This document shows positions 1 through 64,000 of a stretch of 64,000 nt of DNA, piece by piece. Location of the stretch: assembly GCF_900168005.1 (NCBI RefSeq), contig NZ_FUYP01000016.1, positions 1-64,000 on the forward strand, read 5' to 3'. Source of the DNA: Sphingopyxis flava. Its GTDB lineage: Bacteria; Pseudomonadota; Alphaproteobacteria; Sphingomonadales; Sphingomonadaceae. Made by a program: the position numbers and the translations under genes. How positions within the stretch are numbered: position 1 is the first letter of the stretch; every line of letters starts with the position of its first letter. Below the pieces are notes generated by a model that saw nothing but the letters and a program-made list of their open reading frames with translations, was not told the origin of the DNA and made no database searches.

Positions 1-80
1 CCCTCGGCAATATCTGCGACCTCTATTCATCCGAAGAATGTTGGAATTACCTCAAAGCCGCCGGCTATGCGTCCGATTAA
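1..80 (+). CDS. IS630-type transposase, C-terminal end (partial)
   Basis: An open frame enters from the left edge and stops at TAA 78-80. The last 25 residues include the run DLYSSEECWNYLKAAGY. IS630/Tc1-like transposases end with a similar pattern, an Asp/Tyr segment followed by E-C-x-N-Y and G-Y, so the fragment is read as the transposase tail. The catalytic DDE residues lie outside the window and cannot be checked. The terminal inverted repeat of the element should lie within the next few tens of bases but was not delimited. Its presence beside a serine recombinase supports a mobile-DNA patch at the left end. Confidence 0.6.
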   Translation, partial: LGNICDLYSSEECWNYLKAAGYASD

Positions 81-224
81 ACGCACGATGCTCTAGACGC
101 TCCGAATCAGATTACCCCTTGCCCCGTACGACCGTGTAGCGCGACTGGCTGAGAGTACGGCAGCTATTGGTTTCGTACATTCATCGCCAGAATGACCTAT
201 GATGGGGCGCGAAGCGGACACAAC

Positions 225-628
225 TCAGTCGGTCACGCCACAATGGCCGTCAGCTTTCCACCGCCAGCCTTCATTCGCGAGAGCGCCGCTGATCCAGCTG
301 GCGACGACGCCTGGCTCGCCGCTATCGTACCATTCGATATAGTCGCCTTCCTCACGTACCCAGGCTACCAGACTGCCTGCACCGCGGAAGGTATAGGAAA
401 CAATCTCGCCATCAGGTCCGTGCCATTCAACATTGGCCAGCGCGCACCATAAATCGACCCCGCAAGCGCCATCCGATCTGACCTGATCACCGACAGCCCG
501 ATCGACGGCGGCTTCGAACTGCTTGCGAGGCCGATAGCTCGACTGCTCGGAACGCCCTCAAAATCCACTCTGCTGAAGAATGGGAAGATAACCTCCATTG
601 AATTCGTATCAGGTAACCGCTTGGCCAT
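225..628 (-). pseudogene. Frameshifted gene downstream of the recombinase
   Basis: I do not recognise the family. From 557 down to the stop at 225-227 one frame reads as a normal acidic, Trp-rich protein of about 110 residues (for example GVDLWCALANVEWHGPDGE and EEGDYIEWYDSGEPGVVASW). This frame has no usable start codon and is closed upstream by a stop at 558-560. A start with plausible sequence (MEVIFPFFSRVDFEG) lies in the neighbouring frame, with ATGs at 628 and 598. A single frameshift near 560 would join the two. It is the last of three minus-strand genes after the recombinase and probably belonged to the same mobile unit. It could instead be an intact gene with a sequencing error. Confidence 0.45.
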
Positions 629-690
629 CGGGTGGCCCGAAGACTATGCGATCAATCCGTATCGCCAGATTTCCCGAGCGGTTGCAACCG

Positions 691-864
691 TCAAGCAGCG
701 AGCTGCCCTGTCTCGGGCAGGGAGCGATATTCCCGAGCGATGGTTGCGATGTCCATCTGTCCGCCGGTGCCTTTCGCACCGGCAACCAGCCTATATCTAC
801 CTTTCATTGTGACGAGGACCATGCCGAGCGACGCAGGGCGCGCGGTCGACACGATCCTTGCCAT
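691..864 (-). CDS. Small 57-aa protein next to the recombinase
   Basis: The gene starts at ATG 864, 14 bases after the recombinase stop at 879-881, and ends at TGA 691-693. The product begins MARIVSTARPASLG and contains VLVTMKGRYRLVAGAKGTGG before a helical tail ending in GQLAA. Composition looks coding: a short beta-rich core, no low-complexity runs, no membrane segment. There is no strong ribosome binding site, so it may be translated by coupling to the recombinase gene. I cannot name a family. The position suggests a small accessory factor of the recombinase unit, for example a directionality or DNA-binding helper, but that is inference only. Confidence 0.5.
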   Translation of the reverse strand: MARIVSTARPASLGMVLVTMKGRYRLVAGAKGTGGQMDIATIAREYRSLPETGQLAA

Positions 865-878
865 TGCTTCGTTGGAGG

Positions 879-2435
879 CTATGCCGCCAGAGCATCAAGC
901 TCGGCAGCCCCTTCCTTCTCTGCATCAATGTCAGCCTGGATTCGAAGCATCGCGTTGTATCGGGCAATAAGTTGCCGTGTTTCCGGCGTGGGCTGTCGCA
1001 GCGCCTCCAAAAGCCGCACGATCTCTCCCTGCCCTTTAGTGGTGTCCGCCGTCCCGCTCCTGGTCCGAGCGACATAACCGGCCAGCATATCGAACGGCTC
1101 GTTGAAGGTCGCAGTCAATTCGCCGTTGGCCCAGGAACAGCCGGCCAGCAAGAGCTGGAGCGCCTGCCGCTTCACCTCAACGGACAGCGCACCAAGTCCG
1201 AAATTGCTCGTCCGCGCCATATTGAGCATCGCGATGCCGTCGTCGATCAACGCCCCAACATTGCCGCGAGCTGCGCCTATTGTCCTTGGCGCAGATGTCG
1301 CCGCCCCTGTTTCCTCGTGCATGTCGACAATCGCCCGGCGAAGCTGGCGAAACTGAACAGGGCCGCAATGGAGACGGAGCAGCAGAGCGATGAAATGCTC
1401 CTCCAGCCGCTCCTGCCGGACATAGGGCTCGGGGCATTTCCCATAGTAGCCCGAGCAATGATAATAGATGTAGCGCCCCTTCTTGATCTCGGCGACCAGC
1501 GCACAGCCGCAGTGGCCGCATTTGGCGAGTCCGCGGAATGCAAAATCCTCGACACGCGAATGGGTGCTGTCATGGCTGCGCCGATCGAGCACCGTCTGCA
1601 CCGCATCCCACAGCGCCGATGAGGTCAGCGGCACGTGCAGGCCTGCATAGGTCACGCCCATCCACTCGAAGGCGCCGGTGTATATTCTGCTGCGCAGAAT
1701 ATTGTGGACGGTGCTCGTGCCGATCGGCTTGCCACTCTTGCGATAGGTGAGTCCCGCAGCGCGTGCCTTGTCGGCCAGGCTCTTGAGGGAGTGTTCGCCC
1801 GTGCTGAACCAGTCGAAGAGGCGTGACACCAAGGCCCCGCGTTCAGGATCGACGGCGATGACCTTCCGGCCCGAGACATCGACGACATTATTGTAGCCGA
1901 TCGGAGCGCAGGAAGGCCAGATGCCCTGTTGCGCCTTTTCCACCATTCCTTTGCTGCGCTCCTCGCCGAGATTGTCGATATAGGCCTTGGCCATCAGCAC
2001 CTTGATGCCGTGGACGAACTTCTCCGAGGATCGGCAGCCCTCGGACATGACGACATTCTCCTTGACGAAATGCACCTCAATCCCGAGTTCATCGATCGTC
2101 GCCCAATCCTTGATGTTGCGATAAAGCCGGTCGGTCTTCTCGACGAGCAGGATCCGAACCTGCGAGCGCCTGCGAAGATGGCGCAGCATCTCCTCGAACG
2201 CTTTCCTTCCGCTCTTTCGCGCTGTCTCGACATCGATATGCCGACTGACGATATCGATGCCGTTCTGTGCCGCATAGTCTTCCAGCAGCTTGACCTGCGC
2301 GGGAATCGAATAGCCCTCTTTTTCCTGGTCGGGCGTGGACACGCGGGCATAAAGAACCGCCTCGCGCATCGGGTAGCGAGTATCGTTCCGCCTGCGCCTG
2401 CCGAACCGGCGTACCGGATTTCTTGGTTTTACCAA
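879..2435 (-). CDS. Large serine recombinase (resolvase-type, with zinc ribbon)
   Basis: This site-specific recombinase cuts and rejoins DNA through a serine-phosphodiester intermediate. The N-terminal resolvase domain shows the catalytic motif LYARVSTPDQ (Ser about residue 33) and the usual Arg-rich segments. A Recombinase domain follows at about residues 190-300. A zinc ribbon starts KCGHCGCAL near residue 310 and has a second Cys pair (HCSGYYGKC). The C-terminal region is helical. Length (518 aa) fits large serine integrases or transposon recombinases. The frame starts at TTG 2435 with AGGAG about eight bases upstream; ATG 2369 (MREAVLYARVST) is an alternative start closer to the usual N terminus. 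Two small genes follow on the same strand. No flanking attachment sites were recognised. Confidence 0.9.
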   Translation of the reverse strand: MVKPRNPVRRFGRRRRNDTRYPMREAVLYARVSTPDQEKEGYSIPAQVKLLEDYAAQNGIDIVSRHIDVETARKSGRKAFEEMLRHLRRRSQVRILLVEKTDRLYRNIKDWATIDELGIEVHFVKENVVMSEGCRSSEKFVHGIKVLMAKAYIDNLGEERSKGMVEKAQQGIWPSCAPIGYNNVVDVSGRKVIAVDPERGALVSRLFDWFSTGEHSLKSLADKARAAGLTYRKSGKPIGTSTVHNILRSRIYTGAFEWMGVTYAGLHVPLTSSALWDAVQTVLDRRSHDSTHSRVEDFAFRGLAKCGHCGCALVAEIKKGRYIYYHCSGYYGKCPEPYVRQERLEEHFIALLLRLHCGPVQFRQLRRAIVDMHEETGAATSAPRTIGAARGNVGALIDDGIAMLNMARTSNFGLGALSVEVKRQALQLLLAGCSWANGELTATFNEPFDMLAGYVARTRSGTADTTKGQGEIVRLLEALRQPTPETRQLIARYNAMLRIQADIDAEKEGAAELDALAA

Positions 2436-2596
2436 CTCATTGCTCCTGCTTGTGCTTTACAGCGGGAGCCTGATGGTGGCGGGCAGGTTTAGATGCTAGA
2501 GCGACCTGTGCTCAAGCAGGATCAATTCGGCGAGTTCGCTACGCCGATTGCGGATATGCCTCCAGCCATTGGATATTGGTCCGATACGAGCGGTCG

Positions 2597-3016
2597 CTAT
2601 CGCCGGATGCCTAATATTTCGGCGACATGATTAGCGGTCACGATATTCGTTCCACCGTGCTTGCCCAATGCCAAGAGATCGTTCTTATCGCCCGTGACCA
2701 GCCAATCCGCATTCCCTGCTTCGCAAAGCCCGAGAAGAAAATCGTCTCGTGGGTCGGGAGACCGCTCGACGTCCGGCAATACCGCAGGCATGTCCGCCAC
2801 CACCGTGATCTGGTTGATGAGCCGACCGGCCTCGGAAGGACGAATCAGGCTCCTGATCTTGTCGCGCCGGCTCACTTCGCGAAGCTCAGCCAGCTGCAAT
2901 TCATGGCTAACCAGCACGAAGCGACGATCGAGCCATGCTTCGATCAGGTGCGCGGGCGTGCCGCCAGGTGAAATCAACCCGCTCAGCAGGATGTTCGTAT
3001 CGAGAATGACGCGCAC
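2597..3016 (-). CDS. PIN-domain toxin (COG1569 type)
   Basis: This is a probable ribonuclease toxin of a type II toxin-antitoxin pair. PIN folds are Mg-dependent RNases with clustered acidic residues. Here they are seen as MRVILDTN (Asp at residue 6), a mid-protein LAELREV acidic helix, PRDDFLLGL, and the C-terminal DWLVTGDKNDLL. Length (139 aa) is normal. The start is GTG 3014-3016, immediately after the antitoxin stop codon TAA, so the two are co-translated. The neighbouring upstream gene is a ribbon-helix-helix protein, the standard partner arrangement. The protein looks intact. Confidence 0.88.
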   Translation of the reverse strand: MRVILDTNILLSGLISPGGTPAHLIEAWLDRRFVLVSHELQLAELREVSRRDKIRSLIRPSEAGRLINQITVVADMPAVLPDVERSPDPRDDFLLGLCEAGNADWLVTGDKNDLLALGKHGGTNIVTANHVAEILGIRR

Positions 3017-3280
3017 TTAGTTCGTGCGCCAATCCGTCCAGAAGGATCCCCGCATGGCGCCAAGCTCATCGTCGATAAGCTTCTCGATCTCGCCGGGATC
3101 GATATCGGTGTTCCGCGCCTGAATATCGCGGACGATTTCGCGCAGAACCGCGCGATTGACGGCTTCCTCGACGAAGCGCGAGAGATCGCCCTTCCGTCCG
3201 CCTCGCGTAGCTAGCAAGGTGCGCAGCGCAAGATCGGTCTCACGCGACACCTTCAAATTCCAGCGGGCCAGCTCGCCCAT
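3017..3280 (-). CDS. Ribbon-helix-helix antitoxin for the PIN toxin
   Basis: An 87-aa protein upstream of, and abutting, the PIN toxin gene. The N terminus (RWNLKVSRETDLALRTLLA) fits a beta strand followed by two helices, as in Arc/MetJ-type DNA-binding antitoxins. The acidic C-terminal tail (IDPGEIEKLIDDELGAM, then a Trp-containing end) is the likely toxin-binding segment. Such antitoxins normally repress their own operon. A perfect 14-base palindrome sits just downstream of the -10 element at 3300-3313 and is a good operator candidate. Start ATG 3280; no strong Shine-Dalgarno was seen. Confidence 0.82.
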   Translation of the reverse strand: MGELARWNLKVSRETDLALRTLLATRGGRKGDLSRFVEEAVNRAVLREIVRDIQARNTDIDPGEIEKLIDDELGAMRGSFWTDWRTN

Positions 3281-3299
3281 AGCATCACCTGTGCGTTTG

Positions 3300-3342
3300 T
3301 GTGTCTAGACACATATATAAAGGCCGGGCCGCAGAATGACAA
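3300..3342 (-). promoter_or_regulatory. Promoter and palindromic operator of the PIN/RHH operon
   Basis: Read on the minus strand, TTGTCA (3342-3337) is followed after exactly 17 bases by TATATA (3319-3314), a near-consensus sigma-70 promoter. Directly after it comes the perfect palindrome TGTGTCTAGACACA (3313-3300), about 20 bases before the antitoxin start codon. This placement would let the ribbon-helix-helix protein block transcription. The local AT-rich sequence contrasts with the GC-rich surroundings. Confidence 0.7.
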
Positions 3343-3414
3343 TCAGCTCTTTCAGGTCGAGCGAACCACGGCTTCACGTTCGAGCTGTTTGGATTGGAAA
3401 GACCCGCCTACCCG

Positions 3415-3855
3415 CTATATAGCGACTATCGAGACGGCGAAGCACCGCGTCTTCCAGTTCCTGCCGATGCCGATCGAAGGGGGCATCCACCCCATCAGTT
3501 CAAGCTGATAGAGGAGCGGGCCGAGAGTCGGTCCAAGACACCGCGCTGCATCGAGCATACGCGCCAGCGGCTCCTCGCAGTCTTTCAGCTTCTTTGCCTG
3601 GGTGATGAAGCGATTGACTTTCACCGCGTAGAAAAAGTCGTGCGGCGCCCGTTCGCGCCATAGACTAAACAGCTCAGGGGCGGGCAAGCGGTAGAAACTA
3701 TTGTTGATCTCCACCGCGCCAAAGTGATCGGCATAATAGGAGAACCAGTGCTTAAGCGGCAGGTCCTCGGGGTAGAAGGCCCCCCGCCAATGGCGGTAAT
3801 TCCAGCCCGAACATCCGATGCGGACGGCCGCGCGCGCAGGGGCTCTTCGTCTCAA
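3415..3855 (-). pseudogene. DUF72 family protein, 3' truncated
   Basis: The N-terminal half is a clear DUF72 (YecE-like TIM-barrel) protein: VRIGCSGWNYRHWRGAFYP, then FGAVEINNSFYRLP, then KVNRFITQAKKLKD and LGPTLGPLLYQL. In intact relatives of about 240-300 residues the LGPLLYQL segment is followed by a Pro-rich motif and another hundred residues. Here it runs into unrelated sequence and stops after about 146 residues. The likely start is TTG 3853-3855, overlapping the stop of the upstream gene. The break lies close to the promoter of the PIN/RHH operon, so insertion of the mobile patch probably removed the 3' end. Confidence 0.65.
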
Positions 3856-4103
3856 TAGGGCGGCGGATCGCTCGCGGGGAAGGATTCGTCCGCGGCTTGG
3901 TCGACCCTGTCCCACTCGCGCGCCGGCTCATCGCGCATTCCATCGGGGCCTGCCGAGCGCGTCTGGTCGAAATTTTCAGGTTCGGTCTCGCCATCGGAAA
4001 AGGCTGCCGCATGCGCGTCGCCATTCGGCCGCCGGGCGGCGCGCCACACTGCAGCGCCAGCCCCTGCTACGACGGCTAATTTTGCAAGACGAGCTAGGGT
4101 CAT
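3852..4103 (-). CDS. Small membrane-anchored protein with ESFPASDPPPY tail
   Basis: An 83-aa protein. ATG 4103 is chosen because AAGGA lies about eight bases upstream. The N terminus (LAKLAVVAGAGAAVW) is one hydrophobic helix that could act as a signal anchor. The rest is polar and acidic and ends in DESFPASDPPPY. Short alphaproteobacterial proteins with a C-terminal FPASDPP-like motif are common and of unknown function. The stop overlaps the TTG start proposed for the DUF72 gene, so the two were probably one operon. Confidence 0.6.
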   Translation of the reverse strand: MTLARLAKLAVVAGAGAAVWRAARRPNGDAHAAAFSDGETEPENFDQTRSAGPDGMRDEPAREWDRVDQAADESFPASDPPPY

Positions 4104-4230
4104 CTCAAAGGTCCTTTTTGCTGGGTTCCCGATCATAACGAAGCAGCATTGCCGCCCGTTGCGCTCGCCGCCCATGCGCGCCCGGGAAAAATCCCTCTTT
4201 CTTATCGCAGATCAAAAATACGCGCGCCGC

Positions 4231-6468
4231 CTACTCCCAGGAAATGATGAGGCGGCCCGATGCGGGCACCTGGTACTCGATGCGATCGCTGCTCCTGGCG
4301 TCAGCGGCCAATTCGTCGCCCTCAACCCCCGTCACCCGGAGTTCGGGAAGCTTGCGGCGCTTCAGGCGCACGAAGGCGAGGCGGGCACGGCACGTCTCGC
4401 CGCCGTCGAGCAATAGCGAAAGCGTGCGCGTCCCGATCCGCTCGCTCGCGCGTACGAACTGGTCGCAGTAAAGAAGGAAGGGCGCGTCCTCGACGCGGTG
4501 GAAGGCGCGCGTCGCGAATACGAACGCAGCGCCGGCGCCATAGATTTCCTGTCCCACCTGCCCTGCGGGCTGGCCATCGGCGTAAAGATCCTCGAGCGGA
4601 AAGGAGAGGCTGCGGTCGACGTGGCCATTATTCTCGCGCTGCTTTTCGGCAATCGCCTCAGGAGGCAGTGCGTCGGGGTAGTAGTACCAGGCCCGATCGA
4701 GCGCGTAGCGGCAATATTCGGACACCAGCATGCGCGCAGCGGGGTCGAGGTCGGGGCCACTATCGGCAAGATACTGATCGAAGGCTGCAAAACTGTCGAA
4801 ACATTCGTAGATCGCCATATAGGGCGCATCCTGCAGGCAGGTTGCACCCAGAAAATTGCGATAATGTTTGGCGAGCCCGATCTCGCTCTCCCAGAGCTCA
4901 CAATTGTGGAAGAAGCTCGCGAGATAGACGTAGCTTTGCTCAAGATAGACCGCGCGGTCGGTGATCCGCCACAGCCGCATACAGGCTGCGGCCCCCCAGG
5001 CGGTGAGATTGGCCTGGTAGTTGATGTTGAAGCGCAGCCCGATCGCAGCATCGATCGCGGCGCGCGCCTCGTCGAGGAAGCGCTTCTCGTCGGTGAGCTC
5101 GAACGCCTGAAGCATGACCCAGGCATAAATGCCGCCGACGTCGGTCTGCCCGCGCCCGTCGGCGCCAGCTGTTTCGGTGATGACCGAAAAATCGGTCATC
5201 TTGTACTCGATCGGCCATTTGTAGTCGAAATGGTGCGCGGCCTTGATGCCGAAATCGAGCGAGGCAAGAAAGAGCCGCTTCGCGCTTCGATCGCCGCCGA
5301 GCGCGAGCCGCCCGAGATTGAGGAGCGGGTGATAAAGATACCAGCTGTCGACCGCCTCGCTGTCCTTGTCGTCGCCCACATTGGGCAAATAGCGGCGGAT
5401 CAGGCCGCGCTCGGCGTCGCGGAATTTTCCCATGCCGGCAAGAAACTCGGCTTCCAGCGGGTGGGGATCGCCCTGCCATTTTCCCCACTCGTGCAAAGCC
5501 TGGGTGATCGACATTTGCACCATCGCGTCGGGATATTCAGCGGCAGTATAAGGGTGGATATAACGGTGGCCATAATGGCGTATCGTCGCCTCAGGCGCCC
5601 CGTCGAGGTCGCGCAGCGTGGCCTCTGCGCGCCCTATCCAATCGCGAAATTCGGTGGTGGGCGGATCGAGCTCGCGGTAGACCGTCCCCAGCATCTGCAA
5701 AAACTGGCGCGCGCTGTCGCGCTCGTGCTCCGGGCGATCGGGGCGAAGGACGAGGATCGCGTCCGAAAGCGTGAGCGGCTTGCCGGCCGCCAGGGGCTCC
5801 GCGTCGCGTATGGCGCCCGGCGGCGGTGCGGGGAGCGCAAGGCCGAGCTCGGGCCAGGCGCCCCCGACAACAGCGTCGGGGGTTGTCCCGCTCGCCTCGA
5901 AATAATCGCCGAGCGCGGTGAGATTCTGGAAATAAAGAACATTGCCGAAATCCGGGCGCTCGAGCTGAAAATAAAGAAGGCCGCCGTTCAATCCGCGCTG
6001 TACGGCCTCGACGCGTCCCGCTGCATTCAAGGGATCGCCATCCTTGCCGAGCGGAACGAGATCGCGCGGCAGATGCGGAATCAGCGCCGGCGCGGCCGAG
6101 GTGAAGCGCATGACGGTCCGGATCGCGCTCGGGGCCGCATCGCTTACGATAATCCTGACCTCGAACCGGCCGAGGGCGCCCGAGGTGCGGATATGAACGC
6201 GCTCGTTTCGGGCCGGCTTGACCGTCTCGGCTTTATCGCCGGCCGCCAGCGGCGCGGCGCGCAGCGCAAGACCGCCCTGCCCCGCGCGGCGCACGATCAG
6301 CCACAAAGCCTCGCCCGCCCGGCGGACTTCGGCTTCGTAACCGTCGATCGCAAAGGTCGCGATGGCGCTCCCTTTCGCCTCCAGCAAGGCGGCACGGGCG
6401 GCCAAGAGGCTCGGCGTCAGGATCGCGGTTTCAAGATCGTTCCTCAAGATCGGCGCGGCAGCAGCCAT
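4231..6468 (-). CDS. Large protein with probable helical-barrel (six-hairpin) fold, function unknown
   Basis: A 745-aa protein without an obvious signal peptide. The first 250 residues are beta-rich and polar, like an accessory beta-sandwich. Residues about 280-650 are a series of amphipathic helices rich in Trp, Tyr and acidic residues (TQALHEWGKWQGDPHPLEAEF, YHPLLNLGRLALGG, TAWGAAACMRLWRI, YAGAAF-like segments). That pattern is typical of alpha/alpha-toroid carbohydrate-active enzymes and six-hairpin glycosidases. The last 90 residues form another beta segment. I could not assign a glycoside hydrolase family or a catalytic residue. Possible roles are glycan degradation or binding; sulfatase and receptor genes lie 2-6 kb away but in separate transcription units. 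Confidence 0.6.
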   Translation of the reverse strand: MAAAAPILRNDLETAILTPSLLAARAALLEAKGSAIATFAIDGYEAEVRRAGEALWLIVRRAGQGGLALRAAPLAAGDKAETVKPARNERVHIRTSGALGRFEVRIIVSDAAPSAIRTVMRFTSAAPALIPHLPRDLVPLGKDGDPLNAAGRVEAVQRGLNGGLLYFQLERPDFGNVLYFQNLTALGDYFEASGTTPDAVVGGAWPELGLALPAPPPGAIRDAEPLAAGKPLTLSDAILVLRPDRPEHERDSARQFLQMLGTVYRELDPPTTEFRDWIGRAEATLRDLDGAPEATIRHYGHRYIHPYTAAEYPDAMVQMSITQALHEWGKWQGDPHPLEAEFLAGMGKFRDAERGLIRRYLPNVGDDKDSEAVDSWYLYHPLLNLGRLALGGDRSAKRLFLASLDFGIKAAHHFDYKWPIEYKMTDFSVITETAGADGRGQTDVGGIYAWVMLQAFELTDEKRFLDEARAAIDAAIGLRFNINYQANLTAWGAAACMRLWRITDRAVYLEQSYVYLASFFHNCELWESEIGLAKHYRNFLGATCLQDAPYMAIYECFDSFAAFDQYLADSGPDLDPAARMLVSEYCRYALDRAWYYYPDALPPEAIAEKQRENNGHVDRSLSFPLEDLYADGQPAGQVGQEIYGAGAAFVFATRAFHRVEDAPFLLYCDQFVRASERIGTRTLSLLLDGGETCRARLAFVRLKRRKLPELRVTGVEGDELAADARSSDRIEYQVPASGRLIISWE

Positions 6469-6627
6469 GGCTTGGAAATCTCCGACTGAAGGAGAAGCAC
6501 GAGACGTGGGATAGTGGCCGAACGTGCCGCCGCGCGGCGGGTTGCCCAGCCGGCGCCCCGCTGCCAGGCGGGATCATAATATACGTTAAGACAATGAAAA
6601 TTTGTCGCCTCCCGGTCCCGCTGCGGG

Positions 6628-6653
6628 GGAACAACGCCAAAGCGGGGCGCGTC
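6628..6653 (+). promoter_or_regulatory. Possible EcfG-type general stress promoter
   Basis: GGAAC at 6628-6632 is followed after 18 bases by GTC at 6651-6653, preceded by C. The alphaproteobacterial general-stress sigma factor EcfG recognises GGAAC and CGTT with similar spacing, so the -10 part has one mismatch. It lies about 30 bases before the Gln-rich gene. Such genes and four-helix PA2169-like genes are often stress-inducible. A GGAAC-N18-GTC match also occurs at 56454-56479, so chance is possible. Confidence 0.3.
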
Positions 6654-6683
6654 TCTCTTGCCATCCAGCACAGGAGAATGACC

Positions 6684-7076
6684 ATGACAAACGACAACCA
6701 AAACCGTCAGGCGCAGCCCGGCAGCACCGATCAGGAACGCGGCCAGGCCCAGCAGGGTCAGCAGGGCAACACCAACGCCGGCGAAATTCAGCAGGACCGC
6801 GGCCAGCAGAAACAGGATATCAATCCGGGACAGCAGAACCAGGGACAGCAGAACCAGGGACAGCAGAACCAGGGCCAGCAGAACCAGGGTCAGCAAGGCG
6901 GCGGGCAGCAGGGCGGCATGTCCGGCCAGGGTCAGCAGAGCCAGCAAGGCGGCGGCCAGGGCGGCGCGCAGCAGGGCGGTGAAGACCGTAACCGCCAGCA
7001 GAAGCAGCAGGATGAAAGCCGCCGCACCGAGGATGAAGACCGCGGCGCGCAAGCGGATTTTGGCCGCGACCGCTGA
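6684..7076 (+). CDS. Gln/Gly/Asn-rich repetitive protein, probably disordered
   Basis: The start at ATG 6684 is preferred over ATG 6678 because AGGAG at 6672-6676 is then seven bases away. The 130-aa product is almost entirely Gln, Gly, Asn, Arg and acidic residues. It includes a run of NQGQQ pentapeptides (about residues 48-70) and Gly-Gly-Gln blocks, then a charged tail (KQQDESRRTEDEDRG). No hydrophobic core, signal peptide or membrane segment is visible, so it is probably disordered and soluble. It precedes a PA2169-family gene by 43 bases on the same strand, so the two probably share a transcript. The function is unknown; low-complexity hydrophilic proteins of this kind are often stress-related. 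Confidence 0.7.
   Translation: MTNDNQNRQAQPGSTDQERGQAQQGQQGNTNAGEIQQDRGQQKQDINPGQQNQGQQNQGQQNQGQQNQGQQGGGQQGGMSGQGQQSQQGGGQGGAQQGGEDRNRQQKQQDESRRTEDEDRGAQADFGRDR
6828..6893 (+). repeat. 15-base tandem repeat inside the Gln-rich gene
   Basis: A unit of about 15 bases (GGACAGCAGAACCAG with G/C/T variation at one position) is repeated in tandem about four to five times. It encodes the NQGQQ pentapeptide. The unit length is a multiple of three, so copy-number change by slippage would alter protein length without breaking the frame. Confidence 0.8.
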
Positions 7077-7119
7077 ACTCAGCTCCAGCTGCCCCACAAT
7101 ATTTTGAAAGGTTTAGCAA

Positions 7120-7575
7120 ATGCTCGATAACAAGAATGTCTCGACCTTGAACTCGCTCATCGCCACGACCCTCGACAGCATCGATGGCTATCGCAAGGCG
7201 GCCGAAGAGGCGAATGCAGGCCAGTTTCGAGAGATCTTCCTCCGCCGCGCAAACGAGCGCGCCGAAGTCGTTACCGCCTTTCAGGCCAAGGTCCGCGAAT
7301 TCGGCGGCAATCCCGAAGATGACGGTACTGTGCTCGCGTCCGCGCACAGGGCCTTTCTCGGGCTTCGTGAGAAGCTCACCGGGCCGCGCGACGACGATGC
7401 GGTCATCGCAGAGGTCGAGCGCGGCGAGGATCATATCAAGTCGAAGTTCGAAAGCGCGCTTGAAGACACGGATCTTGATCCCACGGTTCGTCAGATCATC
7501 GAGACTGGCTATGCTTCGGTACGCCAGGGTCATGACCAGATTTCGGCTCTGAAGCACTCAATGGGCGCCCGCTAA
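7120..7575 (+). CDS. PA2169-family four-helix-bundle protein (DUF2383)
   Basis: A 151-aa all-helical protein with the order expected for the DUF2383/PA2169 family, which has a ferritin-like four-helix fold. Helix 1 is LNSLIATTLDSIDGYRKAAEEA, followed by LRRANERAEVVTAFQAKV with a conserved Glu-Arg pair, a short FGGNPEDDG turn, then two long helices ending in HDQISALKHSM. Members are small soluble proteins of unclear biochemical role, often in stress regulons. A GAAAGG Shine-Dalgarno precedes ATG 7120. The gene is followed by a strong hairpin, consistent with the end of a two-gene operon with the Gln-rich gene. Confidence 0.85.
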   Translation: MLDNKNVSTLNSLIATTLDSIDGYRKAAEEANAGQFREIFLRRANERAEVVTAFQAKVREFGGNPEDDGTVLASAHRAFLGLREKLTGPRDDDAVIAEVERGEDHIKSKFESALEDTDLDPTVRQIIETGYASVRQGHDQISALKHSMGAR

Positions 7576-7597
7576 CCCCCCGCGCACGTCCTCCCTC

Positions 7598-7632
7598 GGC
7601 GGCGGCCGGGCTTCTGCCCGGCTGCCGCCGCC
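7598..7632 (+). terminator. GC-rich hairpin after the PA2169-type gene
   Basis: A stem pairs 7598-7611 with 7616-7632 (fourteen pairs, with a three-base bulge) around a TTCT loop. It starts 22 bases after the stop codon. The run after the stem is only CTTT, so intrinsic termination would be weak, but the placement fits an operon end. Confidence 0.55.
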
Positions 7633-7641
7633 CTTTAGCCC

Positions 7642-7672
7642 ACGAGCCCCGTGCGGGGTGCGCGGGGCTCGT
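7642..7672. terminator. Second hairpin, perfect 10-base stem
   Basis: ACGAGCCCCG (7642-7651) pairs perfectly with CGGGGCTCGT (7663-7672) around an 11-base loop. It follows the previous hairpin by nine bases and could be a second terminator stem. There is no T-tract on either side. Confidence 0.4.
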
Positions 7673-7714
7673 CCCCATCTGTCCGTGCTGCCCGCGCAGG
7701 AACGCCTATTCACG

Positions 7715-7867
7715 ATGAAGAACGACACTCCTTCCACTTCGCGCGCGATCCGTCATGCGGTGCCCCCGCTTCCGCATCCGAGCTGGCAGACCGACGCCCC
7801 CTTGCACAAAAAGGCCGAAAAGAAAGCGCTGACCGCTTCGGAGTTCTGGGAACGTCTCGGGATATGA
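7715..7867 (+). CDS. Possible small 50-aa protein
   Basis: A short frame from ATG 7715 gives MKNDTPSTSRAIRHAVPPL and ends TASEFWERLGI. The C-terminal amphipathic part looks protein-like. AGGAA lies 13 bases upstream, rather far for a ribosome binding site. There is no family match I recognise. It ends 46 bases before the convergent AlkB-like gene. It could be a real small protein or chance. Confidence 0.3.
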   Translation: MKNDTPSTSRAIRHAVPPLPHPSWQTDAPLHKKAEKKALTASEFWERLGI

Positions 7868-7913
7868 TCATCTAGGCGCGCTCATGCGTGCCTGGAGCGG
7901 CGCCCGGACGAGG

Positions 7914-8510
7914 TCAGCTTAGGCTGCGGAAGGTGACCGACCAGCGCGGCTCGTTCATCGCGGCGATGCTATGCTCCCACGCGTTTCGGGCTTCCCCGGA
8001 AAGATGATAGGCCGAGCGCGGAGCGAGCGCGGCCTCCGCGCGCTCAAACCTTGTGCCCTTGCGCCGACGGAAGCGCATCACGGCGCGCGCGCCGAGCGAG
8101 ATTCCAATGACATGATCAAAGACAGGGCGATCCCGGTGCCAGCCGATGCCTGCACCGACGCCATATTCGATGAGCAGAAGCTGTGCGAGCGCGTCGGTCT
8201 CAAGACCTGCAAAGCGCGCGGCGCGGGCCCGCAGCGGCTCGATCCAGCCAGGGATCGGATCGCCCGGCGCAAAACGGTTGGTCTCAAAATCATAAGTCCA
8301 GCCGAAAGAGCGGGTCAGTCTTTTCCCCTCCCACCGCTGAAAACGAAATGGCGTGAGGCGGGCATCGCAAATCCGGGCAATGAGGGTGCGCTCCTCGGCC
8401 TCGCTGATGATATTTTCAGCATAGGCGAGGCCGGGAGGGCCGACGGACCCGAAAAGGTCAGCCTGGAGCGCCCCGCCTGCCCCGGATGAGGCGTCTTTCT
8501 TGATGGTCAT
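7914..8510 (-). CDS. AlkB-like 2-oxoglutarate/Fe(II) dioxygenase
   Basis: Oxidative demethylases of the AlkB superfamily remove alkyl groups from DNA/RNA bases or modify proteins using 2-oxoglutarate, O2 and Fe(II). The iron triad is visible: WHRDRPVF gives His125 and Asp127, and WEHSI gives His180. The 2-oxoglutarate-binding arginine region is RWSVTFRSL (about residues 189-195). The ALKBH-like substrate lid RFQRWEGKRLTRSFGW and the conserved NRF/PGWI region precede the core. Length (198 aa) is normal. ATG 8510 starts MTIKKD. The gene stands alone and converges with the small frame ending at 7867. Confidence 0.9.
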   Translation of the reverse strand: MTIKKDASSGAGGALQADLFGSVGPPGLAYAENIISEAEERTLIARICDARLTPFRFQRWEGKRLTRSFGWTYDFETNRFAPGDPIPGWIEPLRARAARFAGLETDALAQLLLIEYGVGAGIGWHRDRPVFDHVIGISLGARAVMRFRRRKGTRFERAEAALAPRSAYHLSGEARNAWEHSIAAMNEPRWSVTFRSLS

Positions 8511-8666
8511 GGCCGCGGGCTCCCGCGGCGATCTACGCTCGCCGCAAGGTGGCCGGGGCCGTGCCTGCTTATGAAATCGCCGCGATAAGGGGCTGCCGGA
8601 AAGTTCGCCACCATAAGAACATAATCAGAACATCCTGGGTTGCAAGGGCAGCGCCCCGGCTTCCTC

Positions 8667-10367
8667 TCACCTGCGCTGGTTGTACATTTCGGTCGGCCCT
8701 GGATATTCGCGGCCGTCGTCCGGCCCGACTTCGCGCGCAACGAGCGCATTCACCATCTTGTTGAGCCGCAGCACCGTCGCCTTGTGCTTTGGGTCATTTG
8801 CAAGGTTGGAAATTTCGCCGGGGTCAGCGTGCGTATCGTAAAGCTCAAGGTCATTAAGCGCGGTGAGCGTCTTCCAGTCGCTCGGTGTATGATGCTCCGC
8901 TGGCGCAAAATAGCGCGCGAACTTGTAACGCCCGTCATGGACACCGCGGTGCAGGCGCCGCTTCGAAAGGTCGAAGCGCTTGCTGTAATCGGGCTCGCCC
9001 GTGGGAAGCGTTGCGGTCCGGTTCTCGGTCGGCTCCCAATAATGGGCGACCGCATAGTTGAAAAGATGCCCCCGCCGATCGCGCTCGGTCGGCGATGCAG
9101 GCGAAGTGAGCAGGCTCGACACGTCGACGCCGGGAAGGCCGGGGTAGCGCTCTGCCTGGTCGCCCGCCGAAAGCCCGGCAAGGCCCATCAAGGTCGGAGC
9201 AACGTCGATCGCACCCATGAGGCCCTTGGTCGTGCGTCCGCCCGCGACATCGGGATGCGCGATGATCATCGGGATATTCACCTCTTCGCGGTACATGGTC
9301 GCGCCCTTCTGGCGCATCCCGTGCGCGCCGGCGCGCTCGCCATGGTCGCTTGTGTAGATGATGATCGTGTTGTCGATCTGGCCGCTCTCCTTGAGCGCCC
9401 AGAGCAATTGGCCGAGGCGCCGGTCGACGTCGCGCAGGCAATTATAATAATAGTTGATGAAGCGGTGCCAGCTCTCCTCGTCGTCGTGGCGCATGACGCC
9501 GTAGAAGAGGTCGTTGAGGCGGACGATTGCGCGGTGCGCCTCGGGCTTTGTGCTAAGATCGTCCTTGTAGAAGCTTTCCGGCAGGTCGAATTTATTGTCG
9601 ACCTCGTAGAGCGGGTCGCCAGGCTCGCGGCGAAGCGGGCCCAAAATGTTCGGGTCGGGCCGGCTTTCCGCCTGCTTGCCCGTCGCGTCGTAGAACATGA
9701 TGTCGTGCGGGTTGACGAGCCCGACGACCTGAAACCAGGGCTTGCCGCCGGCCTTGTCACCTCGCGCATAGTCGAAGATCGCGCGCGCCGCGTCACCCGC
9801 AACGAACATGTCGGATTTATAACCGTCCCATGTCAGCCCCACCTCTTCGCCGTCGAAGCCATAGTCGTGAAAGCCGTATTTCTCCATCGCGCGCTCGGTC
9901 GTCGGGTAGACCCCGCCCGGAATGCGCGTCCAGTTGCGCTCATGGTTGATCCGGCTGAGGTGCCACTTGCCCTTGTAGGAGGTGTAATAGCCTGCCGCCT
10001 GCATCATGTGGCCGAGCGTCGGCATGTCCTCGGCAGCCACGGGATGGGGGGCATTGTCGCTGTTGAGGAACAGCCCCGTTTGCTGGGTGTGATGTCCCTG
10101 GAAGATTGTCGAGCGCGACGGCGTGCAGGGCGTGGTGTGGACGTTATAATTTTCAACCAGAAGCCCGCGTTCGAGCAGTTCGCGGTGCGCCGGGAGCTTT
10201 TCAAGCAATCCCTTGGGATAGCTCGCGATGCTCTGCTCCTGGTCGGTGACGATCATCAGGACGTTGAGCTTCTTGCCGTTCTTCGCAAGGGCCGGCATCG
10301 CAAGGCCGGCCGCCGCCAGCGCTCCCATGCCACCGACAAATGTCCGCCGATTCACGTCCCAACTCAT
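8667..10367 (-). CDS. Sulfatase (formylglycine type, Tat-exported)
   Basis: Sulfatases hydrolyse sulfate esters with a formylglycine made from Cys or Ser. The activating motif here is TTPCTPSRSTIFQGHHTQQTG, a Cys-type C-x-P-S-R core at about residue 81. The N terminus MSWDVNRRTFVGG followed by a hydrophobic Ala-rich stretch is a twin-arginine signal, so the enzyme is periplasmic. Metal-binding features include IVTDQEQ and, later, YTSDHGERAGAHGM. ATG 10367 is chosen because AAGGAG lies seven bases upstream (TTG 10373 is less likely). It sits 80 bases downstream of a TonB-dependent receptor on the same strand, suggesting that the receptor imports the sulfated substrate. The substrate cannot be read from sequence. 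Confidence 0.9.
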   Translation of the reverse strand: MSWDVNRRTFVGGMGALAAAGLAMPALAKNGKKLNVLMIVTDQEQSIASYPKGLLEKLPAHRELLERGLLVENYNVHTTPCTPSRSTIFQGHHTQQTGLFLNSDNAPHPVAAEDMPTLGHMMQAAGYYTSYKGKWHLSRINHERNWTRIPGGVYPTTERAMEKYGFHDYGFDGEEVGLTWDGYKSDMFVAGDAARAIFDYARGDKAGGKPWFQVVGLVNPHDIMFYDATGKQAESRPDPNILGPLRREPGDPLYEVDNKFDLPESFYKDDLSTKPEAHRAIVRLNDLFYGVMRHDDEESWHRFINYYYNCLRDVDRRLGQLLWALKESGQIDNTIIIYTSDHGERAGAHGMRQKGATMYREEVNIPMIIAHPDVAGGRTTKGLMGAIDVAPTLMGLAGLSAGDQAERYPGLPGVDVSSLLTSPASPTERDRRGHLFNYAVAHYWEPTENRTATLPTGEPDYSKRFDLSKRRLHRGVHDGRYKFARYFAPAEHHTPSDWKTLTALNDLELYDTHADPGEISNLANDPKHKATVLRLNKMVNALVAREVGPDDGREYPGPTEMYNQRR

Positions 10368-10446
10368 CGTCAATCTCCTTGTGTCCCCATGTTCTTCGCC
10401 CGCGGCGCCGCGAGGCTGCGCCGCGGGCGTAGCAGCTTAGCTTTGG

Positions 10447-12717
10447 TTAGAATTTGAACGCCACGTCGACGCCGAATTCGCGCGGCGGCTGGTAGAATTG
10501 CTGGATCGGCGTCGCGCCCGCCGAGATCGCACCCGAAATCACCTTCTGGTTGGTGAGGTTCGAGCCATAGAGCGTGACCTTCCACCTATCGTTCTCGCCG
10601 GCGATTGCGATGCTCGCGTTCACCAGCACGACTTCCTTGCGGTAATAGCCCGGATTGTTGTCGCGCCCCCAGGTGTTGAAGCGGGCCGAGTAGCGCGCAT
10701 CGCTGTGCAGCTTGATCTCGCCGAATCCCATCGGGATCACATAGTCGGCCGACAGGCTGCCGCTCCATTTGGGCGCATTGGCAAGTTCGAGACCGGTCGA
10801 GTCGGTCGGGACGGCGAAGGTGCCGTTGGGAACGCCGTTGAGGAGCACCGGCACCGCAGGGCCGCACTGCCCGGGCTCGGGCGCGCCGTCGGTGAACGCG
10901 CCGTTGGTGTCCGCGCAGAAGTCGGTGTAACGCGCGTGCAGATAGGCGATGTTCGCGCCCAGGGTGAAGTTGTGCGACGGCCGCAGCAGCGTCTCGACCT
11001 CGAAACCATAGATTTCCGCAGCCGCGACGTTCGTCGTGATATTCTCCGCCCGGACCGAGCCCATCTTCGTTACCGCGCTTTGAAGATCGCGATATTTGTT
11101 GAGGAAGCCTGCGACGTTGAACCGCAGCAAACGATCGAAAAGGTCGGTCTTGGCGCCAACCTCGAAGGCGTTGACGCGCTCGGGGTTATAGGGGCCCACA
11201 TTTTCAGGGATCGTTCCGCGCGAATTATAGCCGCCGGCCTTATAGCCTTGCGAATAATTGGCGTAGACCATCGCTGCGGGGGCAAGCTTATACTCGACCG
11301 TCAGGCGCGGCGTGAATTCGGCCCAGCTCGCCTTGAGGCTGCTTTCGAAGGAGGATATCTGGTTGCCATTCACCAGCACCTGCGAGCCAATGTCGTATTT
11401 CTTGCGGTCGTGGCTGTAGCGGCCGCCGATCGAGAGCGTCAGCCGCTCGGTCGGATGCGCGTTGACAAGCGCGAACAGGGCGTAGCTTTCGGTGTCCTGG
11501 TTAAGCTGCGCGAGCGTGGTCGTGGTGGGGTTGGCGAGCACCATGTTGAACTGGCGCCACTTGTCGGCCTGGTAATAGGCGCCGATGACAAAATCGACCG
11601 GCTCGTCGGCGGGCGAGACATAACGCAGCTCTGCGCTCTTCGAATGGCCCGAAAAATCGCGCAAGACATCGAGCTGCGGCGCGGGCGTGATCAGACCATC
11701 GAAGTCGCCGCGGGTCACATAGTCAAGATGTCGATAGCCGAGCACTGCCGTGATCGATCCATATCCGACGTCAAGATTCGACGTCCACGACCCGCCGTAG
11801 CTTTCGGTGTTGGCATATGGATCGAAGGGCACCGCCGCCTTGCGCACGTCGGTCTTCACAATGTCGGGCAAAAGATCCCAATTGGGGTCCCCATTGTCGA
11901 GAACGTGCGGCGCGGGGCCGGTGGTTTTCTGCTTCAGCCAGTCAACCACCAGCGTCGAATTGAAAGCGCCGCCCTGATCGAAATTGAGCGCACCGCGCAC
12001 CGACTTGACGTTCGCGCCATTGAGGCGGTTGCCCGTCACGACGTTGCGGCTGTAGCCATCATAATCGCGGAAATTGACCGCGATCTTGGCGGCGAGCGCA
12101 TCGCCCGCGAAGCGCCCCGTGTTGATCTTGCCGCGGAACTGCTTGAGCCCGTATGAACCCGCCGTAAGCCGGACTTCGCCGCCGAAATCATCGGTCGGGC
12201 GCGCGGTAATGACGTTGATCGTACCGGCAAGATTGTTCTTGCCGAACAAGACGCCCTGCGGCCCCTTCAGCACTTCGATGCGCTCGACGTCGAACAGGTC
12301 GAGCATCGTGCTCGACACGAAGGGGATATAGACGCCGTCGATGATCGTGCTGACTTTGGGGTCGGCGTTGGGATCGGGGTCGGCGGTGCTCATGCCGCGG
12401 ATCGAGATCATCGGGACATTCGCAACGAGACCTTGCGTTTGCAGGACGACGTTGGGCGCGAGACCGTTGAGGCTGGTGATGTTGGTGCTGCCGCTCGCCT
12501 CGACCATCTCGGTGTTGAAGGCGGAAATCGCGATCGGCACATCCTGGACGCTTTCGGATCGTCGCTGCGCCGTCACGACGATATCGCCGCCATAATTTTC
12601 CTCGGCGGCCGCGGCGCTGTCGTCGACCGGCAGGGTGGTGTCCGACTGCGCCTGGACCGGCGCGGCCGCGAGCGCGGCAATCGTGGTTGAAATCAAGAAA
12701 AGTCCCGTTTTTTTCAT
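10447..12717 (-). CDS. TonB-dependent outer-membrane receptor (sulfatase-linked)
   Basis: A 756-aa outer-membrane active transporter. ATG 12717 has GGAGG seven bases upstream and gives a signal peptide (MKKTGLFLISTTIAALAAAP...AQA). The plug domain follows: DIVVTAQRRSESVQDVPIAISAF is a TonB-box/plug start of the sphingomonad type, and LKGPQGVLFGKNNLAGTINV is the usual plug hallmark. The rest is beta-barrel ending in Phe (VDVAFKF). It is probably co-transcribed with the sulfatase gene downstream. The substrate is unknown; a sulfated organic compound is a reasonable guess. Confidence 0.93.
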   Translation of the reverse strand: MKKTGLFLISTTIAALAAAPVQAQSDTTLPVDDSAAAAEENYGGDIVVTAQRRSESVQDVPIAISAFNTEMVEASGSTNITSLNGLAPNVVLQTQGLVANVPMISIRGMSTADPDPNADPKVSTIIDGVYIPFVSSTMLDLFDVERIEVLKGPQGVLFGKNNLAGTINVITARPTDDFGGEVRLTAGSYGLKQFRGKINTGRFAGDALAAKIAVNFRDYDGYSRNVVTGNRLNGANVKSVRGALNFDQGGAFNSTLVVDWLKQKTTGPAPHVLDNGDPNWDLLPDIVKTDVRKAAVPFDPYANTESYGGSWTSNLDVGYGSITAVLGYRHLDYVTRGDFDGLITPAPQLDVLRDFSGHSKSAELRYVSPADEPVDFVIGAYYQADKWRQFNMVLANPTTTTLAQLNQDTESYALFALVNAHPTERLTLSIGGRYSHDRKKYDIGSQVLVNGNQISSFESSLKASWAEFTPRLTVEYKLAPAAMVYANYSQGYKAGGYNSRGTIPENVGPYNPERVNAFEVGAKTDLFDRLLRFNVAGFLNKYRDLQSAVTKMGSVRAENITTNVAAAEIYGFEVETLLRPSHNFTLGANIAYLHARYTDFCADTNGAFTDGAPEPGQCGPAVPVLLNGVPNGTFAVPTDSTGLELANAPKWSGSLSADYVIPMGFGEIKLHSDARYSARFNTWGRDNNPGYYRKEVVLVNASIAIAGENDRWKVTLYGSNLTNQKVISGAISAGATPIQQFYQPPREFGVDVAFKF

Positions 12718-13130
12718 TTCTGTCCTCCAAAACTGAATCGCGCGCGCCAGTTCTTCCCGCACGCGCGAGCGCGGCGGAGATGCGGGCATTGCGCATCCGA
12801 CCCTTGTTTTTGGAACGGGGTGCCTTTGTCGAAGCCTCTTTGTCGTCGGCGCGGGAAATCTTTTGATTCTCACTGCGTGCCGACGGTTTTCCATCCGTCC
12901 CGCCGCCTGATTATCAGTCTCAAAAAATACTTCAAGTACTAAGTATATTTTTCAGTTTGCGCTGCTGCCGCCTCGCGCAAGATGCTCCCTTGCCGGCAAG
13001 CAGCCCCCCGACCGGGCGGTCTTTTTGCAAGGGCTTCGAGAGGAGAGGAGATTTCGCGCGAGGGTGCTGCCTCGCTCCTAAGCTTGCGATTCAGGAGCCT
13101 CTTGGCCCCTCGGGATGTAATTTATCCGCT
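12718..13130. other. Intergenic region with palindromic AAGTACT elements
   Basis: This lies between the receptor start and the 3' end of the kinase gene. Near 12927-12946 an AT-rich block holds TACTTCAAGTA (perfect 11-base palindrome, 12928-12938) overlapping AGTACT (12935-12940), flanked by ATACTT/AAGTAT arms. It could be an operator for the receptor-sulfatase operon. A related TAAGTACTTA lies upstream of the second receptor at 38218. No convincing gene was seen in this stretch. Confidence 0.4.
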
Positions 13131-14264
13131 TCAGCTTTCGAGCGCAGTGCGCGGCACCGCGATCGAAACGAAGAGGCCATCCGCCCTCCAATCGCGGTCG
13201 ATCGATGCCTTGAGCGTCGCAGCAACGCCCTTTTCAAGACGCGTACCGAAGCCTTCGCGCGCGCGGGCGATATCGCCTTCGGCAGGCAGTGCGCCGCCCC
13301 TTTCCTCCCAGCGAAGGCGGACATCGTGCCCGCCGCGCTCGACGCGAACGATAAGCTGGCCTTCGGGCACCGACAGCGCGCCATATTTTGCGGCATTGGT
13401 CGCAAGTTCGTTGAGCAGCAGCGCGATGTGCGTGACGGCTCGCCCGCCTACAAGACATTCGTCTCCCTCGACGAAGATCCGCTCGCCGGCCAGATAGGGC
13501 GCCAGGATCGCGTGAATCAACGCGAGAAGTTCCGTCTGCTGATGGGAAGGGTGACCTCCATCGGCCTGCCCCATCGTCAGCTCATGCGCGCGCGCCAGCG
13601 CCTGCAGGCGATCCTGGATCATGCCGACGGTATCTTCGAGCGTTCCGCCCGCGCGCGAGCTGATCGCGACAATCGCATTGGCGAGCGCAAAGAGATTCTT
13701 CACGCGGTGATGCATTTCGCCCATGAGAAGCTTCTGCTGCTCCTGGGCGTTCCGCCGCTCGGTGATGTCGCGGGCGATTTTCGAGGCGCCGACGATGGTC
13801 CCATGCGCGTCGTGGATCGGCGAAATGGTGAGCGAGATGTCGACGAGCTCGCCGTTCTTGCGAAGTCGCTGCGTCTCGAACGGCAAGATGCGGCGCCCCT
13901 GCTGTATCGCCGCAAGAATACGGGGTTCTTCATCCAGTCGGGCCGGCGGGATCAGGATCGTCACCGATTTGCCGATGACCTCTTCGGGAGCGTAACCGAA
14001 AAGGCGCGTCGCTCCCTCGTTCCAGCTTTGGATAATGCCATGGAGGTCCTTGCTGATGATCGCGTCGTTCGACCCCTCGATAATCGCTGCCAGCCAGTCC
14101 CGCGGGTCCGGAACACCGCTCAAGGCGGCATTGACGGCGGCCTGTCTCCCCGGCGGCGGCAAGGATCCGGCGACACGCGCGTCGAAGGGCGCGCGCCCGC
14201 TGATGGGCCCGGCGGGGAGTCCGCTGCCCGGCTCCGCGGGAATACTGCCGTTAAGATCCGCCAT
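13131..14264 (-). CDS. PAS-domain sensor histidine kinase, HWE family
   Basis: A soluble signal-transduction kinase of 377 aa. ATG 14264 (MADLNG) is chosen because GGAG lies six to seven bases upstream. A PAS domain covers about residues 55-175 (IIEGSNDAIISKDLHGIIQSWNEG, FGYAPEEVIGKSV, SKIARDITER). It is followed by the phosphoacceptor helix LLMGEMHHRVKNLFALANAI, the signature of HWE/HisKA_2 kinases, and an ATPase segment with LLLNELATNAAKYGAL and GFGTRL. No membrane segments are seen. Kinases of this class in alphaproteobacteria often feed the general stress response through PhyR, but no partner gene is adjacent. Confidence 0.9.
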   Translation of the reverse strand: MADLNGSIPAEPGSGLPAGPISGRAPFDARVAGSLPPPGRQAAVNAALSGVPDPRDWLAAIIEGSNDAIISKDLHGIIQSWNEGATRLFGYAPEEVIGKSVTILIPPARLDEEPRILAAIQQGRRILPFETQRLRKNGELVDISLTISPIHDAHGTIVGASKIARDITERRNAQEQQKLLMGEMHHRVKNLFALANAIVAISSRAGGTLEDTVGMIQDRLQALARAHELTMGQADGGHPSHQQTELLALIHAILAPYLAGERIFVEGDECLVGGRAVTHIALLLNELATNAAKYGALSVPEGQLIVRVERGGHDVRLRWEERGGALPAEGDIARAREGFGTRLEKGVAATLKASIDRDWRADGLFVSIAVPRTALES

Positions 14265-14599
14265 TTGTGCTCCTATTGCCCTCAGGGGCCTGAGCATGGG
14301 CGCTCGCCGTGAGTAAGACAAGCTATAGCGGTGCTCTGCCCGGCAGGGCTGTGCTTAGAATTTTTGCGAGAGGAAGAGCGATTGCTGACTGCGGGGGACA
14401 GAAGCGCGCGCCCCTAATAGCATGAAAAATCATCACTTCTTGAACGAGGGCTGCGACGGATCCTGCAAAAGCGCGCGCGTGACGAGACGTGCATGGAGTT
14501 GGACAGACGGTTCGGGTCGCCCTTCGCCGCGCCTCTGCATCTTCCCTCTCCCCTGGCTGCGCCCATCACGGCCGGCGGGGCGCAAGGGGCCGCGCGCGG
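14265..14599. other. Gap between the kinase and the trb module
   Basis: No gene or RNA was recognised here. The stretch separates the kinase (host-like) from trbI, the last gene of the conjugation operon, so one edge of the integrated element may lie in it. I could not find a direct repeat that would mark an attachment site. Confidence 0.4.
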
Positions 14600-15805
14600 T
14601 CACGACCCCGCGCCGGTTTCAAAGATGAGATCGCGCGTGACGAGCACATGCAGCGCCGCGCCTGCACGGACGGTCACCGTCGGCGGGCGGGCTACTTGCC
14701 TTTCCACAAGCCGGCGCCCCGTTTGATGGACCGTATCCTGGCCGCTCTCGCGCAGCGCCCGCAGCAGCGGCTCATCGCTACCGCTTCCAAGCTCGGCCCC
14801 GATCCCGAGCAGCGACGACACGAGCGCGGCGCGTGTCATCGCTCCCCAGTGATAATCAGTCCGGTCGCCAATCCCCGCCTTGCCGCTTGCATCGCTTCCA
14901 GGAAGCCGCCCGAGTTCGAGCGAGCGTCCGCCGGGAAGGATCAATCGGTCCCACGCCAGCAAGACGCGGCTTTGTCCCGCCGCCACGTCGCTTGCATATT
15001 CGCCGATGAGCCGCGCGCCTTGCGGGATCAGAAGCAGCGCGCCGGTCGGGCTGTCGTAGACATTCTGCGTCACCTGCGCGGTCACCTGGCCGGGAAGATC
15101 CGAGTGGACCGCGGTAATCAGGGCTGCAGGAATGATACTTCCTGCCTGGAGAACTCTGGGCGAGCTCGGATCATGAAGCCGATGACGGCTCTCGGGCGTG
15201 ACCGCGCGCTCTGCCAAAAATGCGCTGCGCGATCCGCTCTCATTCCTGTCGCGGCGAGAGGCTTCCGCCTCGCCCATTGGGCGCGGCGCCCCTGCGCCAG
15301 GCTCGGCGGTCGCTGATCGCCCCTCAAGAAACAACCGGCTCGCGCGCGCCGCTTCGCGCTCCTGCCTCGCGCGCAGGCGCGCTTCCTTCTTTGGCCCTGG
15401 TTCGCGCGCCGGGGCGGGATGGGCAGCATGCTCGTCGGATCCCGCCCCGCCATCGGCGGCGAGGGGCACGGCTGCGCTTGCAAGATCGGCGGGGCGCGGC
15501 GGACCAGGGTCAGCCAAAGCGCCATAGTCGGCGGGGCTTCCCGCAAGCGGCCCCGGCCGCCCCGGAGTCTCGGCGTGATAGACATTTTCGCGGCGCGTGG
15601 GGGTCGCAGGCTCGAGCGCATAGATCAGCGCGCCGCCGATCAGGAGTCCCGCCGCCCCGCCGAGCACCGCGAGCGCCTTTCGCGAGAGCCGCATCGTTTT
15701 CGGAAGGTCTGCGCTGAGCCGGAGGCTTTCCCGGCTCGGGGGCGAGCCAGGCGGAGGGGCTCCAATCTCTTCCCCGGCAGAAGCCCGAGCCTCAGGCGGG
15801 ATCAC
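14600..15805 (-). CDS. trbI: Conjugal transfer protein TrbI (VirB10-like)
   Basis: Part of the type IV secretion channel: an inner-membrane-anchored protein that spans the periplasm and contacts the outer-membrane complex. Residues about 40-65 include one transmembrane helix (LAVLGGAAGLLIGGALIYAL). A Pro/Ala/Glu-rich periplasmic linker follows, then the C-terminal VirB10 domain (VLQAGSIIPAALITAVHSDLPGQVTAQVTQNVYDSPTG, LLIPQGARLIGEYASDV). Length 401 aa is normal. The gene overlaps trbG by four bases (ATGA), showing translational coupling. It is last in the operon. Confidence 0.93.
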   Translation of the reverse strand: MIPPEARASAGEEIGAPPPGSPPSRESLRLSADLPKTMRLSRKALAVLGGAAGLLIGGALIYALEPATPTRRENVYHAETPGRPGPLAGSPADYGALADPGPPRPADLASAAVPLAADGGAGSDEHAAHPAPAREPGPKKEARLRARQEREAARASRLFLEGRSATAEPGAGAPRPMGEAEASRRDRNESGSRSAFLAERAVTPESRHRLHDPSSPRVLQAGSIIPAALITAVHSDLPGQVTAQVTQNVYDSPTGALLLIPQGARLIGEYASDVAAGQSRVLLAWDRLILPGGRSLELGRLPGSDASGKAGIGDRTDYHWGAMTRAALVSSLLGIGAELGSGSDEPLLRALRESGQDTVHQTGRRLVERQVARPPTVTVRAGAALHVLVTRDLIFETGAGS

Positions 15806-16641
15806 CGGCCGCCTCGGCGCGGCTCGTCGCGGCGAATGCGAACCTCGCGCGCGGCCTTCCCCACGCCGAGCCGGAGCACCGCGCGATCGAACAGCCGGTC
15901 GACGAGCAGATAGCGGCCGCGGACGCGGTAGTTCACAAGCTCGGCCTCGCCGCCTTCATTGAGGAGGAAGATCGGCGGCATGTCGTGGGACGCTATCCCG
16001 CTTGCAAATTCCACAAATGTCTGCCGGCCATCATCGAAGACGCGCAGCGGCCTCCAGGGCACTTTGTCGCCCGAAATCCGGTAGCGAAAATCGAGACGAG
16101 CGGGGTCAATGCCCGCCGCGACCGGTTCTCGCCTTTCTTGCTCGGACGCCGCGGCGTTAAGCGCGATCAGCGCATCTGCCGGGTAGGTCCACGACACCTG
16201 CGCCATGTAAGTTGCCGGCGTCGATCGCAATTCGAGATGATAGGTCCGGCGGTCGGTGTTGATAACGAGATTGGTGGAAATGTCAGATCGCGTGGGCTTG
16301 ACCAGCAGATGGACGCGGCGCGATGCGCCCGCACCGCTCACCGTGTCGCCGATGATCCACCGCACCGTGTCGCCGGCGGCAACCGGTCCTGGGCCCACGA
16401 GCGCTTCGCCAGCTTCAAGGACAATATCGGTCACCTGTCCCGGGGCTGTATAAACCTGATAGAGCGCGCCATCGGACCAGGCATATTGCTGGATCGCGTT
16501 GCGATAGGCTTGGAGGTCAGGCTCAACACGCGCCTCGGCATTGGCCTTGCCGACGCGCGCGCGCGGGTCGCGAGCTTCGGAAGCAGCGACGGGCGCGAGC
16601 AGCATCGTTGCAGCGGCAATCAGGAAAATGGGCGTCGTCAT
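15802..16641 (-). CDS. trbG: Conjugal transfer protein TrbG (VirB9-like)
   Basis: Outer-membrane-complex component of the mating-pair apparatus. ATG 16641 overlaps the trbF stop (ATGA) and gives a signal peptide (MTTPIFLIAAATMLLAPVAASEA). The mature part carries the VirB9/TrbG pattern: AWSDGALYQVYTAPGQVTDIVLEAGE, STNLVINTDRRTYHLELRS, then WRPLRVFDDGRQTFVEF and the C-terminal NYRVRGRYLLVDRLFD segment. Length 279 aa is normal. It sits between trbF and trbI in the standard order. Confidence 0.93.
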   Translation of the reverse strand: MTTPIFLIAAATMLLAPVAASEARDPRARVGKANAEARVEPDLQAYRNAIQQYAWSDGALYQVYTAPGQVTDIVLEAGEALVGPGPVAAGDTVRWIIGDTVSGAGASRRVHLLVKPTRSDISTNLVINTDRRTYHLELRSTPATYMAQVSWTYPADALIALNAAASEQERREPVAAGIDPARLDFRYRISGDKVPWRPLRVFDDGRQTFVEFASGIASHDMPPIFLLNEGGEAELVNYRVRGRYLLVDRLFDRAVLRLGVGKAAREVRIRRDEPRRGGR

Positions 16642-17321
16642 TGGCTGAGTTCCTTTGACCATGAAAGGGCAGTGACAAAGAGCCCGAGCGGGTTCTTGCG
16701 AAGCGCGTCGGGCGTGCGCGGCGGCTCGATGCGGACGGTGACGATGGCCGACCAGCGCGAGCGTTCGGTGAGGCTGCCGTCCTGATATCGCCGCTCGGTC
16801 CAGGCGATGCGGAAGCTGTCGCGCGATGCGCGAATGACGCTCGAGACATCGACGGCGACCTGGACCTTCCCAATCTCGGCGAAGGGATCGCTATCGCGCG
16901 CATAGTCATTGAGCGCCCGCGCGCCCGCATCTCGCGCAAAGTCATAGGCAGCGAGCCAGTCGTTACGCAGGACCACCGGATCCGCCGGAATCGAGCGCAC
17001 ATGCTCGATGAAGCGGGCCAGGTGAAAGGCGATCTGGGGATCGCTGGGGTTCCAGGCAGCGTCGGCCGGGGCGACCGCCCTCGCCTCGCCGAACTTGTCG
17101 ACTTCAACGACCCAGGGTGTGATCGTACCGCGCGCCGAGTGCCAAACGAGCGCGGCTCCCAGGCCGCCTGCAAGGGCAAGACAGCCGAAAAAGGCGAGGC
17201 GCCAGTTCTTCGCCTGGACGCGGGCGGATCCGATCCTGTCATCCCAGACCTGCGCCGCGCGCTGGTAGGGGGTGACGGGAAAGGGCGAGCGTCCATAGCG
17301 GACCGAAGGTCGTCGAAACAT
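16638..17321 (-). CDS. trbF: Conjugal transfer protein TrbF (VirB8-like)
   Basis: Inner-membrane assembly factor of the secretion channel, 227 aa. The N terminus is cytoplasmic (PYQRAAQVWDDRIGSARVQAKNWR), with one transmembrane helix at about residues 42-62 (LAFFGCLALAGGLGAALVW). The rest is a periplasmic NTF2-like VirB8 domain (VEVDKFGEA, then FRIAWTERRYQDGSL). It follows trbL by three bases and overlaps trbG by four, so it belongs to the same transcript. Confidence 0.92.
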   Translation of the reverse strand: MFRRPSVRYGRSPFPVTPYQRAAQVWDDRIGSARVQAKNWRLAFFGCLALAGGLGAALVWHSARGTITPWVVEVDKFGEARAVAPADAAWNPSDPQIAFHLARFIEHVRSIPADPVVLRNDWLAAYDFARDAGARALNDYARDSDPFAEIGKVQVAVDVSSVIRASRDSFRIAWTERRYQDGSLTERSRWSAIVTVRIEPPRTPDALRKNPLGLFVTALSWSKELSQ

Positions 17322-17324
17322 GCG

Positions 17325-18608
17325 TCACTCCTTTTCGCTGGTATCGGGTGCAGCGCCGGCACCTTGGCTGTCGCCCGACCGGATGCTGTGAGCGAGGGCG
17401 GCCGCGCCTTGCATCATCGCCTGACGGCGGCGGAGCGCCTTCGCCCAGGCGGGCTGCTCCTCCGGCGACGCCGGCGAGGCGAAGTCGCCCCCTTCGCGTC
17501 CGGTGCGTCCGTCCTGATAGCTTGCCCGGACCCGGTCGGCGCTCTTGCGGACCGGCGCTGCGGCCCCGCGCGCAGCGGCAGCTGTCACACCGGCAACGCC
17601 GCCGCCCACCGCCGCTGCGCCTTCGCGCCCGGCGGCGCCGCGCGCATAGGCCGCGCTTGCGCTGCCCGTCATGCGCGCGCCGCCAAGCGCCGTGCGGCCG
17701 AGGGCGGTCGCCGCCGCACCCCCGGCCAGTGTCGCTCCGGCTGCGCCGGCGGCAAGCGTAGCGCCCGCAGCCACCGCCGTTCCCGCGGCCGCGCCGGCAC
17801 CAAGCTGCGGACCGCCTGCGACGATGCCGTTCGCGATCCCGGGACCGAAAATACCAAGACCGAGCAAGGTGAGCGCCGAGAGCGCGATCGCCATCGCCTG
17901 CTCGATATCGGGTTCAGCGCCGATCCCTGCCTCGAGAAAGCGGTGAAAAAGCGTGGTTCCGATGCCGGTGATGACCGCAAGCACGAGGAGCTTGATACCC
18001 GAGGAAACGACGTGTCCCAGCACGCGCTCGGCCATGAAGGCCGTGCGAGCGAAAAAGGCGAAGGGCAGCAGCACGAACCCGGCGAGCGTCACCAGCTTGA
18101 ACTCGAGGATCGTGACGAAGATTTGCACCGCGAGAATGAAGAAGGCGAGCACGACGATCACCCATGCGACGAACAGGATCGCGATCTGGACGAAATTGGA
18201 AAAGAAGCCGATCGGCCCCATCAGTTGTTCGGTCGCATCGAGGAGCGGCGCTCCGGCATCGAGACCGGTCGCCGCAATCATGCCGGGCCGCATGAAGTCG
18301 CCAAGGGCAAGTGCCCCGCCGCTCGCCTTCAGTCCAAGTCCTGCAAAGCTGTCGAGCAGGATCGATGAAAGCGTGGAGAAATTTCCGATGATATAAGCAA
18401 AAACACCGATGTAGAGCGTCTTCTTGACGAGGCGCTGCAGAATATCCTCATCGGCGCCCCACGCCCAGAAGAGCGCCGCGATCGTGACGTCGATTACGAT
18501 GAGCGTCGAGGAGAGGAAGCCGACCTCGCCGCCGACGAGACCGAAGCCGCTGTCGATATAGGTCGAAAAGACGCTCAAAAACTGATCGATGACGCCGCTG
18601 TCGTTCAT
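17325..18608 (-). CDS. trbL: Conjugal transfer protein TrbL (VirB6-like)
   Basis: Polytopic inner-membrane channel component. The N-terminal half has several hydrophobic helices (FLSSTLIVIDVTIAALFWAW, FVQIAILFVAWVIVVLAFF, LVTLAGFVLLPFAFF). The C-terminal 150 residues are Ala/Gly-rich and low-complexity (GAAAGTAVAAGATLAAGAAG), then charged, as is usual for P-type TrbL. Length 427 aa. The start overlaps the end of the small upstream frame by four bases (ATGA). Confidence 0.9.
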   Translation of the reverse strand: MNDSGVIDQFLSVFSTYIDSGFGLVGGEVGFLSSTLIVIDVTIAALFWAWGADEDILQRLVKKTLYIGVFAYIIGNFSTLSSILLDSFAGLGLKASGGALALGDFMRPGMIAATGLDAGAPLLDATEQLMGPIGFFSNFVQIAILFVAWVIVVLAFFILAVQIFVTILEFKLVTLAGFVLLPFAFFARTAFMAERVLGHVVSSGIKLLVLAVITGIGTTLFHRFLEAGIGAEPDIEQAMAIALSALTLLGLGIFGPGIANGIVAGGPQLGAGAAAGTAVAAGATLAAGAAGATLAGGAAATALGRTALGGARMTGSASAAYARGAAGREGAAAVGGGVAGVTAAAARGAAAPVRKSADRVRASYQDGRTGREGGDFASPASPEEQPAWAKALRRRQAMMQGAAALAHSIRSGDSQGAGAAPDTSEKE

Positions 18609-18775
18609 TGTGCCTCATCCTCGCGGCAAAAGAAGCGCAGGCGCCCCGGCTCCCCGCCGCGGCTTCCTGAAGGACGGCTTGTGAGCTCAGGCGAAACCTT
18701 CGTTGCTTTCCGAATTGCCGCGCCAGACCGGACGACCGGGGCGGCGCACCCGGCGCGATTGCAGGGCGCGGTCAC
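18605..18775 (-). CDS. Short frame in the trbK position
   Basis: In P-type conjugation operons trbK (entry exclusion) lies between trbJ and trbL. Here the 192-base gap holds one frame from GTG 18775 that ends with an ATGA overlap of the trbL start. AAGG lies five bases before the GTG. The 56-aa product (beginning VTAPCNRAGCAAPVVRSG) is basic and lacks the signal peptide or lipobox normally seen in TrbK. It could be a divergent or decayed entry-exclusion protein, or a leader that couples trbL translation. Confidence 0.35.
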   Translation of the reverse strand: MTAPCNRAGCAAPVVRSGAAIRKATKVSPELTSRPSGSRGGEPGRLRFFCREDEAQ

Positions 18776-18800
18776 GCCGACCTTTTCGCGCCGCTGCACG

Positions 18801-19511
18801 TCAATTCTTGCCGCGGAAGCGCCGAAAGCGTTCGCGCGCTTCGGCCTCGATAGCGGCGCTGCGCGCGGCCTCGAGCGCCTGCGCCCGGCCCTGAGCGGCA
18901 AGCGCCGCGGCAAGATCGCCAAGCTGCTGGGACTGAAGCGCAAGGAGCTGGTTTCCAGCCTGCGCGGCCTGCAGCGCGCCGCTCGCCGACTGGCTGGCGG
19001 TGACCAGGGCCGAAATGGACGCGCGGGTTCCTCCGAGATTGCCGACGATCGCCGCCTGGACTTTCATCGCGTCCTCGAACGCGGCGACGCTATCCATCCA
19101 GCGCGCCTCGGCCTTGGCGACCAGCGCAGCGTTCGGCGCCGCCAATGCTGAACTCTTGTACCGGCCCTCGAAGGCCGCCTCGATATCCTTTACGTCAAAA
19201 GCGATCCGCTCGGCCTCGCCGAGGAGACCGCGCGTCCGGTCGACCTGGCTCTCAAGCTCCGCCAAGGTCGAGGTCGGGAGCGCGGCGAGATTCTTTGCCT
19301 CGTTGAGGAGCGACACCGTCTGGTTCTGCAGCATGCGGATCTGGTTGTTGATCTGCTCGAGCGTGCGCGCCGCGGTCAGGATATTCTGCGCATAGTTGCG
19401 GGGATCGTGAACGATGCCGCCGATCTGCGCCGACGCCGGATAAGGGGAGAGAGCGATCGTCGATCCCGCGACAATCGATACGAACAAGGCACCTGAAATC
19501 TTTCTTTTCAC
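18801..19511 (-). CDS. trbJ: Conjugal transfer protein TrbJ (VirB5-like)
   Basis: Periplasmic or surface minor pilus component. GTG 19511 is chosen: it overlaps the trbE stop (GTGA), has AAGGAG upstream, and gives a signal peptide (KRKISGALFVSIVAGSTIALSPYPASA). The mature protein is nearly all helical coiled coil (ARTLEQINNQIRMLQNQTVSLLNEA, then Ala/Gln-rich helices), the TrbJ pattern. Length 236 aa. It lies directly after trbE, as in other P-type systems. Confidence 0.9.
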   Translation of the reverse strand: MKRKISGALFVSIVAGSTIALSPYPASAQIGGIVHDPRNYAQNILTAARTLEQINNQIRMLQNQTVSLLNEAKNLAALPTSTLAELESQVDRTRGLLGEAERIAFDVKDIEAAFEGRYKSSALAAPNAALVAKAEARWMDSVAAFEDAMKVQAAIVGNLGGTRASISALVTASQSASGALQAAQAGNQLLALQSQQLGDLAAALAAQGRAQALEAARSAAIEAEARERFRRFRGKN

Positions 19512-21955
19512 GGACTTTCTCCTTCGATTTGCGGGTTGGCTTCGGGGGGAGAAATGAGCTCGGCCGCCCACTCGAGACGGCGGTAGCGGAGCCAGGCCGC
19601 GGCGAAGTGCGCGCGTCCGTGCGCCTCGACCAGCTCGGTGATTTGAAGCTGATCGGCCTTGGATGATGCGGCAGCGAAGGCGAGCGCGATATCGCCGAGA
19701 CCCAATTCGAAAAGGCGGTTGCCGCGGCGCGACTGGCAATAATAGTCGCGCTTCGGCGTCGCCCGGCTCAATATCTCGATCTGGCGGTCGTTGAGACCAA
19801 AGCGCTCATATATGCTTGCGACCTGCGGTTCGGCCGCTCGATCATTTGGCAGGAAAATCCGCGTCGGGCAGCTTTCGACGATCGCCGGCGCAATATGCGA
19901 GCCCTCGATATCGGCGAGACTCTGGGTGGCAAAGACCACGCTCGCATTTTTCTTGCGCAAGGTCTTCAGCCATGCGCGAAGCTGCGATGTGAAGGCCGGG
20001 CTATCGAGGACGAGCCAGCCCTCGTCGATGATGATGAGAGTCGGCGAGCCGTCGAGACGCCTCTCGATCCGGTGAAAAAGATAGGAAAGCACGGCGGCTG
20101 CAGCGGATGTGCCGACAAGCCCCTCGGTCTCGAGCGCCTCGACCCGCGCGTCGCCGAGCCGTTCTTCCTCGGCATCGAGCAGTCGCCCCCAGGGGCCGCC
20201 GACAAGATAGGGCGCAAGCGCCTGCTTGAGCATTTGCGACTGGAGAAGCACCGCGAGTCCCGTCAGCGTCCGCTCCGACCTCGGCGCGGTGGCGAGCGAG
20301 CAAAGCGCCGACCAGAGATGCTCCTTCGCCGCAAGGTCGATGGAAACCCCCTCGCCCGCCAGCAGCGCGGCGAGCCATTCGGCTGCCCAGGCGCGCTCGG
20401 CCGCCTCGTCGATGCGCGCAAGCGGCTGCAGCGCAACGCCGCCTTCGGCGTTATAGAGCGAGCCGCCGAGATCCTGCCAGTCACCGCCCATCGCCAGGGC
20501 GGCCGCACGGATCGAGCCTCCGAAATCGAAGACGAATATCTGGCTCGCGCGGTATCGGCGGAACTGCAGCGCCATGATGCCAAGCAGCACCGATTTTCCC
20601 GATCCGGTTGGACCAATGACGAGGCAATGACCAACGTCGCCGACATGCAGCGAGAAGCGGAACGGCGTCGAGCCCTCGGTCCTGCCGTATAGCAAGGGGG
20701 CATCCCCAAGATGCTCATCGCGCTCCGCGCCTGCCCAAACCGCTGAGAGCGGGATCAGATGAGCAAGGTTCAAGGTCGAGAGGGGAGGCTGGCGGACATT
20801 GGCATAAACATGTCCCGGCAGGCTCCCGAGCCATGCCTCGAGCGCATTCACGCTTTCAGCCGTGCAGGTGAAATCGCGGGCCTGGATGGTCTTCTCCGCA
20901 AGGCGAAGCTTCTCCGCCGCCCGTGCAGGATCCCGATCCCATACGGTCACGCTCACCGAGACATAGGCGATGCCGGCGCTGTCGGCGCCGAGTTCCTGCA
21001 GCGCAAGGTCGGCATCGGCCGCCTTGTTCGCCGCATCGCTGTCGACGAGAACCGATGCCTCGTTGGTCATGACCTCCTTGAGGATCGCGGCAATGGACTT
21101 TCGCTTTGCAAACCACTGCCGCCGGATTTTCGTGAGCACCCGCGCCGCGTCGGTCTTGTCGAGCATGATCGCGCGGCTTGACCAGCGATAGCCAAAGGCG
21201 AGCCGGTTGAGCTCGTCGAGCAGGCCCGGAAAGGTTTCGCTTGGAAAGCCCGTGATCGTCAGCGTGCGCAGATGATGCTCGCCAAGGCGCGGTTCGAGCC
21301 CGCCGACGAGCGGCTCGTCGGTGAGCAGCGCATCAAGATAGGCGGGCGTCTCGGGGACGCGAACCCGCTGCACCTTCGTCGAGACCGTACTGTGGAGATA
21401 GCTCAGCGTTTCGCCGTCATCGAGCCAGCGCACCTCGGGCATGAAGCCTTCGACGAGATGCAAGAGCCGCTCGGTGCGATCGATGAAGCCCGCGAGCCAT
21501 TGCCAGGGGTCGACGCCCTTCTTCGCGCCGCCTTCAAAAAGCCAGGCTTCGGCGCGCGCACGCTCCTCGGCGGGCGGCAGCCAGACGAGGGTCAGATAGT
21601 AGCTGCTCTCGAAGTGCGCGCCTTCCTCGCGAAACTGCTCGCGGCGCTCGATATCGACGAGCCGCGAGACGGGATCGGGAAAATCCGAGATCGGATAGCT
21701 TTGCGCGGCGAGCCGCTGGGCTTCCACAAATACCGCCCAGCCCGATCCGAGGCGCCGCAGCGCACTGTTGAGGCGCGCGGTGACCGCGACCATTTCAGCA
21801 GGCGTGGCGCTGTCAAGGTCCGGGCCGCGAAAGCGCGCGGATCGCTGGAACGACCCGTCCTTGTTCAGCACCACGCCCTCCGCCACCAGGCAGGCCCAAG
21901 GCAGAAAGTCTGCAAGGCAGGCGGATTTCGATCGATATTCGGACAAATTCATCAT
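19508..21955 (-). CDS. trbE: Conjugal transfer ATPase TrbE (VirB4-like)
   Basis: Cytoplasmic ATPase that powers assembly of the mating channel, 815 aa. ATG 21955 overlaps the trbD stop by four bases; an open frame continues upstream but lies over trbD. Motifs include the N-terminal LADFLPWACLVAEGVVLNKDGS typical of TrbE, Walker A in VIGPTGSGKSVLLGI, Walker B in PTLIIIDEGWLVLDS, and the following ATQSLADI and CPTRIFLPND segments. Length is normal for the family and no disruption was seen. Confidence 0.95.
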   Translation of the reverse strand: MMNLSEYRSKSACLADFLPWACLVAEGVVLNKDGSFQRSARFRGPDLDSATPAEMVAVTARLNSALRRLGSGWAVFVEAQRLAAQSYPISDFPDPVSRLVDIERREQFREEGAHFESSYYLTLVWLPPAEERARAEAWLFEGGAKKGVDPWQWLAGFIDRTERLLHLVEGFMPEVRWLDDGETLSYLHSTVSTKVQRVRVPETPAYLDALLTDEPLVGGLEPRLGEHHLRTLTITGFPSETFPGLLDELNRLAFGYRWSSRAIMLDKTDAARVLTKIRRQWFAKRKSIAAILKEVMTNEASVLVDSDAANKAADADLALQELGADSAGIAYVSVSVTVWDRDPARAAEKLRLAEKTIQARDFTCTAESVNALEAWLGSLPGHVYANVRQPPLSTLNLAHLIPLSAVWAGAERDEHLGDAPLLYGRTEGSTPFRFSLHVGDVGHCLVIGPTGSGKSVLLGIMALQFRRYRASQIFVFDFGGSIRAAALAMGGDWQDLGGSLYNAEGGVALQPLARIDEAAERAWAAEWLAALLAGEGVSIDLAAKEHLWSALCSLATAPRSERTLTGLAVLLQSQMLKQALAPYLVGGPWGRLLDAEEERLGDARVEALETEGLVGTSAAAAVLSYLFHRIERRLDGSPTLIIIDEGWLVLDSPAFTSQLRAWLKTLRKKNASVVFATQSLADIEGSHIAPAIVESCPTRIFLPNDRAAEPQVASIYERFGLNDRQIEILSRATPKRDYYCQSRRGNRLFELGLGDIALAFAAASSKADQLQITELVEAHGRAHFAAAWLRYRRLEWAAELISPPEANPQIEGESP

Positions 21956-22221
21956 GGCCGCATCCATCCAGGATATTTGAGGTGACGCTGTGTGACCTCG
22001 ACGAACGCGGGATCGCGCCGGGCTGCGCAGACGGCGAGCGCGTGGCCGATGGCCCAGAGCGCGATCCCGGCGATCCAGAGGCGAAGACCCAGTCCGATCG
22101 CGCCGCCGAGCGTAGCGTTGACGATCGCGAGGCTGCGCGGCGCGCCGCCGAGCAGGATGGGCTCGGCGAGCGAGCGGTGCACCGGGGCGAAAAAGCCCGG
22201 GACATTCTCGTTGCGGTCCAT
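21952..22221 (-). CDS. trbD: Conjugal transfer protein TrbD (VirB3-like)
   Basis: Small inner-membrane protein of 89 aa. The start ATG 22221 overlaps the trbC stop by one base (TGATG) and the end overlaps trbE by four. The sequence shows the family pattern: NVPGFFAPVHRSLAEPILLGGAPRS, then two hydrophobic helices (LAIVNATLGGAIGLGL and IALWAIGHALAVCAA), then HLKYPGW near the end. Confidence 0.92.
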   Translation of the reverse strand: MDRNENVPGFFAPVHRSLAEPILLGGAPRSLAIVNATLGGAIGLGLRLWIAGIALWAIGHALAVCAARRDPAFVEVTQRHLKYPGWMRP

Positions 22222-22568
22222 CAAACGAGCGCCCCGCCGCCAAAGGAGAAGAAGGAGAGGAAGAAGCTCGAGGCAGCGAAGGCGATCGACAGGCCGAACA
22301 CGATCTGGATCAGGCGCCTGAAGCCGCCCGAGGTGTCGCCGAAAGCGAGACTGAGCCCGGTGACGATGATGATGATGACCGCGATGATTTTTGCGACAGG
22401 CCCCTCGATGCTTTCGAGGATCGACTGGAGCGGCGCCTCCCAGGGCATAGACGAACCGCCGGCATAGGCAGGTGCCGCGTAGAAGAGCCACGCAGCGAGG
22501 ATCGAGGTGCGATAAAGCGGGCCGCACGCCCAGCGCCCGGCCCGGCGGCGCGTCACTGTCTTTGTCAT
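22221..22568 (-). CDS. trbC: Conjugal transfer pilin TrbC (VirB2-like)
   Basis: Major pilin precursor of the conjugative pilus, 115 aa. ATG 22568 overlaps the trbB stop by four bases, with AAGGA nearby upstream. The protein has a basic N terminus, a signal sequence ending around AYA-GGSSMPWEAPL, then two hydrophobic helices (IAVIIIIVTGLSLAFG and GLSIAFAASSFFLSFF) separated by a short polar loop. This arrangement is typical of VirB2/TrbC pilins. Confidence 0.92.
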   Translation of the reverse strand: MTKTVTRRRAGRWACGPLYRTSILAAWLFYAAPAYAGGSSMPWEAPLQSILESIEGPVAKIIAVIIIIVTGLSLAFGDTSGGFRRLIQIVFGLSIAFAASSFFLSFFSFGGGALV

Positions 22569-23551
22569 TGGAGAATTCCTTCGCAAGGGGTGGAGAGAGG
22601 GGTAAGGCGATATTCGCCCGTCAAAAGGTCGAGCCCGTCGATGCGCGCAAGCTCGGACAGGCGGCGTGAGCTGCCGACGCGGACGAGCACGGCGACAAGA
22701 TCGATGGTGTCGGCAAGCAGTGCGCGCGGAACGGCCACCACCGCCTCCTGGATGAGTTGCTCCATCCGGCGCAGCGCGCCCAGCGCGCTTCCGGCGTGGA
22801 TTGTGCCGACGCCGCCCGGATGTCCGGTGCCCCAGGCCTTCAAAAGATCGAGCGCCTCGGCGCCGCGCACCTCGCCGATCGGGATGCGATCCGGGCGCAG
22901 GCGCAGCGACGCGCGCACAAGATCTCTGAGCGAGGCTACGCCGTCCTTCGTGCGCATGGCGACCAGATTGGGCGCCGCGCATTGCAGCTCGCGCATATCC
23001 TCGATCAGCACGATGCGGTCGGCACTTCTCGCCATTTCGGCGAGCAACGCGTTTGCGAGCGTTGTCTTGCCGGTCCCGGTGCCGCCGGCGACGAGGATAT
23101 TTGCGCGCGCGGCGACCGCGCACCGGAGGAGCTCGGCGTCGCCCTCGGAAAGAATCCCCGCGCCGACATAGTCATCAAGGGAAAAGACCGCGACCGCGGG
23201 CTTGCGGATCGCGAAGGCCGGCGCCGTCACAACCGGAGGGAGCAGCCCTTCGAACCGCTCCCCGCCTTCGGGCAGCTCCGCGGACACACGGGGCCGATCG
23301 CCATGAACTTCCTCGCCGACATGATGGGCAACGAGGCGGACGATGCGCTCGCCGTCCGCGGCGCTCATCAAAGAGCCGCTATCGCGGATCCCTTCACCGA
23401 CCCGGTCGACCCAAAGCCGCCCGTCGGGGTTGAGCATGATCTCGATCACCGCAGGGTCGGCAAGCCACTCGGTGATCGCCGCTCCGAGCGCGGTCCTGAG
23501 CATGCGCGCGCTGCGACGTTGCGCTTCCGATCTGCCGAGCTCGATGGCCAT
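22565..23551 (-). CDS. trbB: Conjugal transfer ATPase TrbB (VirB11-like)
   Basis: Hexameric traffic ATPase of the secretion system, 328 aa. Walker A is GGTGTGKTT at about residues 156-164. Other family marks are the ASP-box-like LIEDMRELQC, the DLVRASLRLRPDRIPIGEVRG segment (Walker B with the conserved Arg-Gly) and HPGGVGTIHAGSA. First gene of the trb operon; ATG 23551. The trb genes downstream overlap or nearly abut one another, so the whole set is one transcript starting from the 408-base gap upstream. Confidence 0.95.
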   Translation of the reverse strand: MAIELGRSEAQRRSARMLRTALGAAITEWLADPAVIEIMLNPDGRLWVDRVGEGIRDSGSLMSAADGERIVRLVAHHVGEEVHGDRPRVSAELPEGGERFEGLLPPVVTAPAFAIRKPAVAVFSLDDYVGAGILSEGDAELLRCAVAARANILVAGGTGTGKTTLANALLAEMARSADRIVLIEDMRELQCAAPNLVAMRTKDGVASLRDLVRASLRLRPDRIPIGEVRGAEALDLLKAWGTGHPGGVGTIHAGSALGALRRMEQLIQEAVVAVPRALLADTIDLVAVLVRVGSSRRLSELARIDGLDLLTGEYRLTPLSTPCEGILQ

Positions 23552-23959
23552 GGATCACCCCGTTCGCTTGCGCCGGCGGAAGCGCCGGCTCAACGGGGCG
23601 AATCAAGAGACGCAGAAATGCTCGCGCTTCAACAGGAAAAAGCGCGCGTCGTAGAATCGGCTAAAAAAAGAAAGTTTAGCGTAGGCAGCAACCGGCAAAG
23701 GCCATCGCGAATCGCGCAGGGGCAGCATCCCGATTCGGAAAAATGCCGTGAATGGACAGAAGCGCTCCTGGTTGGCATGTGCCTGGCAGTTGTCGCCGCG
23801 TCGATGCTGCGCGGGGATGTCGAAGGATCAATGCCGCGCGCGGCTTCTCGACCGAGAGATGGGAGAAAGGTAAAAAGACGCCAATCCAGCACCCAAGTCT
23901 AAGATTGCCCATCAGAACCAGGCAGCGACCGGCCTAACTCCGCAACGCCCAGGGACAAA
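23552..23959. other. Divergent control region between trbB and the LuxR-type regulator
   Basis: No convincing gene is present. The region must hold promoters for the trb operon (leftward) and the regulator (rightward). A GCCGGC-GGAAGC-GCCGGC inverted repeat lies near 23571-23589, just before trbB. I could not identify consensus promoters or LuxR-type boxes. Confidence 0.4.
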
Positions 23960-24478
23960 ATGACATCCCCGACCGACCCGATTGACGACAGCGCCGAGCT
24001 CTGGACCAGGCTCACCGAGAAGCAGCGCGACTGCCTCGACCTCCTCCTCGAGCATAAGACCTCAAAGGAAATTGCGCGGATACTCGATATTTCGAAGGAT
24101 ACCGTCGATCAAAGACTGAAATCTGCACGCAGCGCGCTGGGAACACGCAACCGCGCCGAAACCGCGGTTCTCTATGGCCAGCTTAAAGGAATATACGATC
24201 AAATCGTATACGACGCAGCAGCGCTTCCCCTCCAGCCGCAATGGGTGCGATCCCGCTTTTCGGACGGGGACCCGCCCAACCTTGCCGATCTCCAGGATAG
24301 CAGCGCGCTTCCGGACATCGGGTCAAGGCCGGGTTCCTTGTTCAAGGATCTAGGGAGGCACGATCATGGCATCGCGGCGCGGATCGGGATTTATTTCGGA
24401 CTTCTTGCCGTGACGATCCTGATCCTGCTCGGCGGTCTCGGGATCGCCCAAGGCCTCGAGCAATTGCTCTCCCCGTAG
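23960..24478 (+). CDS. LuxR-type HTH regulator with C-terminal membrane anchor
   Basis: A 172-aa regulator with an unusual order. The GerE/LuxR helix-turn-helix is at the N terminus (LTEKQRDCLDLLLEHKTSKEIARILDISKDTVDQRLKSARSALG, about residues 17-60). A polar linker of some 75 residues follows, then one transmembrane helix at the C terminus (IGIYFGLLAVTILILLGGLGIA). No receiver or autoinducer domain is present. It is divergent from the trb operon and probably regulates it or the adjacent tra genes, with the DNA-binding domain in the cytoplasm tethered to the membrane. The start ATG 23960 gives MTSPTDP. Confidence 0.75.
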   Translation: MTSPTDPIDDSAELWTRLTEKQRDCLDLLLEHKTSKEIARILDISKDTVDQRLKSARSALGTRNRAETAVLYGQLKGIYDQIVYDAAALPLQPQWVRSRFSDGDPPNLADLQDSSALPDIGSRPGSLFKDLGRHDHGIAARIGIYFGLLAVTILILLGGLGIAQGLEQLLSP

Positions 24479-24538
24479 ATCCCGTCGTCAACTTGCCCCA
24501 ATTGGCCGGAGCGCTGTGCTTCCGGTGAAGGAGAAGTC

Positions 24539-24868
24539 ATGTCCGATACATTTGCTGCCATGGCCGCGCGGCTTCAGCGCGACATCCCGAAGGCGGAAAA
24601 CCGCGTCGACGACAGCCTGATCGCGCTATCATCGCTTATGACCAGCGTCGTGACCGCGCGCCGGGCGACAGGCGTTCCGGCAAAAACCGGCCAGCGCACC
24701 ATCCTGCGCCTTGCCAAGGCCCAGCTCTCGCTGGTCGAGGTTGGCGGTGAACTCCTGCGCGCGCATGGCGAGCTTGCCGAGATTGGCAAGGAAACAGCCG
24801 GTTATGATCTACGCGAGTGCCCGCCGTCCGCGCTTGCCGAGATATCCTCCATCGCCAAGGTCAGTTGA
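24539..24868 (+). CDS. Hypothetical 109-aa helical protein
   Basis: The gene lies 60 bases after the regulator, with GAAGGAG directly upstream of ATG 24539. The product is mostly amphipathic helix (MAARLQRDIPKAENRVDDSLIALSSLMTSV, then AQLSLVEVGGELLRAHGELAEIG) with one Cys near the end. No domain is recognised. Operon position suggests a function with the regulator or the conjugation module. Confidence 0.7.
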   Translation: MSDTFAAMAARLQRDIPKAENRVDDSLIALSSLMTSVVTARRATGVPAKTGQRTILRLAKAQLSLVEVGGELLRAHGELAEIGKETAGYDLRECPPSALAEISSIAKVS

Positions 24869-24900
24869 CCGGGGCGCGGCCGGCCCGGATAGTGGCGGAC

Positions 24901-25389
24901 ATGCGAATAGCCGTTTTCGCCACCCTGTTGCTAGCCGCTCTCATCTATGCTGCGAGGAAAGGCGGCGGCCCCGAGCGGGTCATGGTCGGTATCGCGCTCA
25001 TCATCCTTCTCTGGGACCGGCTGCTCGTCCTCTTGGGCGCGGTGACCTACCAGCGCGTCGATGTCGGCTATCTTGCTCAAGACCTGTTCGGCGCCGCGGC
25101 GACTCTCGTCCTGGCGCTCTTTGCAAAGCGCTTCTGGCCGCTTCTCGCGGCGGTTCTCCACACGCTGCCGCTCCTCGCCCATTTCGCACGCGCAGTCGAT
25201 ATCGCGGTGAACCCCGTCGTCTATCTTACAATGCAGGTCGCTGCTTCATGGTTGATCCCGCCTCTGCTCATCGCCGCAACATGGCGCCACCAGCAAAGAC
25301 TGCGCCGGACCGGCAGCTATCCATCCTGGCGGAGATGGTCGCGCTCGTCGCCCCAGCCGACGCCGAACGGATCGCAGCAAGCCTATTAG
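24901..25389 (+). CDS. Hypothetical integral membrane protein
   Basis: A 162-aa protein starting MRIAVFATLLLAALIYAARKGG at ATG 24901. About four hydrophobic segments are visible (residues 3-17, 28-46, 60-77 and 105-130), separated by short basic loops, with a basic tail. No family recognised. The 3' end overlaps the start of the RadC-type gene by 109-142 bases in another frame, so translation of the two is probably linked. Most likely a small accessory gene of the conjugative element. Confidence 0.6.
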   Translation: MRIAVFATLLLAALIYAARKGGGPERVMVGIALIILLWDRLLVLLGAVTYQRVDVGYLAQDLFGAAATLVLALFAKRFWPLLAAVLHTLPLLAHFARAVDIAVNPVVYLTMQVAASWLIPPLLIAATWRHQQRLRRTGSYPSWRRWSRSSPQPTPNGSQQAY

Positions 25390-26300
25390 CCGAATTCCAG
25401 ACCATCGGCCGGATCTGGTCACGCACACCCCAGGACATTGACCGGGTGACAGGTGCGGGATCTGAGGTGACGAGGCTCCTTCTTCGTTCGCGAGTGTTCG
25501 CGCTCGAGGCCCTCTCGTCGGGCTTGCATGGGATAAGGATCGACCCCTGTTGCACGGCCCTGCGCGACTATCTGGTCCTCCAGATGGGATCGCTCCCCGA
25601 CGAGCAGCTGCGCGTTCTCTTTCTGGATGCGGGGGGACATCTCATCGCCGATGAGCAATTGCAGCATGGAACCCTCACCCGTCTCGCGCTTTATCCGCGC
25701 ACGATCTTTCGCCGCGCGCTTGAGCTCAATGCCGGCGGCATCATCCTCGTTCACAATCATCCAAGCCGCGACCCGACACCGAGCGACCACGACATCGCGG
25801 TCACGCGGCTACTTGACCGGATCGGCCGCGAACTCGACATCAAGCTGGTCGACCACATCATCGTTACCGAATGCGGCACGCGTCACATTCGCACCAGCGG
25901 AGCCGCGACAAAGTTGGAGCGCGGCACCTTGCAGCAGCTTCGCAGTCCGGGGCCCGCCGAGAGGGGCAAAATCGCTTTGGAAAATGCCAAGGCCACGCTG
26001 CGACGGCGCCTTCTGCGTGATCAGCTTTTCGGCGCGCCCGAATTGTTCGGCGATCCCGCGTGGGAGATGCTCATCGATATATTCATCCATGAGTGCGAGG
26101 GTGAGCCCCTGCCTCTCAGTTCGCTCTGCGTCACGCCAAGCATCCCGATGAGCAGCGCGCTCAGGCTCTGCCGGAAATTATGCGCTGCCGGGATCGTCGA
26201 TCGCATACCCGACCCGGGCGATGGTCGCCGAAGCTTCGTCAGGCTCACACCCGAAACCGCGCACCGGATGCGGGCCTATTTCGAGGAGGGGCGCGGCTGA
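25248..26300 (+). CDS. RadC-type JAB/MPN protein with an added winged-helix domain
   Basis: A 351-aa protein from ATG 25248 (ATG 25281, 340 aa, is possible). Residues about 25-95 are helical like the RadC N-terminal region. The JAB domain has the metal motif ILVHNHPSRDPTPSDHD (His169, His171, Asp180 by the longer start). RadC-like proteins occur often in mobile elements and their role is unsettled. Residues about 265-351 form an extra domain (EMLIDIFIHECEGEPLPLSSL, then LCRKLCAAGIVDRIPDPGDGRRSFVRLTPE) that matches the helix-turn-helix and wing of MarR-like DNA-binding folds. This C-terminal fusion is not usual in RadC. The start overlaps the membrane protein gene, and the 3' end converges on traD. 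Confidence 0.8.
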   Translation: MVDPASAHRRNMAPPAKTAPDRQLSILAEMVALVAPADAERIAASLLAEFQTIGRIWSRTPQDIDRVTGAGSEVTRLLLRSRVFALEALSSGLHGIRIDPCCTALRDYLVLQMGSLPDEQLRVLFLDAGGHLIADEQLQHGTLTRLALYPRTIFRRALELNAGGIILVHNHPSRDPTPSDHDIAVTRLLDRIGRELDIKLVDHIIVTECGTRHIRTSGAATKLERGTLQQLRSPGPAERGKIALENAKATLRRRLLRDQLFGAPELFGDPAWEMLIDIFIHECEGEPLPLSSLCVTPSIPMSSALRLCRKLCAAGIVDRIPDPGDGRRSFVRLTPETAHRMRAYFEEGRG

Positions 26301-26308
26301 CCGGCCCG

Positions 26309-28144
26309 TCAGAGCGGACCTTCATCGAGCACGGAGGAGATCGCGGTGCGCCTGGCGTCGCTCGGTCCTCTCCCGCCGACCGCGCGCTGCCAAAGGCTCG
26401 CCGCCGGGTCGGCTGCAATAAAAGCGCGCTGCCCCGGCGGACCGCGGCGCGCGATGTGATCGCTGCTGAGCGAAATCCGCGCGACCGGCAGACCATCGGG
26501 AAAGAGCAAATAGCCTTCATAGCGCGCAAGGCGAAGCTCGCTTTCGGGCACCGCGGGGCGCGTTCGGCGCTGCCGGCCCAGCGTGAAATGGGGTGCATGA
26601 TCGCGATCGCCGAGTCCGCCGGTCATGGTATGAACCTCGACCTCGCAATGGCCGACCGCGTCGCTCGCCCATTTCCGGCTCTCGCCGTCGATCATCTGGA
26701 GGAAGAGCTTGGTGTTGCAGCAGCCGAGCATCGATTCGGCGAGATCCTTGCCGTAGCGGTGCCGCATCTGCCCGATCGCCTGGAAGGTCAGCACGACCGC
26801 GGCGCCGAACTTTCGCCCCTCGGGAAGCAGCCGGGCAAGATTGTCGACGCGCGGGAGATCCGCAAGTTCGTCGAGGAGGAGCCAGACGCGCCGCTCCGGC
26901 GAGGGCGGCAGGGCAAGCAGCGCGCTTGCTGCGCATTCAAGCCAGCAGGCGAGCAGCGGCTTCGAAGCCTCGAAATAATCTTCCTTGCGCGGCACGAAGA
27001 TCCAGGGCCTCTTTCCTTCGCAAGCGTCGAGACCGGCGATGAAATCGCGAAAGGAAAAGGGCGTCTCTTCTCCGTTTGGCAACCGCAGAAACTGGATGAG
27101 ATTGGCGGCTTTCGCGAGCATGAAGAGGACGCTGCCGGTCGCGCGGTCTGCGTCGTCGGCAAAGATCCGCGCCGACGAGCTGTCGCCGAGCCACGCCTTG
27201 AGATCATCCCGGGTCCGATCCTGGAGCGCGTGAAGGAGGTCGGGCAAGCTCCCCTTCCCTTCGCGCCAGAGTGCGCGCAGCATATTGGCGACGAGGATGC
27301 GGCTCGTCTCGACCCAGACATCGCGCCCGTTGTGGCCGGTTTCGGTGATCAACTGCTGCGCGATGCGATCGGCATCCGCGGGGTGCGCGATCTCGGCAAA
27401 GGGCGACCAGTAGGCGCAGCGGGCATCGAAAGGATTGAGGATGACATCGCCGCGCGCGGGATTGAAATAGTGGGCAATGAATTCGCCGCTCGTGTCATAG
27501 ACAAGCGCCGCCTCGCCGCGCGCCTCGATCCCGTCGAGCATTTGGCGCAGCACCGTGGTCTTGCCGCTACCGGTCGTGCCGATCATTGCCATGTGCCGGG
27601 TTTCGAGCCGCGGCGGGAGCGCAACGGACCCGATTGCAAGCGAGCGGGGGTCCGCCTCCTCGCGCGTCAGCTTTGCGAGCGCCGCCTCGCTCGCCACACG
27701 CGTACCGCTGATGAACCGGTCGCGCAGCGCGCGCTCGCGCCGCCGCGCCGCCGCTCCGCGCAAAAGGATCAGGCAGGAAAGCCAGGCTCCGAAGCCAGCC
27801 GCGCCGCCACGCAGGACCAAGGCGCCGGAGACTTGCGCAGCGCGGCGATAATAGGGATGAGCCGCGACCGCGCGCGCCGACACGCGGTAATCCACGTCGT
27901 CATGACGGATCGTCATGCCGGGATCGTGGCTCTTTGCAAACCATGTCAAAATCTTCGCCCGGCACCAGACACCGCTTGATTGGAGAGCAGGCGAGCTGAG
28001 CATCAGCCAAGGGGTACCGAGGCCCGCGAGCGCGATCGAGGAGAGCATGATCGCAAGGTGGCGCTTCAGGCGTCGGGTCTGGCTGTAGCGACGCTGCCGT
28101 CGCAGCATCTCCGCATGTAGGCGGCGATCATGCGGCTCTGTCAT
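26309..28144 (-). CDS. traD: Type IV coupling protein TraD
   Basis: Membrane-bound DNA pump that links the relaxosome to the secretion channel, 611 aa. Two transmembrane helices lie in the N-terminal 130 residues (HLAIMLSSIALAGLGTPWLML and GFGAWLSCLILL). Walker A is MIGTTGSGKTTVL at about residues 187-199. The TraD signature continues through AALVYDTSGEF and ILNPFDARCAYWSPF, and Walker B is WLLLDELADLPRV. It converges with the RadC-type gene, eight bases apart. In F/Trw-like systems the relaxase gene usually adjoins traD; none is adjacent here. Confidence 0.92.
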   Translation of the reverse strand: MTEPHDRRLHAEMLRRQRRYSQTRRLKRHLAIMLSSIALAGLGTPWLMLSSPALQSSGVWCRAKILTWFAKSHDPGMTIRHDDVDYRVSARAVAAHPYYRRAAQVSGALVLRGGAAGFGAWLSCLILLRGAAARRRERALRDRFISGTRVASEAALAKLTREEADPRSLAIGSVALPPRLETRHMAMIGTTGSGKTTVLRQMLDGIEARGEAALVYDTSGEFIAHYFNPARGDVILNPFDARCAYWSPFAEIAHPADADRIAQQLITETGHNGRDVWVETSRILVANMLRALWREGKGSLPDLLHALQDRTRDDLKAWLGDSSSARIFADDADRATGSVLFMLAKAANLIQFLRLPNGEETPFSFRDFIAGLDACEGKRPWIFVPRKEDYFEASKPLLACWLECAASALLALPPSPERRVWLLLDELADLPRVDNLARLLPEGRKFGAAVVLTFQAIGQMRHRYGKDLAESMLGCCNTKLFLQMIDGESRKWASDAVGHCEVEVHTMTGGLGDRDHAPHFTLGRQRRTRPAVPESELRLARYEGYLLFPDGLPVARISLSSDHIARRGPPGQRAFIAADPAASLWQRAVGGRGPSDARRTAISSVLDEGPL

Positions 28145-28208
28145 GATCTGGCGGCGAGGATCGCCTCACGATTTTCGCCTTTCCCGCCACGAGGTTGACG
28201 CTGATGGC

Positions 28209-28922
28209 TCATGGCTCGCGGCTTGAAAGCTGAATAAAGAGCGACGGCAGCGAAACGAGCGTGACAGGCCTTTCCTCCTCGTCCGCCGCCTGGGGCGGCA
28301 GACCGGGCCGGACTGCAAACAGCGGCCCATCGCGCCAGGACGGCGGCTCTTTGCGCGGGGCGGGCGCGGATTTGTCTGTCGCGCCTCGCATAAGGGGAGC
28401 GAGGTGGGCGACATAGGCGCGCGTTTCTGCCGGCAGCCCGCGGCGACCCCTTGCATAGGCGTCAGCGCGGCCCGGGCCTGCATTATAGGCAATGAGCATC
28501 AAGGAGATATTGCGATATCGGTCCCACATCGCACGGAGATAGGCAGTGCCTGCAAGAATGTTGGCGCGGGTATCAAAGGGATCAGACCCGAGCCTGTGGC
28601 GCGCGCTCAGCATAGCCCAGGTCGCGGGCATGATCTGCATCAGCCCTATTGCGCCAGCGCGCGAGACCGCGCGGGGATTGCCGCCGCTTTCGGCATGCAT
28701 GACGCGCCAGATCCAGTCTTCGGGGACAGCGAAACGGCGCGCAGCTTCCGCCACGTGCGCTGCTTGTGCAGCGTGCCGCGGTGCGGCGGGGGCGCGGCGT
28801 TCCTGGCCTTCTGCCCGTGCCGCAGCGAGCATGGGATGCACCGCGATCGCCAGCGCGCAGGCGGCCGCGATCCGCCGCTTGTGCGCCGCGGCGCTGCGGC
28901 TGCGATGCCCCATGCCCGGCAC
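28209..28922 (-). CDS. Lytic transglycosylase (SLT domain)
   Basis: A periplasmic muramidase that opens peptidoglycan for the conjugation channel. A basic N terminus and hydrophobic stretch (RRIAAACALAIAVHPMLAAARA) form a signal peptide. The SLT domain shows HAESGGNPRAVSRAGAIGLMQIMPATW with the catalytic Glu at about residue 78, followed by GTAYLRAMWDRY and LIAYNAGPG. Length 237 aa. The C-terminal 50 residues are Pro-rich. It sits 64 bases upstream of traD and just after the DUF736 gene. Confidence 0.92.
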   Translation of the reverse strand: MPGMGHRSRSAAAHKRRIAAACALAIAVHPMLAAARAEGQERRAPAAPRHAAQAAHVAEAARRFAVPEDWIWRVMHAESGGNPRAVSRAGAIGLMQIMPATWAMLSARHRLGSDPFDTRANILAGTAYLRAMWDRYRNISLMLIAYNAGPGRADAYARGRRGLPAETRAYVAHLAPLMRGATDKSAPAPRKEPPSWRDGPLFAVRPGLPPQAADEEERPVTLVSLPSLFIQLSSREP

Positions 28923-28925
28923 CGC

Positions 28926-29258
28926 TCAGCTCCGGTCTTGCGGTTGCGACCGCGACCAGAGGAGATGATGTTCGCTGTCGTCGCGCGCCGAGCGAATGAG
29001 ATTGGCGCGGAGCGACACCGGCAATGCGGGGTCGTCGATCTGCAGCGCGATATAGGGTCCGGCGCGCTCGCCGGTGCGGTCCCAGCCTGCGCCCACCTCG
29101 ATCCTGCTGTCGGCCTCGCCGAGCAGCACGCGCCAATCGGGGGCATTCTCGGTATCGCTGGGCGCTGCTGGAACAATGGCAAGCGCCGCATCGAGCGTCA
29201 GCGTCGTAATCCGGCCCGAGTATCCGGGGTCGGCTTCGTGAAAGGTTCCGATCAGCAT
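28926..29258 (-). CDS. DUF736 family protein
   Basis: A 110-aa protein beginning MLIGTFHEADPGYSGRITTL, the usual DUF736 start, with YIALQIDDPALPVSLRANLIRS later. DUF736 proteins are small beta-rich proteins found almost only in alpha/betaproteobacterial integrative elements and plasmids; their function is unknown. The start overlaps the end of the TraF-type gene by seven bases. The gene is immediately followed by the transglycosylase. Confidence 0.88.
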   Translation of the reverse strand: MLIGTFHEADPGYSGRITTLTLDAALAIVPAAPSDTENAPDWRVLLGEADSRIEVGAGWDRTGERAGPYIALQIDDPALPVSLRANLIRSARDDSEHHLLWSRSQPQDRS

Positions 29259-29914
29259 GAGATATAATCCTTCTTAGGGTGGAACGAGCGGGAGAGTCCG
29301 TGCGAGCGCCAGCGAAGCGACGAGCCGGGCGCCGATCGCGTGAGGATCGGCCGCGCAGGACCGAGAAGCCCGGAAACCGGCAGGGGCCCAAAGTAGCGGC
29401 TGTCGAGACTGTCGGATGCGGCGTTAAGAAGAAAGAGTTCGCCATGGCGAAGCGTGCGGCAGCCCCTCCAGCGCGGGAGCGCGCGTCCCCTCCGGTCGGC
29501 CGCGCGCGCGAATGCTGCGTGGCGTCCGTCGATCGATATTTTGGCACCCCAGCGGCAGACGCGGGCCCCGGGCGTTGCCGCGACATGTTTGAGAAGGGGC
29601 GTACCGAGAGGCAGGTAATCCCGGCGATCGAGCCAGTCAGCGACCGTAGGCGGGGGTATGATGGCAATGAGGTCGCCAAGCGCAGGGGTGCGCGCATCAA
29701 TCCGGTAAAGGCCGACGGGGACGCTCGCGCTCGCGTTCCAGATCAGGCGCGGACGCGGCGACTGCCAGATAACCACGGCGAAGAGGGACGCGAATAGCGC
29801 CGCCGCTGCGAGCGTCGCAGCGAAATAGCCGCGGTGCAGGGCGGCACCGCCCGGAGGCGAAGCTCGCCTCAGTATCTGGCGGGTCCGCTCGCCCGCTTCG
29901 CGGCGCAGGAGCAT
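29252..29914 (-). CDS. traF: S26-family signal peptidase, TraF type
   Basis: Conjugal-transfer peptidases of this class process the pilin (cyclise TrbC in IncP plasmids). The Ser/Lys dyad is visible as SASVPVGLYRI (Ser64) and PLLKHVAATPG (Lys109). One transmembrane segment lies at about residues 30-50 (FAATLAAAALFASLFAVVIW), placing the catalytic part in the periplasm. The end carries YFGPLPVSGLLGPARPIL, another TraF landmark. Length 220 aa. Start and end overlap its neighbours, so it is in one operon with the HTH and DUF736 genes. Confidence 0.9.
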   Translation of the reverse strand: MLLRREAGERTRQILRRASPPGGAALHRGYFAATLAAAALFASLFAVVIWQSPRPRLIWNASASVPVGLYRIDARTPALGDLIAIIPPPTVADWLDRRDYLPLGTPLLKHVAATPGARVCRWGAKISIDGRHAAFARAADRRGRALPRWRGCRTLRHGELFLLNAASDSLDSRYFGPLPVSGLLGPARPILTRSAPGSSLRWRSHGLSRSFHPKKDYISC

Positions 29915-30168
29915 CAGCGACGCACCACACGGCGCGCGGGATGGATCAACCGCTTGGGCGGATTTGTGGTCGAATAGCGAAGTCCAGTTCCAGCCCAGGC
30001 ATCGAGATCGGAAATCTCGTAAACGATGCGCCCGCCAAGCTTCAGATATTTGGGGCCGGTGCCGAAGCAGCGGTGCTTTTCGAGTGTTCGCGCCGAGAGC
30101 CCGAGATGCAAGGCCGCATCGGGGGTTCTGAGATAGCGGGGGCCATCGGGCTCAAGCGGCTCGGTCAT
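29914..30168 (-). CDS. Excisionase-like HTH protein (AlpA/MerR type)
   Basis: An 84-aa DNA-binding protein. The motif YLRTPDAALHLGLSARTLEKHRCFGTGPKYLKLGGRIVYEISDLDAW is the standard winged helix-turn-helix of AlpA/Xis-like proteins. It overlaps the peptidase gene by one base. In integrative elements such proteins act as excision or transcription factors. The C-terminal tail is basic. Confidence 0.85.
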   Translation of the reverse strand: MTEPLEPDGPRYLRTPDAALHLGLSARTLEKHRCFGTGPKYLKLGGRIVYEISDLDAWAGTGLRYSTTNPPKRLIHPARRVVRR

Positions 30169-30192
30169 GGGCGGTCTCCGGCGTTAGCAAGT

Positions 30193-30228
30193 GACGTGCC
30201 CGCCAGGCTGGCGGGCCCAAGGCACGTC
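30193..30228. promoter_or_regulatory. Nested inverted repeat between the HTH and DUF2285 genes
   Basis: The outer arms GACGTGCC (30193-30200) and GGCACGTC (30221-30228) are perfect inverted repeats. Inside them CGCCAG-G-CTGGCG forms a second perfect stem. The whole can fold as a long hairpin. No T-tract follows, so it may be an operator for the HTH protein encoded next to it, or a transcript-processing site, rather than a terminator. Confidence 0.45.
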
Positions 30229-30287
30229 TCGCCGATCCTGATCATGACCGAGAACGGACAAAGCGCGGAAAGGTCGGAATGTCCCGA

Positions 30288-31053
30288 TCAGCCAGCCGCG
30301 AGGAGCGCGCGGTAACCGCCGTCGCGCATCGCGAGCGCGCCGCGCTGCCATCGCGCGATGCGGCGCCTTTCGCTCGAGGCGTCCCACTCGGCGGCCGAAT
30401 AGTGACGCGCATCAGGCGTAAGGAGCGCGGCGGCAAGCTCACGGGCCGACGCACCCACCGCAATGCCATCGAGAAGACGAAGCCACTGGACAAGGCGCCA
30501 GCGCTCGGTTGGGCCGGGATCGATGCCGGCGGGAGGCGTCACCAGCCCCTCCCCGCTCAGACCGCGATGCAGCGCTGCGGCGAGCGCGAGCCGGATGCCA
30601 CCCTGCGCGTCGGCGGGGCAGACATAGGCAATTTCCTCATTGCCCTCGCAGTAGCGGACAGCGACGCGGTAATGGCGGCCCGCGAGCCGGAGCACGAGAT
30701 GCCATTCGCGATAGCCGATCACTTCGCTCGCGACCCGGTCGCCGCGCACAAGTTCGGCGAGCCGCGCCGCCGCGAGTCCCTCAGGCGCCGGCTGGGCCAC
30801 CGCGACGAGCGCGCAGGCATGCGGATGCCAGATAGCGGGTGCTTCGGCGGCGCTATGATCGGGGTCGAAGGCGAAAGACCAACCCCCAGTGGCGCGCGAC
30901 CGCGCCGAGCGCCGCGGGCTTGCCGAGCGCGGCGTCATACTGACGCCGATAGGAGGGATTGCGGCGCAGAAACTCCTGCGCGAAATCCGCCCGATCATAT
31001 CGCTCGAACATCTTCGTATAATATTCGGACCGCCAGTCGATCTTATGGTGCAT
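30288..31053 (-). pseudogene. DUF6499-DUF2285 regulator, broken by a frameshift
   Basis: Two adjoining frames together make one familiar protein. The first (ATG 31053) gives the DUF6499 domain (IDWRSEYYTKMFERYDRADFA, then FAQEFLRRNPSYRRQYDAAL). It ends after VARHWGLVFRLRPRS at about 30853. The second frame continues the sense as SFAFDPDHSAAEAPAIWHPHA into a full DUF2285 domain (ERWRLVQWLRLLDGIAVGAS, AARE-type end). Intact relatives read WGLSFAFDP. Deleting one G in the GGTTGG run near 30881 restores that. DUF6499-DUF2285 proteins are thought to be regulators of integrative elements. It could be a real mutation or a sequencing error. Confidence 0.75.
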
Positions 31054-31296
31054 TATATTCTCCCCATGGCAGAATCAGGGCCAAGGCCTGGAAATCCGGG
31101 CGCTTTTGCCGGAACAATCGACGGATGGGCTCCAGCGCACAGGCGATGAGCATAAGCGAGCTTTGTCAGATTGTGTCGCAGAGACGGCCTCAATCTGGTT
31201 CTAAATTCGCTGGGGACGAGTGATGCCGGAGGCAAAGCCCCGCCTTCGCATATGTTTGGACTGGCACTGGATCCGTGCATTCCATAAAGGCGGCTC

Positions 31297-31515
31297 ATGA
31301 CCGCGATCGGGACCAGGATTGACGAAACAGGAACGTTGGTCCGCGAGGCGGGCGGTTTCATCCTGCGCCGGGATCTCGGCGGCCGCTGGAAGCTCGATCT
31401 TCACCGTGTCCCTGTCGACCATATCGAAAAGCGCGTCCGGATCACCGGGGTCGTGGTCGGCGAGGATCTGGTGGATGTCGTCGGAGTGTCGCCGGAGATG
31501 CCGGGCCGCCCCTGA
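31297..31515 (+). CDS. DUF5818 family protein
   Basis: A 72-aa protein starting MTAIGTRIDETGTLVREAGGFILRRDLGGRW and continuing HRVPVDHIEKRVRITGVVVG. This short all-beta pattern matches the DUF5818 family, seen mainly in sphingomonads. Its function is unknown. AAAGG precedes ATG 31297 by seven bases. It stands alone between the conjugation module and the first RES toxin-antitoxin pair. Confidence 0.75.
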   Translation: MTAIGTRIDETGTLVREAGGFILRRDLGGRWKLDLHRVPVDHIEKRVRITGVVVGEDLVDVVGVSPEMPGRP

Positions 31516-31594
31516 TTGGGAAAGGCGGGGAACGGCTTGCAGGCGAGCCCTATTCGCGGGCGCCGATATGCTCATCCCGATACAGTGTGTTCCG

Positions 31595-31637
31595 ATTCGG
31601 ATCGAATGTTGATATTTGGCCAGATACGGACCATATA
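31595..31637 (+). promoter_or_regulatory. Promoter and operator candidate of the first Xre-RES operon
   Basis: TTGATA (31609-31614) is followed after 17 bases by CATATA (31632-31637), a fair sigma-70 promoter. Just upstream, ATTCG-GAT-CGAAT (31595-31607) is an inverted repeat that the Xre antitoxin could bind. The antitoxin ATG follows at 31655 with AAAGGAG in between. Confidence 0.55.
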
Positions 31638-31654
31638 GGCTCTGAAAGGAGCCG

Positions 31655-32041
31655 ATGATGGCAACCGCAGCCCGCAACGCGATCGACCGCAAGAGCCTGA
31701 CTGGCCCGGCGCTGCGAACCTTCTTCAGTATCGCCGAGGCCTGGGATCTCAATGAGGCGGAGCAGATGGCACTGCTCGGGCTCGACAGCCGGTCGACCCT
31801 TCAGAACTGGAAGCGCGGCGAGGTAGCGGCGCTATCGAAGGATGCGCTCGAGCGGATTTCCTACGTGATGGGCATCTACAAGGGGCTCCAGATTCTTGTC
31901 CCCACGACCGCGGATAGCTGGGTGCGCAAGCCGAACAAGGCGAAGCTTTTCGGGGGCAAGTCGGCGCTCGACCGGATGACCTCGGGCAATGTCGCTGATC
32001 TTTATGTCGTGCGGCAGTATATCGACGGTCAGCGCGGCTAA
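31655..32041 (+). CDS. Xre/MbcA/ParS-family antitoxin (first copy)
   Basis: A 128-aa antitoxin partner of a RES-domain toxin. The N-terminal half is an Xre-like helical DNA-binding region (ALRTFFSIAEAWDLNEAEQMALLGL, STLQNWKRGEVAALSKDALERISYVMGIYKGLQIL). The C terminus (LFGGKSALDRMTSGNVADLYVVRQYIDGQ) is the MbcA/ParS toxin-binding segment with the usual G-x-x-x-A/P-L-D-x-M pattern. ATG 31655 or 31658 has AAAGGAG upstream. It lies three bases before the toxin start, in the standard antitoxin-first order. Confidence 0.88.
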   Translation: MMATAARNAIDRKSLTGPALRTFFSIAEAWDLNEAEQMALLGLDSRSTLQNWKRGEVAALSKDALERISYVMGIYKGLQILVPTTADSWVRKPNKAKLFGGKSALDRMTSGNVADLYVVRQYIDGQRG

Positions 32042-32044
32042 GGC

Positions 32045-32734
32045 GTGCCACAAGATATTCCCGTCACCGCGACCCGCTGGTCGCCCTGCTATCGCATCAT
32101 TCCCAGCCGCTTCCCACCGGTCGGGCTGTTCGACAAGGTCGCGCGCGCAGAGGATCTCGATGCAGTCTTCCAGATCGAGGCGATGACCAACGATCGCCTA
32201 AGGGACGAGGTGGGCGACCTTGCGCTCGTGCCGCCCGAGGATCGAGTTTCGGGCCCGGGAGCGACGCCCATCATGGCGGCCTTCACCCACCTCAACCCGG
32301 CGGGCAGCCGGTTCTCCGACGGCAGCTTCGGCGTCTTTTATGCCGCCCTCACGCTCGAGGCGGCCATCGCAGAGACGAAGCACCACCGCGCCAAATTCCT
32401 CGCTGCGACTAACGAGCCTGCGCAGGAAATCGACATGCGCGTCTACGCGGTCGACCTCGCCGCCGATCTCCACGACATCCGCGTCCTCGCAGCGAGCCAT
32501 CCGCATCTTTACGATCCCGACAATTATGCGACCGCCCAGGGCCTCGCGTCCGAGCTGCGCGATGCGGGCGGCGACGGCATCCGCTTCTGGAGCGTCCGTC
32601 ACCAGGGGGGCGAATGCGCTGCCGCCTTTCGCCCCCGCATTCTTTCAAACTGCCGGCAGGAGCGGCATCTTTGCTATGTTTGGGACGGGACCTCGATCAA
32701 GACGGTCTATGAAAAGCGAAGCCTTGGCGCGTGA
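32045..32734 (+). CDS. RES-domain NAD+ phosphorylase toxin (first copy)
   Basis: RES toxins degrade NAD+ in the producing cell when not neutralised. Expected residues are present: the early Arg in WSPCYRIIPSRF, the FSDGSFGVFYAALTLEAAIAETKHHR block with the catalytic Glu, and a late SVRHQGGEC segment with the conserved Ser. Length 229 aa. The GTG start 32045 lies three bases after the antitoxin stop. It appears intact, so the pair may be functional. Confidence 0.88.
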   Translation: MPQDIPVTATRWSPCYRIIPSRFPPVGLFDKVARAEDLDAVFQIEAMTNDRLRDEVGDLALVPPEDRVSGPGATPIMAAFTHLNPAGSRFSDGSFGVFYAALTLEAAIAETKHHRAKFLAATNEPAQEIDMRVYAVDLAADLHDIRVLAASHPHLYDPDNYATAQGLASELRDAGGDGIRFWSVRHQGGECAAAFRPRILSNCRQERHLCYVWDGTSIKTVYEKRSLGA

Positions 32735-32849
32735 TGCTCGCCCTGCGCTTCCCCCTCCCTTTTTCCGGACGTCGCCGCGTTCGATAGCGCCAGATTGAGG
32801 GCAGAAGAACTTGCCAGCCCCTGGCTCACCCGTCAGAATCGAAACGGAA

Positions 32850-33770
32850 ATGAGAAGCGACATCGACCATCTGCCGCCAAAGCAGCAAGGCGAGCTTGAG
32901 CGCATTACGCACGTGCTGATGGAGGAGTTTGCACGCTCGATCGAACGCGCAACGATGGAATGGAAGCGCAACGGCAAGATCCTCCGCATTGCCCTCTTCG
33001 GCAGCTATGCGCGGGGCGACTGGGTCGATGAGCCCGAGAACGGCTATCAGTCCGATTTTGATCTCTTGATCATCGTGAGCCACCCGGACCTCACCGACAT
33101 TGCCGATCATTGGTATGTCGCCGAGGACAGGATCCTGCGCGATCCCGCGATAGGTCGAACCGTCAACATCATCGTCCACACGATGCAGGACGTGAACCAG
33201 GCGCTGCGCCGCGGCGAATATTTCTGGGTCGACATCATCCGCGACGGCATCGCCCTTTACGAGCTACCCAATCACCCGCTCGCTGCGCCGCAACCCATGA
33301 CAGCCAGCGATGCGTACAGGATGGCATCAGAATATTATGCAAGTTCGTTCCCCGCAATCAATGTTCAGATCGAAACGGCTGGTTTTCAGGTTGAACGGGA
33401 TCCGCTGAATAGGCAGTGGACGAACGCGGCTGCGTTTGCGCTTCACCAGGCCGTCGAACGCGCATACGGCTGCTTTCTTCTGACATACACCTTCTACTTT
33501 CCTCGGTCCCACAACATCAAATTCCTCCGCTCGCTCGCCGAGGATAAGGAGGCGCGACTGATCGCCGCTTGGCCGCGCGACAGCAAAATCGACCGCCGGC
33601 GTTTCGAGCTATTGAAACGGGCGTATGTCGAGGCTCGCTACTCGATGAGTTATGAGATCAGCGCCGAGGACCTTGCCGCATTGGCCGAGGCGGCGAACAG
33701 GCTGCGCGATATCGTGGAGACGCTCTGCACCGAACGGATCGACAGATTGCGGAGTGAGGCGGAGGGATAG
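32850..33770 (+). CDS. Nucleotidyltransferase-HEPN fusion protein
   Basis: A 306-aa protein with two domains. The N terminus is a DNA polymerase-beta-like nucleotidyltransferase: ALFGSYARGDW and QSDFDLLIIV give the GS-x(n)-D-x-D motif at about residues 50-76. The C-terminal half (about 155-300) is a HEPN domain, an all-helical fold often with RNase activity (NAAAFALHQAVERAYGCFLL, then FELLKRAYVEARYSMSY). Such pairs can form toxin-antitoxin or defence systems in which the transferase modifies the HEPN part. ATG 32850 is chosen as it fits the family N terminus; TTG 32811 is possible. It follows the RES toxin by 115 bases. Confidence 0.85.
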   Translation: MRSDIDHLPPKQQGELERITHVLMEEFARSIERATMEWKRNGKILRIALFGSYARGDWVDEPENGYQSDFDLLIIVSHPDLTDIADHWYVAEDRILRDPAIGRTVNIIVHTMQDVNQALRRGEYFWVDIIRDGIALYELPNHPLAAPQPMTASDAYRMASEYYASSFPAINVQIETAGFQVERDPLNRQWTNAAAFALHQAVERAYGCFLLTYTFYFPRSHNIKFLRSLAEDKEARLIAAWPRDSKIDRRRFELLKRAYVEARYSMSYEISAEDLAALAEAANRLRDIVETLCTERIDRLRSEAEG

Positions 33771-34199
33771 GTTTTTGCCGCGACGCGGCATCACAAGGCC
33801 GCCGCGCCGCCGCCGAATATGCAGCCCCCGTAAAAGGCGCTGGCCCGAGCGCTTCGATTGGAAAGAAAGACGAGGCGCTTCAGATTCTTGCGCGCCAGCT
33901 CGCCTTTGCCTTTCGCGCAACCCTGTCCTTCCAGACAGCAGACGAACTCGCCGACGAAGAGCGGACCGAAATGCTCAGGCGCTGCGAGGAGCCTGCTTAT
34001 GGGTTTTGCCGCCCACCCGCAGCGAGGAGGGGCCAAGTCGAACCAGGTCGGCCGGCATTTTTCGCCTTCACCCAAACGCCCGGTCTGTCCATCATTCCTT
34101 GAACCTGACCCAAACCACATTTCCCTGCAGGTCCACCTAGCCGCGAGCGGCCTGGGGGGCGCCGGCGGGAAATCTGACGCCGCCGACTATGCTTCCGCG
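33771..34199. other. Gap with a possible gene remnant
   Basis: No complete gene was found. On the plus strand, about 33800-34010 has a frame that reads like protein (GKKDEALQILARQLAFAFR, then LADEERTEMLRRCEEPAYG) but it has no start codon. It may be a decayed gene. The rest shows nothing. Confidence 0.3.
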
Positions 34200-34580
34200 C
34201 TACCCGTTCAGCTCGTCAATAATGACCCGCTCCACGCCAAACATGACGCTCGAGCGCGACATATCGCAGAAGTTCAGCTCATCAGCCTGAAGCAGACGGC
34301 CGCCCTCCTGGCCCTCAGCCGACGCCGCGCCCGCGAGACGATCCGCTTCTGAGTCCCACCAGATTTCCACGACGCCATCGTGCGGGGGCTGGCAGCCTCG
34401 CGATTCGGTCATCTGCCGGGCCGCCTCATAGTCGCCTCCGTGGAGCTGAACATAACGCCTGATCCGCAAGGCCTTGGCGTATTTCTTGGCGATCGGGGCG
34501 TGAATGTTGAACCAGTGGTCGAGAAACTGCTCCCGGGTGAGATCGGGACGGCGGTAGACGGCAAAGGACATCTTGATCAT
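34200..34580 (-). CDS. EthD-domain protein
   Basis: A 126-aa protein of the dimeric alpha/beta-barrel fold. The EthD signature is visible: IKMSFAVYRRPDLTREQFLDHWFNIHAPIAKKYAKAL, followed by RRYVQLHG, then DGVVEIWWDSEAD. EthD-like proteins appear in degradation gene clusters for ethers and aromatics; their exact role is unclear. The start overlaps the end of the MFS gene by four bases, so the two are one transcript. Confidence 0.85.
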   Translation of the reverse strand: MIKMSFAVYRRPDLTREQFLDHWFNIHAPIAKKYAKALRIRRYVQLHGGDYEAARQMTESRGCQPPHDGVVEIWWDSEADRLAGAASAEGQEGGRLLQADELNFCDMSRSSVMFGVERVIIDELNG

Positions 34581-35941
34581 GGGGTCGCATCCTGTTGTTG
34601 CTGAAAATCAATGTCGCGCTGCAGATGCCGGCTCGCTGCGAAATAGTGGACGGCCGACCACAAGAAGAGCAGGCAAATGGTCGCAAGGGCGTAGCTCACA
34701 CCGCGCGCGGACGCGGCTTCGCAAAATGGGGTCATCTCCGCCCGGCAAGTCGCGGCATCGAGGCCGGCGGGCAGCGCCCGCTGAAAATAGAAATCGCTAA
34801 GAGCACCCGCGGCGAGCGGACCGAGCAGCAGGCCGATGATATTCATCGTAAGCAGCACGATCGAGATCGCCGTCGCGCGCATCCGGCTCGCCACGAGATT
34901 CTGGGTCACCGCGAGCACAGGCGCATAATAGCTTGCTGAGAAAACCCCGGGGATCGCGAGGAGGATGAGCCCCGGGAGAAGTTCGCGCTGCAGGAACCCT
35001 GCGATATAAAAGGGTCCCGCGAGCAGCATCATCAGCGCGGGTATCCACCCATAGTAGCGGACATCGCGGGTGACGAACCGATCGACGACGAAGCCGCCGA
35101 CCATATAGCCGCCCGCGACCGACGCGCCGTTAACGAGCGCAAAATAGACCGCCGCTTCGGTGTAGCTGAGGCCGAAGTTTCTCACGAAAAACGGATGTCC
35201 GAAGGCGAGAACGGCCTGCCCGATGAAGCTCGTCACGACGCCGCCTGCAATCATCTGACGAAAGCTCCGGCTCTCCCAAAGCGTCGCGAGCACGGTGCGC
35301 AAGGGCGGTATCGCCGCTTTTGCCACCGGCTGTCGCCGATCCCGGAGCGTCAGTCGCGCCGCCGCGGCAAGAACGAGGCCGGGAAGCCCGACGAGGAGAA
35401 AGGCCATGCGCCAGCCATAATGCTGCGCGACCCATGCGCCGCCGATTCCGCCGATAATGATGCCGAGCGGAACCGATAGCCCGAGAATTCCGACTATCGT
35501 GCCGCGCCGTTCGGGAGGATAGAGATCCGATAGGTAGGACTGGACCGGTGCGTTGGCACCCGCTTCACCGACCCCCACCCCGATGCGCATCAGCAGAAGT
35601 TGCCAGAAACCCGTCGCCATCGCGCACAGCACCGTCATGCTCGACCAGATAGTGACCGCGAGCGAGACGATGCCGATCCGGTCGGATCGCTCGGCCCAGC
35701 GCGCAACCGGAATGCCGAGGGTTCCATAAAGAATGGAAAAGGCGGCGCCCCCCAGCAACCCGAGCTGAAGATCGCTGAGCTTCAGATCGTCGCGGATGGC
35801 TTGGCCAACCGTGTTGAGGATCGCCCGGTCGATGAAGGCGCAGGTGGTGATCGCCAGCATGAGCACCAGGGCCCAGCGGCGCTCGCCAGACGCGGTCAGC
35901 CCGGCTGACGGCGTCTGGCCTTGCTCCGAAGCGGACAACAT
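34577..35941 (-). CDS. MFS transporter (spinster-like)
   Basis: A 454-aa inner-membrane permease with twelve predicted helices. Family marks include AITTCAFIDRAILNTVGQAIRDDLKLSD in helix 1, GIPVARWAERSDR between helices 2 and 3, and RIGVGVGEAGANAPVQSYLSDLYPPERRGT, the conserved segment of the spinster/sphingolipid-transporter-like branch common in sphingomonads. It lies 10 bases after the TonB-dependent receptor gene on the same strand, so it may move the same substrate across the inner membrane. The end overlaps the EthD gene. Confidence 0.9.
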   Translation of the reverse strand: MLSASEQGQTPSAGLTASGERRWALVLMLAITTCAFIDRAILNTVGQAIRDDLKLSDLQLGLLGGAAFSILYGTLGIPVARWAERSDRIGIVSLAVTIWSSMTVLCAMATGFWQLLLMRIGVGVGEAGANAPVQSYLSDLYPPERRGTIVGILGLSVPLGIIIGGIGGAWVAQHYGWRMAFLLVGLPGLVLAAAARLTLRDRRQPVAKAAIPPLRTVLATLWESRSFRQMIAGGVVTSFIGQAVLAFGHPFFVRNFGLSYTEAAVYFALVNGASVAGGYMVGGFVVDRFVTRDVRYYGWIPALMMLLAGPFYIAGFLQRELLPGLILLAIPGVFSASYYAPVLAVTQNLVASRMRATAISIVLLTMNIIGLLLGPLAAGALSDFYFQRALPAGLDAATCRAEMTPFCEAASARGVSYALATICLLFLWSAVHYFAASRHLQRDIDFQQQQDATP

Positions 35942-35951
35942 CGAGGGCCGC

Positions 35952-38180
35952 TTAGAAACGCAGATTGCCTTCGATGGCTATCGTCCGGGTCTCTTCCAGA
36001 TAGCGATGGCCGCTTGGCGTGTAGGACAGCGACCCAGGCCACAGGAATGCGAAGGAATAGGTCCGCTCGTTGGTGAGGTTGCGGCCCACCAGCGCCACAT
36101 TCCATCGCTCGTCCAGGTCGCCGAACTGCACCCTGAGATCGAACTTCTGGTAGGCCGGCTGGATACCATAGACCGGATCCTGATTATCCGAGATGAAGAA
36201 TTTGGACCGGTAGTTCATCTGCGCGGTGGTCGCGAGCAGGTAGCGATCGGCAATCGGCGCCTTGATCTGGGCCTGGAGCGACCCGCTCCATTTCGACGAG
36301 AAGGCCAGTTTGTAGCCCGCCAGATTGTTGTTCGCAGGATTGTTCGGCGCGCCCACGGGCGCTGCGGGGTTGCAGATGGACGCGGGCTGGCTCGCAAGGC
36401 AGCTTGCGCCCGGGAAATCATCATACTTCGCATTCTGATAAGCGCCGCTCCAGCTCAGCTTCAGCCCCTGCGCAGGGCGAAGCCCGACGGACCATTCAAT
36501 ACCGCGTGACGTCGCACTTGCGGCATTCTTGGTCACGAAGCCCGGGGGGCTCAACGTCGGATCGTAAACCGACGTCTGGAGATTCTTGAAGGTGAGATCG
36601 TAAAGCGCAAGATCGAGGGTGAGCAACCGGTCGAGCAGCGCGGCCTTGACGCCCACTTCATAGTTGGTCGACCGCTCGGGGCGATAAATGAAGGTGCTGT
36701 CGACCGTTCCCACCGTGTTGCTGACAAAGCCGCCCGATTTCGAACCGCGGCCATAGGAGGCATAGAGCATGATATCGGGCGTCACATCGAATTGCGCGGT
36801 CAAGGAGGGATCGACATTATCCTCCGAGATACGCCCCTTGGCGGTCGTCGCGGCGCCAAAAGCCATGCCCGAAAGCGTTATCGTCTCGAAATTTCCGCGC
36901 TTCTTGGTGCGGGTGTAGCGCGCGCTGCCGATGACCCGGAACGCGGGCGACAGATTGGCCGTTGCCTGCGCGAAGAAGGAGAGGGTCTGCGCCGACTGGT
37001 CGAAGATCGAGACGTTCGAGCCCGTCAGGCCGCTCGGCAGCCCGCTGTAATAGCGCGGATAATCAAGCGCATAGTCGCTCCAGTCGAAATAGGTCCCGAC
37101 GATATATTCGAGCGGCTTACCCGCCGAAGATGCGAGACGGATTTCCTGCGAAAATTGTTCAAACTCCTCGAAAATCCGGTTGAGGTAAATGGCGGGGACG
37201 TCCTTCGCATAGGAGTTCGACCGGTTCGCATCATAGGTCGAGTAACCCGTGATACTGGTCAGAACATGGTCGCCGATCTCGTAATTCGCCGTGAGCGAGG
37301 CATTTTTCGACGTCACATTGTTCGATTCGGCAAAGCCGAAGGGATAATCGTCGGCGTAGCGATCCTTGGTAATCTCCAAAGGCGCGGTCACGGTCGAAAG
37401 AACGATTGCGGCGCCTTTGGTGCGCGAGCGGCTATATTCGAGCTTGGCGGTCGCATCGAAACCCTCATTTTCATATTGGAGGGTCAGGCGCGCCAGCGTC
37501 TGATTGCGACGCGGGTCCCGCTTTCCGGTCGTGCGATTGGGGATATACCCGCCAAGATCGAGAGCCTTGACCGCGAGGCGAACGCCGAGATTGTCCGTCA
37601 CGGGACCCGAGACATAGCCCGTAAATTCGGGGCCCTTGAGATCGAAATTATAGGTGCCCGTGATTCCCGCTTCGAATTGCGAGGTGGGATTGGCGGTGAC
37701 GATGCTGATCGCGCCCGCGGGCGTGTTTTTCCCGAAAAGCGCGCCCTGCGGTCCGCGCAGCACCTCGATCCGCTCGATATCGAAGAAGGGCGCCTCGAAC
37801 TGCTTGCCGCGCCCGGCATAGATGCCGTCCTGATAGAGGCTTACCGACTGGTCGAAGGCGAAATTGGAAGGCGCCGAGCCGAAGCCGCGAATGTAGATGA
37901 CGTCGGCGGCGTTGAGGCGTTCGACGAAAAGGTTCGGCACCGACGCGGCGATGTCGGCCATATCCTTGGCGTGGAAATCGGAGAGCGCCTCGCCCGTTAC
38001 GACAGCAATGGAAATCGGCACATCCTGGAGGCTTTGCTCACGCTTTTGCGCCGTGACGACGATATCGTCGGCCGCTCGTTCCACAGCCGCCGGCTGGGTC
38101 TCCATCTCCTGCGCCATCGCGGGCTGCACGGCGAAGATAAGGGGGCTTGCGCCAAGGCACAGATACTCAAGCCGTCGCAT
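35952..38180 (-). CDS. TonB-dependent outer-membrane receptor (catabolic cluster)
   Basis: A 742-aa receptor. ATG 38180 is preferred (GGGGAG upstream); an in-frame ATG at 38198 is also possible. The signal peptide is MRRLEYLCLGASPLIFAVQPAMAQ. The plug starts DDIVVTAQKREQSLQDVPISIAVV, and LRGPQGALFGKNTPAGAISI marks the plug core. The rest is barrel, ending in Phe (IAIEGNLRF). It heads an apparent operon with the MFS and EthD genes. The substrate is unknown. Confidence 0.92.
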   Translation of the reverse strand: MRRLEYLCLGASPLIFAVQPAMAQEMETQPAAVERAADDIVVTAQKREQSLQDVPISIAVVTGEALSDFHAKDMADIAASVPNLFVERLNAADVIYIRGFGSAPSNFAFDQSVSLYQDGIYAGRGKQFEAPFFDIERIEVLRGPQGALFGKNTPAGAISIVTANPTSQFEAGITGTYNFDLKGPEFTGYVSGPVTDNLGVRLAVKALDLGGYIPNRTTGKRDPRRNQTLARLTLQYENEGFDATAKLEYSRSRTKGAAIVLSTVTAPLEITKDRYADDYPFGFAESNNVTSKNASLTANYEIGDHVLTSITGYSTYDANRSNSYAKDVPAIYLNRIFEEFEQFSQEIRLASSAGKPLEYIVGTYFDWSDYALDYPRYYSGLPSGLTGSNVSIFDQSAQTLSFFAQATANLSPAFRVIGSARYTRTKKRGNFETITLSGMAFGAATTAKGRISEDNVDPSLTAQFDVTPDIMLYASYGRGSKSGGFVSNTVGTVDSTFIYRPERSTNYEVGVKAALLDRLLTLDLALYDLTFKNLQTSVYDPTLSPPGFVTKNAASATSRGIEWSVGLRPAQGLKLSWSGAYQNAKYDDFPGASCLASQPASICNPAAPVGAPNNPANNNLAGYKLAFSSKWSGSLQAQIKAPIADRYLLATTAQMNYRSKFFISDNQDPVYGIQPAYQKFDLRVQFGDLDERWNVALVGRNLTNERTYSFAFLWPGSLSYTPSGHRYLEETRTIAIEGNLRF

Positions 38181-38217
38181 ATTTCCGATTCTCCCCATTT
38201 TCCATTAGTTAGCTAAA

Positions 38218-38227
38218 TAAGTACTTA
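38218..38227. promoter_or_regulatory. TAAGTACTTA palindrome upstream of the second receptor
   Basis: A perfect 10-base palindrome about 40 bases upstream of the receptor start, inside an AT-rich stretch. The core AGTACTT recurs upstream of the sulfatase-linked receptor (12928-12946), so the two receptor genes may share a regulator. Could be chance. Confidence 0.4.
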
Positions 38228-38314
38228 GATTTCGAAAAAGCCATTGCGCGCCTGCCCACTTGCGGTGAGGCGGCCCCTGGCCTTGCGTGAAGGAAATAGT
38301 TGCCCGGCTCCCCC

Positions 38315-38794
38315 CTACATGCGCTGCGGGGCAAGCTCCCGGGCCTTGGCAAAGGCCCTCTCGAATTCCTTGTGTCCCCCATGGCGCCCCGCGAGAAGAA
38401 ATGTCGCGCCCTTGATGCGCCAGCGACCTTCGATCCGGATGAGATCGTGGCGATATTGGCCGCACGCGTGCGCGTGGAACTCCTCCTCGCCTTCCATGAG
38501 AAAATGCATCGCGTTGACGTAGGAGGTGCAGATCGCCGTATCGCCGTCGACATGGGGACGGAGATTGCTCACCATGTGCAGCGTCTTGTCGAAACCGTGC
38601 AAGACGCGGAGGCGATCGGTCCACTCACAGGCCGCCAGAAGCCCCTCTGTGGATCCGTTCGAGCTATAGTCGATGAAGATCGGGTCGGTGATCAGCGCCT
38701 CCAGTGCCGCCCAATCGCGCCCGTCGATCGCAGCGCACCAGCTGTGAATGGCGTCGATGACCGCAAGATCATCCTCGTTCGCCGATGATGGCAT
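38315..38794 (-). CDS. SnoaL-like (NTF2 fold) protein
   Basis: A 159-aa protein of the SnoaL/NTF2 fold. It begins LAVIDAIHSWCAAIDGRDWAALEALITDPIFIDYSS, the usual start of this family, and continues HMVSNLRPHVDGDTAICTSYVNAMHF and DLIRIEGRWRIKGAT. Such proteins include ring-hydroxylating dioxygenase-like and isomerase-like small enzymes. It lies 134 bases upstream of the receptor gene, same strand, and is divergent from the MarR gene. A role in aromatic or steroid catabolism is inferred from context. Confidence 0.85.
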   Translation of the reverse strand: MPSSANEDDLAVIDAIHSWCAAIDGRDWAALEALITDPIFIDYSSNGSTEGLLAACEWTDRLRVLHGFDKTLHMVSNLRPHVDGDTAICTSYVNAMHFLMEGEEEFHAHACGQYRHDLIRIEGRWRIKGATFLLAGRHGGHKEFERAFAKARELAPQRM

Positions 38795-38843
38795 CTCTCA
38801 TCCCTATCTCTGCTTGATTGCCAGCCCTCTAACCAGCCGATTC

Positions 38844-38896
38844 TATAATGTCAATAAAACTGACAAATATAGGCAGAAGATATGACATAAAATGTC
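38844..38896. promoter_or_regulatory. Promoter-operator between SnoaL-like and MarR genes
   Basis: This AT-rich segment holds TATAAT at 38844-38849, TGTCA-ATAAAAC-TGACA at 38849-38865 and GACAT-AAA-ATGTC at 38884-38896. The half-sites TGTCA/TGACA and GACAT/ATGTC are alike in type. MarR proteins bind such paired inverted repeats and usually repress the divergent operon, so these are likely operator sites. Confidence 0.5.
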
Positions 38897-39078
38897 TGGA
38901 TTCCTTGGTTCATGGGCTTATAAGGGGGCGCACATGCAGCCGCGCGCACGGGGGAAATGAGCCGCGAATTTGCCTTGGGGTCCGACCGAGCGCGCGGGAC
39001 GCCAAGCCTCCCCCCCGCCGATGCAGCCCCGGGGCCGTCCCCTCCGGGATCGCCGATTTCCGACAGAAGGCCAGACTC

Positions 39079-39549
39079 ATGGTACGTGCTGCAACGCTAT
39101 TCATTCCTCTCTTCGAAGCTTTCAGCTGGTTCGACGCAGGGCTCCAGACCTTGATGACCGAAGCGGGATGGGCCGAGGTCTCACGGTCGCAGACGATGGC
39201 GATGATCCTCGTGCGACAAGGGTGCAACCGTCCCGCAGCCATCGCGCGCGCGCTCGGCATCTCGCGCCAGTCGGCGAGCACGATCATTGCTGATATGATC
39301 GAAGCGGGCATTTTCGCCATGGAACCGGATCCCGGCGACAAGCGCGCCAAGATCGTCACCATCACGCCGCTGGGTCAAAAGAGAGCCAATGACGCGCGCG
39401 ATGCCGTGTTCCAGCTTACCGCGGAACTCGAGCGCCGGATCGGCCGCGACAATGTCGCCAATCTCTGGAACGCCCTCACGGCAAATTGGGGACCCCCCGT
39501 TGAGAGCCTGCGGCATGTGAACAGGGCCGGCTGGAAATCGTCGATCTGA
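39079..39549 (+). CDS. MarR-family transcriptional regulator
   Basis: A 156-aa winged-helix regulator. ATG 39079 (MVRAATLFIPLFEAFSWFD) is chosen because it fits the family length; the open frame extends upstream without support. The recognition helix and wing are GCNRPAAIARALGISRQSASTIIADMIEAGIFAMEPDPGDKRAKIVTITPLG. It is divergent from the SnoaL-receptor-MFS-EthD genes and 136 bases upstream of a nitroreductase. It probably controls both and senses an aromatic ligand, by analogy with other MarR proteins. Confidence 0.9.
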   Translation: MVRAATLFIPLFEAFSWFDAGLQTLMTEAGWAEVSRSQTMAMILVRQGCNRPAAIARALGISRQSASTIIADMIEAGIFAMEPDPGDKRAKIVTITPLGQKRANDARDAVFQLTAELERRIGRDNVANLWNALTANWGPPVESLRHVNRAGWKSSI

Positions 39550-39685
39550 ATCCACAAAATCAGCGCGGATCCTCGGTCGCTTCGAGGAGAGCGAAGTTTT
39601 TCTTGTTCGCAGCCCCGCCCTTCTGCGTTGCGCGAGCCGCCGGGCCCGATACGTCTTTACGCACAACCAGGAGGAGATATCGATC

Positions 39686-40351
39686 GTGAATGTCGCAGAA
39701 GCCGTAAGCAGCCGCCGCTCGATCCGGGCTTTTGAAGATCGGCCAGTGCCATACGAGACGATCTACCGAGTGCTCGACCGGGCCCGCTTCACGCCTTCCG
39801 GCTGCAACTTCCAGCCTTGGGAGGCTATCGTCCTCACGGGCAAGCCGCTGCGCTCGCTGCAGACGCGGCTTCTCGCGAGCCAGCCCGATGAGCCCCTGGA
39901 ATATGATTTCTCCGCGCCCGCAGCGCATGAAAAATATCAGGCGCGGCTGCGCTCGCTCGGCGCCGCCATGTACGCGTCCGTCGGCGTCGCACGCGACGAG
40001 AAGGATCGCCGCGCCGATTTCGTGCGCGACAATCTCACCTGCTTCGGTGCGCCGGTTCTCCTCCTTTGCCATTTTCCAAAATTCATGAAGGAGCCGCAAT
40101 GGTCGGATGTGGGAATGTGGCTTCAGACCATCATGCTTTTGCTTCGCGGCGAGGGCCTCGACAGCTGCCCGCAGGAATATATGGGGGTCTACGGGCGCAC
40201 GATCAAAGCCGAGCTCGGTCTTGACGATGACACGCTCCTGTTTTGCGGCTTGTCGATCGGATGGCGCGATGCAGAGGCGCCGGTCAACATGTTCGAGCGC
40301 GAACGCGTTCCGCTCGGCGAGCAGGTGCGGTTTCTCGGCTTCGGCGACTGA
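39686..40351 (+). CDS. Nitroreductase-family protein
   Basis: A 221-aa FMN-dependent oxidoreductase of the nitroreductase fold. The N terminus MNVAEAVSSRRSIRAFEDRPV with RRS-IRAF and the following RARFTPSGCNFQPWEAIVL are the FMN phosphate-binding motifs. SDVGMWLQTIMLLLRGEGLDSCPQEYMG and LFCGLSIGWRDAEAPVN follow. It starts at GTG 39686 with AGGAGGAG nine bases upstream. It is preceded by the MarR gene and probably belongs to the same catabolic unit. The substrate is unknown. Confidence 0.9.
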   Translation: MNVAEAVSSRRSIRAFEDRPVPYETIYRVLDRARFTPSGCNFQPWEAIVLTGKPLRSLQTRLLASQPDEPLEYDFSAPAAHEKYQARLRSLGAAMYASVGVARDEKDRRADFVRDNLTCFGAPVLLLCHFPKFMKEPQWSDVGMWLQTIMLLLRGEGLDSCPQEYMGVYGRTIKAELGLDDDTLLFCGLSIGWRDAEAPVNMFERERVPLGEQVRFLGFGD

Positions 40352-40471
40352 GCCTCAATGCGAGGTCTGCCAACGCAAGCCTGGCCCCATCTCGCTTCTC
40401 ACCATCCACTCACGTCCGGGCAACCGACGCGCGAGCAGAGGCGTTAGCGGTCATCAGCGAAAGGAAAAGAC

Positions 40472-40873
40472 ATGCAAAAACTGCTCCTGATGACCCTGCC
40501 GCTTGGGCTCGTTGCAGCGTGCTCGGACAAGAATGATGCCGCGGAAGAAAAGCTTGAGCGGGCGGCCGAAACCAGCGCGACTGTGGCGGGACCGACACCC
40601 GCGGCCCTCGGCCTCAGCGAGGCGCAGCTTCTCGACGCCGACATCGTCGGATCGGACGGCAGGGAAGTCGGCGAGGTGGCACAGGTCCTGCGCGACGCAT
40701 CGGGCAAGGTCGAGCGACTTTTGGTCGAACTCGAAGGACCAGGAGACCGATATGTCCATGTCCCCATCCTCGGCCTTACTCCGGTCGTGCGGGGCACGGA
40801 CACCGATCTTCAGACGACCATGACCAAGGCAAGGCTGGACGCGCTGCCCGAGGTCAAGCTACCGGCCCCCTAA
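40472..40873 (+). CDS. PRC-barrel lipoprotein
   Basis: A 133-aa exported protein. The N terminus MQKLLLMTLPLGLVAACSDK is a lipoprotein signal, with Cys at about residue 17. The body is PRC-barrel-like (LSEAQLLDADIVGSDGREVGEV, then LRDASGKVERLLVELEG and GDRYVHVPI). PRC-barrel proteins are small beta barrels. A second copy lies 2.4 kb downstream, where the signal is missing. Confidence 0.8.
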   Translation: MQKLLLMTLPLGLVAACSDKNDAAEEKLERAAETSATVAGPTPAALGLSEAQLLDADIVGSDGREVGEVAQVLRDASGKVERLLVELEGPGDRYVHVPILGLTPVVRGTDTDLQTTMTKARLDALPEVKLPAP

Positions 40874-40887
40874 TGGGTCGGCGAATG
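40593..40887 (+). repeat. Direct repeat, left copy (PRC-barrel gene)
   Basis: This segment (295 bases) recurs at 42972-43266 in the same orientation with about eight substitutions and no gap by my reading, roughly 97% identity. It covers the 3' two thirds of the PRC-barrel gene and 14 bases beyond the stop. Flanking sequence differs on both sides. Confidence 0.9.
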
Positions 40888-40988
40888 CTAGAAGACCTGT
40901 GCGCGGGTGGATGTAGCGGTCTGAAACGCATAGCTTCTCTGGTGACTGGCCTGCCTGGTCCTTGCCCTGGCCGGAACGGGGGCACTAT

Positions 40989-41187
40989 TCACGCCGGGAC
41001 TGTGAGAATGTTCATTGTGCGCTTGTAGGCGATGGCGGTGAGGTGGACTTGGACGGCGGCTTTGGCACGACCTCGCCATCGCATTCGGCGAAGGCCGTAG
41101 CAGCGCTTCCCATGCGCCGAAGATTTTCTCAATCCGGGCTCGCGCACAAAATGACTGACAGGCCCGAGACCCCCGAGTCTTTCTCAA
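40989..41187 (-). pseudogene. Transposase C-terminal remnant (IS5/IS1182-like)
   Basis: On the minus strand a frame begins CARARIEKIFGAW and, after a shift, continues KRCYGLRRMRWRGRAKAAVQVHLTAIAYKRTMNIL to a stop at 40989. This looks like the C terminus of DDE transposases of the IS5/IS1182 group (R-x-R-I-E-x-x-F-G, then a K-R-T-M-N-I-L-like end). The frame is interrupted and the N-terminal part is absent, so it is a dead fragment. Confidence 0.6.
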
Positions 41188-41219
41188 CCCTCGCGTCTCA
41201 AATGTGTCTGGACCCGGTC

Positions 41220-41257
41220 ATCATGTGTCCGAGAATCACACTTATCGGACACATGAT
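41220..41257. repeat. 13-base perfect inverted repeat, likely IS end
   Basis: ATCATGTGTCCGA (41220-41232) and TCGGACACATGAT (41245-41257) are perfect inverted repeats separated by 12 bases. This resembles repeated terminal motifs of IS21-like elements, where the end carries several TGTGTCCGA-type repeats. It lies just after the transposase remnant. Alternatively it is only a strong hairpin. Confidence 0.5.
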
Positions 41258-41440
41258 CAGGCGAGGGTGCCGCTTCCTCGGCATCGAGCCACGCTTCGAC
41301 CTCTGCCATCGCCGCCTCGGTCGCCGCTATAATCTCGATCGTCAAAATCCGCCCCTCCAACAGCCGCATCGCACCGCTCGTATTGATTATTTAGGATATC
41401 ATTCTACATCAATACCCAATATATCCGATTGGATCGACTC

Positions 41441-42124
41441 ATGGCAACGATTTATCCCGACGAGGCAGGCGCTGTAGCGTTCGAAACCCTCTCTGGCACG
41501 GCAGCCGAGGTGCGCAAGAAGCTCGGGTCAGCAGGCGACGATCAAGTCGTCGCTCTCGCGCTGGAGCATGGAACCCCGGAACTCCGGCACGCGCTCGCGC
41601 AGGCAGTCACTCTTATCACCCCGCTCATTCTCGCACGGCTCGCCCGCCGCGACCAGGAGACGCTCGACAAACTCGTCGACGCGCTGGTGCCGCAAGTGCC
41701 ACCTCCCCAGCATCTTGTCGCGGAAGCGCGGATGAATGCCGAGGCGCGGACGGAGGTACTCAGGTCGGCCGAGTGGCTGACGGCCGCTCAGCTCTCCGAG
41801 CTCGCCGGTTTCAGCGGTCGAAATGCAAGCGCCCAGCCCAATAAGTGGAAGCGCGAAGGGAAAATCTTCGCCGTCCGCCAAAAGGGCAACGACTATTATC
41901 CCGGGTTTGCACTCGATGCCGACGCGGGATACCGGCCGCTGAAGGCGCTCGCGCCCATCCTCAAGTGCTTTGGAAGCGATCTAGAGGATTGGGATATCGC
42001 GATCTGGTTCGCCTCGGTGAACAGCTTCCTGGGTAGCGTCCGACCGATGGACCTGCTCAAGGCTGATCCCGAGCGCGTGCTGGCAGCCGCGCAAGACGAG
42101 ATCGACGGCATTCTGCATGGCTAG
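41441..42124 (+). CDS. Xre/MbcA/ParS-like antitoxin (second copy, larger)
   Basis: A 227-aa protein starting MATIYPDEAGAVAFETLSG at ATG 41441. The middle (SAEWLTAAQLSELAGFSGRNASAQPNKWKREGKIFAV) is a DNA-binding or recognition helix region. The C terminus (DWDIAIWFASVNSFLGSVRPMDLLKADPERVLAAAQDE) is the MbcA/ParS toxin-binding segment with the W-x(3)-N-x-x-L-x-G-x-R-P-x-D-L pattern. It overlaps the RES gene by eight bases, in antitoxin-first order. AT-rich sequence with GGATAT/ATATCC arms (41394-41399, 41421-41426) lies upstream and may be an operator. Confidence 0.8.
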   Translation: MATIYPDEAGAVAFETLSGTAAEVRKKLGSAGDDQVVALALEHGTPELRHALAQAVTLITPLILARLARRDQETLDKLVDALVPQVPPPQHLVAEARMNAEARTEVLRSAEWLTAAQLSELAGFSGRNASAQPNKWKREGKIFAVRQKGNDYYPGFALDADAGYRPLKALAPILKCFGSDLEDWDIAIWFASVNSFLGSVRPMDLLKADPERVLAAAQDEIDGILHG

Positions 42125-42851
42125 GAAGGCGGACACCACCACTGCTACGCCTAGTCTCGCTCCAACCACCCCCGCTCCGGTCACCCCGGCCGCGGGGGCT
42201 GCGGCAATCGTCATCCCCACGCCTCCGGTTAATTTGACGAAACTGATCCGGACGATCACCTGGCCGAAGACCCAGGTAATTCACCGCATCCATCAGGATC
42301 GGTTCCGGGGCGACGAGTTCAATCGGGGTCCGAACGGCAATGCACGCTTCAGCCCTATTTGCGATGCCAAAGGAAATTCGATCCCGACCATCTATGGCGG
42401 TGAGACCTTCGATTGCGCGGCGATGGAATCCGTCTTTCATGACGTACCCTTTGCGCCCGGGCTCAAGAGCCTCGCGAAGCGCAAGCTCAAAGGACACCAT
42501 TATTCGCAACTGCTCTCGAGAACCGATCTCGTGCTTGTCGACCTCAGCACGACTGCGTTGCGGAATCTCGGGATCAAGCGCGGCGAGCTGATCGAGACCG
42601 AAAAGGACATCTACCCCCAGACCCGCAAGTGGGCCGAGGCAATCCACGCGCAATGTCCCGAAGTGCAGGGCCTGTGCTGGGTATCGCGTCAGGACGACCG
42701 ATCCTTGGCGATCGTGCTGTTCGGGGACCGGGTCGGGAAGACGCCGCTATCTGGGCATGCACCTTCGGTCGACATCGTCGCCGACGATCCAACCTACGCG
42801 GACGTCATGACGCTGGCGACGCGAATTGGTGTGAAGGTAACCGGCAAGTAG
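42117..42851 (+). CDS. RES-domain toxin (second copy)
   Basis: A 244-aa RES-family protein. After a Thr/Pro/Ala-rich leader of about 40 residues, the domain shows TQVIHRIHQDRFRGDEFNRGPNGNARF with the early Arg, IPTIYGGETFDCAAMESVFHDV with the Glu, and GLCWVSRQDDRS with the later Ser. The family cleaves NAD+. It belongs to a different branch from the first RES toxin, with little visible sequence similarity. The gene lies between the two copies of the PRC-barrel repeat. Confidence 0.8.
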   Translation: MARKADTTTATPSLAPTTPAPVTPAAGAAAIVIPTPPVNLTKLIRTITWPKTQVIHRIHQDRFRGDEFNRGPNGNARFSPICDAKGNSIPTIYGGETFDCAAMESVFHDVPFAPGLKSLAKRKLKGHHYSQLLSRTDLVLVDLSTTALRNLGIKRGELIETEKDIYPQTRKWAEAIHAQCPEVQGLCWVSRQDDRSLAIVLFGDRVGKTPLSGHAPSVDIVADDPTYADVMTLATRIGVKVTGK

Positions 42852-42967
42852 CGTGCGTCAGGCGCCAACTGCTTGGTTGGCCGGCCCATCCGCCTCCGAG
42901 GCAATCGCACGCAGCTGAGTTTCGAACTTTTCACCGAGGTTAGCCACCCGAAATCAGATAGCGATCG

Positions 42968-43252
42968 TTGACGACAACCGCTGCCCTTGGCCTCAGCGAG
43001 GCGCAGCTTCTCGACGCCGACATCGTCGGATCGGACGGCAGGGAAGTCGGCGAGGTGGCACAGGTCCTGCGCGACGCATCGGGCATGGTCGAGCGACTTT
43101 TGGTCGAGCTTGAAGGACCAGGAGACCGATATGTCCATGTCCCCATCCTCGGCCTTACTCCGGTCGTGCGGGGGACGGACACCGATCTTCAGACGACCAT
43201 GACCAAGGCAAGGCTGGACGCGCTGCCCGAGGTCAAGCTACCGGCCCCCTAA
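42968..43252 (+). pseudogene. Truncated second copy of the PRC-barrel gene
   Basis: A frame from TTG 42968 gives MTTTAALGLSEAQLLDADIVG and the same body as the intact copy (one conspicuous change: GKVERLL is GMVERLL). The lipoprotein signal is absent, so any product would be cytoplasmic. Probably not functional. Confidence 0.75.
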
Positions 43253-43266
43253 TGAGTCGGCGAATG
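42972..43266 (+). repeat. Direct repeat, right copy
   Basis: The partner of 40593-40887. The offset is 2379 bases throughout, so no insertion or deletion separates the copies. The 2.08 kb between them contains a transposase remnant, a 13-base inverted repeat and the second Xre-RES pair. Confidence 0.9.
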
Positions 43267-43382
43267 GCTGGACAGCCGGAGCCGCCCAGATGTTTTCAAG
43301 GGCGTCCGATCGACGGTCCCGCGCCGCGCGACGTCAAGACTCGGGGGCTCCCCAGCTTACCCACTATTAACCGGATCGGAGG

Positions 43383-44606
43383 ATGATCGGCGCCATGGAC
43401 AGATCGGCCCCCACGCCACCGATCGCGACCACGTTTCGCCAGCGCGTTTTCGCGGACGCAGCCCTGCTGCCATTGCCGGTCTACCGCGATTTCATCGAGA
43501 TGCTCTACAGCATGCGCTTGCCGATTTTCGGACTGGGCGCCGTTTTTGTTGGCATCTCGATCCTTGTCGGCCTCCACCTGGACAGCCCCTTTCTTTATCT
43601 GCTCGCTGCAGCAGGCGCGCTCACGACGATCGCAAGGCTTGCCACCATCGCCGCCTTCCACCGCGCAGGGCCCATCCCCGGCTTTGAGGAGCTCAGGCGC
43701 TGGGAGCGCCGCTATGCTGCGGGCAATTTGACGTCGGCAGCGTTGCTCGCTCTCATCAACATTGCAGCCATGAGGGGCCATGATCCGATGGTTCATCTCC
43801 TCACCGTAAGCCTCGTCTTCGGCTTTGGCGCGGGCATCGTCGCACGCACCTCGGTGAGGCCCGTCACCTGCGCCGCGGGCCTGCTCGTCGCCGCCCTTCC
43901 CACCGCAACCAGTCTTGCATTCCATGCAGCCGAGCCGACGAGCGATCCACTGCACGGCGAGATGTTCCTCGCCGAAGCCTTCATCATCGCCGCGATCGCC
44001 GTCCTCAGCCTCCAGACGGTTTTCCACCTCTATCGCTCCGCCGTCGCGCACCACACGGCGCGCCACGACATGGCGAAGCTTGCACGAACCGACGCACTCA
44101 CGGGTCTTTCGAACCGGCTCCGCCTGCGCGAGCAGTTTCAGGAGCGCGCCGTTGCCGCAGTGCGCGCCAAAAGCCTCATCGCGCTTCATTATCTCGATCT
44201 CGACGGCTTCAAGGCGGTCAATGATCTACATGGTCACCCGGCCGGCGACAAACTTCTAAAGCAAGTCGCGCGGCGCCTCGAAGCGATGGTGCGCGCAGGC
44301 GATGTCGTTGCGCGCCTTGGCGGTGACGAGTTCATCGTGCTGCAGACTGGGATCAGCGAGGAGAGCGAGGCCGAAATGCTCGCGCGCCGGATCATCCGCG
44401 AGCTCAGCCGGCCCTATATCATAGACGAGCTGCCCTTGTCGGTTTCGGTGAGCATCGGGATCGCGTCAGCGCCGAAGCTCGGGCTGGAACTCGAGCGGCT
44501 TCTCGCCTGCGCGGATGCAGCGCTCTACCGCGCGAAAGCGGGCGGCAAGGCCCGGGCGCTCTTCTGCCTCGAAGCCGACGCCGCCGAGGCCGAACTCGCC
44601 GCCTGA
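43383..44606 (+). CDS. Membrane-anchored diguanylate cyclase
   Basis: A 407-aa protein. Six to seven hydrophobic segments occupy residues about 35-215, then the GGDEF domain. The active-site motif is ARLGGDEFIVLQ with the I-site RAGD five residues before GGDEF, indicating product inhibition by cyclic di-GMP. DALTGLSNR and DLDGFKAVNDLHGH are the preceding landmarks. The start at 43383 has GGAGG abutting it, while ATG 43395 would leave a 12-base gap; either is possible. It converges with the GGDEF-EAL gene. Confidence 0.93.
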   Translation: MIGAMDRSAPTPPIATTFRQRVFADAALLPLPVYRDFIEMLYSMRLPIFGLGAVFVGISILVGLHLDSPFLYLLAAAGALTTIARLATIAAFHRAGPIPGFEELRRWERRYAAGNLTSAALLALINIAAMRGHDPMVHLLTVSLVFGFGAGIVARTSVRPVTCAAGLLVAALPTATSLAFHAAEPTSDPLHGEMFLAEAFIIAAIAVLSLQTVFHLYRSAVAHHTARHDMAKLARTDALTGLSNRLRLREQFQERAVAAVRAKSLIALHYLDLDGFKAVNDLHGHPAGDKLLKQVARRLEAMVRAGDVVARLGGDEFIVLQTGISEESEAEMLARRIIRELSRPYIIDELPLSVSVSIGIASAPKLGLELERLLACADAALYRAKAGGKARALFCLEADAAEAELAA

Positions 44607-44670
44607 AGACGCTTCGCTATCGCGAGCGCGGGCACCGAGCCCGTCGCCCCCCTGATAAGCGAGGGCCCCT

Positions 44671-47445
44671 TCACTGCCCGCTGCCACCCTGGCGGCCGAC
44701 CGGCTCGCCTTCCGCCGCGCGCGACCAGGCCGGGGGACGCTGCGACCAGCGCTTCAGCCAGCCGGGCACGCGCTCGATCCCGATCGCGCGGCTGACGAGA
44801 TAGCCTTGTCCGATGTCGCAGCCAAGCTCGCGCAAACGGCTAAGCTGCCTCTCATTCTCGACGCCTTCGGCAACCGTTGCGATCTTCATGCGACGCGCGA
44901 TGTCGATCACGCCGTGGACGATCGCGAAATCGGCGCTCTCTTCGGTGTCGAGCCGCGAGATGAACGACCGGTCGATCTTGAGGACGTGCACGGGAAACTG
45001 CTGCAAATGGGTCAGCGAAGCGTATCCGGTGCCGAAGTCGTCGAGCGCGATCGAAACGCCTTCGGCAGCAAGCGTCTGCAGCGCCCGCTCGACATTGGAC
45101 GCAAGATGGTCGACGAAGACGCTCTCGGTCACCTCGAGTTCGAGAAGCGTGGGCGGCAATCCTTGCTTGTGGAACTTGGTCAATATCCGGTCTGCGAAAC
45201 CATCGCGGCGAAAGTCGGCCAGCGAACCGTTGATCGCGATACGCCCGAACATGATGCCTTTCTCGGTCAATCTCTCCATATCGGCAAGGACATGGTCGAT
45301 CATCCGGTCGGTGAGTGCGGTCGCGAGCAGCGTGTCCTCAAAAGCTGCGCGAATGGCACCGGGGGGCTGGAGTCCCCGCCGGTGGTGATGCCAGCGAAGC
45401 AGCGCCTCGAACCCGACGATTTCGCCCGTCACCAGGTCTGCCTTGGCTTGGTAAAAGGGAATGATCCGGTCGTCGCTCAGCGCACTTCGTGCTTCGCGCA
45501 ACATCGACTTGCGGCTTTCAGCTGCCTCGCGCATGTCCGGACGAAACGCGCGAATGCCCCCTGCCCCGTCAGATTTGGCGGCATAAAGAGCAAGGTCGGC
45601 GCTCTTCAAAAGAGCCTCAGCGTCCTGCCCATCGGCGGGCCAGATGGCGGCGCCGGCGCTGATGCTCACCTCGACGGCGCCTTCGTCGATCGTCAGGTCG
45701 TCGCCCACGCCGCTTAAGATCGCCTCGGTTGCCGGTACGAGCGGCTCATCGCGGCCAAGGCCGGTCATGATCACGGCGAACTCGTCCCCTCCGAGCCGTG
45801 CGACCGTGGCGTCGGGGGGAAGGTTCGCCTGGAGCCGCTCGGCCACGGTCCGAAGCAGCTGATCACCCGCTGCATGCCCCAGGCTGTCGTTGAGGAGCTT
45901 GAATCCGTCGACATCGATGACGATCACCCCGACGCAATTCGCGGCGGTGGTTGCCGAAGCCAGCGCGGCTTCGAGCACCTCGCCGAAGAGCTTGCGGTTG
46001 GGAAGGCCCGTCAAAGGATCATGGTTCGCGGCCCAGCGCAATTCCCGTTCAGCCCTTCGCGCATCGGTGACATCGAGCAGCGCGCCAATCGAGCGCACCG
46101 CCTCGCCGCCCTCACCGCGCACGACATAGCCGCGCGAAAAGAGATTGATATATTCGCCCGATGCCGCGCGGAACCGATATTCATGGCTCCAGCTGTCCTG
46201 GCGATTGGTGCGAATGCGGTCATAGGTTGCATTGACGTGAGCAAGATCCTCAGGATGGATGCGTTCCTTCCACCATTTTAGAGACGTGCCTCTCGCCGCT
46301 TCGGGATAACCGAGGATCTGTTCAGCGCCATTGCCCCACTCGATCCGGCCCGTGACGTGCGACATGTCCCAGATCACATCATTCGTTGCGCGCGAGGCAA
46401 GGCGGTAGAGCTCCTCGCTCTCGCGCAGGGCGAGCTCGGCCGTCACCTGATCGTGGATATCCTCAAGCGTCCCGTACCAGCTGATGATCCGCCCATCTTC
46501 GTCGCGGCGCGGATGTGCGCGGGCACGGCACCAGCGGAAGCTGCCGTCCGAATGGCGCACGCGGTAGCGCACGTCGGCAACGGCATTCTCCTCGGACGTG
46601 AGCGCCTCCGTCCAATGACTGAGAACGCCCGGCCGATCGTCGGGATGCACAGCTTCAGTCCAGCCCCAGCCGAGCGCGGCCTTCGGTGAAACGCCCGTGA
46701 GTTCACTCCAGCGCGGCCCTACTTCGACGATCCGGCCCTCAGGATCACTGATCCAGGGTATCTGAGGGTTGAGCTCGACCGAATAGCGATAATGTTCCTC
46801 GCTGCGCTGGAGCGCCTCGATGAGCGCGGCCATCTCGGAGCGTGAGCGCAGCGATTCAAAGACGGCCGAGCGCGTGGTCGCGATCGTCCGCAGGATCACG
46901 ATCGCGCCAAGCAGGAAGGTCAGCCCCATGCCCGTGAAGTACAAGTCGCGGGTGAAAAAGAGCCCGATGGTCACTGGCATTGCGCCGAACAGGAGGACGA
47001 GACGAGCGGCGGCAGGCAGCGCCTGGAGGCAATAACAGCAGCTGATCGACCCGACGAAGATGAAAAGCGCTATCGCTGGGGTGTGGAACGGATCGGCGGC
47101 AAGGAAGAGATAAAGGCCCCAGCCGCCGAACAGGAAACTGAAGGCGCCCGCGCGGATGATCGTCCAACGCAGATAGCCTCGCATCTCATCGTCATCGACC
47201 GTGCGCCCGCGCCGCATGTACCAGGCGGCGCCGCGCGATGCGACGATCGCGACTAGCAGGAGGGGCGCAACGAGGCTGATGGCCAAGGGGCCTTTGACCG
47301 GGGTGACGAGCGCAAGAAACAGCACGTTGAGGAACATGAGCGCGTACATCAGAGGAATCTGACGCACGAGGCTCGCATATTGCTCGCGCACGACGGCATC
47401 CGATTGGGCGGGCGCTGAGCCGTCGGCAACGGGGGATATTGGCAT
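44671..47445 (-). CDS. Membrane-anchored PAS-PAS-GGDEF-EAL protein
   Basis: A 924-aa cyclic di-GMP enzyme. The N terminus holds about five to six hydrophobic helices (residues 25-200). Two PAS regions follow (about 215-340 and 345-465). The GGDEF domain has ARLGGDEFAVIM. The EAL domain has FYQAKADLVTGEIVGFEALLRW, IAINGSLADF with the catalytic Asn, LELEVTES, ALDDFGTGYASLTHL and IATVAEGVE, so both cyclase and phosphodiesterase residues are present. The stop lies 65 bases from the convergent cyclase gene. The relation of the two activities cannot be read from sequence. Confidence 0.93.
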   Translation of the reverse strand: MPISPVADGSAPAQSDAVVREQYASLVRQIPLMYALMFLNVLFLALVTPVKGPLAISLVAPLLLVAIVASRGAAWYMRRGRTVDDDEMRGYLRWTIIRAGAFSFLFGGWGLYLFLAADPFHTPAIALFIFVGSISCCYCLQALPAAARLVLLFGAMPVTIGLFFTRDLYFTGMGLTFLLGAIVILRTIATTRSAVFESLRSRSEMAALIEALQRSEEHYRYSVELNPQIPWISDPEGRIVEVGPRWSELTGVSPKAALGWGWTEAVHPDDRPGVLSHWTEALTSEENAVADVRYRVRHSDGSFRWCRARAHPRRDEDGRIISWYGTLEDIHDQVTAELALRESEELYRLASRATNDVIWDMSHVTGRIEWGNGAEQILGYPEAARGTSLKWWKERIHPEDLAHVNATYDRIRTNRQDSWSHEYRFRAASGEYINLFSRGYVVRGEGGEAVRSIGALLDVTDARRAERELRWAANHDPLTGLPNRKLFGEVLEAALASATTAANCVGVIVIDVDGFKLLNDSLGHAAGDQLLRTVAERLQANLPPDATVARLGGDEFAVIMTGLGRDEPLVPATEAILSGVGDDLTIDEGAVEVSISAGAAIWPADGQDAEALLKSADLALYAAKSDGAGGIRAFRPDMREAAESRKSMLREARSALSDDRIIPFYQAKADLVTGEIVGFEALLRWHHHRRGLQPPGAIRAAFEDTLLATALTDRMIDHVLADMERLTEKGIMFGRIAINGSLADFRRDGFADRILTKFHKQGLPPTLLELEVTESVFVDHLASNVERALQTLAAEGVSIALDDFGTGYASLTHLQQFPVHVLKIDRSFISRLDTEESADFAIVHGVIDIARRMKIATVAEGVENERQLSRLRELGCDIGQGYLVSRAIGIERVPGWLKRWSQRPPAWSRAAEGEPVGRQGGSGQ

Positions 47446-47879
47446 TGCTGTTCTGCTACTTCCTCACCCTGGCGATATTCGTCCCTCCTTAACGACCGGT
47501 TTAACCCTCAGTTGATTAAGCTGCCCCGTTAAACGCATCGTCCGAATCGCTTCTCGTGCCACCCTCCCATTGTGCAGCAAGCATTGCCTTGCCGCCAGCA
47601 TGGACCACCCGTTCGCAAAGCCGATTTAACCTGCTCAATTGCCGCCGGAATCCCGCTCCGTCATGGCGCCCCGTCTCCGCCGCGGGCGGGATAGACCGCC
47701 CTGAAGCCGGCATGCGGGTCGCAAGGATGCATGCTCATGGCCAAAAGCCGCGGATCTCCAAAATTTTGGCCGAACCCAAGCGGGAGCGCCCGGGGCGGAG
47801 GAAGCGGTTGGGTCATGTTTCTTCGTGACAATTGATCCTCAATGTCTTGCGCGGACTATTCTTCGTGGCGTCTCCGGCT
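47446..47879. other. Gap between GGDEF-EAL and dnaE2 genes
   Basis: No supported gene is present. A perfect 12-base palindrome CCAAAATTTTGG lies at 47758-47769. The region holds the promoter of the leftward GGDEF-EAL gene and the end of the imu-dnaE2 operon, also leftward. Nothing else was recognised. Confidence 0.4.
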
Positions 47880-50800
47880 TCACCGAAAGTCATGGCTGCG
47901 CACCCGCAGAAGCTCTTCATCCTCTCCGCTGAATGGCCGCGAGGCCAAGGTCCGCCCGCGCGGCGTCCAACCCGCCGGGGTGCGCGGATCGGGCCCGCCG
48001 CCGCCCCGCGCCCCATCGCCGGGGCCCGGCGCCACGGCAAAATCCATCTGCGCAATCGAGCGCAGCATTGCGTCGTGATCGATGATGCGCTCGCAGATGA
48101 TATGGATGATCTCGCCTTCCTTCTGAAGCCGCCCGCGCATCGCGATCATCGAGGCCGCCATGATTGGTCGGCGGTAGGTCTCGAATTTGTCAGGCCAGAG
48201 AATGCCGTTCGCAATGCCGGTCTCGTCCTCGATCGTGACGAACAACACGCCCTTCGCCGAGCCCGGGCGCTGACGCACGAGAATGACACCGGCGACCTCG
48301 ACATTGCGCCCATCGCGGATCGCGGCGAGATCGGCACAGCGCACGATCTTCATGGCATCAAGCTCGGCGCGCAGGAAGCTTAGCGGATGCGCGCGCAGCG
48401 AGAGCTGGGTAGTGCGATAATCTTCAACGGTCTCGCGGCCCGTCGTCATCGGCCGCAGCGCCACATCGGGTTCAGGCCCCTCGGGCGAGAAGGCCGCCTC
48501 GCGCGCATCGGCTGCCGCGAATAACGGAAGCGGCGCCTCCCCAAGCCCCCTCACCTTCCAGAGCCCCTGGCGCCGGTCCTCGCTGAGACAGGAAAAGGCG
48601 TCGGCCTCGGCGAGCCGCTCGATCGCGGCGCGCGGCACCTGCGCGCGGCGCCATAGATCCTCGACACTCTCATACATCGCGGCGCCGCGCGCCGCCGCGA
48701 TGGCGGCGCCATGGATATTGGCAAGCCCGCGCACCTGGCGAAAGCCCAGGCGCACCGCAAGGGTGCGCCCCCCGCTCGCCTCGAGCGTGCAATCCCTGTG
48801 GCTGTGATTGATCGAGACCGGACGAACCTCGACCCCGTGCTTGCGCGCGTCGGCGACGATTTGCGCGGGCGCATAAAAGCCCATCGGCTGGGCGTTAAGC
48901 AGCGCTGCGCAAAAGACGTCGGGATGATGATGCTTCATCCAGCAGGAGGCATAGGCGATCTTCGCGAAGCTCGCCGCATGGCTTTCGGGAAAGCCGTAGG
49001 AGCCGAACCCCTCGATCTGCTTGAAGGTGCGCTCGGCAAAGTCGCGCGGATACCCACGCGCGATCATGCCGCCAACGAGCTTGTCGAAGAAATGCGAGAC
49101 GCCGCCCGTGAGCTTGAAGGTCGCCATCGCGCGGCGAAGCTCGTCGGCCTCGGCGGGGGTGAAACCCGCGCCGACGATCGCGACCTTCATCGCCTGCTCC
49201 TGGAAAAGCGGAACGCCGAGCGTCTTCTCGAGCACGGCGCGAAGCTCGGCCCTGGGATATTCGGGCTTTTCCTTGCCCTCGCGGCGGCGAAGATAGGGAT
49301 GGACCATGTCGCCCTGGATCGGCCCCGGACGCACGATCGCGACCTCGATCACGAGATCGTAAAAACATCTGGGCTTGATCCGGGGCAGCATCGACATTTG
49401 CGCGCGGCTTTCGATCTGGAAGACCCCCAATGTGTCGGCCCGCTGGATCATCGCATAGACATCAGGGTCATCGTCCTGAAGATCGGCCATACCGACCGCG
49501 ATGCCCTTATGCTCGGCGAGCAGGTTGAAGGCGCGGTTCATGCAGCCGAGCATGCCGAGCCCCAGGATGTCGACCTTCATGAACTTGAGGACGTCGATAT
49601 CGTCCTTGTCCCATTCGATGATCTGCCGCGCGTCCATGCGCGCAGGCTCGATCGGCACGAGATCGTCGAGCCGTTCCTCGGTGAGCACGAAGCCGCCGGG
49701 GTGCTGCGAGAGGTGGCGGGGCGTGCCAATGAGCTGGCGCGCAAGCTCGAGCGTCAGGCGGAGGCGATAATCCTTCGGGTTGAGGTTGAGGCTTGCGATC
49801 TGTTCGTCGGTCATGCCGTCTTCCGACCAGCCCCAGACGAGGCCGGTGAGCATCTTGGTGAGGTCGCGCGGCAGACCGAGCGCTTTGCCGACCTCGGCGA
49901 CCGCGCCCTTCGTGCGATAACGGGTGACGACGGCGGTCAGGGCGGCGCGGTGCCGCCCATAGGTCTCGTAGATCCACTGGATGATTTCCTCGCGCCGCTC
50001 ATGCTCGAAATCAACGTCGATATCGGGCGGCTCCTTGCGCTCGCCCGAGACGAACCGCTCGAAGAGAAGCTCGTGCTTGATCGGATCGATCGAGGTGATG
50101 CCAAGAAGAAAGCACACGCAGCTGTTCGCCGCCGAGCCGCGCCCCTGGCAGAGGATTCCGCGCCGCCGGCTCTCGGCAACGATCGCATGGACGGTGAGGA
50201 AATAGGGCGCATAGCCAAGCTCGCCAATGAGGGCGAGCTCATGGTCGATCTGCGCGCGGTAGGCCGCGGGCACGCCGTCCAGGAACATACGCGCGGCGGC
50301 ATCCTCGGTGAGCGCGGCAAGCGCCTCCTGAGCGCTGCGCCCTTCCATCACTTCTTCATAGGGATATTGGTAGCGGATTTCGCGAAGATCAAAGCGGCAC
50401 GCCGCAGCGATATCGGCACTCGCAGCAATCGCGTCCGGGAAAAGCGCGAAGCGGCGCTCCATGTCCTGCGGCGATTTAAGCGCCCGGTCCATGAACCGCT
50501 CGCGCCGAAAACCGAGCGTGTCGATCACTTTCTTTTCGCGGATCGCGCTCATCACGTCCTGGAGCGGGCGGCGTTCGGGCGCATGATAGAGGATGTCGCC
50601 GGTCGCCACGCTGCGCACGCCGGCGCCGCGCGCAAGCGCATCGAGCGCATCGAGCCGCGCGATGTCGCCGGGACGCCGCCGGAAGGCGAGCGAGAGATAG
50701 GTATCGCGCCCGAAGATGTCGCGAAGCGCGCCGAGATCAGCCCGGAGGCGCGGGTCCGGGGCGTCGGGAAGAAGGATCGCGACGAGACCCTCGGCAGAGG

Positions 50801-51179
50801 CTGCAACATCGTCCAACGTGAGGATGCAATGGCCCTTGCCGCCGCGCGCCTTGCCAAGGCTCAGGAGCCGCGTCAGCCGCGACCAGGCGGGCCGGTCCTT
50901 CGGATAAAGGAGAAGCGCGCGGCCATCGTCCAGATCGATCCGCGATCCCGCGATGAGGCGTACGCCCGTCGCCTCCTCGCCTATAAGGCCGCGCACCACG
51001 CCTGCGACGCTGCCGCGGTCCGCGAGCCCGAGCGCCTTGTGGCCTTGCTGCGCAGCGGCAGCGAACAATTCTTCTGGCGAGGAAGCGCCGCGCAGAAAAG
51101 AGAAGTGGCTCGTCACCTGCAGCTCGACATAGGTCGTCTTCGGCGCGCTTCGCGCCGCCGGATGGCCGATCCCGCTCAT
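47880..51179 (-). CDS. dnaE2: Error-prone DNA polymerase DnaE2
   Basis: Translesion polymerase that extends past damaged bases during the SOS response; partner of ImuB and ImuA. The 1099-aa protein starts with a PHP domain ([23 protein letters not shown]) and has the polymerase palm ([46 protein letters not shown] with the acidic triad), fingers and an OB fold near residues 980-1070 ([29 protein letters not shown]). Length matches DnaE2. The start overlaps the imuB stop by four bases. It is the last gene of the operon. Confidence 0.95.
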
Positions 51180-52900
51180 CCGAACACCCCGTGCATGAAC
51201 CAGCTTAAATCACCGCTCTGCTCGTCGAGCCCATCGCCGCGCCGGAACAGCCAGAAGCGTTCGCCGGTGTCAGCTTCGACCCGGAAATAATCGCGTACTG
51301 CCCACATTTCGCGGGGCCGCCGCCACCATTCGCCATGGATGCGCTCAGGGCCATCACCCGCGACGATCCGATAGGTACGGCCGCGCCAGGCAAAGCGGCG
51401 CGGCGGATGATCAGGGAGCAAGGCCATCACGCCTTGGAGCGGCTCGGGACGCGAAAGGATGCGCACAGGGCGCGGCCACGCCGGCCACCCGGGAGGACTG
51501 GCGAGCGGCGCCGCGCGCGCGACCGCGCGCTCGGGAACGTCGCTTTCGACCGAAGCAAGCCGGAACAGCGCCGCTTCGCCCGCCCGCCCGGCGAGCTGGT
51601 CGACAAGCGGGGCAAGATCGCGCCCCTGCGCGCGCCCATCGAGCGCGGCGTCGATCATCGCGGGCGCGAGCGGCTCGACTTCGAGCGCGGCGAGCATCAT
51701 GGCCTCGATCCCGAGACCCGGCTCGATCCGGTCGATTCGGAGTCCGAAGAGGCGCCGCAGATGCGCCGCATCGCGCGTCGCACGCGCTGCACCGATGGTG
51801 ACGCGCTGTTCACCGCGATCGAGCGTCGCGCAGCGTAGCAGCGCCAAGCGCAGTCCGAGGCCCTGTCGTTCAAGCTCGGCAAGCAGATCGCGCAAGAGAT
51901 CGTCGATCACCGCGCCGATCGCCTCGGCGGTCCCGATCGGCTCGAGGAGTTGACGGCGCGCCTCGGGCGTCTCGAAAGGAACGACAGGTGCGAAGGGCTC
52001 TGGTGCGAAACCCCGCGCCTGGTCGAGCCGTTCGACCGCGCCGCGCCCGAGGCGCCGCGCGAGTGGACCGCGCGGCATCGGATAAAGATCGCCGACGCGC
52101 TCGAGACCGAAGCGCCGCGCGGCAGCGAGCGCCCCCGGTGCAAGGCGCAGCGCGGCAAGCGGCAGCGGCGCAAGGGCTTCGGCTTCCTCACCCGCACTGA
52201 GCAGCCGGATCGGCGCGCCGCCGAAGCGCGCGAGCGCGTGCGCGGCCCCCGGCGTTCCAGCGACCGCGATCCTGGCGGTGAAACCGAGGCGGGCGAGGAA
52301 GCGGCAAAGCCGCGCCGAAAAGCGCGCCTCGCCGCCGAAGAGATGCGCGGTTCCGCCAATGTCAAGCCAGAGGCCATCCTCCCCCGCCACCGCCGCACTC
52401 GGCGTCCAGTGGCGTGCAGCGTGAAGCGCAAGGCGATCGAGCCAGGCGCGATCGGCGTCCCGATTGGCATCGCGCACATCAAGATCGGCAACGAGCGCCC
52501 GCGCGTGCGCAGCTGCCATGCCGGGGGCGATGCCGAGATCGAGCGCCGCAGGGCAAGCCGCGGTCACCGTATCGCGCTGTCCGGTCCGCGCGACGAGGAT
52601 CATCGGCCGCGCGCGCGCCGCGCCCGCGTCTGCGCCGCGCCAGTCCGGTGCCGCTGCTTCAGATGCCGCGCGAGCCCAGCGCGCGCCGGGGCGCCAGCCA
52701 CCGCCGCGCGGCACCGGGCAGACGCCTGGCTGATCGTCGCACGGAGGGAGATCGAAGCGTGCGGCCGGGGGCCTCAAAACCGGTCTCGGCGCAGGCCGCG
52801 CCGCCTCAGGCGACGCGCCCGAGCGCGGGGGATGCCGCTCCGCCCGTCGCAGCCGCTCGATCGCGAGTTGCGGCAGGAAGAGCGAGGCGACCCTGATCAT
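51176..52900 (-). CDS. imuB: ImuB (Y-family-like mutagenesis protein)
   Basis: Hub protein that links DnaE2 and ImuA to the sliding clamp. It is a Y-family polymerase relative with a degraded active site. The sequence starts [22 protein letters not shown] and has the Y-family parts [40 protein letters not shown] and [17 protein letters not shown]. The terminal region carries the usual [17 protein letters not shown] motif. Length 574 aa is normal. It overlaps imuA by 95 bases at the start and dnaE2 by four at the end. Confidence 0.93.
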
Positions 52901-53594
52901 CGCACGCCTCCAGTTCGAGAGCGAAAGGCGGTCCGCCGCGCTGGCGGACGAGCTCGACGTGCCAGCGTCCGCGTCCGATCGCAGGGACCGCGAGGCGCTC
53001 TGAGGGCCGCGCTGCGATGCGCCAGCGCGTCATCGCGAGCGAGGGCGTATCGAGCGGGCAGGCGCCGACGCGGCGATGGCGCCGGTAAAGGAGCATCGGC
53101 GTCGCCCCTTCGGCGGCGGCAAGCTGCAACCGCCGCGTTGCCGTCTGATCGGCCGCCTTCACCTCGGCAACGACGCAGGCGAGCACACCGCCGCGCAGCC
53201 CATCCTCGCATATCGCAAGCAGCTCGCGGTCATCGCGCCCCTCGGCATAGAGGATCCGCTCAGGTCCAAGCCCTGCCTGTTCCAGACCGGGTGCATAAAG
53301 GTCGAAGCGCGTGAGCGCCCAGAGCACCGAAAGCCCCCGCGCGCCCGCGAAGCGGGCGGCGATCCCGGCGGCAAAAAGCGTCGCAGCCGCGTCATCGCCC
53401 CAGCTTGCCGTGGCCGCGGCGATTTCGTGGAGTCCCGCGCCATCGAGCCCGCCACCGCTCAGTCGTTCATCGAGCGGCGCGATGCCGAAAGGCAGCACCG
53501 GCCCGCGCGCGGCAGCGACGCGCGCGACCGCTTCGCGCAGGGCGGCAAGATCCCCGGTGCCGCGCCGGGACTCGAAAGGGGCTGAAATATTCAT
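52806..53594 (-). CDS. imuA: ImuA (SOS mutagenesis RecA-like protein)
   Basis: First gene of the imuA-imuB-dnaE2 cassette, 262 aa from ATG 53594. A RecA/SulA-like core is seen in LPFGIAPLDERLSGGGLDGAGLHEIAAA and LSVLWALTRFDLYAPGLEQAGLGPERILYAEGRDDRELL. The C terminus extends into imuB by 95 bases. A GTTC-N7-GTTC SOS box lies 18-32 bases upstream of the start. It is thought to recruit DnaE2 to lesions. Confidence 0.92.
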   Translation of the reverse strand: MNISAPFESRRGTGDLAALREAVARVAAARGPVLPFGIAPLDERLSGGGLDGAGLHEIAAATASWGDDAAATLFAAGIAARFAGARGLSVLWALTRFDLYAPGLEQAGLGPERILYAEGRDDRELLAICEDGLRGGVLACVVAEVKAADQTATRRLQLAAAEGATPMLLYRRHRRVGACPLDTPSLAMTRWRIAARPSERLAVPAIGRGRWHVELVRQRGGPPFALELEACDDQGRLALPAATRDRAAATGGAASPALGRVA

Positions 53595-53611
53595 AGGGCA
53601 TCGACTCAAAT

Positions 53612-53626
53612 GTTCCCTATATGTTC
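53612..53626. promoter_or_regulatory. LexA box upstream of imuA
   Basis: GTTC (53612-53615), seven bases, GTTC (53623-53626): the direct-repeat SOS box recognised by LexA of alphaproteobacteria. It lies 18 bases before the imuA start, so LexA binding would block transcription of imuA-imuB-dnaE2. Confidence 0.9.
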
Positions 53627-53719
53627 CACCGACTCCCCTCGATCGTCAAGCCGCCTGACACATCGGCTGCGGATCGTTCAGCGCCGCGTCACCTCGGCGC
53701 GTGTAAAAAATGAGGTTCG

Positions 53720-54343
53720 ATGCCCATTACCACCGATCTTTCCTGGAACGCGCTCGTGCTTTATGCTGCAGGCGCCGCACTCATTCTCCTCCTTCTCTTT
53801 CAAATCCCCTATGTCGGACGCCTCCTCCGAACGCTCCTTTCCTTCGCCTTCCTCGCTCTCGCCCTCTTGCTCCTCTTCCAACAGGCGCCCTTCGATCCTC
53901 TTCTCTCGCGCGCCGCGGCAGCGCTTGGCCGCGATCGGCAGGAGGTGGTGGGAGGCGAAGTGCGCATCCCGATGAGCCGCGACGGGCATTTCTGGGCCGA
54001 AACGCGCATCAACGGCATCAAGCGGCGCATGCTGATCGACAGCGGCGCAACAATCACCGCGCTCTCGCAAGGAACTGCGAAGGCGGCCGGCGTCGAACCC
54101 GCCGCGTCACTCGTCCCGATTCTCCTCCAGACTGCGAATGGAACGGTACGCGCCGATGCGGGCGAGATCGCACAGCTCGAGGTGGGCGGGATTGCAGCAC
54201 AGCAGCTCAAGACGGTGATCTCGCCCGGGCTCGGCGACACCGATATTTTGGGCATGAATTTTCTCTCGGCGCTCGAATCGTGGCGGGTCGAAGGCCGGAC
54301 GCTGATTCTCGTGGCCAAAGCCGGCCGTCAAATGCCGAGCTGA
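53720..54343 (+). CDS. Retropepsin-like aspartic protease (TIGR02281 type)
   Basis: A 207-aa membrane-anchored protein with two N-terminal hydrophobic helices (ALVLYAAGAALILLLLF and LLSFAFLALALLLLF), then a single retropepsin-like domain with the active-site triad in MLIDSGATITALS. ILGMNFLSAL is the second family landmark. Single-copy retropepsins work as dimers. The C terminus is in the periplasm if the topology is as predicted. It is divergent from imuA. Confidence 0.88.
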   Translation: MPITTDLSWNALVLYAAGAALILLLLFQIPYVGRLLRTLLSFAFLALALLLLFQQAPFDPLLSRAAAALGRDRQEVVGGEVRIPMSRDGHFWAETRINGIKRRMLIDSGATITALSQGTAKAAGVEPAASLVPILLQTANGTVRADAGEIAQLEVGGIAAQQLKTVISPGLGDTDILGMNFLSALESWRVEGRTLILVAKAGRQMPS

Positions 54344-54490
54344 TCGCCTAGTCCGTGCGCCGCGGCGATGTCGATCGAACGATCGAGGGCCGCGGGCACG
54401 GTGGGCACTCATGGCGGCAATCGATCCGTCGATCTTTCGCCTCGCCTGAGCAACCGTATAACCCGGCAGCCTTGCATTTGTTCCGCCCGC

Positions 54491-54949
54491 TCAGCGCCGG
54501 TCCAAAAGCGCGAGCGTCTCCTTATCGCGCTCGCCATCGAACCAGCGATCAAGCGCGGCCCCGACCAGCGGATCCCCGCTCGCCGCCTCGAACAGGGTGA
54601 GCGACGAACGAAGCTTCATGGCATCGACGGCGCCGAATAGCCCAATGGGATCGCTGTCGCCGAGACCCGCGAGCGCCGCGACGCAGGCGGCATAGCGTTT
54701 GCCAAGAAGAGGGTGCGCCAGATACGCCTCTGCTTCGGCGCGATCGGCAATCCCGTAGCGCTTCGCCATTGCGCTGTTGCCGAGCCCGGCAAGCTGCGGA
54801 AAAATGAACCACATCCAGTGCGAGCGCTTGGCACCGCACCGGATCTCGGCGAGCGCCTGCTCATAGACGCCCTCCTGCGCCGCGACAAAGCGCCCGAGCC
54901 TTCTCCCCCGCTCAAAGGGCAAGGCGTCCTTGCGCGGGCGGCTTGCCAT
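54491..54949 (-). CDS. DUF1810 family protein
   Basis: A 152-aa protein with the DUF1810 core: FVAAQEGVYEQALAEIRCGAKRSHWMWFIFPQLAGLGNSAMAKRYGI. The family is soluble and uncharacterised. ATG 54949 gives MASRPRKDALPFERG; it overlaps the end of the SRAP gene by 38 bases, so the two are probably co-expressed under the SOS box at 55567. Length fits the family. Confidence 0.85.
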   Translation of the reverse strand: MASRPRKDALPFERGRRLGRFVAAQEGVYEQALAEIRCGAKRSHWMWFIFPQLAGLGNSAMAKRYGIADRAEAEAYLAHPLLGKRYAACVAALAGLGDSDPIGLFGAVDAMKLRSSLTLFEAASGDPLVGAALDRWFDGERDKETLALLDRR

Positions 54950-55532
54950 AAACCTGCCGGACCTCAAGACTCCCCGCGGGGAGCCATGCCAGCATTTTTT
55001 CTGCGGGTACTGCAGGATCGAGCCAGTCGGCCCAGCTCTCGGGCGCGAGCGGGATAATCTGCCGGTGATGATAGGGCGCAATATCGGGCCCGGCATCCAT
55101 CGTCAGCAGGGTGAAGGCCTCGCCCTCCTCATAGCCGCGCCAGATGCCTGCCATCGCGAACCAGCGCCGGCCCTTCATGGTGAAAAGCCATTTGTCGAGG
55201 CGCTTCTGCCCGGGGTCGGCAGGATCGGTGAATTCATAAAAGCCATCGCACAGAACGAGGCAGCGGTGCGAGGCGAAGCTCCGCTTTTCCGACCGGAAAT
55301 TATAGACCGGCGCGCCCCTGGGGCCGGGCCAGCTCCAGCGCCGGTTGACAAGCTCGCCGTGCGCGCGTCCCTTGTCCGAGCTGCGCACGATCGGCGCGAT
55401 ATCGGTGATCCTGATATCCTCGCGCGCCGGGACATTGGGTAGCCCTTCGGGCGTCTCGAGCCTGATTTGCAGATCCTCGAAATCTTCAGCGATCGACGCG
55501 ATGTCGACCTCGAGACGATAGTCATTGCACAT
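54912..55532 (-). CDS. SRAP-domain protein (YedK/HMCES type)
   Basis: The SRAP catalytic Cys2 forms a thiazolidine link with abasic sites in single-stranded DNA, protecting them. ATG 55532 gives MCNDYR with Cys2 exposed after Met removal. Other active residues fit: Asn78 (VYNFRSE), Glu100 (LCDGFYEF) and His155/His156 (APYHHRQI). Length 206 aa. The gene is divergent from a second SRAP-like gene with an SOS box between the starts. It overlaps a DUF1810 gene downstream. Confidence 0.92.
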   Translation of the reverse strand: MCNDYRLEVDIASIAEDFEDLQIRLETPEGLPNVPAREDIRITDIAPIVRSSDKGRAHGELVNRRWSWPGPRGAPVYNFRSEKRSFASHRCLVLCDGFYEFTDPADPGQKRLDKWLFTMKGRRWFAMAGIWRGYEEGEAFTLLTMDAGPDIAPYHHRQIIPLAPESWADWLDPAVPAEKMLAWLPAGSLEVRQVYGKPPAQGRLAL

Positions 55533-55566
55533 GACTGGGCGTCCCCAATTGTTGCGGTGCGCCCAT

Positions 55567-55581
55567 GTTCTTGCTATGTTC
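55567..55581. promoter_or_regulatory. LexA box between the two SRAP genes
   Basis: GTTC (55567-55570), seven bases, GTTC (55578-55581): the alphaproteobacterial SOS box. It is 35 bases from the SRAP start on the left and five bases from the SRAP-like start on the right, so both divergent genes may be LexA-controlled. Confidence 0.85.
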
Positions 55582-55586
55582 CAGTA

Positions 55587-56099
55587 ATGACAACTGTGCC
55601 AACGCCTTTCGATCCCGATAATGCGAGCACCTTCGAGCGGGCGCTCGTGCGCCGCAATCCAGAAAATAGATCCGAAATTGAAATGGTCAAAGCGGTCTGG
55701 GGTTCCGATCCCCGCTTTGCGGACGGCGTCGCTTATCGCTTCTTGCGCAGCGAAGCACGCGCCTTGCCCCCACGGCGCTGCCTCATCCCCGCGAGCGAAT
55801 TCCGAATGGGATCGGGCGATCGTCGCTACCGGGCGAGCCTCGACAGCGGCAATTTCTTCTATCTTGCCGCGATCTGGGATCCGCCGCTTGCCGGCTGGCC
55901 CCTCTCTTACCGCATTCTCACCATGCCCGCCGGGGCCGACGTCCTTCCCTATCAGTCGCGCCACGGCGTCGTCATCCAGCGACGCGATGTGATGCACTGG
56001 CTCGACGGCACGCTACCAGGCGATATCCTCTTCGCCGAGCCACCGCGCCACAGCTTTTTTGTCGAGCGCGTGCCCGCGCCATGCGCCTTGCCGCTCTAA
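55587..56099 (+). CDS. SRAP-like protein lacking catalytic residues
   Basis: A 170-aa protein from ATG 55587 whose core follows the SRAP fold: LPPRRCLIPASEFRM, FFYLAAIWDPPLAGWPLSYRILTMPAG, and VLPYQSRHGVVIQRRDVMHWLDG. The expected Met-Cys start is replaced by MTTVPTP; the Asn of the active site is Arg51; the His position is Gln123; only the Glu (Glu71) is kept. It is therefore unlikely to crosslink abasic sites. It may bind DNA or regulate its paralogue. It has its own SOS box. Confidence 0.75.
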   Translation: MTTVPTPFDPDNASTFERALVRRNPENRSEIEMVKAVWGSDPRFADGVAYRFLRSEARALPPRRCLIPASEFRMGSGDRRYRASLDSGNFFYLAAIWDPPLAGWPLSYRILTMPAGADVLPYQSRHGVVIQRRDVMHWLDGTLPGDILFAEPPRHSFFVERVPAPCALPL

Positions 56100-56202
56100 A
56101 CCAAAAGGCGCGCACCTGGGGGATGCAGGCGAGAGATTTCGCCTCGGCGCCCCTCTTTTCCCTGCTGTTGAGACAAGGTCCGGGCTGATCGGGCGAGTCG
56201 CC

Positions 56203-56385
56203 TCAGCGATCCTTCAGATACGCGCGGACCTTGTCCGCCGAGCTACCCACGGCATCCACCGCTTCGCGAAGTTCCTGCTCGCTTACGCCCAGCGCCTGCG
56301 TCCAGTCGCGCACTTCATAATCTTCGCTGAGGCTGATCCGGTCGCGGTCGGGAGAACCGACATTCCTCCTGTCGTCGCTTGCCAT
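56203..56385 (-). CDS. DUF3606 family protein
   Basis: A 60-aa protein from ATG 56385 with AAGGAG nine bases upstream. The sequence SSDDRRN-like start, DRISLSEDYEVRDWTQALGV and SEQELREAVDAVGSSADKVRAYL are the DUF3606 pattern. The family is small, helical and uncharacterised. The gene lies between the SRAP-like gene and exonuclease III. Confidence 0.85.
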   Translation of the reverse strand: MASDDRRNVGSPDRDRISLSEDYEVRDWTQALGVSEQELREAVDAVGSSADKVRAYLKDR

Positions 56386-56528
56386 TGTCCATCTCCTTGC
56401 GGAAGGTAACGCCCCGCGCATTCGCAGGTTGCGCGCGCGGACATATGGCCCGCGGAACAAAAGGCGCCGATGGGTGGTCTTCGGACCATGACCTTCAACG
56501 CCCCGCCCGCACAGGATTGTCCGGCCTC

Positions 56529-57332
56529 ATGAAGATCGCCACCTACAATGTGAACGGCATTGGCGGGCGTCTTCCTGTTCTGCTGCGATGGCTCGCGCTC
56601 GCCAAGCCCGACATCCTTTGCCTGCAGGAGCTGAAGGCACCGCAGGAGAAATTTCCGGAGAATGCGATCCGAGATGCAGGTTATGACGTCATCTGGCACG
56701 GCGAGAGCCGCTGGAACGGCGTTGCGATACTGAGCCGGGTCGGCGATATTCACGAGACGCGCCGCGGCCTGCCCGGCGATCCGGCCGATGAACAAAGCCG
56801 CTATATCGAGGCCGCGGTCGGCGGGATCCTCATTGCCTGCATCTATCTTCCCAACGGCAATCCCTGGCCGGGTCAAAAGTTCGAATACAAGCTGAAGTGG
56901 ATGGCCCGCCTCGATGCCCATCTAAAGGCGCTCTTCGATCTCGAGGCGCCCGTGATTGTGTGCGGCGATTATAACGTCATTCCCGCCGATCTCGACGTCT
57001 ACAAGCCCGAAAACTGGACGAAGGACGCGCTGTTTGCTCCCGAAGCAAGAGCCGCCTATCAAGGCTATCTGGACCAGGGTTGGACCGACGCGATCCGTAC
57101 TCTCCATCCGGGCGCACGCATCTACAGCTTCTGGGCCTATTGGCGCCGCTCGTTCGAACGCGGCGCCGGGATCCGCATCGACCACCTTCTGCTCAACACG
57201 GCAGCCAGGAAACGGCTCAGCGCCGCAGGCGTAGACACGCGGCCGCGCGGCTGGGAGAGGTCGAGCGACCATGCGCCGGCCTGGATCGAACTGGCCGACA
57301 GGCCGGTGCGGGGCCGAAAGGCAAGGCCATGA
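56529..57332 (+). CDS. xth: Exonuclease III (Xth family)
   Basis: AP endonuclease/3'-5' exonuclease that processes abasic sites and damaged 3' ends in base excision repair. ATG 56529 gives MKIATYNVNGIGGRLP. Motifs are Asn7, CLQELKAP (catalytic Glu), IVCGDYNVIPADLDVY (Asp and Asn) and the C-terminal SSDHAPAWIEL with the catalytic His. Length 267 aa. Its stop overlaps the next gene by four bases. Confidence 0.93.
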   Translation: MKIATYNVNGIGGRLPVLLRWLALAKPDILCLQELKAPQEKFPENAIRDAGYDVIWHGESRWNGVAILSRVGDIHETRRGLPGDPADEQSRYIEAAVGGILIACIYLPNGNPWPGQKFEYKLKWMARLDAHLKALFDLEAPVIVCGDYNVIPADLDVYKPENWTKDALFAPEARAAYQGYLDQGWTDAIRTLHPGARIYSFWAYWRRSFERGAGIRIDHLLLNTAARKRLSAAGVDTRPRGWERSSDHAPAWIELADRPVRGRKARP

Positions 57333-57706
57333 GCGGCGTGACCACCGGCTGGAAGCTTCCCGAACGAGACCGCGAGGCGCTGCTGAAGCGCTTTCCTCCG
57401 CGCTACGCAGCGCTTGTGGCCGACCATGTCACACTGCGCTTCGGGGCGGATGAAGAGGCGTCGCTCCCCGACGATCGATGCGGCGAGGTCGTGGGCCGGA
57501 GCGACGATGGCGAAGGCGTCGAAGCGCTGGTCGTGCGCATTGCCGGGAAGACCGACCGCGGCGATGGCAGCCATTATCACATCAGCTGGTCGCTTGGCCC
57601 GGGACGGCGGGCGAAAGAAAGCAACGATGTGATCGCGGCGCGAGGCTGGTCCGAGATTGAGCCGCCCATCGCGATCGCGCTTGAACCTGCGCGCTGGAGG
57701 AATTGA
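57329..57706 (+). CDS. Conserved-looking 125-aa protein, possibly 2H phosphoesterase
   Basis: The start overlaps the xth stop (ATGA), so it is translationally coupled to exonuclease III. The product has two H-x-T/S-x motifs about seventy residues apart (ADHVTLRFG and HYHISWSL). Two such motifs are the hallmark of the 2H phosphoesterase superfamily, which acts on cyclic phosphate or 2'-5' bonds. I do not see other family landmarks, so this is a suggestion. A role in nucleic-acid end processing with exonuclease III would fit. Confidence 0.5.
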   Translation: MSGVTTGWKLPERDREALLKRFPPRYAALVADHVTLRFGADEEASLPDDRCGEVVGRSDDGEGVEALVVRIAGKTDRGDGSHYHISWSLGPGRRAKESNDVIAARGWSEIEPPIAIALEPARWRN

Positions 57707-57789
57707 TGATCCTCTTTGACAGGCGCGGTGGCGGTTCGATGCTGCCTCGCCGGGGCGGCCGTCTCGTTTGCGAAGCCTCCCGCCCTCAT

Positions 57790-58368
57790 TCAGCTGGCGC
57801 GCCACGCGCGCATCGCGCGCTCATAGGCGTCTCGCGCGGCCTTGACGCGCGCCTCGAGCCGCTCGCGCTCGCGGGTCTGGGCCGCCTCGAGCCTGCGCCG
57901 CGCCCGGTCGAGTTCCGCTTGTTGTTTCGTGAGCGTCGCCCGCTCTTCAGCGTGGCGCCGTTCGGCAGCGGCGCGGGCCTCTTCGGCGCGGTCGAGCGAT
58001 GTACGCTTCGGGCGCGGCTTCGACTTGACACGCGGGACTTTTGGCTTTGAGGGCCTTGCGCGCCGAGGCGCTTTCGCCGCCTCCTCATCCTTGGCACCCG
58101 ACCTTGATCCATCCCGCTGCGACGCCTTGGGGAGCGCGGCAAGATGCTCTGCCATCGTGCCGCGAGTCCGCTTTATCACCTCGCCAGGGCGGGCAAGCGC
58201 TTCACGCATCAACTCGGGATTGTCGACGCGTTCGGCAGCTCCAACCGCGAACAAATTGCTCTCGCTCCCCCAGGCTTCGAGTGCGGCCTTCTGGCTCGGC
58301 GCCGCAACATAGGCATCGTGAAAGCCGATAGCGGTGCGGAAGAGCTTGAGCTTCGGCTGCCGCGGCAC
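57790..58368 (-). CDS. Coiled-coil basic protein, function unknown
   Basis: A 192-aa protein. The N-terminal 65 residues look globular (KLFRTAIGFHDAYVAAPSQKAALEAWGSESNLFA). Then comes a Lys/Pro/Arg-rich linker, and the C-terminal 65 residues are a charged Ala/Arg/Glu coiled coil. Nucleic-acid contact through the basic linker is possible. Not part of a clear operon; it is convergent with the previous gene. Confidence 0.65.
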   Translation of the reverse strand: MPRQPKLKLFRTAIGFHDAYVAAPSQKAALEAWGSESNLFAVGAAERVDNPELMREALARPGEVIKRTRGTMAEHLAALPKASQRDGSRSGAKDEEAAKAPRRARPSKPKVPRVKSKPRPKRTSLDRAEEARAAAERRHAEERATLTKQQAELDRARRRLEAAQTRERERLEARVKAARDAYERAMRAWRAS

Positions 58369-58583
58369 GTCCCGTTTCGCCGATTAGAGGGGTTGCGAGC
58401 GCGGCGCGCCCGGGCGCTGCAATTCGCCGCGTCCGTCTCCTGCCCCGCGCGCATCGCGGCGACCGCCGCACGGAAAGACGCTATCGAAGAGACGCTTGGG
58501 GATTCCAGCCAACAGCGGCGGATGATGCTGAATGCTACGCCTGTCGCCACACTTGCCGCCAATCATATGATTGCTCTGCCTTG

Positions 58584-58922
58584 TCAGGGGCGCAGTCCCT
58601 CGCGCCTTTCAGCTTCCGCCACCTTGCTTTCAAACCACCGATTGGCGGCTACCTCGCCATCACGCTTCACGCGGCGATCCAGTTCCGGTTTCAGCGCAAT
58701 GAGCGCGCGCCGCGCTTCGGGACTGAGCGCCATCAACCGCTTGTGGCCAAGCCCATTCGCATCGGGCGCGGGCTTTCGCTTGTCGTCGGCGCTCCGATCC
58801 CGGTGGCGCATGACCTGGCTGTGATTATAGGCACCTACGCCGTCGATGATGGGAACGTCCTGCGCTGCGGCAGACGTCGCGCCGACCAAAAGGCTCAGCC
58901 CGAGGATGAAGCGGATCCGCAT
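58584..58922 (-). CDS. Small exported protein
   Basis: A 112-aa protein from ATG 58922 with TGGAG seven to eight bases upstream. The signal peptide is MRIRFILGLSLLVGATSAAAQ. The mature part is basic and helical (HKRLMALSPEARRALIALKPELDRR), with no family I recognise. It is periplasmic by prediction. Confidence 0.7.
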   Translation of the reverse strand: MRIRFILGLSLLVGATSAAAQDVPIIDGVGAYNHSQVMRHRDRSADDKRKPAPDANGLGHKRLMALSPEARRALIALKPELDRRVKRDGEVAANRWFESKVAEAERREGLRP

Positions 58923-59290
58923 GCTGTTTCTCCAGTCAAGCCACTGTGACCCGCCATTCATGAGCTGAGCAACGGCCGTGCGGCGACACGGGGCAAACCG
59001 AAGTTCAATTCCGCAAAGCGCGTGTTGAGACACAACAATCCTCAATTTGGTTCTAATTCCGCTCTTCCCCTTGCCCTCGCGCCCGCGTTCGCTATCCTCA
59101 AGGGGCATCGGGCGAACAGGCACGATGCCGGGCGTGAGAACCCGTCTTGGCCGTTTTGATTTTCCATCCTGTCCGGGTGGCCGCCGCGCATGTCCAAGCC
59201 TACGGGCCAAAGGCGGCGGCGCTTGTTCGCTAAGCAAGTTCTCAACGCCCGGCAGGGCTGTCTTTCCGTCCGAACGGGAAGGCAGCGGGC
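58923..59290. other. Divergent region upstream of the fecI-like gene
   Basis: No supported gene. It holds promoters for the exported protein (leftward) and the sigma-factor gene (rightward). A short inverted repeat TGTTG-AGACA-CAACA lies at 59023-59037. No Fur box or ECF promoter was recognised. Confidence 0.4.
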
Positions 59291-59869
59291 ATGGATTTTG
59301 AGGAGCAGCAGAGCGGGCGCGGCGTTACGGAACGTGACGCTATTCCATCCGAGACGTGCCAGAGCTTGGCAGTCTGCGCCGGCGTGGAAGCCGCCTACAA
59401 AGCGCATGGGCCCGAACTTGCGCGCTACATCCGGCGGCGCGTTCAGCCGCAGGATGTTGGCGACCTGGTGCAGGAATGCTTTCGCCGTTTTGCCCAGCGC
59501 CGCCGCGCGGCGACGGGGTTGATTGACCGGCCCGCAGCCTATCTCGTCCAGACCGCCCGCAACCTTCTCGCCGAAAATGCCCGTACCGATGCGCGCCGCT
59601 TGCAGGCAGGTCACAGCCCTTTTGAGGACGAAGCCCACGCCGGCCCCGACCCGCATGCGGCGCTGGAGGCACGCGATGCCATTCGACGTCTGGAAGAGGT
59701 GATCGCCCGGCTTAAGCCCAGGACAAGAGCCATATTCTTGATGCATCGAATCGAAGGGCTGAGCTATGACGAGATCGCAGCCGCGCAGGGGATGAGTGTG
59801 AAGGGCGTGGAAAAACAGATGGCAAAGGCGCTCGGCGCGATCCGCCGCTCGCGGCAGGGCCCCCGATGA
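59291..59869 (+). CDS. ECF sigma factor, FecI-like
   Basis: A 192-aa sigma-70 factor of the ECF type. Region 2 is ARYIRRRVQPQDVGDLVQECFRRFAQ and region 4 is RLKPRTRAIFLMHRIEGLSYDEIAAAQGMSVKGVEKQMAKALGAIRR. No anti-sigma domain is attached. The stop overlaps the FecR-like gene by four bases, and a receptor with an STN domain follows. Such sets sense a ligand through the receptor and induce their own operon. Confidence 0.9.
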   Translation: MDFEEQQSGRGVTERDAIPSETCQSLAVCAGVEAAYKAHGPELARYIRRRVQPQDVGDLVQECFRRFAQRRRAATGLIDRPAAYLVQTARNLLAENARTDARRLQAGHSPFEDEAHAGPDPHAALEARDAIRRLEEVIARLKPRTRAIFLMHRIEGLSYDEIAAAQGMSVKGVEKQMAKALGAIRRSRQGPR

Positions 59870-60780
59870 TCGGCGGAGAGCGCGCCGAAGACTGGCTCGC
59901 GCGAATGGAGGCTCCCGGCGCGGAGCAACACCGCGAGGCGTTCGAGCTCTGGCATCGCGATCCGGCCAACGCAGCAGCTTATGCAGCGCTGCGCCGCGAT
60001 TTCGATCGGACCACCCAGGTCTCGGTCGACCAGGTGGCGGCCCTCGCGCGCGCCCACGACGCGGCGCGGCGGAAGAAAACGCAGCGCTGGGCGATCGCCG
60101 CGACTATCCTGCTCTCGCTTTCTGCCGGGTTCGCCTGGATCACCATGAGCACCGGCCCCGGCGACTCCCGCATTGCTCAAGAGGCGACGACGGGTGGGCG
60201 AAGTCTCGACGACGGAACGCTCGTCGCGCTTTCGGACGGCTCCAGGATTGAGACCCGCTTTACCCCCGATGAGCGGATCGTGACGCTGAGCGGCGGCCAC
60301 GCACTCTTTACCGTCGCGCATGATGCGAGTCGCCCTTTTCGGGTAGTCGCGGGTGGGTCGGTAACAACTGCGCTCGGCACCATATTCGAGGTTGACCTTT
60401 TGGGCGTAGCGCCGCGCATCCATCTTATCCAGGGCTCGGTCGAGGTAGCGGTGAAGTCGGGCGACCGGCGCGCACTGCGGCTCGCACCGGGCGAGAGCGC
60501 GGAAGTGAGCTTTGAGGGGCCGCAGCGCGTGCCCACGACAGCAAGCCCCGTCGTCGCCCGAAAGATCGATGCCGAAAGGACAAAGCTCGGGACCATTCTT
60601 ACGAGCGCCAACGCGGTGAACAGCCAGAAAATTGGCCTTGCCGACCCAGCGCTCGCCAACCTCCTCGTGTCCGGCCGTTTCGAGATCGACGACGGCGAAG
60701 CGCTCGCACGCAAGCTTGCAGCAGCGCTCGGCCTTGTCGTCATCTCGCGTCCCGACAGCTTGATTCTCGCCCGCCCATAA
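59866..60780 (+). CDS. FecR-like anti-sigma regulator
   Basis: A 304-aa inner-membrane regulator. The N-terminal FecR-associated segment (EAFELWHRDPANAAAYAALRRDFDRT) would bind the sigma factor in the cytoplasm. One transmembrane helix is at about residues 70-90 (WAIAATILLSLSAGFAWITM). The periplasmic FecR domain runs LSDGSRIETRF, SGGHALFTVAHDASRPFRVVAGGSVTTALGTIFEV to the end, with a C-terminal STN-like stretch. It overlaps the sigma-factor gene. Confidence 0.9.
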   Translation: MIGGERAEDWLARMEAPGAEQHREAFELWHRDPANAAAYAALRRDFDRTTQVSVDQVAALARAHDAARRKKTQRWAIAATILLSLSAGFAWITMSTGPGDSRIAQEATTGGRSLDDGTLVALSDGSRIETRFTPDERIVTLSGGHALFTVAHDASRPFRVVAGGSVTTALGTIFEVDLLGVAPRIHLIQGSVEVAVKSGDRRALRLAPGESAEVSFEGPQRVPTTASPVVARKIDAERTKLGTILTSANAVNSQKIGLADPALANLLVSGRFEIDDGEALARKLAAALGLVVISRPDSLILARP

Positions 60781-60855
60781 ATTTAAGGGGGGTGAACGCC
60801 CCCAACGTCATCGAGCCCCCCGGACAGCCAATACATGGCTGCAAGGGAGGGATGG

Positions 60856-63762
60856 ATGAAACCTGTTTTTATGGCCGCTCTGCTCGCAACCGGAAGCTGT
60901 CTTGCGCTTAGCGTCCCCACCGCGAAGGCACAGACCGCAGAGACCGAATTTAATATCCCTGCGCAGCGGCTCGCCGATGCGCTGCGCGCCTACTCCGAGG
61001 CCACGGGGCGCGACGTGATCGCCGCCTCGCAGCTTCTCGAGGGACGGCGCAGCAGCGCCGTTCGCGGCCGCCTCTCACCCGATGCGGCGCTTACCCGACT
61101 TCTCGCCGGGACTGGGCTCGTCGCCGAACGGGTCGACAGCACGCTCGTACTGCGGGTCAAATCGGCGCCCGCCGACGACACCGATGCAGCGATCATCGTC
61201 ACCGGCACACGCATCCGGGGGACCGGACCCATCGGGTCGCCAGTCACCGTTATCGACCGCGCCGCGCTCGATCAAAGCGGCCGCGCCACGATCACCGATT
61301 TCCTCCAGACGATCCCGCAAAACTTCTCAGGGGGGCCTGCGGAAGCCAATGTCGGAACGAGCGCCCGCGGTTACGCCAATACGAACCTCGCCTATGGCAG
61401 CGGAATCAACCTGCGAGGCCTCGGCAGCGGCTCGACGCTCACTCTCTTTGATGGAGCGCGGCCCGCGCTCGGTGGCGGCTCAGGAGCCTTTACCGATTTG
61501 TCGCTCGTGCCCTCGGCGGCAATTGAGAGCATCGAAATTCTGACCGATGGCGCCTCTGCCGTCTATGGATCCGATGCTGTGGCCGGGGTTGTGAACATCC
61601 GGTTCCGAAATCGTTTCGAAGGCGCCGAAACTCGGCTCAGGGCGGGTACCGCTGATGGCGACTTCGGGGAGGTTCAGCTCGGCCAGATTTTCGGAACCGG
61701 CTGGTCAACCGGCCACCTCGTTGTCGCGGGCGAATATTATCGTCGCGGCAACCTTCCATCGGCGGCGCGTTCATTCGCCAGCGAGGATCTACGCCCGTTC
61801 GGCGGGCCCGATCTGCGCTCAAACATCAGCAATCCTGGAACGATCGTCGCGGCCGACGGGCGCCCCTACCGGCTCCCCATCGGTCAGGACGGCACAGCAC
61901 TTACCGCAGATCAACTCATCCCCGGCGGCTTCAACCGCGGCGACGCCCGCCGCCACATCGACCTCCTGCCCCGGCAGGAACGCGGCGGCCTCTACATCTC
62001 CGCCGAGCAGCGTATCGCGGAGCCGGTTACGCTCTTTGCGCGGCTTCTCTATTCGGAGCGGCATTTTGCCGCCCGCCAGCGCGTATTCGGCGCCTCACCC
62101 CTCACGGTCGGTCCTTCCAACCCCTATTATGTCGATCCGATCGGGACTGGCGAGCCGATTCGCGTTTATTATGACCCGACCGCAGACTTCGGACCCGAAG
62201 GGGTAGAAGGTTCGGTGCGCGCCTTTAATTCAGCCTTCGGCGCGCGCGCCACCCTTGGCGACTGGTCGCTCGAGCTGTCGGGCGGCTTCGGCCAGCAGCG
62301 CGAACGCAGCGACGGCGTGAATATCGTCCACCGCTTGCGGCTCTTGCGTTCGGTCGCAGCCACGACACCAGCAGAGGCCATCAATCTGTTCGGTGACGGC
62401 GCGGTCAACGATCCTGCGCTCATCGACAGCCTGAGGGGCGGTCTTCAGCGCCGGGTACGCTATCAGAACTGGACTGGAGCGCTTCGCGCCGACGGCCCGT
62501 TGCTTGCGCTGCCTGCGGGCGAGGTGAAGATAGCGCTCGGCGCCGAATATCGACGCGACCAGCTACGCTATGCGCAGACGATTGACCGCAGCACGGAAGC
62601 GCCTCGGACCTCCGGCATTCCCGGACTTCCCGATCATCGCACCGTGCGCGCGCTATATGGCGAGCTCGTCGTGCCGATATTCAACGCCGAAGGCCGATTT
62701 CCGGGATCGCTGACCGTCTCCGGAGCGGCACGCTATGAGGATTATTCCGATGTGGGTGACACCGCTAATCCCAAGGTTGGGATCGAATGGAAGCCACTGC
62801 ACGGACTGACCCTGCGCGCCTCTTACGGCCGGTCCTTCCGCGCGCCCTTCTTCGACGAACTCGTCGGGACGGCGAACGCCTTTTACGAGACAATCGCGCT
62901 TCCTGACCCGCAGTCACCGAGCGGTGAGACGGTCGTTCTCGGACTATTCGGCTTCCGCCCTGACCTCGGTCCGGAAAAGGCTGAGACCTGGACCGCCGGG
63001 GTCGACCTCGAACCCACTTTCCTGCCGGGGGCGCGGGCGAGCCTTAGCTGGTTCAAGATTGGCTATCGTGACCGGATCGCCACAGCCTCCTTCGACCTGT
63101 TCAATTTCCTCGTCCGCCGCGACATCTATGGCGGGCTCGTGGACGACAATCCCGATCCCGCGGTTGTCGCCGCCTATTTTGCGAACCCGAGCTTTGCGAA
63201 CTCGCTCGGCGTAACGCCCGCCGACATCGGGGCGATCGTTGAAGGACGTACGCTCAATCTATCGAAGTCAAAGGTAGAGGGGATCGATTTCGATCTGCGC
63301 TATCGCCACCAGCTCGGCGACGCGGGACATCTGTGGGTGTCGCTCGGCGGGACGCGGCTGTTGACGATCGACAATCAAATCACCGACGCGGCGCCCGCCG
63401 TTAATGTAGTGGGTACCCTTGGAAATCCGGTCAAGCTCCGTCTCCGCGGTCGGGCCGGCGTTGCAGTCGGCGCGCTCGACGCCAGCATCGGGCTGCAGCA
63501 TGTCGCGGGCTACGATAACCTCACCGTCACCCCCGCCCAGAAGGTCAAGAGCTGGACGACTTTCGATCTCCAGTTCGGCACCCGCATTGCCCAACTGGGA
63601 GGGGATCGTTCTCTCCGTCTCGCGCTCAGCATCAATAATCTATTCGACAAGGCTCCGCCTTATGTCGAGTTTCGGACCCCCACATCAGCATTTGGCTACG
63701 ATCCTGAGCAGGCAAGCGCGATCGGACGCTTGACTGCACTCCAGGCGCTGGTCTCGTGGTAA
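60856..63762 (+). CDS. TonB-dependent receptor with STN signalling domain
   Basis: A 968-aa receptor. ATG 60856 is chosen (AGGGAGGG upstream). The signal peptide is MKPVFMAALLATGSCLALSVPTAKAQ. The STN signalling domain follows at about residues 30-100 (FNIPAQRLADALRAYSEATGRDVIAASQLLEGRRSSAVRG). Then come the plug (IIVTGTRIRGTGPIGSPVTVI, DGASAVYGSDAVAGVVNIRF) and the barrel. This GTRI-type plug without the usual LFG is typical of peptide and glycan receptors of sphingomonads. The stop overlaps the next gene by seven bases, so uptake and the downstream peptidase are linked. Confidence 0.93.
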   Translation: MKPVFMAALLATGSCLALSVPTAKAQTAETEFNIPAQRLADALRAYSEATGRDVIAASQLLEGRRSSAVRGRLSPDAALTRLLAGTGLVAERVDSTLVLRVKSAPADDTDAAIIVTGTRIRGTGPIGSPVTVIDRAALDQSGRATITDFLQTIPQNFSGGPAEANVGTSARGYANTNLAYGSGINLRGLGSGSTLTLFDGARPALGGGSGAFTDLSLVPSAAIESIEILTDGASAVYGSDAVAGVVNIRFRNRFEGAETRLRAGTADGDFGEVQLGQIFGTGWSTGHLVVAGEYYRRGNLPSAARSFASEDLRPFGGPDLRSNISNPGTIVAADGRPYRLPIGQDGTALTADQLIPGGFNRGDARRHIDLLPRQERGGLYISAEQRIAEPVTLFARLLYSERHFAARQRVFGASPLTVGPSNPYYVDPIGTGEPIRVYYDPTADFGPEGVEGSVRAFNSAFGARATLGDWSLELSGGFGQQRERSDGVNIVHRLRLLRSVAATTPAEAINLFGDGAVNDPALIDSLRGGLQRRVRYQNWTGALRADGPLLALPAGEVKIALGAEYRRDQLRYAQTIDRSTEAPRTSGIPGLPDHRTVRALYGELVVPIFNAEGRFPGSLTVSGAARYEDYSDVGDTANPKVGIEWKPLHGLTLRASYGRSFRAPFFDELVGTANAFYETIALPDPQSPSGETVVLGLFGFRPDLGPEKAETWTAGVDLEPTFLPGARASLSWFKIGYRDRIATASFDLFNFLVRRDIYGGLVDDNPDPAVVAAYFANPSFANSLGVTPADIGAIVEGRTLNLSKSKVEGIDFDLRYRHQLGDAGHLWVSLGGTRLLTIDNQITDAAPAVNVVGTLGNPVKLRLRGRAGVAVGALDASIGLQHVAGYDNLTVTPAQKVKSWTTFDLQFGTRIAQLGGDRSLRLALSINNLFDKAPPYVEFRTPTSAFGYDPEQASAIGRLTALQALVSW

Positions 63763-64000
63763 TCCTCGCAGCATTCGCCGCCAGCCTCACTTCGCCCGCG
63801 GAGCCGTCACGCAATCCGATCACGCCGCGCGATCTGGTCGAGATTGCCGAGATCAGCGCCCCGACGCTTTCGCCCGATGGTAAGCGCGTGGCGTACCGCG
63901 TGAGCCGCCCAAGCATCGAGCGCAATGCCGTGATGATCCAATGGCATGTGAGCGAGGTGGACGGCACGCGCGTGACAGCGATCGGCAGCGGCGGCGATGC
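63756..64000 (+). CDS. Atxe2-type lasso-peptide isopeptidase, N-terminal part
   Basis: The frame starts at GTG 63756, overlapping the receptor stop, and runs off the right edge. The start gives a short hydrophobic leader, then NPITPRDLVEIAEI, APTLSPDGKRVAYRVSRPSIERN and QWHVSEVDGTRV. Prolyl-oligopeptidase-like isopeptidases that open lasso peptides (AtxE2 of Asticcacaulis and relatives in sphingomonads) share this N terminus (ITPRDLVEIADFG, VSPDG-x-x-VAF, SIERNT). Those enzymes sit next to TonB-dependent receptors and FecI/FecR genes, as here. The catalytic serine is beyond the window. Confidence 0.75.
   Translation, partial: MVILAAFAASLTSPAEPSRNPITPRDLVEIAEISAPTLSPDGKRVAYRVSRPSIERNAVMIQWHVSEVDGTRVTAIGSGGD

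Follow-up and report, generated by a model that had tools for sequence, protein, structure and literature searches.

In the window, i.e., the whole 64,000-nucleotide stretch of Sphingopyxis flava DNA analysed here, two divergent genes of the SRAP family face away from each other with their start codons 54 bp apart. The minus-strand gene (A) carries the catalytic residues of the family, and the plus-strand gene (B) appears to have lost them. These genes and the features around them are as follows.

7914 to 8510, minus strand: alkB-like gene (2OG-Fe(II) oxygenase; PF13532, 54.2 bits)
8617 to 8631, minus strand: third LexA-type box, GTTCTGATTATGTTC, 106 nt upstream of the alkB-like start
47880 to 51179, minus strand: dnaE2-like gene (error-prone polymerase), from annotated homologues
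51176 to 52900, minus strand: imuB-like gene (Y-family polymerase relative), from an annotated homologue
52806 to 53609, minus strand: imuA-like gene, the first of imuA-imuB-dnaE2, from annotated homologues
53612 to 53626, plus strand: second LexA-type box, GTTCCCTATATGTTC, at the imuA start
54491 to 54949, minus strand: DUF1810 gene (PF08837, 176.2 bits), overlapping the 3' end of A
54912 to 55532, minus strand: A, live SRAP gene, 206 aa (PF02586, 78.8 bits), with Cys2, Asn78, Glu100, and His155
55552 to 55557, plus strand: -35-like hexamer TTGCGG, 17 nt upstream of the -10-like hexamer
55567 to 55581, plus strand: LexA-type box, GTTCTTGCTATGTTC, 5 nt upstream of the B start codon
55575 to 55580, plus strand: -10-like hexamer TATGTT, within the box
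55587 to 56099, plus strand: B, putatively dead SRAP paralogue, 170 aa (PF02586, 34.3 bits; cut-off 27.1), from profile comparison and alignments

A sequence-only reading of this DNA had proposed back-to-back SRAP genes around a GTTC-N7-GTTC box, and this arrangement was confirmed, with the box inside the 54-bp spacer and both genes scoring above the Pfam cut-off for PF02586 (SRAP). The genome of the window has six SRAP-family matches above that cut-off, B being the weakest. When the A and B profiles were compared with hhalign, a probability of 99.2 and an E-value of 2.8e-19 were obtained over 153 columns, and all 21 B homologues scanned matched PF02586 at E 0.01. A PDB sequence search with B alone retrieved no match, and a search with the B profile retrieved weak matches only, the best being HMCES (E 0.024). 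AlphaFold models from shallow alignments (21 sequences for B, 19 for A) had mean pLDDT values of 42.4 for B and 35.7 for A. What supports the SRAP fold proposed for B is thus the sequence profiles and not the structure models.

Residues of A and B were matched with hhalign and MAFFT so that the R-S-E block and the R-C-L block line up, the latter being ungapped in both, and B was aligned to YedK, whose sequence was taken from the E. coli genome record. The first approximately 28 residues of A have no counterpart in B, and B residue 17 pairs with A residue 45. In B, Cys2 is absent, and the positions of YedK Asn75, Glu105, and His160 are occupied by Phe52, Met74, and Gln123, respectively. The four catalytic residues that had been read in A were all borne out. 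For B, the sequence-only reading was right that the N-terminal Cys is missing and that Gln replaces His, but it had placed an Arg at the Asn position, where we find Phe52 (Arg51 is its neighbour), and it had listed too few losses, as the Glu position and the first approximately 28 residues are gone too. The motif SEF was considered as a retained catalytic Glu in B and rejected, as Met stands at that position in the ungapped RCL block; B Glu71 aligns with a Gly of A. No alternative start yields a Met-Cys N-terminus for B; the upstream frame crosses the LexA-type box and is unconserved in relatives, which excludes the shifted start that had been named as one of two ways to overturn a dead B. By the alignment with YedK, B Arg54 and Arg125 occupy the positions of YedK Arg77 and Arg162, two arginines that we take to be DNA contacts. 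A literature search for the DNA-contact arginines of HMCES gave nothing usable.

The same losses extend to the relatives of B. Among distinct proteins 120 aa or longer, Cys2 is kept in 75/76 A-type proteins against 0/65 B proteins, the catalytic Asn in 76/76 against 1/65, the Glu in 75/76 against 0/65, and the His in 76/76 against 10/65. All four positions are lost in the window's B and in 54 of the 65 distinct B proteins, while the other 11 keep a single one (His in ten rhizobial-type B, Asn in L136), and both arginines are kept in all 65. The description of B as catalytically dead is, on these alignments, supported and extended to most of its family. Judging by the few B proteins that still have His or Asn, Cys2 and Glu were probably the first to go. 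An alignment of the window's B with those of 20 of 34 loci (excluding the broken L066, L067-L069 as truncated, and all rows identical or nearly so) has 43 invariant columns among its 21 proteins and no conserved nucleophile at the N-terminus; the corresponding A alignment is made up of the window's A and those of 18 loci. In B, Glu71, which precedes the lost Glu by three residues, is near-invariant, with Ala in L061 and Asp in L054 instead. Over 25 loci, B has a median dN/dS of 0.259 in 238 pairs, compared with 0.158 in 249 pairs for A; these values are rough given the high dS. The pairwise identities of A and B correlate with r 0.85, as is partly expected from shared ancestry. By these ratios, B is under purifying selection, and the median for B led us to reject the reading of B as a pseudogene.

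A search for the pair in other Sphingomonadales, which had been suggested as a check, showed that the live-dead pairing recurs in related bacteria. We counted 62 distinct B segments (fragments included), of which 54 have a divergent A within 400 bp together with the box, three have the box without a divergent A, one has a divergent A without the box, and four have neither; the counted loci are related, and these counts are not independent events. Pairs with the box were seen in Sphingomonadaceae and on rhizobial plasmids, i.e., in at least two orders. In a 396-genome sample of the order, the B profile had matches in 26 genomes at E 1e-15; these fall in a single family and in 7 of 84 genera, although at least three of the 26 (G013, G289, and G408) are C (see below) or A cross-matches; the A profile matched 49/396 genomes at 1e-40. 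In a class-wide sample, B-profile matches at 1e-12 were found in 37/385 genomes, and the 29 loci compared besides the window comprise two new A/B pairs (L135 and L136) and 27 loci resembling ordinary Cys-bearing SRAPs, one of which (L144) has no standard start before the Cys. Plasmid records matching B at 1e-5 numbered 119, 79 of them from Sinorhizobium or Rhizobium, and some may be A cross-matches. Among ten rhizobial-type plasmid loci, seven have the A/B pair and the box (L101, L171, L172, L173, L175, L176, and L177), two carry only B (L102 with the box, L174 without it), and L178 is A-like. A search of phage records at E 0.001 returned no matches.

Departures from the paired arrangement take several forms. 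B stands without an adjoining A in Rhizobium NXC14, where the A profile matches only B itself on the plasmid, and on a Mesorhizobium plasmid, at a locus also without the box. Three loci (L067-L069) share one 5'-truncated B and have no A, and L063 keeps just the start of A. A occurs without B at L112, A and the box without B at L127, and the pair without the box at L136. Besides the truncated copies, B is broken in frame at L066 and split in one genome (L093/L098). A further B copy, in fragments, lies downstream of an intact pair in L058 (6925-7254). In Sphingobium fuliginis, an Xre/MbcA/ParS-type antitoxin gene and a RES-domain gene lie between A and B (L059, 2706-4000). Two Nostoc-labelled contigs (L051 and L052) carry a Sphingopyxis-like A/B-imuA locus, probably through assembly contamination.

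Weaker matches to B (about 35%) make up a second putatively dead family, C. At 14/14 C loci, in 12 distinct places (L022-L029, L034-L036, L094, L096, and L100), the order is the box, a Cys-rich zinc-ribbon-like gene, C, and a Cys2 SRAP; the C gene is broken in L029, and the box of L094 has the looser GTTCN7GTTC form. That the motifs of the Cys-rich gene are zinc-ribbon-like is our reading, and the stretch scanned gave no Pfam match. All four catalytic positions are lost in 10/10 C proteins, none of which has Cys as its second residue (0/10); the second arginine is kept in 10/10, and the first is Lys in 9. One C protein scanned against PF02586 scored 24.2 bits (E 2.9e-5), which is below the cut-off, so that the placing of C rests on the alignment and the tree. 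In a tree of 43 hand-chosen rows, B and C group together in a clade (99/95), which A joins next (98/94; midpoint root, used for drawing), and the clade persists (99/96) when only core columns are used, with the N-terminal columns and YedK taken out. The genome of the window holds another SRAP gene (L004 1486-2082, contig C44) whose product has Thr in place of Cys2, no catalytic Asn or Glu, and no second arginine but keeps the N-terminal region. L004, on a long branch, falls outside B+C (AU p 0.0003), and a common origin for every dead SRAP was therefore rejected. Since B and C form one clade that excludes L004, the phylogeny makes it probable that the active site was lost once, before the B/C split, and the dead lineage probably came later to adjoin two different live SRAPs.

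As for the control of the pair, we take GTTCN7GTTC to be the alphaproteobacterial LexA box. On either strand, this pattern turned up in 55 of 20000 sequences made by shuffling the bases of the window's 54-bp spacer. Over the 64-kb window, it is not rare (3 observed against 1.59 expected, with 24/100 shuffles reaching 3), and the three sites lie at imuA, between A and B, and upstream of the alkB-like gene. The longer pattern GTTCN4TATGTTC has nine sites in the 4.16-Mb genome, and its reverse has none; by ORF reading, others among them lie upstream of a second ImuA-like gene, an RmuC-like gene, a GST gene, an EgtB-like gene, and others. We know of no SOS membership for the GST, the EgtB-like, and further such genes. 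The box is present in 20/20 distinct A-B spacers, taken from the window and the 34-locus set with the 1295-bp spacer of L059 left out; in 18/20 it ends 5 nt upstream of the B start, and its TATGTTC is invariant. A TTG stands at the exact -35 offset in 53/95 distinct box regions of all kinds, and no other offset tried has it in more than 10. A promoter pattern TTG-N3-N17-TATGTT thus overlies the box and is aimed at B, and LexA, as judged from these motifs, would sit on the B-directed promoter. Given the -10 position inside the box, the B mRNA is probably leaderless.

The relation of A to this box is less direct, and that A shares it is an inference. A promoter scan of 55400-55700 gave as its sole match 55690-55663 on the minus strand, inside B and aimed at A, which raises the possibility that A transcription has a start of its own, outside and upstream of the box; the same scan reported no promoter for B, whose hexamers are below its threshold. 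The box accompanies 55/56 A-type genes with B and 1/13 A-type genes without B nearby, the 13 including distant relatives as well as the A of L059, which was counted as without B (B is 1.3 kb away). An Rfam scan of 53000-57500 yielded nothing at gathering scores.

Published expression data bear on the claim that B is induced together with A. In Sphingopyxis granuli TFA grown without oxygen (PMC6472365), lexA and recA each rise 6-fold, imuABdnaE2 (3201-3199) 11 to 12-fold, and both 3204-3205, described as "SRAP domain containing protein and alkB", and 2555-2550, described as "SRAP domain containing proteins", 8 to 10-fold. Since gene order and strands fit dnaE2-imuB-imuA-DUF1810-A-B-alkB, SGRAN_3204 is probably B, and 2555-2550 may be a C operon. 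However, 3203, the expected A, is absent from the table of selected genes in that study (PMC6472365), which speaks against co-induction of A. The claim of joint induction therefore stands in part: the box accompanies the pair, and the S. granuli SRAP-alkB unit, whose SRAP should be B by gene order, is listed as SOS-induced, but the expected A is missing from the table and the promoter points to B.

As far as the contigs reach, DUF1810 is near A in 26/34 neighbourhoods and imuA in 23/34. The overlapping DUF1810 gene and A form a probable operon in the window; as a usual neighbour of A, this family of unknown function may belong to the same pathway. Among proteins of at least 140 aa, an alkB gene lies behind B on the same strand in 23/58 distinct B. 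On several rhizobial plasmids, dinB is directly next to B, and in NXC14 and p42f imuAB-dnaE2 is also nearby. The alkB-like gene of the window lies 47 kb from B and has a LexA-type box of its own.

The recurrence of a live gene paired with a dead one suggests that the dead copy has its own job in DNA repair. The regulator or decoy proposed in the sequence-only reading would be one among several roles that B may have. We give about an even chance to the following reading: B is an SOS-controlled, non-crosslinking, DNA-binding SRAP that acts at lesions shielded by A and either tempers the shielding or leaves the sites to AlkB and ImuAB-DnaE2. In work on YedK (PMC9436759), Cys2 is required for the crosslink, Glu105 is next in importance, H160Q is 10-fold slower, and Asn75 is minor for internal abasic sites. 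Since rapid crosslinking by YedK needs Cys2, Glu105, and His160, B, whose N-terminal nucleophile and acid-base residues are gone, should be unable to form the thiazolidine DNA-protein crosslink; A is predicted to form the covalent abasic-site crosslink. The retained part of the SRAP fold, with its two arginines, suggests that B still binds DNA, presumably single-stranded or abasic DNA, non-covalently where A crosslinks. There it would temper covalent shielding or hand the lesion to the ImuAB-DnaE2 mutasome or to AlkB (DinB in rhizobia). HMCES crosslinks are thought to keep translesion polymerases off abasic sites (PMC9436759), and a role of HMCES in end joining requires DNA binding and not crosslinking (PMC10250235). 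A bolder version, which we regard as possible but doubtful, is that the SOS response in many alphaproteobacteria includes an anti-shield. The dead SRAP would either compete with the covalent shield formed by SRAP at abasic sites or release it, giving access to AlkB, DinB, or ImuAB-DnaE2; the ratio of live to dead would tune shielding against mutagenic bypass, and B and C would belong to a single ancient dead lineage that pairs with two live SRAPs.

B could instead be a regulator of A at the protein level, in the manner of the prozyme partners of trypanosome enzymes: an inactive subunit whose binding would activate, inhibit, or stabilise A. This strikes us as unlikely: we take SRAP proteins to act as monomers, B stands without an adjoining A at some loci, and C adjoins another live SRAP lineage. 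Nevertheless, dead and live genes stay face to face across orders, the correlated identities of A and B would fit such a partnership (shared ancestry contributes to them), and other families of enzymes offer precedents for activation by a dead paralogue (PMC5201418 and PMC3663545). The same low probability goes to B as an adaptor for its neighbours, unrelated to A, that docks AlkB, ImuB/DnaE2, or DinB on damaged DNA. The frequent alkB behind B points that way, as do the rhizobial plasmids that keep B beside dinB, and in two cases near imuAB-dnaE2, even without A; ImuA and ImuB at the same locus have themselves been described as inactive paralogues (PMC3765255). However, alkB and dinB differ by lineage, while a divergent A lies beside 55/62 distinct B segments.

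Two further explanations concern B by itself. That it has gained a new catalytic activity through other residues, such as Glu71, would agree with its strong conservation and with the caution about migrated catalytic residues in a pseudoenzyme review (PMC10211241). We consider it very improbable, as YedK lyase activity without Cys2 depends on the very Glu that B has lost (PMC9436759), the SRAP nucleophile segment is absent with no conserved N-terminal nucleophile in its place, and Glu71 itself is replaced at two loci. Least credible of all is a decaying copy without function; the broken copies at L066, L067-L069, and L093/L098 and the fragments in L058 do show that B can decay, but purifying selection, the conserved promoter and box, and a spread over orders and plasmids all argue against it.

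Returning to B as a non-crosslinking DNA-binding SRAP, its closest parallels among known systems are partial ones. ImuA and ImuB have folds unrelated to SRAP, and they are polymerase accessories. Like B, they are SOS-linked inactive paralogues of DNA enzymes, encoded nearby (PMC3765255). The trypanosome prozyme is an inactive paralogue retained with its active counterpart, as B is with A, but it belongs to another enzyme family with another chemistry. With the SRAP family itself (YedK of E. coli, HMCES of animals), B shares the domain, the RSE and RCL blocks, the two arginines, and the imuA-imuB-dnaE2 neighbourhood that has been described for SRAP genes (Aravind et al. 2013, PMC3765255). The same paper describes Cys2 as "absolutely conserved" and as invariably the second residue, whereas B lacks the N-terminal segment, Cys2, Asn, Glu, and His. 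In the literature searched, from which subscription journals were mostly absent and where some sources were available only in part, neither a dead SRAP family nor a live-dead pairing was described, which agrees with the earlier remark that no role had been described for the dead paralogue.

An SRAP lineage in at least two orders has dropped the "absolutely conserved" Cys2 (PMC3765255) along with most or all of the other active-site residues, yet it remains associated with a LexA-type box, a live SRAP gene, and genes for error-prone polymerases. B would be a natural case in which DNA recognition by an SRAP is uncoupled from crosslinking, and whether a dead SRAP shifts the balance from shielding to mutagenic bypass becomes a testable question. 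There is also a consequence for annotation, since automatic pipelines give crosslinking and peptidase functions to proteins without the required residues. The B proteins of L103 and L171, for instance, are auto-annotated with "protein-DNA covalent cross-linking" despite missing all or most of the catalytic residues.
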